Under the pieces are notes generated by a model that saw only the letters and a program-made list of their open reading frames with translations, was not told the origin of the DNA and did not search any database. A stretch of 38,870 bases of DNA, taken from positions 1 through 38,870 of the forward strand of contig NZ_JASJEB010000090.1 of NCBI RefSeq assembly GCF_030064895.1. Direction: 5' to 3'. The DNA is from Crocosphaera sp. GTDB taxonomy: Bacteria; Cyanobacteriota; Cyanobacteriia; Cyanobacteriales; Microcystaceae. Both the position numbers and the translations under genes were made by a program. Numbering within the stretch: position 1 is the first letter of the stretch; each line of letters opens with the position of its first letter. Of the stretch, positions 1 through 38,870 are shown one piece after another.

Positions 1-2
1 CT

Positions 3-107
3 CTTGCGGAAGGCGAGAGTCTGCCTGTGGAGGCTGTGTTAGACCAAAATAAGACTTGTCTTATTGAGGCAACGGCCAATGAGACGGGAAACCTCGAAGA
101 CGAATAA
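3..107 (+). CDS. tnpB: TnpB transposase-associated nuclease, C-terminal fragment (cut by window edge)
   Basis: An open frame enters from the window edge and ends at TAA 105-107 after 34 codons, with no start visible. The residues (LAEGESLPVEAVLDQ... ending NLEDE) resemble the variable tail that follows the last RuvC motif in cyanobacterial TnpB proteins of the IS200/IS605 and IS1341 groups. A strong hairpin typical of the right end of these elements begins 28 bp downstream, which supports the call more than the short peptide does. TnpB is an RNA-guided nuclease whose guide RNA covers the 3' end of its own gene. Whether the rest of the gene is intact cannot be seen. Confidence 0.6.
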   Translation, partial: LAEGESLPVEAVLDQNKTCLIEATANETGNLEDE

Positions 108-135
108 AACCGTCCTTGAGTTGAGTTGTCGTTGG

Positions 136-172
136 GAAGCCCCAACTTCAGCGAAGCAAGTTGGGGTACTTC
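136..172 (+). mobile_element. Right-end hairpin of the truncated IS200/IS605-type element
   Basis: GAAG 136-139 followed by CCCCAACTT 140-148 pairs with AAGTTGGGG 158-166 and CTTC 169-172. The loop is 9 nt (149-157) and the TA at 167-168 is bulged. A subterminal hairpin just past the tnpB stop is the usual right end of IS200/IS605 elements and part of the TnpB guide RNA scaffold. DNA beyond about 172 should be target sequence, but I cannot fix the cleavage site. Confidence 0.65.
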
Positions 173-220
173 ACAATGCTTATAATAATCTAAGGATTTT
201 TCAGAGAATAAATAACAGTT

Positions 221-850
221 ATGGAAGACCTTTGGTTTCAACCCTTTATTTGGACAGATTATCGCCTTGCTATTTTATTTACAGTCATCATCCCCTTAAT
301 TTTAAGTATTTGGGCTTTACTTAAACAAGTTGATGCCATTGGACGTTTATTCATTATTTATTGGCGAGTAGCTAGTTTATTATTGATTACAGTTTATTTA
401 TTAGCCCCTGGTTGGGTAGGAGAAAACTCTCCTTTTGAAGCATTTTGTGGACAAGTCGGCTTTATTGCTGCTTTAGCTGCACGTATCCTCATCCCCATTT
501 CTTTATGGTTTTGGGTGGATTTGAACGATGAAATTAAGGATTTACCGGGGAGTTTCCTGAAATTGATGGTAACTTCCTGGCGTTGGGCAGTCACAGTGTA
601 TGGTAGTATCGGTGCAATGGTTCATGTCCCTTTTCTCTCCTGTGCCATATCCCCAGACAGCTTAGAAACTCCATTTTGTCAAGCTTGGATACAAGCACCG
701 GTGGGTTATTGGTCTTTAATTCATGGGGATGCAACTGCTGGTTTTATGGGATTTATAGGTTTATTGGGATTATCAATTTATGTTCTCTATTTTGCCTATT
801 TTTTACTTATTCGTCTTGGAAAACAAGGAAGATCAGCGTTAGATCACTAA
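221..850 (+). CDS. DUF3177 family membrane protein
   Basis: A 209-residue integral membrane protein with about five hydrophobic segments (near residues 15-33, 43-62, 72-95, 124-143 and 175-200). The length and the WTDYRLA...GRLFIIYWRVASLL opening match the DUF3177 family, which is nearly confined to cyanobacteria and plastid-bearing lineages. Function is unknown. A polar stretch with two or three cysteines (PFLSCAISPDSLETPFCQAW) lies between the fourth and fifth segments and could be lumenal or periplasmic. The ATG at 221 has no clear Shine-Dalgarno sequence. The gene stands alone between a TnpB remnant and a MITE-like element that begins 3 bp after its stop. Confidence 0.8.
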   Translation: MEDLWFQPFIWTDYRLAILFTVIIPLILSIWALLKQVDAIGRLFIIYWRVASLLLITVYLLAPGWVGENSPFEAFCGQVGFIAALAARILIPISLWFWVDLNDEIKDLPGSFLKLMVTSWRWAVTVYGSIGAMVHVPFLSCAISPDSLETPFCQAWIQAPVGYWSLIHGDATAGFMGFIGLLGLSIYVLYFAYFLLIRLGKQGRSALDH

Positions 851-852
851 AA

Positions 853-980
853 TAAGCTGTTAAGCATCTAAATTACTATACTAGACTGACACCGGAGACG
901 TGGGGAAAGGGAGACGGGGAGACGGTTTGCTAATTTATTGCTTAACTTTATGATATGGGGTTTAAATGCAAAACAGCTTA
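853..980. mobile_element. MITE-like element, copy 1 (128 bp, about 20-bp inverted ends)
   Basis: The left end TAAGCTGTTAAGCATCTAAA (853-872) and the reverse complement of the right end (961-980) match at about 16 of 20 positions. The element begins and ends with TA, as expected for a TA-duplicating element of the IS630/Tc1-mariner kind. The centre is G-rich with GGGAGAC-like units. There is no coding capacity. A second copy lies at 36820-36944. Mobilisation by an IS630-type transposase is inference. Confidence 0.7.
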
Positions 981-1028
981 ATAGATAATGAATAATTACT
1001 TACATCTTCTTGAATTAATTGTTAATTA

Positions 1029-2900
1029 TTAATTGATAAAATGGTTTTCTAATTCAATAATTGCTTTTAAAGAAGCTTGAGTTTTTCCCTCTTTTTTATT
1101 TTGTCCCAAAGCTTCTGTTTCAATCAGCATTTCATCTGACCATTGAACCTGACAACAACATCGCCATTGATCGTCTATTTTATTGTATAAATAAACTGGA
1201 TTTTTAAGCTTTGATCGCTGCAATACGGTGTGTAAATAGGCGATAGGATTATTGATAGCTTCTGAAGGAACCATTGATAAGTCTAATGGTTCTTCACTAA
1301 TAACAGAAGCAGGGGCTAAGAAGGTAGTTTCTTCTTTTATTTGATCGTCTAAAGCAGTTTGATCAATCTCTGTAACTTCATGTAATTTATCTTCTAATTT
1401 TCCTTGTAACCAATGAAGATTAGATTGGTGTTTAGCAGTTTGCTTACTATTAGCAATAGAGGGTTGACTTGTAGTCTTTTCTTCAAATACAGTCCAGAAA
1501 GCAAATTTTCCTGAACTTGTTTTTTTGTCAACATAATCCACAGTAGTTTGACCAACAGTAGCAGCAATTTGCAAAATTTGAGTTGCTAAGATAGGTTGTT
1601 CCTTTAAATAGTTTAATAGCTGTTCTTTAATCAAAGTTCGATTGTCGGGATTTTCATATTCACCAAACACCAAATAATATAAATCTGACGGTTTTAGAGT
1701 ACAATTTTCTAAACGTTGTTGCGCTTCAGGGACTAATTTATCTAGCTTAGAAAATTTAATACTCTCTTTGAGAACTTGGGAGAATTCTTTATCTGATAAA
1801 GTAGGAATAGTCTCTTGCTTATTCAAAATAGTAACAGTTTTAGCCAGACGCTGTTCTCTAAAATGTTCGTTACGTTTTTCTTTGACTTCTTGTTTTTTAT
1901 CGTTGATATGTTTGGCGATCGCTTGTAATTCTTCTACCTTATAAGGAGACTCTTTCTCCTCAATGAAAACCCTTTTAAGAATGCGATGATTGATATAGTC
2001 AGCGAAGCGACGGATAGGTGAAGTAAAATGGGTATAAGCCCCAACAGACAGGGCAAAATGGCCAATTACAGCCGGGGAATAAGTAGCAGGGTTTAACCAA
2101 CTTTGCAGTTTCTGACGCACTAACTCTGGTAGTCCAAGGGTAGTTAACGTTTCCATTAAAAGTTGATTCTCAGGGGCGATGGCTGAAGCTGTATGATTAC
2201 GGTATAAGATGGGCAGTCGGTGTTCTTCTGCTAAACTAGCTACGGCAGTATTAGCCAAGACCATAAACTCTTGAATAATTTGTTGAGAATGGTATAAGGG
2301 AGTCTCGATTAATCGTCCTTCCTCGTCCAAAGTAACCCCAGCGATGGTACTTTGACCAAAAGCCCCTCGTTTTTGCCGTTTCCAGGCGAGTTTTTGCGCC
2401 CAGAGTTCACAATAGCGTAAAACTTGAAACAGAGGCTTTGAAGGGTCATGTAGGGTCTTATCCGCACTTATATAAGAGAATCTCTTAATGCTATTTAGAT
2501 GGGTAGATAAGAGTTGAGTTTTTTTGATATTGGCCGCTTCATCTAAAGTAATGCGAATTGTAATAGTCCATCGGGGTTTATCTTCGAGTAAGGATAGTTT
2601 ATCCTCCGATAACTGACGGGGAAACATAGGGTTATTACCTGTGGCCAAATAACGGGTTTCCACCCTTGAAAATGCTTGTTGTTCCAGTTGGGAGTTGCGG
2701 GGAACTAAAGCAGTAACATCGGCAATATGAACAGAAATGACCACCCCTGACTGATTGGGTTCTATCCACAAAGCATCATCTAAGTCTTTTGAAGTTTCGC
2801 TATCAATAGTAAACCCTAAAACCTGTTTTCTATCATCAATGTTTAAGGGTTCTTGCAGCAGTTTATTGATTTCATCATGAGGAATAAGAGAAGGGGTCAT
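1029..2900 (-). CDS. RNase II/R family (RNB) exoribonuclease with dsRBD-like C-terminus
   Basis: A 623-residue protein with an RNB catalytic domain at about 25-310. The metal-binding acidic set is complete: D33, D39, D41 and D42 match the spacing of D201/D207/D209/D210 in E. coli RNase II, and TSPIRRFADYINHR (293-306) is the conserved arginine-containing motif. It should degrade RNA 3' to 5' in the cytoplasm. Two things differ from the family pattern. There is no room for the N-terminal cold-shock domains, and I see no C-terminal S1 domain. Instead residues 551-623 read like a double-stranded RNA-binding domain, ending NKKEGKTQASLKAIIELE, and 435-502 look like a second, weaker one. The gene follows a response regulator by 17 bp on the same strand, so the two are probably co-transcribed. 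Confidence 0.9.
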   Translation of the reverse strand: MTPSLIPHDEINKLLQEPLNIDDRKQVLGFTIDSETSKDLDDALWIEPNQSGVVISVHIADVTALVPRNSQLEQQAFSRVETRYLATGNNPMFPRQLSEDKLSLLEDKPRWTITIRITLDEAANIKKTQLLSTHLNSIKRFSYISADKTLHDPSKPLFQVLRYCELWAQKLAWKRQKRGAFGQSTIAGVTLDEEGRLIETPLYHSQQIIQEFMVLANTAVASLAEEHRLPILYRNHTASAIAPENQLLMETLTTLGLPELVRQKLQSWLNPATYSPAVIGHFALSVGAYTHFTSPIRRFADYINHRILKRVFIEEKESPYKVEELQAIAKHINDKKQEVKEKRNEHFREQRLAKTVTILNKQETIPTLSDKEFSQVLKESIKFSKLDKLVPEAQQRLENCTLKPSDLYYLVFGEYENPDNRTLIKEQLLNYLKEQPILATQILQIAATVGQTTVDYVDKKTSSGKFAFWTVFEEKTTSQPSIANSKQTAKHQSNLHWLQGKLEDKLHEVTEIDQTALDDQIKEETTFLAPASVISEEPLDLSMVPSEAINNPIAYLHTVLQRSKLKNPVYLYNKIDDQWRCCCQVQWSDEMLIETEALGQNKKEGKTQASLKAIIELENHFIN

Positions 2901-2917
2901 TTTTATTTACTGAATTT

Positions 2918-3550
2918 TCAAACTAAACCGGAACGTAAAGCAACAACAGCAGCTTGTACGCGATCATCCACAGCTAATTTGTTCATAATACCTCGAACGT
3001 GGGTTTTAATGGTATTGGTGCTTAAGTATAAGTCTTCGGCAATTTCATTGTTACTTTTCCCTTCTACAATTAACTTTAAAACCTCTAATTCTCGTTCTGA
3101 TAAGAGGCCAATATTTTGATTAGGTTCTGGGGTGGGAGGTTTCAAGTTATTTAAGACTAATCGAGCAATTTGGGGATCAAGATAAGTCGCCCCATCTTGG
3201 GCCGCCTCAATAGCTGCTAATAATCGCTCTAAACTTGCCCCTTTGATACAATAAGCATCGGCACCACTGGATAAAGCGGCCACTACCTCGGTTTGTAAGG
3301 TATGGGACGTTAACATGACCACATGAATATCTGGTAACTGTTCTTTGATTTGCTTAGTAGCTGCGATCCCATCCAAACGGGGTAGTCCGATGTCCATAAC
3401 TACTAAATCAGGTTTGAGTTCCAAAGCTTTTTGAACACCGATGTAGCCGTCTTCAGCTTGTCCAACAATCTCAAAGTTGGGATGTTCGCTTAAAGCTTGT
3501 TCTAAGCCTAACTGCATCAGGGGGTCGTCTTCAACGATTAAAATTCGCAT
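2918..3550 (-). CDS. NarL/FixJ-type response regulator
   Basis: A 210-residue two-domain regulator. The receiver domain (1-120) has the acidic pair E7/D8/D9, the phosphoacceptor D53 (VVMDIGLP), the switch T81 and the conserved K103. The C-terminal LuxR-type helix-turn-helix (about 146-207) contains LSERELEVLKLIVEGKSNNE and the recognition helix STNTIKTHVRGI. It is therefore a phosphorylation-controlled DNA-binding transcription factor. No kinase is adjacent; the histidine kinase at 4431 is 0.9 kb away on the opposite strand and is only a possible partner. The gene lies immediately upstream of the RNB ribonuclease gene, with a 17-bp gap, suggesting one transcript from a promoter in 3551-3718. 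Confidence 0.93.
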   Translation of the reverse strand: MRILIVEDDPLMQLGLEQALSEHPNFEIVGQAEDGYIGVQKALELKPDLVVMDIGLPRLDGIAATKQIKEQLPDIHVVMLTSHTLQTEVVAALSSGADAYCIKGASLERLLAAIEAAQDGATYLDPQIARLVLNNLKPPTPEPNQNIGLLSERELEVLKLIVEGKSNNEIAEDLYLSTNTIKTHVRGIMNKLAVDDRVQAAVVALRSGLV

Positions 3551-3718
3551 GGGGTTTAATAAAGGATAATGGATAATTAAATTGTAGAATAATACCCCAA
3601 ATCTAAATCTAAAATATCAATTCTACTTGTTACCAAACTTTATATTTGATAAAAAAAACCCTTAGAAGTATAGAATACAAATGAACAAAGTGTTTATTAT
3701 TGTCTAAGTGAGAGAATT

Positions 3719-3961
3719 ATGTCAAAAACTATAACCATTCGTTTGGACGATGAAAAGTATGAACTGTTTAAGAAGTTTGCTGCTATAGATAACAGGGCTA
3801 TTTCTAATTTTATTGAGACAGCAACTTTAAGATATATTGAACAGCTAGAGTATGCTGACGAGGATGAAATGGCTGAAATTAATTCTGATGAAGACTTACA
3901 ACAATCATTAAAACGCGGACGAACTGATGTCACAAAAAATAGAAAGCGCCGAGTTACCTAA
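3719..3961 (+). CDS. RelB/CopG-type antitoxin
   Basis: An 80-residue protein opening with SKTITIRLDDEKYELFKKFAAIDNRAISNFIETAT, a ribbon-helix-helix DNA-binding pattern: a short beta strand with alternating polar residues, then two helices. The acidic middle (YADEDEMAEINSDEDLQQ) and basic tail fit the toxin-binding half of a type II antitoxin. It should bind and neutralise the downstream RelE-like toxin and repress the shared promoter. A GAGAGA ribosome-binding site at 3711-3716 sits 2 bp before the ATG, which is close. The gene overlaps the toxin gene by 35 bp, indicating coupled translation. Confidence 0.88.
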   Translation: MSKTITIRLDDEKYELFKKFAAIDNRAISNFIETATLRYIEQLEYADEDEMAEINSDEDLQQSLKRGRTDVTKNRKRRVT

Positions 3962-4232
3962 CTATCAAGTCTTTATCGCCTCTGAATATGATAAACAGAT
4001 CAAGAAGTTTCCCTCAAAAGATAGAGCTTTTATTGAGAAGAAAATGGCAGAATATGTTATCCCTCAGTTAAAAAAGGAGCCTCATTTTGGTTTAAATATT
4101 AAGAAACTGAAAAACTATGAGCCTCCAACTTGGCGTTACCGAATCGGGAAGTATAGAGTTTTTTATAAAATTGATACCGAAGCTAAAGAAGTGGACATCC
4201 TGACGATTTCTCCCAGAAAAGATGCTTATTAG
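3927..4232 (+). CDS. RelE/ParE-family toxin
   Basis: A 101-residue toxin of the RelE/ParE superfamily. The segment FIASEYDKQIKKFPSKDRAFIEKKMAEYV is the helical hairpin, and IKKLKNYEPPTWRYRIGKYRVFYKID followed by VDILTISPRKDAY is the beta-sheet core with its typical Arg/Lys/Tyr-rich surface. RelE proteins cleave mRNA on the ribosome, while ParE proteins inhibit gyrase. The basic PRKDAY tail and the RYRIGKYRVFY strand favour a RelE/YoeB-like RNase, but this is not proven. The start lies inside the antitoxin gene. The reading frame is intact, so the module is probably active. Confidence 0.9.
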   Translation: MSQKIESAELPNYQVFIASEYDKQIKKFPSKDRAFIEKKMAEYVIPQLKKEPHFGLNIKKLKNYEPPTWRYRIGKYRVFYKIDTEAKEVDILTISPRKDAY

Positions 4233-4430
4233 GTAGCTTGTTAACAAAAACTATTGACCTTCTAAGCGATCGCATCTAATTATTCAGAAGGATTAGTTGA
4301 AGAGATCGATCAATTTACCCAAGATAGGCCAGAGGAATGACAGTGTTATGCTGAAATTCACCCATCTAGGGGAGGCAAAAAGATTCTCTCCTTAGGCACT
4401 CTTTAAGTTAGAGTGAGAGAGTTAAATTTT

Positions 4431-6665
4431 ATGAGTTCACCTCGTCATCCCTGGCAATTGTTCGACTTTGCCGTTATCCCAGTAGCTCTGGCCTATTGGA
4501 TCAGTGGTTTATTGGCTCATGCAAGTACCAACCTTAACACGGAGGTTGCCCCTCTTTGGGTTCCCAGTGGCATTGCTTTAACTGCATTGCTAATTTATGG
4601 GGAAAAAGTCTGGTTAGGCATTTTTCTGGGTGATGCTCTGTTGATGTTTGCTTTAGGAGTAAACTGGGGACTAATCCTAAGTTCTGCTGGCGGTAGCACC
4701 CTCTGTGCTTGGTTAGGGTTTAAATTATTGCGTTGGTGCGGTTTTTCCTCTCGTTTGTCTCGCATCGATGATGTGGTCCGGTTAATCTTGTTAGCAGGGA
4801 TGCTTGCTTCTGGGGTCAATGCAACCTTAGAAAGCTTGTCAGCTTTGTTGATGGGTTCTCTCAATTGGCAGAATTTTGCCTCACACTGGTGGATGGTGGG
4901 GTTAGGGGACTGTAGTAGTATTTTGGTGATAACGCCTTTTGTATTGCGAATTTGCCTTGATGGGGCAGGTTTATTTCGGCGTTATCACAAACAGCGAGTT
5001 ATCGAAGTGATTATCTGTAGCGGACTTTTATTGGGGTTAAGTTGGATGGTTTTTTCTCATCATAACCAGGTAGATATGTTAATGGAAGGCAGTTTGAGTA
5101 ATGCTCGTTATTTGGAATATTTACCTTTCCCCATCGTGGTTTGGGCGGCTATTCGCTTCCAAACTTGGGGGGCGGTTTTAGGTAGTTTCTGTTTAGCTTT
5201 ATTGGCGATCGCGGGAACACTCCAAGGAGTCGGTCCGTTTGTGATACAAACTAATAATGATTCTCAAACTATTTTGTTGCTACAAATGTTTATTATTGTT
5301 GTCAGTGGCACTGCTTTATTATTATCAGCAGCAGTGACAGAAAGACAACGGGCAGAACTACAGTTAAGAAGAACTTTAGAACGGGATCATTTGTTGGCGG
5401 AAGTGTCTTTGAAAATTCGTCAATCTCTTGATTTGGAACAGATTTTTAAGACTACTGTTACAGAAATTCGTCAGTTAATTAAGGCAGATAGGGTATTTAT
5501 TGCATCTTGGCAAGATAGCGGACGTATTGAGGTGGTAGCTGAGTCCCTTAATGGTGATTATCCTAGTTTATTAGGAAGTAATGCTAGGGATAATTTGTTA
5601 ACGGCTTTACCGTATCTTTTTACCCAGGCAGAAACGTTTATTGCTGATGATATTACCAACTTTAATTTATCCCCAACGGTACAAGAATATACCCAACGTT
5701 ATCAGATTAAGGCTGCTTTGGTAGTGCCTTTACATTTAGATGGTAAACCATTAGGTTTATTGGTAGCTCATCAATGTTTAGGAGTCCGTCGTTGGCATAA
5801 ACAAGAGGTGAAATTATTAGAACAATTAGCCGGTCAAGTTATGATTGCTATGAGTCAGTCCCAACTTTACCAAACGGTACAAAAGTTGAATTGTAATTTA
5901 GAAAAACAGGTAGAAGAACGCACCCATCAACTACAAGAAAAAATCAGAGAAGTTCAAAAGTTACATGATATGAAGGCGGTGTTTTTACAGGCAGTTTCCC
6001 ATGATTTACGTACGTCGATTATGGGTTTATTAATGTTGTTAAAAAATAGACAAAATTGTGCTGGAGATAGCTTAACTTTATCTCGGTCTATTCTGGATAG
6101 AATGATCAATAGTAGTGAGCGTCAATTAACTTTAATTAATGCACTATCTGAGGATCATTTTTCTGAAGAACGACATTTAATGATTCATTCTGAACCGTTA
6201 TCTTTATCTGAATTCATTAATGAACTTATCCGAGAATGGCAGCCATTGTTACAGCAAAATCAAGCTAATTTAATTGCTAATATTAACCATAATTTACCCT
6301 TGATTTGTGGAGACAAAGAACAACTTCATCATGTGTTTGATCATCTTGTTACTAATTCCCTAAAACATAATCCTCCTGGAATTAATTTAGGTATTGATGT
6401 AACGGTTAAACAAGGAATGATCTATTGCAGTTTAACTGATAATGGGGTAGGAATGTGTGAACAACAATGTGATCAATTGTTTAAATTATACCTTCGTAGT
6501 TTACACGATAGAAGAAGAACTGGTATCGGTTTAGGTTCTTACCAATGTCGTCAAATTATTGAAGCACATGGGGGTAAAATTGGGGTAAGAAGTACCCCCG
6601 GTCATGGCTGTCAATTCTGGTTTACCCTTCCTATGGCTAAAAGTCAACCTTCAGCAGTAAGTTGA
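4431..6665 (+). CDS. MASE1-GAF sensor histidine kinase
   Basis: A 744-residue membrane sensor kinase. Residues about 8-305 form a MASE1 sensor with eight or more membrane helices, including the APLWVPSGIALTALL signature. A GAF domain follows at about 335-480, ending in the phytochrome-like pattern LGLLVAHQC...RRW...LLEQLAGQVMIA, and then a coiled coil at about 480-512. The HisKA helix carries the phosphoacceptor H524 in AVSHDLRTS. The ATPase domain has an N-box (VFDHLVTNSLKHNP), DNGVGM, and a G2 box reading RTGIGLG. ATG 4431 is preferred to the GTG at 4413 because GAGAGAG lies 9 bp upstream of it. The ligand is unknown. No regulator gene is co-transcribed, so the partner could be the orphan regulator at 2918-3550. 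Confidence 0.92.
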   Translation: MSSPRHPWQLFDFAVIPVALAYWISGLLAHASTNLNTEVAPLWVPSGIALTALLIYGEKVWLGIFLGDALLMFALGVNWGLILSSAGGSTLCAWLGFKLLRWCGFSSRLSRIDDVVRLILLAGMLASGVNATLESLSALLMGSLNWQNFASHWWMVGLGDCSSILVITPFVLRICLDGAGLFRRYHKQRVIEVIICSGLLLGLSWMVFSHHNQVDMLMEGSLSNARYLEYLPFPIVVWAAIRFQTWGAVLGSFCLALLAIAGTLQGVGPFVIQTNNDSQTILLLQMFIIVVSGTALLLSAAVTERQRAELQLRRTLERDHLLAEVSLKIRQSLDLEQIFKTTVTEIRQLIKADRVFIASWQDSGRIEVVAESLNGDYPSLLGSNARDNLLTALPYLFTQAETFIADDITNFNLSPTVQEYTQRYQIKAALVVPLHLDGKPLGLLVAHQCLGVRRWHKQEVKLLEQLAGQVMIAMSQSQLYQTVQKLNCNLEKQVEERTHQLQEKIREVQKLHDMKAVFLQAVSHDLRTSIMGLLMLLKNRQNCAGDSLTLSRSILDRMINSSERQLTLINALSEDHFSEERHLMIHSEPLSLSEFINELIREWQPLLQQNQANLIANINHNLPLICGDKEQLHHVFDHLVTNSLKHNPPGINLGIDVTVKQGMIYCSLTDNGVGMCEQQCDQLFKLYLRSLHDRRRTGIGLGSYQCRQIIEAHGGKIGVRSTPGHGCQFWFTLPMAKSQPSAVS

Positions 6666-6796
6666 AAGAATTTAGAATGGGTAAATTATCACAAAAAATT
6701 AGTTCTTAAAACGGCTAATTTCTTAATTAAAGATTAACAAGTTCAGTCCTTGATAATTTTTCTGTAAAAATGAGAATAGAGCGTTTCTCGGACTCA

Positions 6797-6874
6797 TGAG
6801 GTACACTTAATATCTAACTCCGAACTCTGAACTCCGAACTCCGAACTCCTAAAACTAGAAAACGGTGTACCTCA
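6797..6874. repeat. Heptamer tandem repeat bracketed by a 10-bp inverted repeat
   Basis: Five consecutive 7-bp units of AACTCCG type occupy 6816-6850. The second unit has one substitution and the fifth ends in T. They are bracketed by TGAGGTACAC (6797-6806) and its exact complement GTGTACCTCA (6865-6874), so the whole 78-bp block can fold as a stem with the repeats in the loop. Short tandemly repeated heptamers (STRR) are a known cyanobacterial repeat class. The flanking inverted repeat suggests a discrete element rather than simple slippage. Confidence 0.75.
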
Positions 6875-6918
6875 CAAGTATGGTAAATGCTATAGTATCT
6901 TTATTTATTTAATGGATT

Positions 6919-7719
6919 ATGAAGCTTCCTCCTCAGTTAGAAAACCTAAGAAAAGAGTTAGAAGCAACCAAAAAACTCTATCTAAAAATAACCCCTTCTT
7001 TTAGTAATAAACTGACTTTATGGGAGAGTAAGTTTGGAGGAGAACCCTATTTTCCTAAACAGTTAGAATATCCCAAAAGTCCAGACGGTAATCCTTTAGT
7101 TTTATTAGCTCAAATTAATTTTTCTGAAACTTTATTATTAGAGAATTTTCCTAAAGAAGGAATCTTACAATTTTATATCGATAGTTATCATGATTTATAT
7201 GGGATGAGTGATGAAGATTTGGCTGAGCAAACATATTTTCGAGTTATTTATTTTGATAAGATTGATTTAGATGAAAACAATTTAATTACTGATTTTAGTT
7301 TCTTACCAAGTATTGATGATCCTGATGTTATTTTACCATTTATTGGTAGTTTTGCCTTGAATTTTACTCAAAAATATGAGCCGATGACAGGGTGTGATTA
7401 TCGTTTAGAAACAATGATAGAAAATTTTGTCAGTGACTTAGAAGAAAATATAGATTATTATGATCTTTTAGATGATTATTTTGACTTATACGCAGGAGAA
7501 GAACATAAATTAGGGGGTTATCCTTTTTTTACTCAAGATGATCCCAGAATGAATTTTGATGAAGATATAGAACCTTATGAATTACTGTTTCAAATGGTCT
7601 CTGATGAAGACGCTGACATTATCTGGGGAGATATGGGAGTGGGTAACTTTTTTATTCAACCTTCTGCACTCAAAAATTTAGATTTTAGTCAGGTTATTTA
7701 TTCTTACGATTGTTCTTAA
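6919..7719 (+). CDS. YwqG-like (DUF1963) protein
   Basis: A 266-residue soluble acidic protein. The opening pattern (SKFGGEPYFPKQLEYPKSPDGNPLVLLAQINF) and the closing LGGYPFFTQDDPR...WGDMGVGNFFIQPSALKNLDFSQVIYSYDC are diagnostic of the YwqG/DUF1963 family. Members occur widely in bacteria; no biochemical function is established, and they often sit in accessory regions. No signal peptide or membrane helix is visible. The ATG at 6919 lacks an obvious Shine-Dalgarno sequence. The gene is followed by a coiled-coil membrane protein and a repeat array, consistent with a variable region. Confidence 0.88.
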   Translation: MKLPPQLENLRKELEATKKLYLKITPSFSNKLTLWESKFGGEPYFPKQLEYPKSPDGNPLVLLAQINFSETLLLENFPKEGILQFYIDSYHDLYGMSDEDLAEQTYFRVIYFDKIDLDENNLITDFSFLPSIDDPDVILPFIGSFALNFTQKYEPMTGCDYRLETMIENFVSDLEENIDYYDLLDDYFDLYAGEEHKLGGYPFFTQDDPRMNFDEDIEPYELLFQMVSDEDADIIWGDMGVGNFFIQPSALKNLDFSQVIYSYDCS

Positions 7720-7789
7720 TCTCTAACAGATTATAACAGGTTATATTTAACCAGTAATAAAATAAAAGCAGTCTCCTGGAGTTTAACCC

Positions 7790-8119
7790 ATGAATGAACC
7801 TTCTACCGTTACTTATCCCACAGCAGACATACTCAAACGCATTGAGGACAAACTAGACAGCAATCATAAAGAAGTTAATCACAAGTTTGATAAGATAAAC
7901 GAACGTCTCACCAACTTAGAAGTAGGACAAGCAAAGTTGACTGAGAAAGTTAATGGTATAGATAAGCGACTGGAAAAGGTAGAAAGTAATCAAGAAATCT
8001 TAGTTAAGGAAGTATCTGACCTAAAGGGAGCTAAATCTCTCATTATTCCTATCATTGTCGCTGTAACAACTGCTTTCTTGACTTTGATAGCTCGATTGAT
8101 ACCTAATATTTTCCAGTAA
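7790..8119 (+). CDS. Small coiled-coil protein with C-terminal membrane anchor
   Basis: A 109-residue protein. Residues 12-80 are a near-continuous heptad-pattern coiled coil (HKFDKINERLTNLEVGQ, VNGIDKRLEKVESNQEILVKEV), and residues about 84-105 are a hydrophobic anchor (SLIIPIIVAVTTAFLTLIARLI). Small tail-anchored coiled coils like this are common in cyanobacterial genomes without assigned function. The leader before it (7726-7768) shares AACAGGTTATA-type sequence with the end of the downstream repeat array at about 8648-8682, so its promoter region may derive from the same repeat family. I do not recognise a named family. Confidence 0.7.
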   Translation: MNEPSTVTYPTADILKRIEDKLDSNHKEVNHKFDKINERLTNLEVGQAKLTEKVNGIDKRLEKVESNQEILVKEVSDLKGAKSLIIPIIVAVTTAFLTLIARLIPNIFQ

Positions 8120-8125
8120 TCAATC

Positions 8126-8665
8126 AATACAAACGTTCACTAACGAACCATAATATATAGTCCGAGAAGTAGTTAACTATTACAACAGCGATCGCCTCAT
8201 AAAAACCCTCGATGCTCAAGTTTGAATGCCAATGTATACAACAAGTTGACTATCAAGTAATACAAAAGTTCACCAACGAACCATGAAATACATTCCCAGA
8301 AGTAGTTAACTCTTACAGTAGCGATCACCTGATCAAAACCCTAGCACTATAGTTTAAACCCGAATATTTATCACAGGTTAACTTGCGACTCTTACCAAGT
8401 AATACAAACATTCACCAACGAACCATGAAATACATTCCCAGAAGTAGTTAACTCTTACAGTAGCGATCGCCTGATCAAAACCCTAGTGCTATAGTTTGAA
8501 TGCCAATGTATACAACAAGTTGACTATCAAGTAATACAAATATTCACCAACGAACCATGAAATACATTCCCAGAAGTAGTTAACTGTTACATTAGCGATC
8601 GCCTGATCAAAACCTGAGCATCTATAGTTTGAACCTCAATCTATGTAACAGGTTATAAAAGGTTA
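8126..8665. repeat. Array of four about 130-140-bp direct repeats carrying HIP1 octamers
   Basis: The unit starts recur at about 8126, 8259, 8401 and 8533. Each unit has a conserved core (AATACAAA...TTCACCAACGAACCATGAAATACATTCCCAGAAGTAGTTAACT...GCGATCGCCTGATCAAAACC) of about 90 bp, followed by a variable linker. Copies 1 and 3 share one linker (GAATGCCAATGTATACAAC...), copy 2 has another, and copy 4 has a third that reappears in a partial fifth copy at 9842. Three of the four units contain a perfect HIP1 GCGATCGC, and copy 2 has GCGATCAC. No open frame of coding quality spans the array. This is the main content of the gap 8120-8743. Confidence 0.85.
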
Positions 8666-8743
8666 TATTTAGTCACTAATAAAAATGATCCATAATGAGA
8701 TGAAAATCTTAAATGTATATTGGTGGTATGCACAAATAAAACC

Positions 8744-9730
8744 CTATGATTGGGATTTGACAAATAATAATTTTAAAATCAAGATTGAAGAAACTACTCC
8801 AAAAATAAAACTACCATTCTTGTGGTTTAACAAAATTAACACAAACTCTGGTGTTATAGAATTTGGTGATAATTCAGATATCTTGTTTTTAAAGTCTTGA
8901 TCAGTTACGATACCTTTTGTCTTAATAAGACCCTCTATTTCCGATTTAGTAGGTATTGTTGCCTCAATAGACACATCTACAGAAAAATGTACCACACAGA
9001 TTAACAAGAACACCAATACCACGAACATTATAAGATTCCCTATAATTTTAGAGTTATAAATATTAATAAATTCATATTTTACCTGTGATGCTACTATAAT
9101 AAAGCCCAGTATAATACCAATTATTATAAATAAGTAATTTATAGATTTTGGTGTATATTTTTGTTTGTATTCGTTTATTGCTTTTTCTATCTTTTGTTCA
9201 CTTATCTTATTATCAGTTTTAATCTCACTGTCTATTTTTTCATCATCTTTAGGTTGTTGAGGTATTGGTATATCTGTTGAGGTTGGGTTTAACTCAATAA
9301 ATCGTTGATTATTTTTGCTATCACTTAAATTACCAGCAATCCATCCTGTGAATTCTTCTTTTGGACAATTAGATAAAGATGTTTGATTATCCTGTGGATT
9401 TACTGTTATTTCATACCAAATTTCTCCGTTAATAAGTTCTACAGCATCATCTTCATTAGTTGTAAATTGTGTCCCTTTTCCAATTGCACAGCTTTTATTA
9501 TTTTCTCCTTTTACTCTATCTGCTAAGGTATATTTCCCATCTATTATAGAAGGAATATCTGTTCTTACTCGTACCCCATTCTGATTTATAACGACTCCTT
9601 GAACTGTTTGGTTAGTACCTGATTGAGCAGTGCTTTGAGAATGTAATTGAGTAATAACAAAAAAAGATACAAAAATAATAAATAATATAGAGATTATTTT
9701 TTTCAACAAAAACTTGGGAGTTTTAAACAT
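8744..9730 (-). CDS. Membrane protein with SH3-like extracytoplasmic domain, unknown function
   Basis: A 328-residue protein that I cannot assign to a named family. Residues about 8-32 are a signal anchor or signal peptide. Residues 40-150 (GVVINQNGVRVRTDIPS...GEIWYEITV...FTGWIAGNLSD) read like a bacterial SH3 domain: an RVR-type start, an IWYEI strand and a GWI strand. A polar linker (155-195) and then three hydrophobic segments follow (about 199-219, 228-250 and 305-325). The likely layout is an extracytoplasmic SH3b domain on a multi-pass anchor. Base composition is more AT-rich than the neighbours. The gene lies between repeat copies 4 and 5 of the 8126 array, which suggests acquisition by insertion. 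Confidence 0.65.
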   Translation of the reverse strand: MFKTPKFLLKKIISILFIIFVSFFVITQLHSQSTAQSGTNQTVQGVVINQNGVRVRTDIPSIIDGKYTLADRVKGENNKSCAIGKGTQFTTNEDDAVELINGEIWYEITVNPQDNQTSLSNCPKEEFTGWIAGNLSDSKNNQRFIELNPTSTDIPIPQQPKDDEKIDSEIKTDNKISEQKIEKAINEYKQKYTPKSINYLFIIIGIILGFIIVASQVKYEFINIYNSKIIGNLIMFVVLVFLLICVVHFSVDVSIEATIPTKSEIEGLIKTKGIVTDQDFKNKISELSPNSITPEFVLILLNHKNGSFIFGVVSSILILKLLFVKSQS

Positions 9731-9841
9731 TTGACAATACCAATTATTTATTAAAACTAAATAATTTTATTATTTGCTCATATTATACACTACACAACTT
9801 AAAGTAATTATTTAATCAAATCTTAATCTTATGTAATTCCC

Positions 9842-9919
9842 TACATTGCGATCGCCTGATCAAAACCCTAGTGCTATAGTTTAAATCCAAATCTATGTAA
9901 CAGGTAATAACAGGTTACA
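9842..9919. repeat. Partial fifth copy of the 8126 repeat, upstream of chlD
   Basis: About 78 bp (ACATTGCGATCGCCTGATCAAAACCC... through CTATGTAACAGGTAATAACAGG) match the second half of repeat copy 4 at about 8592-8665. The copy lacks the first half of the unit. It lies in the chlD leader and with copy 4 forms a direct repeat around the 8744-9730 gene. Confidence 0.8.
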
Positions 9920-10020
9920 TAAAATCAGGAAGCGGTTGAATGTTATTAAACCCATACGGTGGTATATTTACGGTCAGGGTTCATGATACATTGGCATTAA
10001 TGGTTCAAAATATTCTCGAA

Positions 10021-12039
10021 ATGCCTACTCTTACTGCAACCCCCTTAAACTTTCCCTTAACTGCCGTTGTTGGCCAAGAAGCCATCAAACTCGCCTTATT
10101 ATTAGCAGCAGTAGACCCAGGTTTAGGAGGTGTGGTCATTGCAGGGAGACGAGGAACAGCAAAATCAGTGCTTGCTAGGGGAATACACGCGCTTTTGCCT
10201 CCTATTGAAAGAATAGAAGATAATCCCTTTAACTGCGATCGCAACAAACCCAGTGAATGGGACGACAACACCCAAGAAGAATATTTAAACAAACGCCCCG
10301 AAGACATCACCACAGAAATAGTACCGGCACCCTTTATCCAAGTTCCTATCGGTGTTACAGAAGATAGATTATTAGGGTCGGTAGATGTAGAAGAGTCCGT
10401 TAAACAAGGAGAAGCTATCTTTCAACCTGGTTTGTTGGCACAAGCAAATAGAGGAGTGTTATACGTAGATGAAATAAACCTTTTAGACGATCAAATATCC
10501 AACCAACTCTTAAGCGTATTAACCGACGGTAGAAACCAAATAGAAAGAGAAGGGATAAGCTTTCAACATCCCTGTAAACCTATTCTAATCTCCACTTATA
10601 ATCCCGAAGAAGGACCATTAAGACGGCATTTATTAGACCGAATTGCGATCGCCCTTTCAGCAGACGGAGTATTAGCCCTAGATCAACGGGTACAAGCCGT
10701 TAACCAAGCTTTAGACTATGCTAACTCCCCCCAAAGCTTTCTTGCTCAATATAACGACGAAATAGACGACATTAAAACACAAATTATTTTAGCCAGAGAA
10801 TGGTTAAAAGAAGTTACCATAACTCCTGATCAGGTTCAATATTTAGTCGAAGAAGCCATCAGAGGGGGTGTAGAAGGGCATCGCGCCGAACTTTTTGCTG
10901 TTCGAGTCGCCAAAGCCTCAGCCGCCCTAGATGGACGAAATACTATCAATTCAGAGGATTTAAGAAGAGCAGTAGAACTGGTGATCGTTCCTCGTTCCAC
11001 CATGATGCAACCTCCTCCAGAAGATGCCCCTCAACCTCCTCCTCCTCCCCCACCACAGCAACCTCAAGATGAATCTAATCAAGATGAAGAGGAACAAGAA
11101 GAGGAAGAAGATAATAACGAAGAACCGGAACAAGAACCCCCAGGTATTCCCGAAGAGTTCGTTTTTGACATAGAAGGAGTCATATTAGACCCCAGTGTGC
11201 TGTATTTTGCACAGATGGCGCAAAATCAAGGTAAGTCAGGAAGTCGTAACTTAATCTTTTCCGACGATCGCGGACGCTACGTTAAACCCATGTTACCCAA
11301 AGGCAAAGTCAGACGTATTGCCGTGGATGCAACCTTACGGGCAGCAGCCCCCTATCAAAAATCTCGACGTTTAAAGCATCCTGGACGCAATGTTATCGTC
11401 GAACAGGGTGACATACGTTCTAAGCGTTTAGCACGGAAAGCAGGGGCTTTAATCGTGTTTGTAGTGGACGCTTCCGGGTCAATGGCCTTAAACCGGATGC
11501 AGTCTGCTAAAGGTGCAGTGATGCGTCTGTTGACAGAAGCTTACGAAAACAGGGACCAAGTAGCCTTAATACCCTTCAGAGGGGAACAAGCAGACGTATT
11601 GTTACCCCCCACCCGTTCCATTTCTTTAGCCCGTAAACGCCTGGAAACCTTGCCTTGTGGGGGCGGTTCACCTTTAGCACATGGGTTAACCCAAGCGGTT
11701 CATGTGGGGATGAATGCAAAGATGTCGGGGGATATTGGTCAAGTGGTGATAGTTGCTATTACCGATGGACGGGGTAATATTCCTTTAGCTAAGTCTTTAG
11801 GGGAACCCATACCGGAAGGAGAAAAGCCAGATATTAAACAAGAATTGTTAGATATTGCTGGAAAAATTCGGGCTTTAGGCATTAAATTATTGATGATAGA
11901 TACAGAGAAAAAATTTGTTTCAACAGGGTTTGGGAAGGAGATGGCACAAACCGCCGGAGGTACTTATTATCAGTTACCAAGAGCAACAGATCAGGCTATT
12001 GCACAGATGGCTAGAGGGGCGATCGCTGATTTAAAATAA
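10021..12039 (+). CDS. chlD: Magnesium chelatase subunit D
   Basis: A 672-residue ChlD from ATG 10021. With ChlI and ChlH it inserts Mg2+ into protoporphyrin IX, the first committed step of chlorophyll synthesis. The N-terminal AAA+ domain (about 10-320) has a GRRGTAKS P-loop (42-49) and a Walker B ([13 protein letters not shown]). A proline-rich then very acidic linker (about 330-375) follows. The C-terminal VWA/integrin-I domain has the MIDAS motif DASGS (D483) and a TDGRGN loop. ATG 10021 matches the expected short N-terminus ([21 protein letters not shown]). An in-frame ATG at 9940 with AGGAAG upstream would add 27 residues and cannot be excluded. A repeat copy lies in the leader, and a GUN4-like gene starts 120 bp downstream. 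Confidence 0.96.
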
Positions 12040-12159
12040 TTATTCTCAGATGGGGAAACATTAATGATTTTCCTAAAGGAGACAAATCATAAACTAGGAA
12101 GAGATAGATTAGGTTAGACTAGTTTCATCAGAAATTAAAATACTATTCATTTAAGAGTT

Positions 12160-12714
12160 ATGACTGCCAATAATTGGGACAAGACTGGTGTTATATTTGG
12201 TGGACTTAGTGTAGTAATCGCAATTTTCACATTTATAACCCCAGAAGTAAGATGTAGCTTTGGACTTAAGTCTGAATCTTGTTTACCTCAAGACGACAAT
12301 TCTCCAACAAAAGTTATTCCTACACCAACGATACAAGATTCACAACCCCTATATCCAAGTCCATCACAATCTCGACCTTCTCGGCCTTCTCGGCCTTCTT
12401 CAAAATTACTCCCTACTATAACTTATGACAATTTAGTAAATTTAATAGCCGAAGGAAAATTAGATGATGCTGATAGAGTAACGACTCAGCTTGTAGCAAG
12501 AATCGTTACTATAGGAGGGAATGATACTTGTCAACGTCTTCAAGCTATAGACCAAGCATGGACTATCCATTCTAATAATAAATTTGGATTTAGTAAAAAT
12601 GAAAAGCTACCTAATCGAGTAATGATTAAAAGACTATTAAATCTTCAATCAAGTGTTCAAGGAATTCAATTTGATGATTTAGACACACTGTTGCAAAACT
12701 GCGGGATCTATTAG
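12160..12714 (+). CDS. Membrane-anchored protein with divergent GUN4-like domain
   Basis: A 184-residue protein. Residues about 11-28 form one membrane segment. A low-complexity Pro/Ser/Arg linker (about 50-83) follows, built partly from three 9-bp DNA repeats (SRPSRPSRPSS). Residues 89-145 match the GUN4 pattern: YDNLVNLIAEGKLDDADRVT is the helical 'L..L...GKW.eAD..T' element, and LQAIDQAWTIHSNNKFGFS corresponds to the hallmark 'LrtIDqLWvkyS.GrFGFS'. GUN4 proteins bind protoporphyrin and Mg-protoporphyrin and stimulate Mg chelatase. This one lacks the usual Trp-containing segment before the hallmark, so porphyrin binding is uncertain. Its place directly downstream of chlD, same strand, makes a role with the chelatase plausible, though GUN4 domains also occur in unrelated signalling proteins. 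Confidence 0.7.
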   Translation: MTANNWDKTGVIFGGLSVVIAIFTFITPEVRCSFGLKSESCLPQDDNSPTKVIPTPTIQDSQPLYPSPSQSRPSRPSRPSSKLLPTITYDNLVNLIAEGKLDDADRVTTQLVARIVTIGGNDTCQRLQAIDQAWTIHSNNKFGFSKNEKLPNRVMIKRLLNLQSSVQGIQFDDLDTLLQNCGIY

Positions 12715-12871
12715 TGCGATCACCGATCAAAATGAAACCTAACCATCATAAATTTGTGTTTAATTATATTAGTGGCAATAGAATGTTAGAGAAAAACTAA
12801 CCGAGCGTTATAATGGACTTAACAAGCTATTATTAAGGATTTTAGAAATTCAGCCATGGCCTCCATAAGAT

Positions 12872-13035
12872 ATGGTAAATTTGCTAGTAAAGACTATTGA
12901 AAGAGGACAAGCAACTATCGATTCTGCTGAAGCTAGTATTCAAGAAGTCAAAAAAAATTGGAGTTTATGATGGATGAATCTTTTTCTGTCCCTGATGAAA
13001 ACTTAAGACAAGAAAGTGTCAAAAACTTACAATAA
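12872..13035 (+). pseudogene. Two overlapping micro-ORFs, probable gene remnant
   Basis: ATG 12872 to TGA 12970 encodes 32 residues (MVNLLVKTIERGQATIDSAE...). ATG 12967 overlaps that stop in an ATGA arrangement and encodes 22 residues ending at TAA 13035. The peptides look like decayed fragments (EASIQEVKKNWS then ESFSVPDENLRQESVKNLQ) rather than complete proteins, and neither is recognised. The stretch 12715-13249 otherwise holds stops in all frames and scattered coding-like pieces (for example TFGLEIEEVLGIANIELLRQ near 13055). Confidence 0.4.
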
Positions 13036-13249
13036 GTACAAATAAACTAAGACTTTTGGCTTAGAAATTGAAGAAGTTTTAGGAATAGCAAATATCGAAC
13101 TTTTGCGCCAACCTAGAAAACGTCTAGAAAACTCGGTTAACAATTCAATTACATGATGTAAATTACTTAATATTGTTGGTTAAGTTAAGGATAGATAAGC
13201 ATAAAAAATTATGACAATCACTCCAAAATCAGAGTAAAAAAGAAAAACA

Positions 13250-13528
13250 GTGAAAACTGCTACACAAGATAGTAAAACTCTCTTTTTACAACAAGCAAGT
13301 ACATTTAGTTATGATACTTGTATCTCTGAATTAAGAAACAATATTTATCAAGCAAGAGGACGTTCTGAAACCGACGAAGATGTATTTTCTTGACAGGGAT
13401 ACCTTAACCCATCTTCATGCAGGTAATACTAATTTTATTAATCGATTATAAAGCTTAAAATATGAAAAAATCGCTGATTTATATGATAAAATCTTGAGAG
13501 AACAGATAGAACATAAAAATAAAAAATA
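13250..13528 (+). pseudogene. Decayed toxin-antitoxin fragments including a VapC N-terminus
   Basis: GTG 13250 to TGA 13393 encodes 47 residues (SYDTCISELRNNIYQARGR...). Overlapping its end, ATG 13380 to TAA 13451 encodes a 23-residue peptide, MYFLDRDTLTHLHAGNTNFI, which is very like the first strand and helix of VapC/PIN toxins ('FLDTDTLTHLHAGN'). It then stops. A last fragment, KYEKIADLYDKILREQIEHK, runs to TAA 13527-13529, which overlaps the ATG of the next gene as TAATG. The order suggests remains of one or more antitoxin and toxin genes once translationally coupled to the genes at 13529-14307. Confidence 0.5.
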
Positions 13529-13813
13529 ATGACAATAGACGTTAGACAAGCGGTTAGTCAAGCCAAAAATCATGTGAATCAAATTATCGATCTTTTTGGC
13601 AAAGTAAATGATATCAGATTAGAAGAAATAGAACTATCATCAGACAAAAAATCCTGGTTTATAACCTTGGGTTTTTTATTTGATTCACCAATTAATCAAC
13701 AGAAAACTATTCCTGATATATTAAAGACGACAATGAAAATAAGAGAATATAAAGTTGTTGAAATAGATGCAGAGACAGGAGAACTTAAATCGATTAAAAT
13801 CAGAGAATTATAA
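13529..13813 (+). CDS. Small protein paired with PIN nuclease (PepSY-like, possible antitoxin)
   Basis: A 94-residue soluble protein. It opens with a helix (DVRQAVSQAKNHVNQIIDLF), then LEEIELSSDKKSWFITLGF and a final REYKVVEIDAETGELKSIKIREL. The 'YKVVEIDAETGE' ending resembles PepSY-type beta strands. Its stop codon overlaps the ATG of the following PIN-domain gene by one base (ATAATGG). The one-base overlap, the small size and the nuclease partner fit a toxin-antitoxin style module, but there is no DNA-binding motif and I do not recognise it as a known antitoxin. Confidence 0.7.
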   Translation: MTIDVRQAVSQAKNHVNQIIDLFGKVNDIRLEEIELSSDKKSWFITLGFLFDSPINQQKTIPDILKTTMKIREYKVVEIDAETGELKSIKIREL

Positions 13814-14307
13814 TGGATTATATTGAGAAACTTTTAAATAGATATCGAAATAAAGGAATTTTAATTGATACTAATATTTTGTTACTTTTAATTGTAGGAT
13901 CTTCTAACCGTAAGCGAATTTCTCAATTTAAACGAACTGAACAGTTCATCCCTGAAGACTATGATTTATTAATCAAACTTATTGATCTATTTCCTAAAAT
14001 AATCACAACTCCGAATATTTTAACTGAAGTTAATAGTTTAACCAATCAAATAGGTGAACCAGAAAGATCTAAATGCTTTGCTATATTTGCTCAATTGATT
14101 TCTGAAATAGAGGAATTTACTTTATCTAGTCAAGATATTGTTAAAAATAATGGATTTATCAAATTTGGGTTGACTGACTGTGGAATTGTAGAAGTATCTA
14201 AGAATCAATATTTAGTTTTAACTGATGATTTTAAATTGTTTAATTATCTACAAAAATTAGGAATTGATTCGATTAATTTTAATCATCTTCGAGTTTACTT
14301 ATGGTAA
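13813..14307 (+). CDS. PIN-domain nuclease-like protein
   Basis: A 164-residue protein with the acidic residues of a PIN nuclease in order: D19 in ILIDTNILLLL, E72 in TTPNILTEVNSL, D122 in GLTDCGI, and D138/D139 in VLTDDFKLFNYL. It ends INFNHLRVYLW. It is longer than typical VapC (about 130 residues), and the segment 'FKRTEQFIPEDYDLLIKLIDLFPKIITTPNILTE' gives it a distinct, recognisable subfamily look. PIN proteins are Mg2+-dependent RNases. The gene is translationally coupled to the upstream 94-residue protein. The active site is complete and the frame is intact, so it is probably functional. Whether it is a toxin or has another RNA-processing role cannot be told from sequence. Confidence 0.82.
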   Translation: MDYIEKLLNRYRNKGILIDTNILLLLIVGSSNRKRISQFKRTEQFIPEDYDLLIKLIDLFPKIITTPNILTEVNSLTNQIGEPERSKCFAIFAQLISEIEEFTLSSQDIVKNNGFIKFGLTDCGIVEVSKNQYLVLTDDFKLFNYLQKLGIDSINFNHLRVYLW

Positions 14308-14546
14308 TAGTGCGCACCGCGAAGCGGATCTCTTCGAGATCGCTGATTTAACATAGAGATGATTCTTTTAGGGTTGAAATATTGGACAGCGATCGCCTTC
14401 AATTAAGATATAATATTCAAAGACCATTAAAAAAAGGATAATTAATAATTGCTTCTGTTGACAATACTAATTTTGTCAAATAAATTAAATATTTTGGCTG
14501 ATTATTGTTAGAATAAACACTAAATAAAAATCTCAACTAATTATTT

Positions 14547-15746
14547 ATGTCTAAATCAAACAAATTCAAACAACTCAGTGGTAATCTTTTATTAGGACTA
14601 GGAGGAGCAATTTTTGCTTTAATAGTTGGAGAAATTGCCCTTAGAATTATGGGTATTGCTTACCCTAGTTTTTATCAAGCTGATCCCCATCGAGGCCATG
14701 CTTTAATCCCAGGAATATCGGGGTGGTGGAAACACGAAGGAAAGGGTTGGATATCTGTTAATAAAGATGGATTGAGAGATAAAGCATATAGTAAACAAAA
14801 GCCTGAAAATACTTTAAGAATTGCTGTTATTGGTGACTCATTTGCTGAAGCAATACAAGTCAATGCAGAGGATACTTTTTGGTCATTAATGGAAACTAAA
14901 TTACCCCAATGTCAACGATTTCAAAATAAAAATATTGAGGTGATTAATTTTGGTGTGGGTGACTATGGAACAGCACAAGAATATATGACTTTAAAACATC
15001 ATGCTAGTAAATATTCTCCTGATTTAGTTGTTTTAGCTGTTTTCACTGGTAACGATATTATTAATAACTCTAAAACCTTAAGTCCTGATGATAGATTTAG
15101 TCCTTTTTTAATCAAAAAAGAGGGAAAATATGTTATGGATTTATCTTTTAAGGAAACAGAAACCTATCAATGGCGTAATAGTTTCACCAGAAAAGCCATT
15201 TTTTCCACTATTAATAATTCTCGTATTTTACAATTACTCAATGAAACAAGAGTAGCGATAAAAAAACGCCGTCAATTATTAGGAACACAAACAGAAACCG
15301 AAAATAAAGATGTACTTCAATATCTAGATTTTAATCCAGAACTATATAAAAATAGTGATACCAACTGGCAAGAAGCATGGAATATTACGGAAGAATTAAT
15401 TAAACTAATTCAACAAGAAACCCAGTCTATTAACTCAGATTTATTAGTAGTAACATTAAGTAACCCTGCTCAAGTTTATCCTGATGCTGCTTATCGAGAA
15501 CAATATTTTAAGCAAGCAGAAGTAAAAGACCCTTTGTACCCCGAACAACGTATTACAAACTTAGGACAACAACAAGGGTTTAAAGTGCTAAATTTAGCCC
15601 CTTTATTTCAATCTCACGCTGACAAAAATCAAGTCTTTTTACACGGGTTTGATAACACGATCATGGGGAGTGGCCACTGGAATGAGTCCGGTCATCAACT
15701 AGCAGGAGAAATGATCAGCAAAAAAATTTGTACAAAACCAGACTAA
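14547..15746 (+). CDS. Membrane-anchored SGNH/GDSL-type hydrolase
   Basis: A 399-residue protein with one N-terminal membrane anchor (about 11-33) and an SGNH fold. Block I is VIGDSFAEA (nucleophile Ser), FGVGDYG follows, then VFTGNDI supplies the Asn block. The C-terminal GHWNESGHQLAGEMI carries the catalytic His pair region of block V. The domain should face the periplasm. Related proteins are acyl esterases or O-acetyltransferase partners acting on polysaccharides, and the substrate here is unknown. It is monocistronic, with long AT-rich flanks. Confidence 0.85.
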   Translation: MSKSNKFKQLSGNLLLGLGGAIFALIVGEIALRIMGIAYPSFYQADPHRGHALIPGISGWWKHEGKGWISVNKDGLRDKAYSKQKPENTLRIAVIGDSFAEAIQVNAEDTFWSLMETKLPQCQRFQNKNIEVINFGVGDYGTAQEYMTLKHHASKYSPDLVVLAVFTGNDIINNSKTLSPDDRFSPFLIKKEGKYVMDLSFKETETYQWRNSFTRKAIFSTINNSRILQLLNETRVAIKKRRQLLGTQTETENKDVLQYLDFNPELYKNSDTNWQEAWNITEELIKLIQQETQSINSDLLVVTLSNPAQVYPDAAYREQYFKQAEVKDPLYPEQRITNLGQQQGFKVLNLAPLFQSHADKNQVFLHGFDNTIMGSGHWNESGHQLAGEMISKKICTKPD

Positions 15747-15964
15747 AGATTTATGATGGAGTTAGTAACAGAACTTATTTATGTTGATAATTGGGAACAT
15801 AAGTAAATATTACTAACTGATACTTTGAAACCTAACCGATCCCCAATCAAGGGTAAAGTCGATTCCTGTGATCCCCATAGGGAAAATTCCATTGCCAGAA
15901 CAAGGCAAATGGATGTAGTATAGTTCACAGTGTTTAATAAAAAAAAATAAACGCAACTGAATCA

Positions 15965-16306
15965 ATGATGTTGTCTGTTAACAATCAAAATTTTTCCCAC
16001 GTTGTTCTTGAGTCCCCTAACCCTGTCCTCGTCAACTTTTGGGCCCCCTGGTGTGGCGTATGTCTGTTAATTAATCCCTTTCTCGATAAAATCCAAAAGG
16101 AATGGGACAACCCCCTAGAAGTGGTTAGTATTAATGCTGACAATAATTTTCAATTAGCTAATACTTATCGCTTAAAAAATTTGCCTACTTTAATCCTGTT
16201 TAATCAGGGAAAAATTATTCAGCGCATCGAACAAATAAAAGGAAGAGATGAACTTATACAACAGTTACATCGCGTTAGGATGAATACTTGGCCTCGATCA
16301 GCATAA
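15965..16306 (+). CDS. Thioredoxin-family protein
   Basis: A 113-residue single thioredoxin domain with active site WCGVC (C30 and C33) in the context FWAPWCGVCLLINPFLDKI, and the conserved cis-proline loop NLPTLILFNQG. The usual CGPC is CGVC here, which would shift the redox potential. The protein is cytosolic, with no signal peptide. Two adjacent ATGs (15965 and 15968) are both possible starts. It probably acts as a dithiol-disulfide oxidoreductase. A hairpin with a T-rich tail lies about 30 bp after the stop. Confidence 0.9.
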   Translation: MMLSVNNQNFSHVVLESPNPVLVNFWAPWCGVCLLINPFLDKIQKEWDNPLEVVSINADNNFQLANTYRLKNLPTLILFNQGKIIQRIEQIKGRDELIQQLHRVRMNTWPRSA

Positions 16307-16333
16307 TATTTGACCTAAAAATTTTCGTATTAA

Positions 16334-16359
16334 TGTCCCCACCATAAGTAAAGGGGACA
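16334..16359 (+). terminator. Probable terminator after the thioredoxin gene
   Basis: TGTCCCC (16334-16340) pairs with GGGGACA (16353-16359) across a 12-nt loop. The sequence then runs into ATTGTTATTTTT, giving a moderately T-rich tail. It lies between convergent genes, and the next gene ends at 16566 on the other strand. Confidence 0.5.
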
Positions 16360-16565
16360 CATTGTTATTTTTGGAAATACAATTAAAAAATAGTTGCAAT
16401 AGTTAGAAAATTATTTCAATAGTCTGACTCTTTTTGACAAAACTCAAGGTGAATCAGTTGAAATTTTAACTTCAACTTCTCTCAGTCTTAATATTACGTA
16501 TTATCTGTTATAAACCTTGTAGAAAATTTTTATAAAAAGTATCTAAACAATAGTATCATAATTAA

Positions 16566-16955
16566 CTATTTTTTGCTCCTTTTTAAAACAAATATTCCCA
16601 ATAAACCAAACATCCCTAGTCCCCAAAAATTAGATGATTCAGGAATCGAAATAGTATCAGTATTATCAACAGCAAGACCAAGATCACTCCCTGTTGGACT
16701 TAGATCAATTGTTTCTAAAAGAACTCCATCTACAACACTCGGAGAAATTGAGGTAATAAATGATTCACCTCCAGTATTAAGATTTAGCGTGCCATCACTA
16801 GCAAATCCTCCTATTATTTCATTACCTCCCAAAGCATTAACATCATTAGGAGAAGAGGTGGAACGAACATTGGGAATACTATCATCAAAACTACAAGAAA
16901 CAAGGGTTGTTGTCATAACAATAGTAGTTAGTTTAGATAGAAATTGATTCAACAT
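16566..16955 (-). CDS. PEP-CTERM-like sorted exported protein
   Basis: A 129-residue secreted protein. The N-terminus (about 1-22) is a signal peptide whose end, TTTLVSC, could also be a lipobox. The C-terminus (about 104-129) reads IPESSNFWGLGMFGLLGIF followed by KRSKK: a Pro-Glu motif, a membrane helix and a basic tail. This is the layout of PEP-CTERM proteins cleaved by exosortase. The middle is a short Ser/Thr/Gly/Asn-rich stretch, much shorter than most PEP-CTERM proteins, so the gene may be internally deleted. No exosortase gene is in the window. Confidence 0.65.
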   Translation of the reverse strand: MLNQFLSKLTTIVMTTTLVSCSFDDSIPNVRSTSSPNDVNALGGNEIIGGFASDGTLNLNTGGESFITSISPSVVDGVLLETIDLSPTGSDLGLAVDNTDTISIPESSNFWGLGMFGLLGIFVLKRSKK

Positions 16956-17066
16956 AGGAAAATTATTTGACGGGTGTTTACTGAATTATTGAGGCAACAA
17001 AGAACTTATACCAAATCCGCTTGCTATACCCCCTTTTAAATTGCATAGTTTACAACTTGAAAACCT

Positions 17067-17092
17067 TCCTGCCTCCTGCCCACTGCCTCTTC
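17067..17092. repeat. GGCAGRR-type heptamer repeat (minus orientation)
   Basis: On the minus strand this reads as short units of GGCAGNN (GGCAGTG, GGCAGGA, GGCAGG). The same heptamer family recurs after thrB, after the ABC exporter and near 38760. It is the only structured element I see in the gap 16956-17394. The remainder of that gap is AT-rich with no gene. Confidence 0.55.
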
Positions 17093-17394
17093 TAGAAGAT
17101 AAGATAGGTTTGAGACTCGGATTTAGTATTATTCCTTCACTTTTGAGTATTCCCAGTTAATCAATATTTTTATCAATAATTACCCTGAAATTAAAAGTTG
17201 ATCATTTCTGTAGTAGTGAGTAATTATATGTAAGAAAAGAGAATATACACCATTACCCATTATGATTAGGCAGTTAAAGAGATTCCTCGTTCCTCACCAA
17301 TGACAATTATCAATTGTCCATTTCCATTGTTAAACCCAGCGCCCTTTTTACAGTAGAATATAGAGGGAATGGTATATATATATCCGACAATATT

Positions 17395-18762
17395 GTGAAT
17401 CAATGTTATCAACAAGGACAACTGGTTGAATTAGAAATTATCGATCTCGCTCATAGTGGAGATGGAGTCGGTAAGTTAGACGGTAAAGCTATTTTTGTAT
17501 CTGATACGGTGACTGGCGATCGCATTTTAGCCCGTTTAACCCATGTCAAACCACAATATGCTTACGGGAAATTACAGGAAATTATCTCACCTTCTCCCCA
17601 TCGCATCCGACCTAGCTGCATTGTGGCGGATAAATGTGGGGGTTGTCAATGGCAACATATTTCTCCAGAATATCAACTAAAAGCCAAGGAAAACCAGGTT
17701 ATTCAAGCTTTAAAAAGGATCGGTGGTTTTGATAACTCTCCCGTGTTGCCTATTTTATCTTCCCCAGAAATACTGGGTTATCGCAACAAAGCAACTTATC
17801 CTTTAAAACGTTCGACAACTGGGAATGTGCAAGCAGGATATTATCAACGCAATACTCATCAAATTATTAACCTTAATCAATGTCCTATTCAAGATACTCG
17901 TCTTAACCCTATTTTGGCTGAGGTTAAACAAGATATACAAACACAAGGATGGAGTATTTATAACGAAAAAACAGGGACAGGAAAATTAAGACATTTAGGG
18001 TTACGTATTGGTAAAAGAACAGGAGAAATTTTATTAACCCTTGTTAGTACCAGCAAAAAATTGACTAATTTTCAACAACAAGCAGAAATTTGGCTACAAC
18101 GTTATCCTAATTTAGTAGGAGTTTCTATTAACTATAATCCCCATAAAGGTAACAAAATTTTTGGTGAGGAAACATTGAATTATATTGGTCGTCCTTGTTT
18201 GATAGAAGAATTTGCTCAGCTTAAATTTCAATTAAGCTCTGATACCTTTTTTCAAATTAATACCGAAGCAGCAGAAGTATTATTAAATCTCCTGTTAGAA
18301 AAATCGTGTTTAAAAGGTTATGAAACATTAATTGATGCTTATTGTGGTGTGGGAACATTTACCTTACCCCTAGCTAAAAAAGTAGCTCAAGTTGTGGGAA
18401 TTGAGAGTAATCAAAATTCCATTGCACAGGCTGAAAACAATGCCGAAATTAATGGCGTTGATAATGTTATATTTTATACAGGAAATGTAGAAAAAGTTTT
18501 ACCATCTCTTAATGTTTCTCCTGATATTGTGGTTCTTGATCCCCCCAGAAAAGGTTGCGATCGCAGTGTTATTGATACTTTAAAAAAAAATTATCCTTCC
18601 CTCATAATTTATGTTAGTTGTCAACCTTCTACCTTAGCCCGTGACCTAGAAAAACTATGTCAAGAAGATATTTATATACTCGAGTGTATCCAACCAATTG
18701 ATTTTTTTCCACAAACACCTCACGTGGAATCAATGGCTTTAATTCGACATAATATTGACTGA
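17395..18762 (+). CDS. rlmD: 23S rRNA (uracil-C5)-methyltransferase, RlmD/RumA type
   Basis: A 455-residue SAM-dependent RNA methyltransferase that should methylate uridine C5 in 23S rRNA (U1939 by E. coli analogy). It has an N-terminal TRAM domain (GQLVELEIIDLAHSGDGVGK), an iron-sulfur motif C75-x5-C81-x2-C84 with a later NQC cysteine, the SAM motif LIDAYCGVGTFTLPLA, VVLDPPRKGCD, and catalytic C409 in YVSCQPSTLARDL. The frame is open back to TTG 17314, but the TRAM domain starts right after GTG 17395, so GTG 17395 is my choice. No good Shine-Dalgarno sequence precedes either start. A RumA/RlmC-like substrate choice (747 versus 1939) cannot be decided by eye. Confidence 0.9.
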   Translation: MNQCYQQGQLVELEIIDLAHSGDGVGKLDGKAIFVSDTVTGDRILARLTHVKPQYAYGKLQEIISPSPHRIRPSCIVADKCGGCQWQHISPEYQLKAKENQVIQALKRIGGFDNSPVLPILSSPEILGYRNKATYPLKRSTTGNVQAGYYQRNTHQIINLNQCPIQDTRLNPILAEVKQDIQTQGWSIYNEKTGTGKLRHLGLRIGKRTGEILLTLVSTSKKLTNFQQQAEIWLQRYPNLVGVSINYNPHKGNKIFGEETLNYIGRPCLIEEFAQLKFQLSSDTFFQINTEAAEVLLNLLLEKSCLKGYETLIDAYCGVGTFTLPLAKKVAQVVGIESNQNSIAQAENNAEINGVDNVIFYTGNVEKVLPSLNVSPDIVVLDPPRKGCDRSVIDTLKKNYPSLIIYVSCQPSTLARDLEKLCQEDIYILECIQPIDFFPQTPHVESMALIRHNID

Positions 18763-18991
18763 TATGTTATAATCGATTTAGTTATTAAATTAATTGAGTT
18801 CATTGTTTGTTTAAAGACTGCCATATAAGCCACAATCTTAACCTTAAAAGAATAGAATACTTAGCCATGTTATAGCTTAGACTCAACCTTCCTAATTTAA
18901 CACTGTTGTCGTCTAATTCCATAGACAACATTGTTCTCAAACCAAGACCATATAAATGTCTGTAAAAAATTTACATTAGAGGTGACAGCAC

Positions 18992-19441
18992 GTGCTGACT
19001 ATTTCCCTACCGCAAACTAAGCGATACGGTTGTACAATGAGCTTCACATCAACGCTATATTTATGTCCTGTCCTAGATTTATTACTAGCAAATATTCCCA
19101 ATGAACTGCAACCCGAAATAAGACTAGGGCTACAAGAAGCACTGGTAAACGCAGCTAAACACGGAAACAAACTCGACCCAAGCAAGTCAATTTTTGTGCA
19201 GTTTTCTATAACTAGAGAGGGTTATTCTTGGGTAATATCAGACCAAGGAAAAGGGTTTTCCCGTCAGTGTAATTGTCCAGACCATACTATTGAAACATTA
19301 CCCCCCGACGAATCAGAAGACGGCAGGGGGTTTTGTTTACTGCATGAGATTTTTGATCAAGTGCATTGGGATCAACAAAAAACCCAGTTAAGACTTTGTA
19401 AACAAGTAAACAACAGTAAAAGACAAGCATTATTTTCTTGA
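18992..19441 (+). CDS. RsbW-like anti-sigma factor / serine kinase ATPase
   Basis: A 149-residue GHKL ATPase domain of the HATPase_c_2 (RsbW/SpoIIAB) type. The N-box is GLQEALVNAAKHGNKLD, G1 is ISDQGKGF, and G2 is EDGRGFCLLHEIFD. Such proteins bind sigma factors or phosphorylate STAS anti-sigma antagonists. The cyanobacterial ones often act in partner-switching stress pathways. The GTG start at 18992 is supported by GAGGTG at 18979-18984. No STAS or PP2C partner is adjacent. It converges with the PSII S4 gene, the stops being only 7 bp apart. Confidence 0.9.
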   Translation: MLTISLPQTKRYGCTMSFTSTLYLCPVLDLLLANIPNELQPEIRLGLQEALVNAAKHGNKLDPSKSIFVQFSITREGYSWVISDQGKGFSRQCNCPDHTIETLPPDESEDGRGFCLLHEIFDQVHWDQQKTQLRLCKQVNNSKRQALFS

Positions 19442-19448
19442 GAAAACT

Positions 19449-20228
19449 CTATTGAAATCTTGTTAATTGAATGCGATACCGTTGCTTTTTCGTGATAGCA
19501 ACCTCTCCTACTTCTAAACGTCCTTTTCCTCGTACTGCAATTAAATCTCCAGACTTAACATTATAACTAGATTGAGTAGTTTCCTTCCAATTAACTCTAA
19601 CATCCCCCTTATTAATAGCATCGCTCATTTTACTACGAGACATACCAAACCCAGCAGAAGCAATGGCATCTAGACGCATTGATGCTTCCACCGTGGTCAT
19701 TTCTTTGGTTTTAGGGGGTCGTATTTTCAACTCACTGAGTTCAATTCTTTGTGTTTTCACAGGAACAGATCGCACTTGATTCAAGCTAGTTTCTAAGAAT
19801 TCCACCAATTCGGGAACAACGATCACCTGGCCACCTCGTTCCCCCAAAACGATGATATCGCCGATTTTTTCTCGGACGATACCCGTCCCTAAAATCGCCC
19901 CTAAGAAGTCTCGATGATTGGCCGGGTCAAAAAGAAAGTTTCCAGCAATATCTAGGGCAGCTAGAGGAACCTGAGCCTGTTCTAGGGGGATTTCAGGACG
20001 GACTATACCAATTCTTCTTCTTTCCGCTTGGGGATATCCACCCCAGACCAGTATTTCTACATCCGCTAAGCGACTAAAGCTGTTTTCCACTTCAGCAATT
20101 ACAGGAGGGGAGAAAAAATCACTGACCACAACCTCCCAAGTTTTGACAGCAATTTCAGCTTGATCAATAATACGGGTAATTTCTTCGCGGTTTTCAATTC
20201 CTTTGAGGAGTTTTTCTCTGGGTAACAT
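19449..20228 (-). CDS. Photosystem II S4-domain protein (YlmH-like)
   Basis: A 259-residue RNA-binding protein. The C-terminal S4 domain (about 180-245) contains MRLDAIASAGFGMSRSKMSDAINKGDVRVNW followed by SGDLIAVRGKGRLEV. The N-terminal part (DFFSPPVIAEVENSF...WGGYPQAERRRIGI...GAILGTGIVREKIGDI) is the YlmH-type domain. In cyanobacteria and chloroplasts this family is annotated as photosystem II S4-domain protein. YlmH in other bacteria acts in ribosome-associated quality control. An NFACT/RqcH homologue is present at 30108-31844 in this window, so a shared role is possible. Confidence 0.9.
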   Translation of the reverse strand: MLPREKLLKGIENREEITRIIDQAEIAVKTWEVVVSDFFSPPVIAEVENSFSRLADVEILVWGGYPQAERRRIGIVRPEIPLEQAQVPLAALDIAGNFLFDPANHRDFLGAILGTGIVREKIGDIIVLGERGGQVIVVPELVEFLETSLNQVRSVPVKTQRIELSELKIRPPKTKEMTTVEASMRLDAIASAGFGMSRSKMSDAINKGDVRVNWKETTQSSYNVKSGDLIAVRGKGRLEVGEVAITKKQRYRIQLTRFQ

Positions 20229-20435
20229 ATAGATTTAACCGATTTCAGTATTTATTAGTTGATCTTTGAGTAAAAAGGTAGTAATTTCCAATAGTTTAAA
20301 TATGATTTTTGTAGGGGCAATTTCTTGCTCAGTAAAACTTTCATCATAGACATAAAGTCTCTATAAAAAATTTACAGATCAAATCTTACTCTAGGTATAG
20401 AATGAATCGAGGATATAACCCAATGAGCCTCTTAT

Positions 20436-21359
20436 ATGTCTATTGTTAGTGTTACAGTTCCTGCCACAACCGCCAATATTGGCCCCGGTTTTGACTGCAT
20501 TGGTGCAGCCCTTAGCCTTTATAATCAATTTGAGTTCACAGAGAACCCAGAAGCAGATACCGATCTAACTATTACAGTAACAGGAACCGAAGCCCATCGC
20601 ATCACAGGCGATCGTAGTAACTTACTTTATCAAGCCTTTACTAATTTATACAACCATCTCAACAAAACTCCCCCAAAAATAGCCATTAACATCAAATTAG
20701 GGGTTCCCCTTGCCAGAGGGTTAGGAAGCTCTGCAACAGCCATTATTGGTGGGCTATTAGGTGCTAACATCTTAGCAGGGCAACCCCTTTCCACAGTAGA
20801 AATAATGGAATTAGCAATTGAGATAGAGGGTCATCCTGATAATGTAGTGCCGGCCTTGTTAGGAAACTGTCAATTATCTGTTGGAGAACCCAAAAAATGG
20901 GAAATTTGTCAAATTCCCTGGCATTCTGATATCGTACCCGTGGTCGCCATACCAAACTTTGAATTATCAACAGAAGAAGCTAGAGCCGTCTTACCGAAAA
21001 CTTTACCGCGCGCTGATGCCATCTACAATATAGCGCGCATGGGATTATTAATTAAAGCTTTAGAAAGCGGTAATGGACAATGGTTAAACAGGGCCATGGC
21101 CGATAAACTGCATCAACCCTATCGTAAAGGACTGATCGAGGGCTATGAATTTGTCGAAGAATGCGCCCTCAATGCAGGGGCTTATGGTATGGTCATTAGT
21201 GGAGCCGGACCGACCTTATTAGCCTTAGCAAACTCCGAACACATCCAAGCAGTTGAAGATGCCATGAAAAACGCCTGGAGCCAACTAGAAATTACGGCAG
21301 ATGTGCGATCTTTAGCGATCGATACTCAAGGAGCAAAAGTTGATTTTAACAGCCCTTAG
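20436..21359 (+). CDS. thrB: Homoserine kinase
   Basis: A 307-residue GHMP kinase that phosphorylates homoserine for threonine synthesis. The N-terminal VTVPATTANIGPGFDCIGAAL is the substrate-side motif, and PLARGLGSSATAIIGGLL (91-108) is the ATP-binding P-loop. The C-terminal GMVISGAGPTLLAL is the third GHMP motif. Its last four codons and stop (TTTAACAGCCCTTAG) lie inside a dispersed repeat that recurs at 28811. The protein still has the normal family length. Confidence 0.95.
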   Translation: MSIVSVTVPATTANIGPGFDCIGAALSLYNQFEFTENPEADTDLTITVTGTEAHRITGDRSNLLYQAFTNLYNHLNKTPPKIAINIKLGVPLARGLGSSATAIIGGLLGANILAGQPLSTVEIMELAIEIEGHPDNVVPALLGNCQLSVGEPKKWEICQIPWHSDIVPVVAIPNFELSTEEARAVLPKTLPRADAIYNIARMGLLIKALESGNGQWLNRAMADKLHQPYRKGLIEGYEFVEECALNAGAYGMVISGAGPTLLALANSEHIQAVEDAMKNAWSQLEITADVRSLAIDTQGAKVDFNSP

Positions 21360-21415
21360 GGCGAGGCAGAAGGCAGGGGGCAAGAGGCAGAAGGAAAGAT
21401 TTTAGTTAAGGTAAA
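21346..21415. repeat. Dispersed repeat with GGCAGRR heptamers, copy 1 (overlaps thrB stop)
   Basis: About 70 bp run from TTAACAGCCCTTAGGGCGAGG through four heptamers (GGCAGAA, GGCAGGG, GGCAAGA, GGCAGAA) to GATTTTAGTTAAGG. The same order appears at 28811-28880. GCCC-TTA-GGGC forms a mini-hairpin, and in copy 2 the loop is TTC. Confidence 0.75.
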
Positions 21416-21440
21416 GCCTGTCTTGGTGCGTTAAATATGA

Positions 21441-21660
21441 TACAATGGGAGGGGTCAGTATAAGACTTAAAAACCTACCGGGGGACTCTCGGAAAGTTTA
21501 TGCCCAACACCTGAATTGGCAGGGTTTAAGGAGATATTACCGCGCCTAAGCAGGCAAATGTGGTGAGCCTGGGAACTTGTGAAAACAAGATAATAACCTG
21601 TCTTTAACGACGGGGTTGAAATAATCGTCCCCATAGGGATACTTTATCTGAGTGGAGAGT
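21441..21660 (+). ncRNA. Structured RNA, HEARO/IscB-type candidate, copy 1 (no nuclease gene)
   Basis: A TACAAT -10-like box (21441-21446) is followed by hairpin CCGGG-GGACT-CTCGG (21478-21492), AAAGTT, hairpin CCTG-AATTGG-CAGG (21510-21523), a GAAA-tetraloop hairpin (CTTGT/ACAAG) and a GTC-TTTAAC-GAC hairpin. It ends in a CCCC/GGGG hairpin and GAGTGGAG. The 5' half aligns with 32876-32945, with compensatory changes in the first stem. The segment is non-coding, lies in a 310-bp gap and abuts the DUF502 gene. HEARO RNAs are the guide RNAs of IscB nucleases and often occur alone in cyanobacteria. This assignment rests on remembered sequence patterns. Confidence 0.5.
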
Positions 21661-21669
21661 TGGTACTCT

Positions 21670-22410
21670 GTGCTGCAACGTTTTAGACAAGATTTAAAAA
21701 ATGATCTAATTGCTGGGTTGTTAGTGGTTATTCCCTTAGCAACCACTATCTGGTTAACTATTACAATTGCTACTTGGGTTGTTAATCTTTTAACCCAAAT
21801 TCCCAAACAACTTAATCCTTTCGACGGCCTCGACCCTATTTTAAGTTCTATTTTCAATCTCAGCGTTGGCTTAGCTGTGCCTTTGCTGTTTATTTTAATT
21901 ATTGGTTTAATGGCCCGTAATATTGCTGGCCGATGGCTGTTAGATGTAGGAGAACGGATTTTACAATCAATTCCTTTGGCTGGGGCTGTTTATAAAACCT
22001 TACAACAGATATTAGAAACCCTCTTCAAAGACTCTAAAAGGAAATTTCGGCGTGTGGTGATGGTGGAATATCCGCGTCGGGGAGTTTGGAGTCTAGGCTT
22101 TGTTACAGGTACTTTGAGTCCTTCTCTACAAACCCATTTAGAGAAACCGATGTTAAGTGTCTTTATTCCTACCACACCCAACCCCACCTCAGGATGGTAC
22201 GCCATTATTGCTGCTGATGATGTGATTAATTTACCCATTTCCATCGAAGATGCTTTTAAAGTGTTAATTTCTGGTGGTATTGTCAGCCCAAATGTTCCCA
22301 ACCCCGTTCCTCACTTATCTCAACCGAAGAAGAATAGTCCTATTAGTATGGATGCTTCTATGACGGAAAAAAGCGAAGAAGTAGAAACGACCAAACCTTC
22401 TCAAATCTAA
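21670..22410 (+). CDS. DUF502 family membrane protein
   Basis: A 246-residue membrane protein of the DUF502 family. Two N-terminal hydrophobic segments lie at about 14-40 and 60-85 (LIAGLLVVIPLATTIWLTI; VGLAVPLLFILIIGLMARN). The family core follows: ILQSIPLAGAVYKTLQQIL, RVVMVEYPRRGVWSLGFVTG and VFIPTTPNPTSGWY. Function is unknown in bacteria. A plant relative is the LIKE COV protein group. GTG 21670 gives the typical MLQRFRQDLKNDLIAG start. The GTG at 21652 is also in frame but lies in the candidate structured RNA. nusB follows 23 bp after the stop and is probably co-transcribed. Confidence 0.88.
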   Translation: MLQRFRQDLKNDLIAGLLVVIPLATTIWLTITIATWVVNLLTQIPKQLNPFDGLDPILSSIFNLSVGLAVPLLFILIIGLMARNIAGRWLLDVGERILQSIPLAGAVYKTLQQILETLFKDSKRKFRRVVMVEYPRRGVWSLGFVTGTLSPSLQTHLEKPMLSVFIPTTPNPTSGWYAIIAADDVINLPISIEDAFKVLISGGIVSPNVPNPVPHLSQPKKNSPISMDASMTEKSEEVETTKPSQI

Positions 22411-22433
22411 AAATCTTAGTTCTTTAACTGCTT

Positions 22434-23063
22434 ATGCCTCCCCGTCAGCAACCCCGTCGTATTGCCCGCGAACTAGCTTTATTAAGTCTTAGTCAAATCA
22501 AAGGAAACCCTGAAAAACTAGAACAGGTTGACCTTAGTGATCTAACTTTAGCCGCTATTCGTACCCTAACTAGCGAGGTACAAGATACCTTAGAAACTGC
22601 ATCAGCAGAGGTAAAAAGAGGACATAATCAACTGTTTCAATCTGAAACCCGTGCTATGACTCTAGAGAGTTCTAAAACAATGATTGAAGATGCTCTCACT
22701 TTAACACAAACGGCCATTAATCGTTTAGCCAGTGCCGTAGAATTTCCAGAAATCATTCAACTAGCTACTCAATACGAAGTTAGAGAATACGCAATTGAAC
22801 TGATAGCAACAGTTTCCCGACGGAGAAAGGAAATTGATCAACAATTGGAAGTGGTTTTAAAAGATTGGCAGTTAAAGCGTTTAGCTAAAATTGATCGCGA
22901 TATGTTACGTCTTGCTGTAGCAGAAATTTTGTTTCTCGATATTCCTGAAAAAGTTGCCATTAATGAAGCAGTAGAGTTGGCGAAACGTTATTCCGATGAT
23001 GATGGTTATCGTTTTATTAATGGGGTACTGAGACGATTTACGGACAATATCAAACAAAGATAA
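22434..23063 (+). CDS. nusB: Transcription antitermination factor NusB
   Basis: A 209-residue NusB in the long cyanobacterial form (E. coli NusB is 139 residues). Its N-terminus [14 protein letters not shown] and C-terminus [52 protein letters not shown] are the conserved family ends. The extra about 60 residues between them form predicted helices. NusB with NusE binds boxA RNA to promote antitermination of rRNA operons. It lies 23 bp after the DUF502 gene. Its stop is 3 bp from the stop of the convergent gene. Confidence 0.93.
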
Positions 23064-23066
23064 AAT

Positions 23067-23504
23067 CTATTGAATTTCATGATTTTCGTCTTTATTTTGT
23101 AGTCTTTGTCGTAAGCGATGTAAATGGGTAGTTGTATTAGAAGGAATTCTCGGGGCCGGTAATTCGTTGTTGGGCCAAGTGGATAAATCAAAACAGGTAC
23201 ACACGCTAGAAGGGATACCAGCTACTGATATAGGGATAGGTAACTCACAACGAGGACAGTCGATGATTTCCCAGGCAGGACTTAATAATTGTTGTATAGT
23301 TTGTTCTGTTCCTTCTAAATAACAATCAGCATCAGTATCAAGGATTTTTTGCCAACATTGTTCAAATTCCCTTGAATAATGATGTTCTTCAAAAATTACT
23401 TGGGGATAAATTCTTTCTTGTAGTTTGGGACAAATGATACATTTGCCTAGTTGAAACCAATGGGCAAGATATTGTTTAACCTGTTCAGTTGAAGCCATAC
23501 TCAT
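23067..23504 (-). CDS. Cyanobacterial conserved protein with CxxC motifs
   Basis: About 145 residues from ATG 23504. The frame is open back to GTG 23522, and ATG 23498 is another candidate. Three cysteine pairs, CIIC near the N-terminus and then CPRC and CTC further on, suggest a zinc ribbon or knuckle. The segment EQVKQYLAHWFQLGKCI is an amphipathic helix and YLEGTEQTIQQLLSP is conserved-looking. I know of no functional assignment. It is tail to tail with nusB. Confidence 0.65.
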   Translation of the reverse strand: MSMASTEQVKQYLAHWFQLGKCIICPKLQERIYPQVIFEEHHYSREFEQCWQKILDTDADCYLEGTEQTIQQLLSPAWEIIDCPRCELPIPISVAGIPSSVCTCFDLSTWPNNELPAPRIPSNTTTHLHRLRQRLQNKDENHEIQ

Positions 23505-23666
23505 AGATTTTACCAAAATCACTCAATTAATTCTATGCTAACCTCTTCTGCAAAATTTCTATAGAAGAAAAAAGTTAAAAAAACTATAGCAATCAGAAAT
23601 TATCACAACTTATTCCTGACTAATATAGTTAAAAATAGCAAATTATCCTGTAGTGATAAAACTTCC

Positions 23667-24050
23667 TTAATCTTGTATATATTCTGTTCCTTGAATTAAG
23701 GCTATTTCCGCGCGCATAAATTCTCTTCCTAAATAGGCAGCATGGTCTAACATTGTAATGGAACAATCGGGATTTTCTTCAATAACTTTTACACATAATT
23801 CTTTAGCACTACGTCCTGTGAAAACGGTTTCTGATGTACGATTGGTTTTACCTCTTGCAGCAATAACTTCTCCTGTTTCTGGGTCAACTGCTAGACCTTT
23901 TTCATTAATGATATTGGTAAAATATTTAGTACAGATAAGACTATTTTCTCGATCAATATAGATAATAAAGTATCCTCCGGGGTCAAGATCAATATGACGT
24001 TTTGAAAGTTTATCATCGAGTTTTTTAATGGTCTGTGCTAAGTCATTCAT
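23667..24050 (-). CDS. DUF4346 domain protein
   Basis: A 127-residue soluble protein with the DUF4346 pattern: LDPGGYFIIYIDRENSLICTKYF, then TGRSAKELCVKVIEEN, then the C-terminal LDHAAYLGREFMRAEIALIQGTEYIQD. The domain is found alone in cyanobacteria and, in methanogens, beside the MtrA methyltransferase domain. Its role is unknown. Start ATG 24050. The MATE exporter gene upstream ends at 24105 on the same strand with a 54-bp gap, so co-transcription is possible. Confidence 0.75.
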   Translation of the reverse strand: MNDLAQTIKKLDDKLSKRHIDLDPGGYFIIYIDRENSLICTKYFTNIINEKGLAVDPETGEVIAARGKTNRTSETVFTGRSAKELCVKVIEENPDCSITMLDHAAYLGREFMRAEIALIQGTEYIQD

Positions 24051-24104
24051 AAAATATTCTAGATGAGTTTTAATTAATGAGGGGTGATAATAGACAATGG
24101 AGAA

Positions 24105-25469
24105 TTAATTTTCTAGAGTTTTGGGAACTTTTAATCCTAATAGAATAACTCTAGCAAGCATAAATAAAGATAAGGCTAACCATAGTAAATTACTATCCTT
24201 ATAATGCCAAGCAATGGTAGCAACAGGAACAAACCCGACAAAAGTTGCTCCTAAGGCTGTATTTCTTAACATAACACCTTCTGCTAAACCAATAAAATAA
24301 CCGTCTAAAATAAAAGCAATTGAACCGAAACCTAGAACTGGTAATAACCAGATAACATGAGCATTTAAGGAAGCAAAAATCTCTTGATGATTGGTTAAGA
24401 GCCCGAATAAAGTTTGAGGGAATATAATTATTATAGAAACCGATACTAAAGCGAACATAAAGCCGAGAATTGCTGATAATCTTAGTAAAGGTATTAACTG
24501 TTTTTTCGTTCCTTTTCCTTTAAAATTACCTGCTAAAGATTCGGTGGCAAAAGCTACTCCATCGATAAAATAAACCACTAAAGAAAATATTTGTAATAAA
24601 ACAGAATTTTCCGCTAAAGTTAGTGTTCCCATCGCAGAACTAATATTAGTGAAGAAAGAAAAAGCAGATAGGAAAATTAAAGTCCGGATAAATAAATCAC
24701 GGTTTAACATGAAATTGTCTTTCCATTGTTCCAAGGAAAGCCTTTCTCTAACCTGTTTAAAATCTTGCCAATTAATATCCTTGCCAACTAAAAATAAGCC
24801 AATTAAACACATTAAAATCTGACTTAAAGAAGTAGCTAAACCAGCCCCACCACTTTCTAAACCCCAACGAATAATCAATAAATAATCTAAGATAACATTA
24901 GCACCATTTCCAATCAGAGAAAGCCATAAAACTTTACCGCTTTGTTCCTTTCCCAGAAACCAACCAATTAAAACAAAATTGAGTAAAACAGCAGGTGCTC
25001 CTATAATACGAGTATCATAATAAGCCTGTGCGGAGGCTTTTACCAAAGGTGCTGCACTAACTAAACTAAACCCTATCCACCTTAAAGGATACTGTAATAT
25101 TAAAATAATTAAGCCTAAACTTAAGGCCAACAATCCATTTTTAAGTAAAACTAATAAGACTTCTTGAGAGTCTTTTCTTCCCATTCCTTGAGCAGTTATT
25201 CCTGTTGTGCTAGTGCGAAGAAATCCCAAAGCACGATAGAGATAATTAAAAATAATAGTAGCTAAAGTTACTCCAGCTAAATGATGAATATCTTTTAAAT
25301 GTCCCAAAAATGTAATACTAAGTAACCCGGCAATGGGAACCATTAAATTAGATAAAATATTAATAGACGCTAACCGCAGAAAACGCGGGGAAAAAGAAGG
25401 CAAATTCAACAATTCTAGACAACGATTCTTATAGACTTCTAGATTAATTCTTTTAAAAGAAGATTCCAT
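24105..25469 (-). CDS. MATE-family multidrug/metabolite efflux transporter
   Basis: A 454-residue protein with about twelve membrane helices. MATE features include LASINILSNLMVPIAGLLSITFLGHL at the start and, in the second half, FIDGVAFATESLAGNFKGKG, the signature of the DinF-like branch. It should export cationic compounds in exchange for H+ or Na+. The substrate cannot be predicted. It lies downstream of the HhoA-type protease gene on the same strand, separated by a palindrome at 25532-25557. Confidence 0.9.
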   Translation of the reverse strand: MESSFKRINLEVYKNRCLELLNLPSFSPRFLRLASINILSNLMVPIAGLLSITFLGHLKDIHHLAGVTLATIIFNYLYRALGFLRTSTTGITAQGMGRKDSQEVLLVLLKNGLLALSLGLIILILQYPLRWIGFSLVSAAPLVKASAQAYYDTRIIGAPAVLLNFVLIGWFLGKEQSGKVLWLSLIGNGANVILDYLLIIRWGLESGGAGLATSLSQILMCLIGLFLVGKDINWQDFKQVRERLSLEQWKDNFMLNRDLFIRTLIFLSAFSFFTNISSAMGTLTLAENSVLLQIFSLVVYFIDGVAFATESLAGNFKGKGTKKQLIPLLRLSAILGFMFALVSVSIIIIFPQTLFGLLTNHQEIFASLNAHVIWLLPVLGFGSIAFILDGYFIGLAEGVMLRNTALGATFVGFVPVATIAWHYKDSNLLWLALSLFMLARVILLGLKVPKTLEN

Positions 25470-25531
25470 TATATTTACTATAAGTAAAACTAATTTTAGC
25501 TTTTATTTATGATTATTATATTAACATTAAA

Positions 25532-25557
25532 TAGGGGTCAAGAATTCTTGACCCCTA
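25532..25557. terminator. 26-bp perfect palindrome between protease and MATE genes
   Basis: TAGGGGTCAAGAA is followed directly by its exact complement TTCTTGACCCCTA. It lies 19 bp after the protease stop on the minus strand, where it could terminate that transcript, although the following tail (TTTAATGTT) is weak. Its arms share TAGGGGTCAA with the hairpin at 29997-30024, so it may be a member of a dispersed palindrome family. Confidence 0.6.
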
Positions 25558-25576
25558 GAGTAAAGGTATTAAATAA

Positions 25577-26743
25577 TTAAGAGACCCCTTGTAATTGTGC
25601 TGTTTTCACTGTCAACTCCAATAAGCGATCGCCTCGATATAACTTAACCCGTAAGTTAGCATCGATCCCAGATTTTTCGACAATTTTTTGCAAAGCGGTG
25701 CCATCCTTAACTGGTTGTCCGTTAACGGCTACGATCACGTCTCCACGGCGTAATCTCGCCCTTGCTGCTGGACTGTTAGGGACAACTTGTACAACTAAAA
25801 TTCCATCCACCTCAGCAACAATCATGGGAGAATTGGGGTTACGGTTATTTTCCCTAGCTATTTCAGGGGTTAAATTAAGCATTTGCACCCCAATATAAGG
25901 GTGAGGGACTTTTTGACCAGAAGCTAAGATTTTTTCCAAGGCTTTGGCTTTATTGATGGGAATAGCAAAACCAATACCCATGGCATCAGCACGAATAGCG
26001 GTATTAATGCCAATCACCTCTCCTTTGCTATTTAATAAAGGCCCCCCAGAGTTCCCAGGATTAATGGCCGCATCGGTTTGGATAAAATCGAGACGTTTAT
26101 CAGGGATGCCGGCTTTGGCCGCTGAACGACCAATGGTACTAATAATCCCCAAAGTTACCGTATTATCTAAGCCCACAGGGTTGCCCACAGCGATCGCCCA
26201 ATCTCCTACTTTAAGACGGTTGGAGTCCCCCAAAGGTGCGACTGGTAGGGTATTTCCTTGAGATTGAATGGCAACCACGGCCAAATCCGTCACCTCATCG
26301 GTTCCTTGGACTTGCCCGTTGAAAGTCCGTCCATCTTTGAGAGTGACCGTTACTTTATCGGCACCATTGACCACGTGAGCGTTGGTCAGAATAATACCAC
26401 TACCATCAATAATAAAGCCAGAACCCTGACCGCTAATCCTTTGTTCTCTGGGTGGTTGAAACTGTTGACCAAAGAAGTCACGGAAAAATGGATCATCAAA
26501 AAAAGGATCGATTTGTCGGGTTACAACTGTTTCTGTATCGATACGAACTACCGCCGGGCCCGTTCGAGTAACGGCAGCAGCCACAAAACTATCAGCCGTG
26601 ATCTGACCTGGCGTTTGGGCTAAGTCCGGGATGGGAATTGCTTGGGACGATAAAACGTGAAACCCCCCAAAATCAAGAATTATACTCAAAAAGAGTGTTA
26701 TACTGCCACTGACGAGCAAACGGAGACATTTTCTCAAGTTCAT
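25577..26743 (-). CDS. HhoA/HhoB/HtrA-family serine protease
   Basis: A 388-residue Deg-type protease for quality control in the periplasm or thylakoid lumen. A signal peptide ends near residue 35. The trypsin-like domain has the triad H123 (LTNAHVV), D153 (TDLAVV) and S232 (NPGNSGGPLL). One PDZ domain follows (about 280-380, HPYIGVQML...RRGDVIVAVNGQPV). The stretch FVAAAVTRTGPAVVRIDTETVV is typical of the cyanobacterial HhoA/HhoB/HtrA trio, and overall it looks closest to HhoA. ATG 26743. It is divergent from the ABC exporter at 26894 across a 150-bp promoter region. Confidence 0.93.
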   Translation of the reverse strand: MNLRKCLRLLVSGSITLFLSIILDFGGFHVLSSQAIPIPDLAQTPGQITADSFVAAAVTRTGPAVVRIDTETVVTRQIDPFFDDPFFRDFFGQQFQPPREQRISGQGSGFIIDGSGIILTNAHVVNGADKVTVTLKDGRTFNGQVQGTDEVTDLAVVAIQSQGNTLPVAPLGDSNRLKVGDWAIAVGNPVGLDNTVTLGIISTIGRSAAKAGIPDKRLDFIQTDAAINPGNSGGPLLNSKGEVIGINTAIRADAMGIGFAIPINKAKALEKILASGQKVPHPYIGVQMLNLTPEIARENNRNPNSPMIVAEVDGILVVQVVPNSPAARARLRRGDVIVAVNGQPVKDGTALQKIVEKSGIDANLRVKLYRGDRLLELTVKTAQLQGVS

Positions 26744-26893
26744 AACGCTTAAAAGATTTTATTGTTATGGGTAAAAGTTGGCAAGAACTAGATTATCCTT
26801 AGTCTAAAATTTTTCTGCTTTGTTGAGTTGATTTATCTTAATTTTGTTATTGTTAAGTTAGGTAACGATTATTAATTTTTTTATAACTTTCCT

Positions 26894-28744
26894 ATGGCTG
26901 TTTCTCCTGATACACAGTTTAAATCATCTGTCAAGCCCTCAAGACAAAATGATGGGAGGCTAGTTCTCAAGCTACTTCCCTATATGCGTCGTTATCCTCG
27001 GTTATTATTGTTATCTGTTAGTTTATTATTGCCTTTATCGGTTGCTGGGGCGATTCAACCTCTGATCGTCGGACAAGCAGTTTCTTTGTTGCGTCAGGAA
27101 ACTACTTGGCCTTTTTTGGAAAAATTATCTTTAGACAAAGGATTACAATTTTTAATTGTTTTATTATTAGTAACAATTATTGTTCGTTTAGTTTGTACAT
27201 CTTGTCAAGGATTTATTGTTCAGAAACTAGGACAGAATATTACGGCAGATATTAGGGACGATTTATTTAACCATGTTCTTTCACTGGGAAGCAGCTTTTT
27301 TAATCGAACCCCTATCGGGCGTTTAATTACCCGTTTAACTAGCGATGTTGAAGCCTTGGGAGGTGTTTTTGCTAGTGGTGCGATTGGAGTTATTAGTGAT
27401 GGTATTTATATCCTGTTGATCATTTTTACCATGTTTACAGTTCAGGCACAATTAGCCTTAATGCTGTTATCAATGATGGTTCCTATTACTGTATTAATTG
27501 TCTATTTTCAGGAACAATATCGTAAAGCCAATTATCAGTCAAGAGAAAAATTATCAGAACTTAATTCCATGTTACAAGAGAATTTATCAGGAATTAATGT
27601 AGTTCAATTATTTCGACGAGAACAGTTTAATAGTGAGTTATTTCGTGTCATAAATAATGATTATCGTCAGGCTACCGATAAAACAATTTTTCATGAATCG
27701 GCGGTTTCTGCTACCTTAGAATGGGTTAGTTTAGTTGCGATCGCTGGAGTTCTTGGCTTAGGTGGTTTTTTTATTGGTAATGACACTATAACGTTTGGAA
27801 CTTTGTCTGCTTTTATTTTATATGGCCAACGTCTCTTTAACCCTTTACGTCAATTTGCTGATAAATTCACTATGTTTCAGGCAGGTTTTACGGCTATTGA
27901 AAGGATTAGCGAGTTAATGAAAGAACCCATTGAAATTAAAGAAAGTGATAAAAATATTCAATTTTTAGACAGCAAAAAATATCAAGATAAAATTGGAGAA
28001 ATCTGTTTTGATAATGTTTGGTTTGGCTATAAACCTGATGAGTTTGTTCTCAAAGATTTAAACTTTACCATTTCCCCCGGTGAAAAAGTAGCCTTGGTAG
28101 GTCCAACCGGTGCCGGCAAAAGTTCAATTATCCGTCTTCTTTCTCGTCTCCATGAACCAACAAAAGGAAGAATTCTTATTGATGGAGTAGACATTAGAGA
28201 TATTTCCAAGAAAGAATTAAGACAATATATAGGAATGATTTTACAGGAGAGTTTCTTATTTGCAGGAGATGTAAAAAGAAATATTACTTTAGGTGAAAAT
28301 TACTCCCTAGAACAAGTACAAAAAGCAGCTAAGCTAACCAATATCAATCATTTAATTGAAGAATTACCACAAGGTTATCATACCCAGTTACGAGAAAGAG
28401 GAACCAATTTATCCGGGGGACAAAAACAATTATTAGCCTTTGCTAGAGTAGCGATACGCAACCCCCATATTTTAGTATTAGATGAAGCCACAGCAAGTTT
28501 AGATGTGCAAACTGAAGCCTTAATTCAAGAAGCTTTAGAACAATTATTAATTAATCGAACAGCAGTTATTATTGCTCATCGCTTATCAACTATTCGAGAT
28601 GTGGATAGAATTTTTGTCTTAAAAGAAGGGAGAATTATTGAGTCAGGAAATCATCAACAATTACTGAATCAAAAGGGTTTATATCATAGTTTATATCAAT
28701 TACAAATGATGGGATATGACCAAATTACAAGCAATCAACGATAA
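26894..28744 (+). CDS. ABC exporter, fused permease-ATPase (MsbA/MdlB-like)
   Basis: A 616-residue half-transporter. Residues about 30-340 hold the six-helix type I exporter domain (LGQNITADIRDDLFNHVLSL is the coupling region). Residues 370-605 are the ATPase: Walker A GPTGAGKSS, Q-loop MILQESFLF, signature LSGGQKQLLAFARV, Walker B ILVLDEATASLD and switch IAHRLSTI. It should work as a homodimer exporting a lipid, peptide or drug. The substrate is unknown. ATG 26894 follows CTTTCCT with no Shine-Dalgarno sequence. It appears to be a single-gene unit. Confidence 0.93.
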   Translation: MAVSPDTQFKSSVKPSRQNDGRLVLKLLPYMRRYPRLLLLSVSLLLPLSVAGAIQPLIVGQAVSLLRQETTWPFLEKLSLDKGLQFLIVLLLVTIIVRLVCTSCQGFIVQKLGQNITADIRDDLFNHVLSLGSSFFNRTPIGRLITRLTSDVEALGGVFASGAIGVISDGIYILLIIFTMFTVQAQLALMLLSMMVPITVLIVYFQEQYRKANYQSREKLSELNSMLQENLSGINVVQLFRREQFNSELFRVINNDYRQATDKTIFHESAVSATLEWVSLVAIAGVLGLGGFFIGNDTITFGTLSAFILYGQRLFNPLRQFADKFTMFQAGFTAIERISELMKEPIEIKESDKNIQFLDSKKYQDKIGEICFDNVWFGYKPDEFVLKDLNFTISPGEKVALVGPTGAGKSSIIRLLSRLHEPTKGRILIDGVDIRDISKKELRQYIGMILQESFLFAGDVKRNITLGENYSLEQVQKAAKLTNINHLIEELPQGYHTQLRERGTNLSGGQKQLLAFARVAIRNPHILVLDEATASLDVQTEALIQEALEQLLINRTAVIIAHRLSTIRDVDRIFVLKEGRIIESGNHQQLLNQKGLYHSLYQLQMMGYDQITSNQR

Positions 28745-28810
28745 CTTTAGCAAAGAATACTTGCTCAGAAGTTAATTAATTCTTTTTTCCGCATTTCTAC
28801 TCTTATCTCT

Positions 28811-28880
28811 TTAACAGCCCTTCGGGCGAGGCAGAAGGCAGGGGGCAGGAGGCAGGAGGGAAGATTTTTAGTTAAAGTCA
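28811..28880. repeat. Dispersed repeat with GGCAGRR heptamers, copy 2
   Basis: TTAACAGCCCTTCGGGCGAGG is followed by heptamers GGCAGAA, GGCAGGG, GGCAGGA, GGCAGGA and then GAAGATTTTTAGTTAAAG. This repeats the block at 21346-21415. It is the only element I recognise in the 590-bp gap 28745-29334. The rest is AT-rich and holds no convincing gene. Confidence 0.75.
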
Positions 28881-29334
28881 ATGTAAGATAGTATTTTTGC
28901 TCAAATTAGTAGGGAAAATTGAAGAGATAATGATCTAATTTTGAGTTATGACAACGGAAAATATAGGGTTTTAGGCGTTTATTTTTTAAGTAGACACAAT
29001 GGCTACAGATTTTTAATCTCTACGATCATACCACAAGCCCGTAACTTCGTTGCTTATTGAGACTTATTTTCACACATTAAGATATGTAAACGACTCTATT
29101 GATATAAATTTATTAGATAAAATTGTATATATTATAAGTTTTACTGATTCAATTAACCCTATTCCCTAAAAAGTGATTTCTAAATGACATCTTAAGATAA
29201 TAAGGTGGACAATCAAGAAACTGATTTCCAAGGGATTATAATAGTTAAAAGACTTGCCTACCTTACAAAGTTGGTTGCGATATTATCATATTTGTATGAG
29301 ATTATTATTATTGTTTTCTTGAGGTATTGTTACC

Positions 29335-29928
29335 ATGAAACCATTGTTATCTATGTTATTAATGAGTGCTGTTTTTACAGTTCCCAACACAGCATTAAGC
29401 ATTCCTCTATCACCATCTTTGCTACTGTCTCAGCAAAATAAAGAAGAGCAAATAACACAAAAAATTCAAGTTGCTTTTCCTGACTTTGTTGTTGTTTCTT
29501 TGAAGTCAGGGAATAGGGTAACAGGAAACTTTCTTGATTTGAATAATCTTAGTTTAATTATTAGTTTTAAAGATTATGTTGCCGGTATTCCCTTAAATGA
29601 TATTCAATTGATTGAGTTTAAAGATCAAGTGTTGATTCCTGCTAATGAAAGCGTTATGTGTCAACAAAGTAATAATCAATGTCGTCGAGTTCCTTTGAGT
29701 CAAAATCAAGAACAAGAAGCAACAATTATGGAGAATATTCCTTTTGCTAGTTTAAGCTTATTCCAAGGTTCAAAAACCGCTTTATTAACCATTCCTGAAC
29801 AGTCAGAAGAAGAGGAAAGCGAAAACATAAATTATTTATCTAATGAGAATATTCATATTATTAACTCTCTAGAAATAGACGAGTCAGGACAACTAATAAC
29901 CATAAGCTTGACTCCTAATAAACGGTAA
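29335..29928 (+). CDS. Exported protein of unknown function
   Basis: A 197-residue protein with a signal peptide (about 1-22, MKPLLSMLLMSAVFTVPNTALS). The mature part has a short beta-rich segment (FVVVSLKSGNRVTGNFLDLNNLSLIISFKDYVAGIPLNDIQLIEF) that resembles an Sm/LSm-like or SH3-like small barrel. A single CxxxxxxC pair (CQQSNNQC) follows, and then a Glu-rich stretch. I do not recognise a family. The ATG at 29335 follows TTGAGGTATTGTTACC, giving a plausible GAGG ribosome-binding site about 13 bp upstream. Confidence 0.65.
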   Translation: MKPLLSMLLMSAVFTVPNTALSIPLSPSLLLSQQNKEEQITQKIQVAFPDFVVVSLKSGNRVTGNFLDLNNLSLIISFKDYVAGIPLNDIQLIEFKDQVLIPANESVMCQQSNNQCRRVPLSQNQEQEATIMENIPFASLSLFQGSKTALLTIPEQSEEEESENINYLSNENIHIINSLEIDESGQLITISLTPNKR

Positions 29929-29996
29929 TCAAAACAATAGTATAATGCTGTTCATTTTTCTAATACCGATTTTCTAAAGTACGGCTACACATCGCC

Positions 29997-30024
29997 GTAG
30001 GGGTCAACGGCCCTTGACCCCTAC
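29997..30024. repeat. Palindromic hairpin repeat GTAGGGGTCAA
   Basis: GTAGGGGTCAA (29997-30007) pairs perfectly with TTGACCCCTAC (30014-30024) around the 6-nt loop CGGCCC. It shares its arm with the palindrome at 25532-25557. It lies 68 bp after one stop and 83 bp before the NFACT gene and could serve as a terminator, though the T-rich tail is absent. Confidence 0.65.
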
Positions 30025-30107
30025 AATATAAACATCTGTAGTCTAAGTTGATGAAAATGGGATACAATTTGCCAAAATAGAAAAGTATCAGTTATCAATT
30101 AACTACT

Positions 30108-31844
30108 ATGCAGTCCGTTGATGTTACCACCCTAACCGCCATTTGTCATGATCTACAAAGCCATTGGCTACCTGCTAAAGTTGAACAGGTTTATCAGAAA
30201 GATACCCACACCATTTCTATCGCTTTACGTACCCTAAAAAAACGCAGTTGGTTAACCATTTCTTGGCATCCTCAAGCTGCTAGATTATGTATCGGAGATC
30301 CTCCACCAAGAACCCCCGATACCTTCACTTTTAGCGATCAATTACGTCATCAATTAAATGGCTTTGCACTGACTGGTTTAAAGATGATTTCTCCTTGGGA
30401 AAGGGTGGTTAATTTACAGTTTGCTAAACGTCCAGGAGATGACCCAGTTTGGCATATTTATGTAGAAATAATGGGTAAATATAGCAATGTTATTTTAACA
30501 GATAATAAACAGCAAATTGTTACCGTTGCTCATCAAGTTAATGCCAATCAATCGACGGTTAGAACAGTGCAAACAGGACGAAAATATGAACTACCCCCTA
30601 CTTTAACAGGGACATTCCCAAAATTAGAAGAGCAACAAGAAAGATGGCAAGAAAGAGTTAGTTTAATTCCTGGTTCTATCAAAAAACAGTTATTAAATAG
30701 TTATCGAGGTTTAAGTCCCGTTGTTGCTTCTTATCTGATAAAAGAAGCTGGATTAAAAAAAGAACAATCTACAGAAATATTAACCAAAATAGAATGGAAT
30801 AAATTATATAAACTATGGCAAATATGGCTACAAAGTTTTCACAGCAAAAATTTCATACCAGGTCATACTGAAGAAGGTTATACTGTTTTAGGTTGGGGAA
30901 TAATTGGTCAACATATTAATATTCAAACATTGATCAATGATTATTATACTAAGGAAATTAATCAAGGAAAATTCAAACAATTAAAACATCAACTACAACA
31001 AAAATTAAAATCTTGCCTCAAAAAACTCTATAGTAAAGCCAATAATTTTCAGCAAAAAATGCAGCAATCCTCAGAAGCAGAGGAATATCGTCAAAAAGGG
31101 GATTTATTAATGGCCCATTCTTACCAGTGGGAACCAGGAATGAATTCTATGACTTTGAAAGATTTTGAAACAGAAAAACCCATAAAAATAACTTTAAACC
31201 CTGAAAAAAATGCTATCCAAAACGCTCAACTTTTCTATAAAAAACATCAAAAATTAAAACGTGCAAAAGGTGCAGTAGAACCATTACTAAAAGAAGTCCA
31301 AGAAGAAATTAATTATTTAGAACAAGTCGAAGATAGCTTACAAAAAATTGATAATTATCATTCCCTAGAAGACTTGCAAACTCTGCAAGAAATCAAAGAA
31401 GAATTAATACAACAAAATTATTTACCATCTCGAAGTCAACAAACCCAAACTATTCCCGATGAATCTCAACCCTATCAACACAAAACCCCATCAGGGTTTG
31501 AAGTCTGGATCGGTCGTAATAACCGACAAAACGATCGCCTCACCTTTCGTACTGCCGGGGACTATGATTTATGGTTTCATACCCAAGAAAGTGCCGGTAG
31601 CCATGTCTTATTGAGACTTGAACCCGGGGCTAAACCCAATGAAGCCGATCTTAATTATGCTGCTGACTGGGCTGCCTACTATAGTCGCGCCCGTCAAAGC
31701 GAGCAAGTTCCCGTGGTCTATACAGAACCCAAATACGTCTATAAACCCAAAGGAGCAAAACCGGGTATGGTTATCTATAAACGAGAAAAAGTGCTTTGGG
31801 GAAAACCACACAAAGTCTCATCTTATCTAAAAAATCAAGTTTAA
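30108..31844 (+). CDS. NFACT-family protein (RqcH/Rqc2/FbpA homologue)
   Basis: A 578-residue NFACT protein. The NFACT-N domain (about 1-200) starts MQSVDVTTLTAICHDL and contains HIYVEIMGKYSNVILTD. The middle holds helix-hairpin-helix-like and long coiled-coil segments (about 290-340 and 375-440). The NFACT-R domain (about 460-560) has FEVWIGRNNRQNDRLTF and DLWFHTQESAGSHVLL. RqcH binds obstructed large ribosomal subunits and recruits tRNA-Ala to add C-terminal alanine tails for degradation. Older annotation calls the family fibronectin-binding. ATG 30108. A terminator lies about 125 bp after the stop. Confidence 0.92.
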   Translation: MQSVDVTTLTAICHDLQSHWLPAKVEQVYQKDTHTISIALRTLKKRSWLTISWHPQAARLCIGDPPPRTPDTFTFSDQLRHQLNGFALTGLKMISPWERVVNLQFAKRPGDDPVWHIYVEIMGKYSNVILTDNKQQIVTVAHQVNANQSTVRTVQTGRKYELPPTLTGTFPKLEEQQERWQERVSLIPGSIKKQLLNSYRGLSPVVASYLIKEAGLKKEQSTEILTKIEWNKLYKLWQIWLQSFHSKNFIPGHTEEGYTVLGWGIIGQHINIQTLINDYYTKEINQGKFKQLKHQLQQKLKSCLKKLYSKANNFQQKMQQSSEAEEYRQKGDLLMAHSYQWEPGMNSMTLKDFETEKPIKITLNPEKNAIQNAQLFYKKHQKLKRAKGAVEPLLKEVQEEINYLEQVEDSLQKIDNYHSLEDLQTLQEIKEELIQQNYLPSRSQQTQTIPDESQPYQHKTPSGFEVWIGRNNRQNDRLTFRTAGDYDLWFHTQESAGSHVLLRLEPGAKPNEADLNYAADWAAYYSRARQSEQVPVVYTEPKYVYKPKGAKPGMVIYKREKVLWGKPHKVSSYLKNQV

Positions 31845-31968
31845 GACAAATATTTTAAATATTGTTTACAAAAATTCGTGTCTGATGTTACAATTCATCT
31901 ATAGAAATCGACTGGTTAGCAAGTTTGGGAATGCGCAACCTGATTTCCTCAAAGAACAACAACAATTT

Positions 31969-31994
31969 AAACCCCGTCCTTAACGACGGGGTTT
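31969..31994 (+). terminator. 10-bp stem hairpin, probable terminator after the NFACT gene
   Basis: AAACCCCGTC (31969-31978) pairs with GACGGGGTTT (31985-31994), loop CTTAAC, followed by TAGGTT. A similar GTC-YTTAAC-GACGGGG hairpin is inside the structured RNA at 21598-21617, so this may be a repeated hairpin rather than a dedicated terminator. The gap 31845-32167 otherwise shows no gene. Confidence 0.55.
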
Positions 31995-32167
31995 TAGGTT
32001 ATGCAGCGATGGCTGGTTTTTAATTCTTTATTTTTCATAATCATAATAAACTTTTTTCATAGTTTAACTATGATTGAGAAAGTAGGCTAAATTCTCTCCG
32101 CTTAATTCCGTTAAGGTTCAGATTACGGATGTGAGTAACTTTTCAAAAGTAAATAAAGCGAATTAGG

Positions 32168-32776
32168 ATGAAGAAACAGGTTCTTAGTAGTATAATCGCT
32201 CTGTCTTTGGGTTTATTTCCCTTTCAACCCTTGCAAGCAGCATGGGACCGTCCAACTATAGCAGCCGTCAGTGATGGTCTGGATGCCTTTTGGGGCGAAG
32301 TTTTACGACGTTTAGGGATTAACTATAGCTATCCTCTTGTATATTCCCACCGAAACATCCAGTCAACTCCCTGTGGCCCTGCCATGATAGCTCATTACTG
32401 TGCCAATTCTAACACTATTCATCTAAATATGGAACAGATCAATAGATTAGTGGCACGAGTGGGGGACTCTGCCGGTTATTTTGCCTTGGCCCATGAATAT
32501 GGTCATTCTGTCCAGAGACATCTGGGTATTCTCAACAGAAACCTTCCTATTGTGGTCATAGAGTTACAGGCCGACTGTTTAGCAGGGACCTTTTTTAAGG
32601 TTAGTGAGGAACTAGGAATCTTAGAACCCGGTGATTTACAAGAAGGCACAATGACTGCCATGATGGTAGGGGACTATGACTATGAACACACCAATCATCA
32701 TGGAACCCCCGAACAGCGAGGAAAAGCATTTTTGAGTGGCTTTAATAACCCTCAATCTTGTTTTGAAAAATATTAA
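32168..32776 (+). CDS. Secreted neutral zinc metallopeptidase-like protein
   Basis: A 202-residue exported protein with a signal peptide ending near residue 25 (LQAAWD). The zinc site is H109-E110-YG-H113 in LAHEYGHSVQRHLG, with a likely third ligand E132 in VIELQADCLAG. This is the pattern of the putative neutral zinc metallopeptidase (YpfJ) family. The upstream CGPAMIAHYCANSNTIHLNM matches the conserved 'P.aFYCp.dn.iyld' block. A periplasmic protease is likely, with the substrate unknown. It ends just before a TTCG-loop hairpin and the second structured RNA. Confidence 0.82.
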   Translation: MKKQVLSSIIALSLGLFPFQPLQAAWDRPTIAAVSDGLDAFWGEVLRRLGINYSYPLVYSHRNIQSTPCGPAMIAHYCANSNTIHLNMEQINRLVARVGDSAGYFALAHEYGHSVQRHLGILNRNLPIVVIELQADCLAGTFFKVSEELGILEPGDLQEGTMTAMMVGDYDYEHTNHHGTPEQRGKAFLSGFNNPQSCFEKY

Positions 32777-32788
32777 AACCCTTATTTC

Positions 32789-32811
32789 AACCCCGTCTTT
32801 CGAGATGGGTT
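32789..32811 (+). terminator. TTCG-tetraloop hairpin after the metallopeptidase gene
   Basis: AACCCCGTCT (32789-32798), loop TTCG, AGATGGGTT (32803-32811). The stem has nine pairs with one bulged C. It begins 12 bp after the stop codon. The tail is CTTATC, only weakly T-rich, so intrinsic termination is likely but not certain. Confidence 0.55.
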
Positions 32812-32865
32812 CTTATCGAAAAATAATGGGTCTAAAACCCCGCCGGGACGGGCGTAATTGTGTTA

Positions 32866-33076
32866 TAATTGGAGTGTAGCAATTTTCAGCTACCTACTGG
32901 GAGTCCCCCAGAAAGTTACGACTAACCCTGAATCGGCAGGGTGTCTGGAAACGGATGGATGTATGACCTAGTAAGGTAAGTACCAGTCAGCCTAGTAAAC
33001 CTCTTATGAGAGTAGGTTTCAACAAGTAATTGTTGAATCATAACCCACTCGCCTTTAGGCCGTGGAGTATGTCAAT
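32866..33076 (+). ncRNA. Structured RNA, HEARO/IscB-type candidate, copy 2 (no nuclease gene)
   Basis: TATAAT (32864-32869) lies just before hairpin GTAGC/GCTAC (32876-32893). The order then is CTGGG-AGTCC-CCCAG (32897-32911), AAAGTT, CCCTG-AATCGG-CAGGG, an AACCT/AGGTT hairpin, TTCAACAA-GTAA-TTGTTGAA (8-bp stem) and CCAC-TC-GCCT-TT-AGGC-C-GTGG, ending GGAGTATGTCAATG. That last hairpin plus GTGGAGTATGTCA is the pattern I associate with the RNA directly upstream of cyanobacterial IscB genes. Here the next base pairs are the 3' end of bciB, so the element is ORF-less. An Rfam search would decide. Confidence 0.6.
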
Positions 33077-33081
33077 GTGTT

Positions 33082-34278
33082 TTATTTATCGGGTAACTGA
33101 TATTGAGACACAATTTTTTTTGCATAGTCAGGCACATGATTTTCTAACTTTTCTGGGTGATTGCGTTTCACATATAAATAATTACGAGTAAAATGAGAAT
33201 CAATGGAAAAACGGGCATATTCTAGACCTTTTGGACCCACTCTTTCGATGACAACTCCCATTAATTTTGCAGCCCACATCGGCAATGTTACCCCTTGATC
33301 GTAAGCGGCAATACTTTGTTGTACTGCTTGCTTTCTATTCCCTTGAGAAATGACAGGTTTGGTGTTAATTTGGTCTTCTATTAAAGCTAACATTTCTTTT
33401 CCTGTATCATTACGAACCATGATCCATTGCCAACCAAACTCAGCCCCCATATAACCCACAACTAAATCAGCTAAAGAGTTAACATAATCAAAACAACTCA
33501 TACAAGAAGGGGCAAAAACATCCTTTAATTTGTTAGTTTTTAAGCCAAAAAATGGTACTTTTTCAACCGAACCGTCCTCGTGTTTAAAATGTACACGAAA
33601 ATCCTGCATAAACTCATAATGAACAACAGTATCAGGGGAATGACTGGTAGTTTCTAAGAATTTTTGTAACCCTTCACGGGTAACATTATCTACACAAGGA
33701 GTTCCCAACACATAAAGTTTCTCTAAACCTAATTCCTTTTCCACCGAACGTAAAGCTTGAATTTGACAGCCCACCCCAATAACTAAAAGACGTTTTAAGT
33801 TAGATTGTTCGATTTCTTCTAAGATAGATAAATTAGGAGATAAAGTCGGTTTATTTACCCTAGCCGCCAAAACCTCCTCAGAAGTTCTAGCGATCACTGG
33901 CATGGGTTGAAAGCGATCTTCTTTCGTATTCTGCACACAAACCACTCCCTCCACTAACCCCCGTTCCAACATTTCACAAGCAAGGGTACTAACAATTCCT
34001 GTCCACTGTGCGCCTTCAATTGGTACTTTTTTTCGTGCCGCCATCATCTCTTGATGAACACCAAAATACCAGTCATTTTCATCATCTAAATTGCGACTTT
34101 TTCCGTGTGCAATTGTTTCTAATTCAGCAATTTGTTGATTAAGAAAAGCACAAGCTTCCTTGACATAATGAATATAATATGTATCACATAAACCACACTC
34201 ACTACAGAGTTCTTTTGCGGGACGACGACTACCAGGTTTAAGGGCTTTTGCTTTGTTATGAGGGTGAATAGATGTCAT
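33082..34278 (-). CDS. bciB: Divinyl (proto)chlorophyllide 8-vinyl reductase, BciB type
   Basis: A 398-residue iron-sulfur flavoprotein of the F420 hydrogenase beta-subunit family, matching cyanobacterial BciB (Slr1923 type). It reduces the C8 vinyl group of divinyl chlorophyllide or protochlorophyllide using ferredoxin. The N-terminal cluster is C25-x2-C28-x2-C31 (LCSECGLC). Further cysteines lie in GTPCVDNVTR and APSCMSCFDY, which with GYMGAEFGWQW form the C-terminal family core. The plant relative is 7-hydroxymethyl chlorophyll a reductase, so substrate choice is inferred from the cyanobacterial context. A heptamer repeat and AT-rich leader lie upstream. The 3' end is 6 bp from the structured RNA. 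Confidence 0.88.
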   Translation of the reverse strand: MTSIHPHNKAKALKPGSRRPAKELCSECGLCDTYYIHYVKEACAFLNQQIAELETIAHGKSRNLDDENDWYFGVHQEMMAARKKVPIEGAQWTGIVSTLACEMLERGLVEGVVCVQNTKEDRFQPMPVIARTSEEVLAARVNKPTLSPNLSILEEIEQSNLKRLLVIGVGCQIQALRSVEKELGLEKLYVLGTPCVDNVTREGLQKFLETTSHSPDTVVHYEFMQDFRVHFKHEDGSVEKVPFFGLKTNKLKDVFAPSCMSCFDYVNSLADLVVGYMGAEFGWQWIMVRNDTGKEMLALIEDQINTKPVISQGNRKQAVQQSIAAYDQGVTLPMWAAKLMGVVIERVGPKGLEYARFSIDSHFTRNYLYVKRNHPEKLENHVPDYAKKIVSQYQLPDK

Positions 34279-34309
34279 AGATGAAAGTCTTTCTTAAATC
34301 AAACTAATT

Positions 34310-34351
34310 ACAGTTAACAGTTAACAGTTAACAGTTAACAGTTAACAGTTA
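34310..34351. repeat. Six perfect ACAGTTA heptamers upstream of bciB
   Basis: ACAGTTA repeats six times without error between 34310 and 34351, beginning 32 bp upstream of the bciB start codon. TAACTGT on the minus strand would be in the bciB leader or promoter. It is an STRR-type repeat whose copy number could vary between strains. Confidence 0.85.
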
Positions 34352-34504
34352 TCAGTGTATATTATAGAAGATAAGAACCAATTTTGTAATTCACCCCTAA
34401 CTTATTTTTTATTTTTGTAAACTAATTTAACATTTCCTAGTCTAGTTCTTATTTTGTGCTTCAAATTTTTCTTTAATTTTAGCTATAATATTGGTATTCG
34501 TAAT

Positions 34505-34825
34505 ATGAATGGGGGTGAAATTAATGAAGGGGCAAAAATTGGGGGAATTATTAATGATGCAGAATCTAAAAATTTAGCCATAGCAGTGAAAGAAGTTCAA
34601 GAAATTCTTGACCAACTATCTAATACTTATCCTATTCATAAAACTACAGATAAAATGATAGTAGCTGGAAAAGCTATAGAAAAAATTTAACAAAATCCTC
34701 AGTTAACTCAAACATTATTAAGTGCAGCTAAAGTAGGGAGTCTAGCTGCTATTGAATCAATGTTAAATCATCCCTTAGCTTCTTTTATAATTGCTGCCAT
34801 TGAAGACTTAACAAATAATCAATAA
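34505..34825 (+). pseudogene. Small cyanobacterial protein gene broken by one in-frame stop
   Basis: From ATG 34505 the frame encodes 61 residues (NGGEINEGAKIGG...AIEKI) to TAA 34688-34690. It continues in the same frame for 44 more residues (QNPQLTQTLLSAAKVGSLAA...IEDLTNNQ) to TAA 34825. The joined protein has the helical pattern 'EVQEILDQLS.TYP.....K..VA.KAIEKI.QNPQL...LL.A.K.G...A.E..L.HPL', common at the C-terminus of small cyanobacterial proteins associated with NACHT/STAND or pentapeptide genes. A Glu or Gln codon at the stop would restore it. No frameshift is needed, which points to a recent nonsense change or a sequencing error. Confidence 0.7.
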
Positions 34826-34848
34826 TCACTTATTAATCATTAAAAACT

Positions 34849-35409
34849 ATGCTGATAACTTCTTCAAAACCCATTACATTAAAAGAATTTTTGTCTTTAC
34901 CAGAAACAAAACCAGCGAAGGAATATATTAGCGGAAAAATTATTCAGAAACCAATGCCAAAGGGAAAACATAGTACAATTCAAACCGAATTATCTACCGC
35001 TATTAATGCTACTCTAAAATCAAACAAAGTTGCCCGTGCTTTTTCTGAACTAAGATGTACATTTGGCGATCGCTCCATTGTTCCTGATATAACTATCTTA
35101 AAATGGAATAATATTGCTCGTGATGATAACGGAGAAATTGCAGACTCATTTTATACCGCACCAGATTGGGTAATTGAGATTTTATCACCCGAACAAAGTC
35201 AAACCAAAGTAGTCAAAAATATTCTCTATTGTTTAGATAATGGAACAGAGATAGGATGGTTAATTGATCCTAACGATAAATGTGTATTCGTTTATTTTTC
35301 CCAACAAAAACCCTTGCTGTTTGAAGCAGACGATGACATTTTACCCGTCCCGAATTTCGCCAAATCCTTTAATTTAACTGTAGGAAAATTATGGGATTTT
35401 TTACAGTAA
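34849..35409 (+). CDS. Uma2 family (DUF820) restriction-like endonuclease
   Basis: A 186-residue PD-(D/E)XK fold protein of the Uma2 group, hugely amplified in cyanobacteria. The opening TLKEFLSLPETKPAKEYISGKII is typical. The catalytic residues appear to be D80 (IVPDITIL) and E110 (WVIEILSPEQSQTK), with the downstream K120. The GWLIDPNDKCVFVY strand completes the core. Its biological role is not known. ATG 34849 follows the broken gene by 23 bp. Confidence 0.92.
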   Translation: MLITSSKPITLKEFLSLPETKPAKEYISGKIIQKPMPKGKHSTIQTELSTAINATLKSNKVARAFSELRCTFGDRSIVPDITILKWNNIARDDNGEIADSFYTAPDWVIEILSPEQSQTKVVKNILYCLDNGTEIGWLIDPNDKCVFVYFSQQKPLLFEADDDILPVPNFAKSFNLTVGKLWDFLQ

Positions 35410-35429
35410 TAATGAAGCAAAAAACTATA

Positions 35430-35975
35430 TTAACGAGTGCGTAACTCAATAGTATCTTCTTTAATCACCACATCATAATGACCATAAAAAGTCTGTCCCA
35501 ACAAACCAATGGGTAAAGAAGGATTAATAGCCACCTGAAGATTAGAAGAAGTTAGTTCCCCTGCTTTAACCGAAGACACCGTAGTCAGACCAATGGGAAC
35601 CACACCCCCTGCTGTTTGGGAAAGTGCCTCTCTTTCAGACTTTAAACCAATAGTCTGAGCCATATCCGTACTAACAGTAATACCACTCGCACCGGTATCA
35701 AACAACATTTCAAAAGTATGTTTTCCGTTAAAGGTGACATCCACCACAGGAATACCAGACTCTCTGCGTTTGATAGGAACAGTGAAAACTCCCGTTTGCG
35801 GGGAAGCAGTGGGTTGAGAGGTATTAGAACGACCACTGCCACAAAGATGACCCAGATCGATATGTTGACCATTAGCCCCTTGTAAAAAACAAGATTGTTG
35901 GGCTTGAGTGGGTAGTAAAGAGGAACCTAAAACCATTCCTGTGACAAGAAGAGTGCTACTAATAATTCTTTTCAT
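35430..35975 (-). CDS. Secreted retropepsin-like aspartic protease
   Basis: A 181-residue exported protein. A signal peptide ends near residue 25 (LPTQAQQ). The domain at about 65-181 is a clan AA single-domain aspartic protease: MLFDTGASGITVS carries the active-site DTG, and the C-terminal LGLLGQTFYGHYDVVIKEDTIEL-type strand (here IGLLGQTF...) is conserved. Such proteins act as homodimers. A short cysteine-containing linker precedes the domain. It converges on the Uma2 gene, with 20 bp between the stops. Confidence 0.85.
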   Translation of the reverse strand: MKRIISSTLLVTGMVLGSSLLPTQAQQSCFLQGANGQHIDLGHLCGSGRSNTSQPTASPQTGVFTVPIKRRESGIPVVDVTFNGKHTFEMLFDTGASGITVSTDMAQTIGLKSEREALSQTAGGVVPIGLTTVSSVKAGELTSSNLQVAINPSLPIGLLGQTFYGHYDVVIKEDTIELRTR

Positions 35976-36196
35976 AATAATGATGACGAATAATTGCTAG
36001 AGGGACTTATAGTTTAATTTGCCCAAAATGACTATGACATCCAACACAATACCTTATCTTATAATTATTCCTTAAGCGTAATTAGTATCACATTTAACCA
36101 GTTATTATAATCACTTTGTCCATAGCAATTTTTCACAGACATTGGGGAATACTGATAATAAAATCTATTGTAATCTATTGTAAAATTTTTAAACAA

Positions 36197-36793
36197 ATGA
36201 AAATTACTCTTACTCTCTTCACCGCAGTTGTTTCCACTGGTTTAGCCATGACCGTTCCAGCTAAGGCACAAGATTATTCCAGTAGCAGTCCCCGTAATGT
36301 CGATAACTGTGATTATGGTAATTATCTGGTTAATAATAATGGTCGTTGTGTTGATTTATCTGGAGATGATTCCAACCGTTTCAATTTTTATGAAGCAAAA
36401 TTTTTGACCGCTTTAAAAAAGGCAGGAATTTCCATTAGTTATGAAAGTTGCGATGCAGGTGTTTTAGGGTATTATCAGCCCCATTATAATAGAATGACCA
36501 TGTGTCAAAATAATAGAGAAGATTTTAACCTTTATATCGAAACTTTAGCCCATGAAACCTGGCACGTTGTTCAAGACTGTGCTGCTGGATTAGACAATGG
36601 AAAAATAGTTCCGATTATGAATACTAATGCTGCTACCTTTCGCTCCATTTTATCTAGTTTAGGTTCAGCAGACTGGCAAAATTTAAACCTCTACGATCCC
36701 GAAGATTTACCCTACGAAGCAGAAGCATTTCTCATGGAAAAACATCCTGATAAAGTTTTACAAGCGTTAAATGCTTGTACGAGTGGTCGTTAA
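36197..36793 (+). CDS. Secreted HExxH metallopeptidase-like protein
   Basis: A 198-residue exported protein from ATG 36197 with a signal peptide (MKITLTLFTAVVSTGLAMTVPAKAQ). The frame is open back to a TTG at 36116, but that would bury the signal peptide. The zinc motif is H119-E120-TW-H123 in LAHETWHVVQDCAAG. YEAEAFLMEKHP near the end could supply the third ligand. It also has a conserved CxxxxxY core (SCDAGVLGYYQPHYNRMTMCQ). It shares its layout with the metallopeptidase at 32168 (signal, 'P.....M..C', HExxH, late acidic ligand) but is a different subfamily. A MITE-like element starts 27 bp after the stop. Confidence 0.75.
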   Translation: MKITLTLFTAVVSTGLAMTVPAKAQDYSSSSPRNVDNCDYGNYLVNNNGRCVDLSGDDSNRFNFYEAKFLTALKKAGISISYESCDAGVLGYYQPHYNRMTMCQNNREDFNLYIETLAHETWHVVQDCAAGLDNGKIVPIMNTNAATFRSILSSLGSADWQNLNLYDPEDLPYEAEAFLMEKHPDKVLQALNACTSGR

Positions 36794-36819
36794 TAGGAGT
36801 TGAAAGCGATTGCACCTAC

Positions 36820-36944
36820 TAAGCTGTTAAGCATCTAAATTACTATACTAGACTGACGGGGAGACGGGGTGAAAGGGAGACTGGGAGAGGGTTTGCTAAT
36901 TTGTTGCTTAACTTCATGATGTGCGGTTTAAATGCACAACAGCT
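36820..36944. mobile_element. MITE-like element, copy 2
   Basis: It starts TAAGCTGTTAAGCATCTAAATTACTA... and ends TTTAAATGCACAACAGCT. This is collinear with the copy at 853-980, with scattered substitutions and a few single-base indels in the G-rich centre. The right TA is changed (AGCTGA). It lies 10 bp from the right-end hairpin of the adjacent TnpB element. Confidence 0.7.
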
Positions 36945-36951
36945 GAGTGAA

Positions 36952-38361
36952 CTACCTACACTGACCTAAGGGTACAGTGTAGGCTTCTGGTATCCCCTTA
37001 AGGACTGCCAGAACTTCCTTCGTGGTACTATTAGTTTGAGATTTAACAATTTTCCCACTACGGCGGTTTATAGTCGGGAACAGTTCCAGCCCGACTCTTT
37101 TAAGATTAATAGCAGCAGAAATATCTCTATTAACCCAAATTTGCTCAGTTTCATCCCAATATTTTCTGATACTACAATCAGTAAACACAAACTCATCACG
37201 ATAAGGTAAAAGTTGGGATGTATAGGCAGGATTAACTTTTTTGACCACAGCACCAGCTTTTTCGGCTATGTAACTGAAAATATCAAAAAACTGCCCAAAA
37301 GAAGCATCAGACCAGGACTTATTTAGTCCCGACTTAGCACTTTGACCATTAGGAAGATAATTTCCCTGATGGTCTTTTTTTGCCTTATTTCGCTTTCTTA
37401 ATCCTTGTAGGTTAAGGTCTTCGACAAAGAAAACTTTTTTGTCGCTACGAACTAGAGAGTGAGTAATTTTGTAAGCATGGTCTTTTCTGGCTCTGGCAAT
37501 TTGTTGATGTTTTCTTGCCTCTCTTTTAGCCAATTTTCTTCTAGATTTAGACCCTTTTTTCTTAGTATCTTTTCTTTGAGAAATCTTGGCTAATTCATCT
37601 TGATTTTTACGGTAAGATTTAACAGAAGATAATTTATTTCCTTCTGAAGTCGCCAAGTAATCATCCTCAAAAAGTACCGCATCTATTCCCAGAGAATTAT
37701 CCCAGGTTGCAGTAACTTTATCAGGAGTAAATTTAGGGAGAGAAGGATCATCCAAGCAGATCGTACAGTACCATCCATCAGCTTTTCTTGTTATCAAAAT
37801 ATTTTTCAGGGAAAAGCCTTGGGGTAAAGGACGATGTAATCTTACTTTCAACCAACCCCCTAACTTAGAAATAGAACAATAAAGCCAATTCTTTTCTATC
37901 CTTTTAATCTTAATAGCTTGAGCCTCTATTTTGAGGGTGCGATAACGATTTTTGAAGCGTGGTTTCCCACTTCTACTCCCATTAATATCACCCTTAACAT
38001 ATCGGTTGAAAGCTAATTCAACACGCTTAGAAACATCCTGTAAAGTTTGAGACGGGACAATAGAAAAGTCGAGTAATTCTCCCGAATGCCTTACTATTGT
38101 TAAATCTTTTTTCTTCTCGGGCAATAGTTTCTTTTGAGAATAGAAACTGGGCTTATCTCTTAGCTCTAAAGGTGGCAAGCGACAAGAGATGTAGCAAAAG
38201 TCACCACTAGGAATAACATAATTAGTGCGATTTCTATCCCACCAACGAAAACGATCCCCAATTTGCCAATTGTACCAATATTGACAAACCCTCAGCCAAC
38301 TGTTTAACTGGCTTTTTTGGGGGGTCTCTGGATAACATCGATACTGGTAATTGAGGATCAT
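36952..38361 (-). CDS. tnpB: TnpB RNA-guided nuclease, apparently complete, lacking the zinc-finger cysteines
   Basis: A 469-residue IS200/IS605-family TnpB. The RuvC-like catalytic residues are all present: D227 (SLGIDAV), E314 (FFVEDLNLQGL) and D413 (WVNRDISAAINL). A helical N-terminal domain starts MILNYQYRCYPETPQKSQL. The segment between the second and third acid, where most TnpB proteins carry CxxC...CxxC, reads TSQLLPYRDEFVFTDCSIRK with only one Cys, so the zinc ribbon is absent or replaced. The 3' codons overlap the end hairpin and guide RNA scaffold. A remnant of tnpA lies divergently upstream. It is intact by eye, and other copies supplying TnpA would be needed for movement. Confidence 0.92.
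   Translation of the reverse strand: MILNYQYRCYPETPQKSQLNSWLRVCQYWYNWQIGDRFRWWDRNRTNYVIPSGDFCYISCRLPPLELRDKPSFYSQKKLLPEKKKDLTIVRHSGELLDFSIVPSQTLQDVSKRVELAFNRYVKGDINGSRSGKPRFKNRYRTLKIEAQAIKIKRIEKNWLYCSISKLGGWLKVRLHRPLPQGFSLKNILITRKADGWYCTICLDDPSLPKFTPDKVTATWDNSLGIDAVLFEDDYLATSEGNKLSSVKSYRKNQDELAKISQRKDTKKKGSKSRRKLAKREARKHQQIARARKDHAYKITHSLVRSDKKVFFVEDLNLQGLRKRNKAKKDHQGNYLPNGQSAKSGLNKSWSDASFGQFFDIFSYIAEKAGAVVKKVNPAYTSQLLPYRDEFVFTDCSIRKYWDETEQIWVNRDISAAINLKRVGLELFPTINRRSGKIVKSQTNSTTKEVLAVLKGIPEAYTVPLGQCR
36955..36983 (-). mobile_element. Right-end hairpin / guide RNA end of the tnpB element
   Basis: CCTACACTG (36955-36963) pairs with CAGTGTAGG (36975-36983), an 11-nt loop. On the minus strand it reads GAAGCCTACACTG...CAGTGTAGGTAGTT and encodes the last residues of TnpB (YTVPLGQC). 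The layout equals that of the truncated element at 136-172 (GAAG-CC... stem), which marks it as the element end and the 3' part of the TnpB-associated RNA. Confidence 0.7.
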
Positions 38362-38442
38362 TTTAGGGTTTGTTGACCATGAGTGATTATATAATTAATA
38401 TCACTTATCTTAGCGCAAGAGAAAATTAAATGTCAATGAAAA

Positions 38443-38526
38443 ATGATTTTTATCGCTTCTTGTGGTGGTGTCACTATTTCTACTCTTAAGAAATACATTG
38501 AAAATCAAGCTCGTCCAGAATCATAA
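38443..38526 (+). pseudogene. tnpA: Remnant of IS200-type Y1 transposase TnpA, last 27 codons
   Basis: The peptide MIFIASCGGVTISTLKKYIE followed by NQARPES and a stop is the C-terminal end of Y1 (HUH) transposase: FIASCGGV is the conserved strand, and KKYIENQ carries the catalytic tyrosine (Y18 here). In the same frame a TGA (38437-38439) precedes it, so about 100 N-terminal residues with the HUH motif are missing. It is divergent from tnpB, as in IS605. The cell could still move the tnpB element with a TnpA encoded elsewhere. Confidence 0.8.
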
Positions 38527-38533
38527 TCTCGGA

Positions 38534-38599
38534 CGGCAATTCATCCCACGCTGATTTGTGGTCGTTTTTTGGGAAAATACAGCGTGGGGCTTCTTGCCG
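38534..38599 (+). mobile_element. End hairpin of the tnpA side
   Basis: CGGCAA (38534-38539) and CCCACGCTG (38545-38553) pair with CAGCGTGGG (38580-38588) and TTGCCG (38594-38599) around a 26-nt loop. It begins 7 bp after the tnpA stop. The position and the two-part stem are typical of IS200/IS605 terminal palindromes recognised by TnpA as single-stranded DNA. Confidence 0.75.
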
Positions 38600-38660
38600 A
38601 AGAAGCTAAAACCGACATCTTGCACCTTCAAATAAAAGCCTAGTGCCGCTACGCGAAAGT

Positions 38661-38688
38661 CAAAAGGCAAAAGGCAAAAGGCAAAAGT
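38661..38688. repeat. Four CAAAAGG heptamers
   Basis: CAAAAGG is repeated three times exactly, then CAAAAGT. A GGCAGGA/GGCAGAA heptamer cluster follows at about 38762-38790. No gene is visible from 38600 to the window end. Confidence 0.75.
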
Positions 38689-38870
38689 ATCGATTGGTAA
38701 GGGTTTAGGGCTTTTGCAACTGCTGGGTTATTTCCACCACGCTGCACTAGTTTTCTTTGAGGCAGGAGTTGAAAGGCAGGAGGCAGAAGGATTAATACTT
38801 ATATATCACGTTATATAGTAAGTTATAAGACATTTAAAAGCTAAATAATCTTATTTTTCAACTTTTTTAT

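Follow-up and report, generated by a model that had tools for sequence, protein, structure and literature searches.

Results

Layout of the locus

The window (the whole 38,870-nucleotide stretch of Crocosphaera sp. DNA analyzed here) carries, 120 bp after the stop codon of chlD, an open reading frame whose 184-residue product joins an N-terminal hydrophobic helix and a linker to the first half of a GUN4 domain. Further downstream lie two broken gene copies and a two-gene pair. The features, with locus L091 of a relative as the reference for the broken copies, are:

9940-12039, plus strand: chlD, magnesium chelatase ATPase subunit D (TIGR02031 equivalog, 800 bits, cut-off 499.55); a neighbor, not counted in the system
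12160-12714, plus strand: ORF for the 184-aa, membrane-anchored half-GUN4 protein, ATG to TAG
12184-12240, plus strand: N-terminal hydrophobic helix, residues 9-27 (Kyte-Doolittle mean 2.13)
12241-12282, plus strand: residues 28-41, a segment that follows the helix and contains C32 and C41; recurs in other cyanobacterial anchors
12283-12411, plus strand: Pro/Ser/Arg-rich linker, residues 42-84, assigned from its sequence
12412-12609, plus strand: GUN4-like half domain, residues 85-150 (PF05419 positions 6-83 of 141; local profile 47.3 bits)
12610-12711, plus strand: C-terminal 34 residues (151-184), which stand where GUN4 would have its second half and have no recognized relatives
12780-13166, plus strand: relic, a copy of a 113-aa gene with its 5' end truncated; relatives have the gene intact (88% DNA match to L091 5635-6019; frames broken)
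13191-13510, plus strand: relic, a broken copy of a gene that we take to be PIN/VapC-like (83% DNA match to L091 6562-6890; in-frame stop)
13529-14307, plus strand: pair of genes, 94 aa and 164 aa; the same pair follows chlD in genomes G003 and G004, with the second gene shortened (74 aa) in G003

The ORF at 12160-12714 is coding-like. Against a codon reference made of eight window genes it scores +0.177 in frame, whereas the shifted and reverse frames score -0.245, -0.099 and -0.166, and the in-frame score is above zero in all three parts of the protein. The product has one hydrophobic helix, at its N-terminus, where the best 19-residue hydrophobic stretch starts at residue 9. A search of 11950-13530 gave no terminator-like site, where chance alone would yield 0.7, and no promoter-like site was found on the plus strand in the gap between chlD and the ORF, so that co-transcription or read-through from chlD is possible. 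On the other side of chlD, a minus-strand ORF at 8744-9730 contains paired cysteines and hydrophobic segments and appears to encode an exported protein; its best Pfam match (E 0.017) is below the cut-off.

A GUN4 domain that ends halfway

The Pfam GUN4 profile PF05419 matches residues 87-152 of the protein with 36.6 bits (E 6e-9, cut-off 29.2), and the same place scores 31.5 bits in a genome-wide scan, again above the gathering cut-off. A local profile built from 44 other GUN4 domains, with the window protein excluded, gives the score listed above, while the best of 1000 shuffles of residues 85-184 reaches 5.3 bits. The 44 domains of this profile, which also underlie the counts below, include L015 and L144 but neither the window nor L030, whose frame is short, nor L046, which is the ORF of L025 again; a separate 45-row domain alignment leaves out L014 (contig end), L019 (stops), L029 and L015 (cutting pattern unfit). 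As judged by these profiles, the GUN4 homology of the 184-residue protein is secure. A search of NCBIfam with the protein gave no match, and a PDB sequence search returned only a plant GUN4 chain, with E 0.32. The descriptive part of the sequence-only reading is thus borne out: it had proposed a shortened GUN4-like protein behind a membrane helix 120 bp after chlD, and the homology, the truncation, the helix (as a hydrophobic segment) and the spacing are all found.

What the protein lacks is the second half of the full-length PF05419 domain. The GW-type and GHLP-type motifs, each found in 43 of the 44 other GUN4 domains, are absent, as is LxNxLR, which occurs in two of the 44, namely the canonical pair of the same genome. 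The retained half keeps its conserved residues, and in the alignments C124 falls in the column of a cysteine typical of accessory GUN4 domains; a strict text pattern for this cysteine fits 39 of the 44 domains and does not fit the half-GUN4 protein. By alignment, the homology stops before the pocket region around W189/W192 and GHLP, and residues 189-217 of the GUN4 structure 1Y6I lie beyond the half that is kept; within that stretch, we take W189, R214 and R217 to have roles.

Two further residues of the stretch are named in published work, N211 in PMC10156173 and W192 in PMC8967248. In the former, LxNxLR is described as a bilin-contact motif whose key Asn is kept by no member of the paralogue clade considered there, and replacing this Asn in Chlamydomonas GUN4 abolished bilin binding but not porphyrin binding (PMC10156173). 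The latter locates the tetrapyrrole contacts of GUN4 in two places, helix 2 and the loop that joins helices 6 and 7 (PMC8967248). The region of the helix 6-7 loop is absent from the half-GUN4 protein. Because both the pocket and the loop regions are gone, the protein would be expected to have lost pigment binding.

The C-terminal tail has no significant match. When residues 125-184 were searched against 386 genomes, no match outside the window extended beyond residue 166. We rejected a homologous C-terminus (NCGIY against NCGK or CNI ends), for which 29 of 300 shuffles were as good, and a second GUN4 copy within the tail, which scored -1.5 bits. An AlphaFold2 model of residues 80-184, computed from the single sequence without an alignment, has five helices but is too weak to speak for or against the GUN4 fold (mean pLDDT 65.5). 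With this model, a Foldseek search of the PDB listed no GUN4 among the best 50 of 59 matches at E ≤ 10, and no match reached E ≤ 0.001.

A recurrent membrane anchor

The first 56 residues match five other genomes in a search of 195 genomes of the order (own genome included), and at loci L101 and L103 the same anchor leads into a complete GUN4 domain. C32 and C41 are invariant across five aligned anchors, and a wider anchor search added examples: with the five-row anchor alignment, 31 of 388 genomes of the class, own genome included, were matched at E ≤ 0.01. From this search 29 other anchor loci were fetched and 18 read, of which 16 have the anchor; L151 and L152 were dropped as unrelated multi-span proteins, and 10 of the 11 unread loci, whose frames have the length of L151 (369-370 aa), are probably unrelated too. 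At L144 the anchor again continues into GUN4, and the others lead, by eye, into a part resembling SH3, pentapeptide-like repeats or tails of low complexity (a Pfam search of the SH3-looking L137 gave no match). The recurrent unit of helix, two-cysteine segment and linker bears differing C-terminal parts at L101, L103, L104, L137-L150, L161 and L164. The window protein has the architecture of helix, cysteine pair, linker and GUN4, with the domain truncated. No chlD was seen, by eye, in the 10 kb fetched around L101, L103 and L144. In genome G141, a small ORF at L196 3136-3408, some 0.9 kb away from the anchored GUN4 gene, resembles a high-light-inducible protein in its motif.

We analyzed the charges flanking 17 anchors, leaving out L138 and L149 (near-copies), L102, L104 and L105. 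The net charge of the N-terminal tail is positive in 10 and zero in seven, never negative, and that of the C-terminal flank is negative in seven and zero in 10, never positive, which fits an N-inside, C-outside orientation. Counts of Lys and Arg alone do not clearly give this orientation: the N-tail has more than the C-flank in seven anchors, an equal number in four and fewer in six, the window (1 against 2) and L101 being among the six. The window's own anchor is net neutral on both sides. At L104 the anchor is preceded by a kinase-like domain; this locus is a weak anchor match (E 0.003, 27% identity) and is itself a row of anchor alignment A2. The GUN4-like part of the window protein may accordingly be extracytoplasmic, a placement that is a lean on mixed evidence because of the Lys/Arg counts, the neutral anchor, the weakness of L104 and the lack of any Pfam match above the cut-off for partner domains of an exported kind (L137 and L144). 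Among 46 GUN4 ORFs scanned, a hydrophobic segment precedes the GUN4 domain in only 11 (among them the window ORF, three others of its genome, L012, L015 and L017, and two kinase-like ones, L022 and L026), and most accessory GUN4 domains may therefore be cytoplasmic.

The position after chlD in relatives

ChlD was found at E ≤ 1e-200 in 24 of 27 genomes searched, a count that takes in the own genome and the partial matches in G002 and G024. When the 24 chlD loci (flanks up to 1.5 kb) and nine longer stretches were scanned with the GUN4 profile, the window alone was positive, so that the survey of chlD linkage that had been set beforehand as a check found GUN4 nearby at one locus of 24, the window itself. 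The downstream view was shortened in four of the 23 other loci: G007 (870 bp), G025 (242 bp) and G026 (94 bp), all at contig ends, and G024, where the chlD match is partial.

What follows chlD varies among the nine relatives that were read. In G003 and G004 the 94-aa gene starts 120 bp after chlD, compared with 1489 bp in the window. By eye, G005 and G016 have a coiled-coil-like small protein there, and G007, G001, G006 and G010 each have a different other content; in G002 the next listed ORF is on the minus strand. At L091 both relics have intact counterparts, a 113-aa ORF at 5484-5825 and a 140-aa gene, the latter intact in relatives as well. Against 38 other genomes (E ≤ 0.001, with at most nine candidate places scored per genome), the DNA of 12040-12779 matched only G004, in two pieces of 26 and 56 bases at its end. 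The place of the ORF beside chlD is probably a coincidence.

Relatives of the protein and of its GUN4 domain

We found no orthologue of the half-GUN4 protein in the 38 other genomes. Matches occurred in 20 of them, all to GUN4 domains of other proteins, with a best score of 30.9 bits and identities of at most 45% over query residues 38-162; ORFs were read at 27 of the 30 match places, L029 and two places without a locus being left out. A wider contig search also returned L050, discarded as a long ORF with, by eye, tetratricopeptide-like repeats. Viral contigs gave no match to the protein or to anchor alignment A3, phages gave none to the protein, and plasmids gave two Nostoc records that cover 37% and 35% of the query, in the GUN4 part only. 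No relative of the same make-up was found in the genomes searched.

The GUN4 domain itself is widespread: it was found in all 100 genomes of the order scanned, own genome included. The own genome has 19 PF05419 matches, 18 of them above the cut-off; by eye, two of the 19 look canonical, and other domains are fused to kinase-like, TIR-like, NACHT-like or caspase-like parts. The match below the cut-off (L019, G000:C29:3351-3551) is decayed, with two internal stop codons. Accessory GUN4 domains have already been described in PMC7159879, PMC8195603, PMC1262709, PMC2853523 and PMC7517822. Because only two of the 19 matches look canonical, neither GUN4 homology nor a place beside a chlorophyll gene should be equated with chelatase function.

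In nine accessory domains of the own genome (L003-L008, L010, L011 and L013), the stretch after GHLP, which is the place of the pigment loop in canonical GUN4, is 13-31 residues long and has a mean pairwise identity of 0.19, compared with 0.58 for the core; identity is low over the last 11 residues as well (0.29), so that the loop is not the only variable part. The GUN4 part of the window protein is matched by the PADLOC model PD-T4-6 (PDLC04062; 27.3 bits, positions 307-381 of 450), a defense model that appears, by this match, to include a GUN4-like region. At L129 (genome G055) there is a short GUN4 protein with a signal-peptide-like start and a short first loop that matches only profile positions 4-105 (63.9 bits); the same genome has a second copy of this type of gene (L166), at 67% identity, and a broken third.

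Discussion

The explanation that we prefer, with middling confidence and about as much chance of being wrong as right, is that the ORF encodes a strain-specific, membrane-anchored accessory GUN4 protein, non-canonical, truncated to the N-terminal half of its domain and possibly decaying, and that its occurrence behind chlD is owed to the variability of this site in the genome. In this scheme, the N-terminal helix would insert into the membrane, and the cysteine-containing segment and flexible linker would tether a small helical module whose most likely location is across the membrane, in the periplasm or the thylakoid lumen. As it lacks the tetrapyrrole pocket, the module would act neither as a porphyrin carrier nor as a chelatase stimulator; if functional, it would presumably present a surface for protein contacts.

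A serious rival, appreciably less probable than the explanation just given, is that the ORF is a decaying remnant of an anchored full-length accessory GUN4 gene that has lost its second half and whose product has no function. The ORF adjoins the two broken genes at 12780-13166 and 13191-13510, no orthologue was seen in the 38 other genomes, its surroundings (12040-12779) are unmatched there apart from the two short G004 pieces among the places scored, and the last 34 residues have no significant match. These observations must be weighed against 184 open codons with gene-like codon use in all three parts and against the conserved residues kept in the GUN4 half. The same codon use would suit a working minimal module, in which the first GUN4 helices and a new C-terminus make up a small and stable domain that has its own partner. 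The five predicted helices (in the weak model) and the existence of another short GUN4 protein at L129 point the same way, but the confidence of the model is low, it has no fold match, and this truncation is known from one example; we consider such a module quite improbable.

The sequence-only reading had suggested that a tethered GUN4 might localize magnesium chelatase or a porphyrin to the membrane, or serve as a decoy regulator. The 120 bp spacing from chlD without a terminator-like site, the GUN4 homology and the unsettled topology speak for this proposal, but the chlD linkage is not conserved, the pocket regions are missing, and, according to PMC10156173, loss of the Synechocystis paralogue sll1380 gave no gun4 phenotype. 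The proposed role thus finds no support; a chelatase role for the protein is unlikely, and we regard the proposal as a whole as highly improbable.

More broadly, it is conceivable, though doubtful, that exported GUN4 domains make up a class of recognition modules outside the cytoplasm that have ceased to sense tetrapyrroles; their former pigment loop would have turned into a rapidly changing binding loop, and the window protein would be a loop-less minimal version on a recurrent anchor. The possibility of extracytoplasmic GUN4 domains, together with the variability at the pigment site, bears on the idea, put forward in PMC7159879, that accessory GUN4 domains sense intracellular tetrapyrroles. 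We found no description of a membrane-anchored or half-length GUN4 in the GUN4 literature, which was covered mostly through listings and in part, so that this is weak evidence of absence.

Comparison with known GUN4 proteins

Canonical GUN4 (Synechocystis sll0558, PDB 1Y6I; PF05419) shares with the half-GUN4 protein the segments YxxLxxLL...ADxxT and LQxIDxxW..HSxxKFGFS. It is a soluble protein that has a helical domain at its N-terminus and a core that is complete, GHLP and LxNxLR included, whereas the window protein has a membrane anchor and linker and only the first half of the core. The best pairwise scores of the half-GUN4 protein are with the accessory domains L024 and L026, which places it nearest to the accessory GUN4 domains of kinase, TIR, caspase and trypsin-like proteins, as described in PMC7159879, PMC1262709 and PMC2853523. 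Like them it is without LxNxLR and has a cysteine, C124, in the accessory column; unlike them it has no effector domain and no second half of the GUN4 domain. The anchored proteins L101, L103 and L144 have the same helix and cysteine-pair anchor, followed by a linker, as the window protein, and carry on it a longer GUN4 domain (Pfam positions 2-125 in L101 and L144; longer by alignment in L103), to which L144 adds a carboxypeptidase-regulatory-like match below the cut-off.
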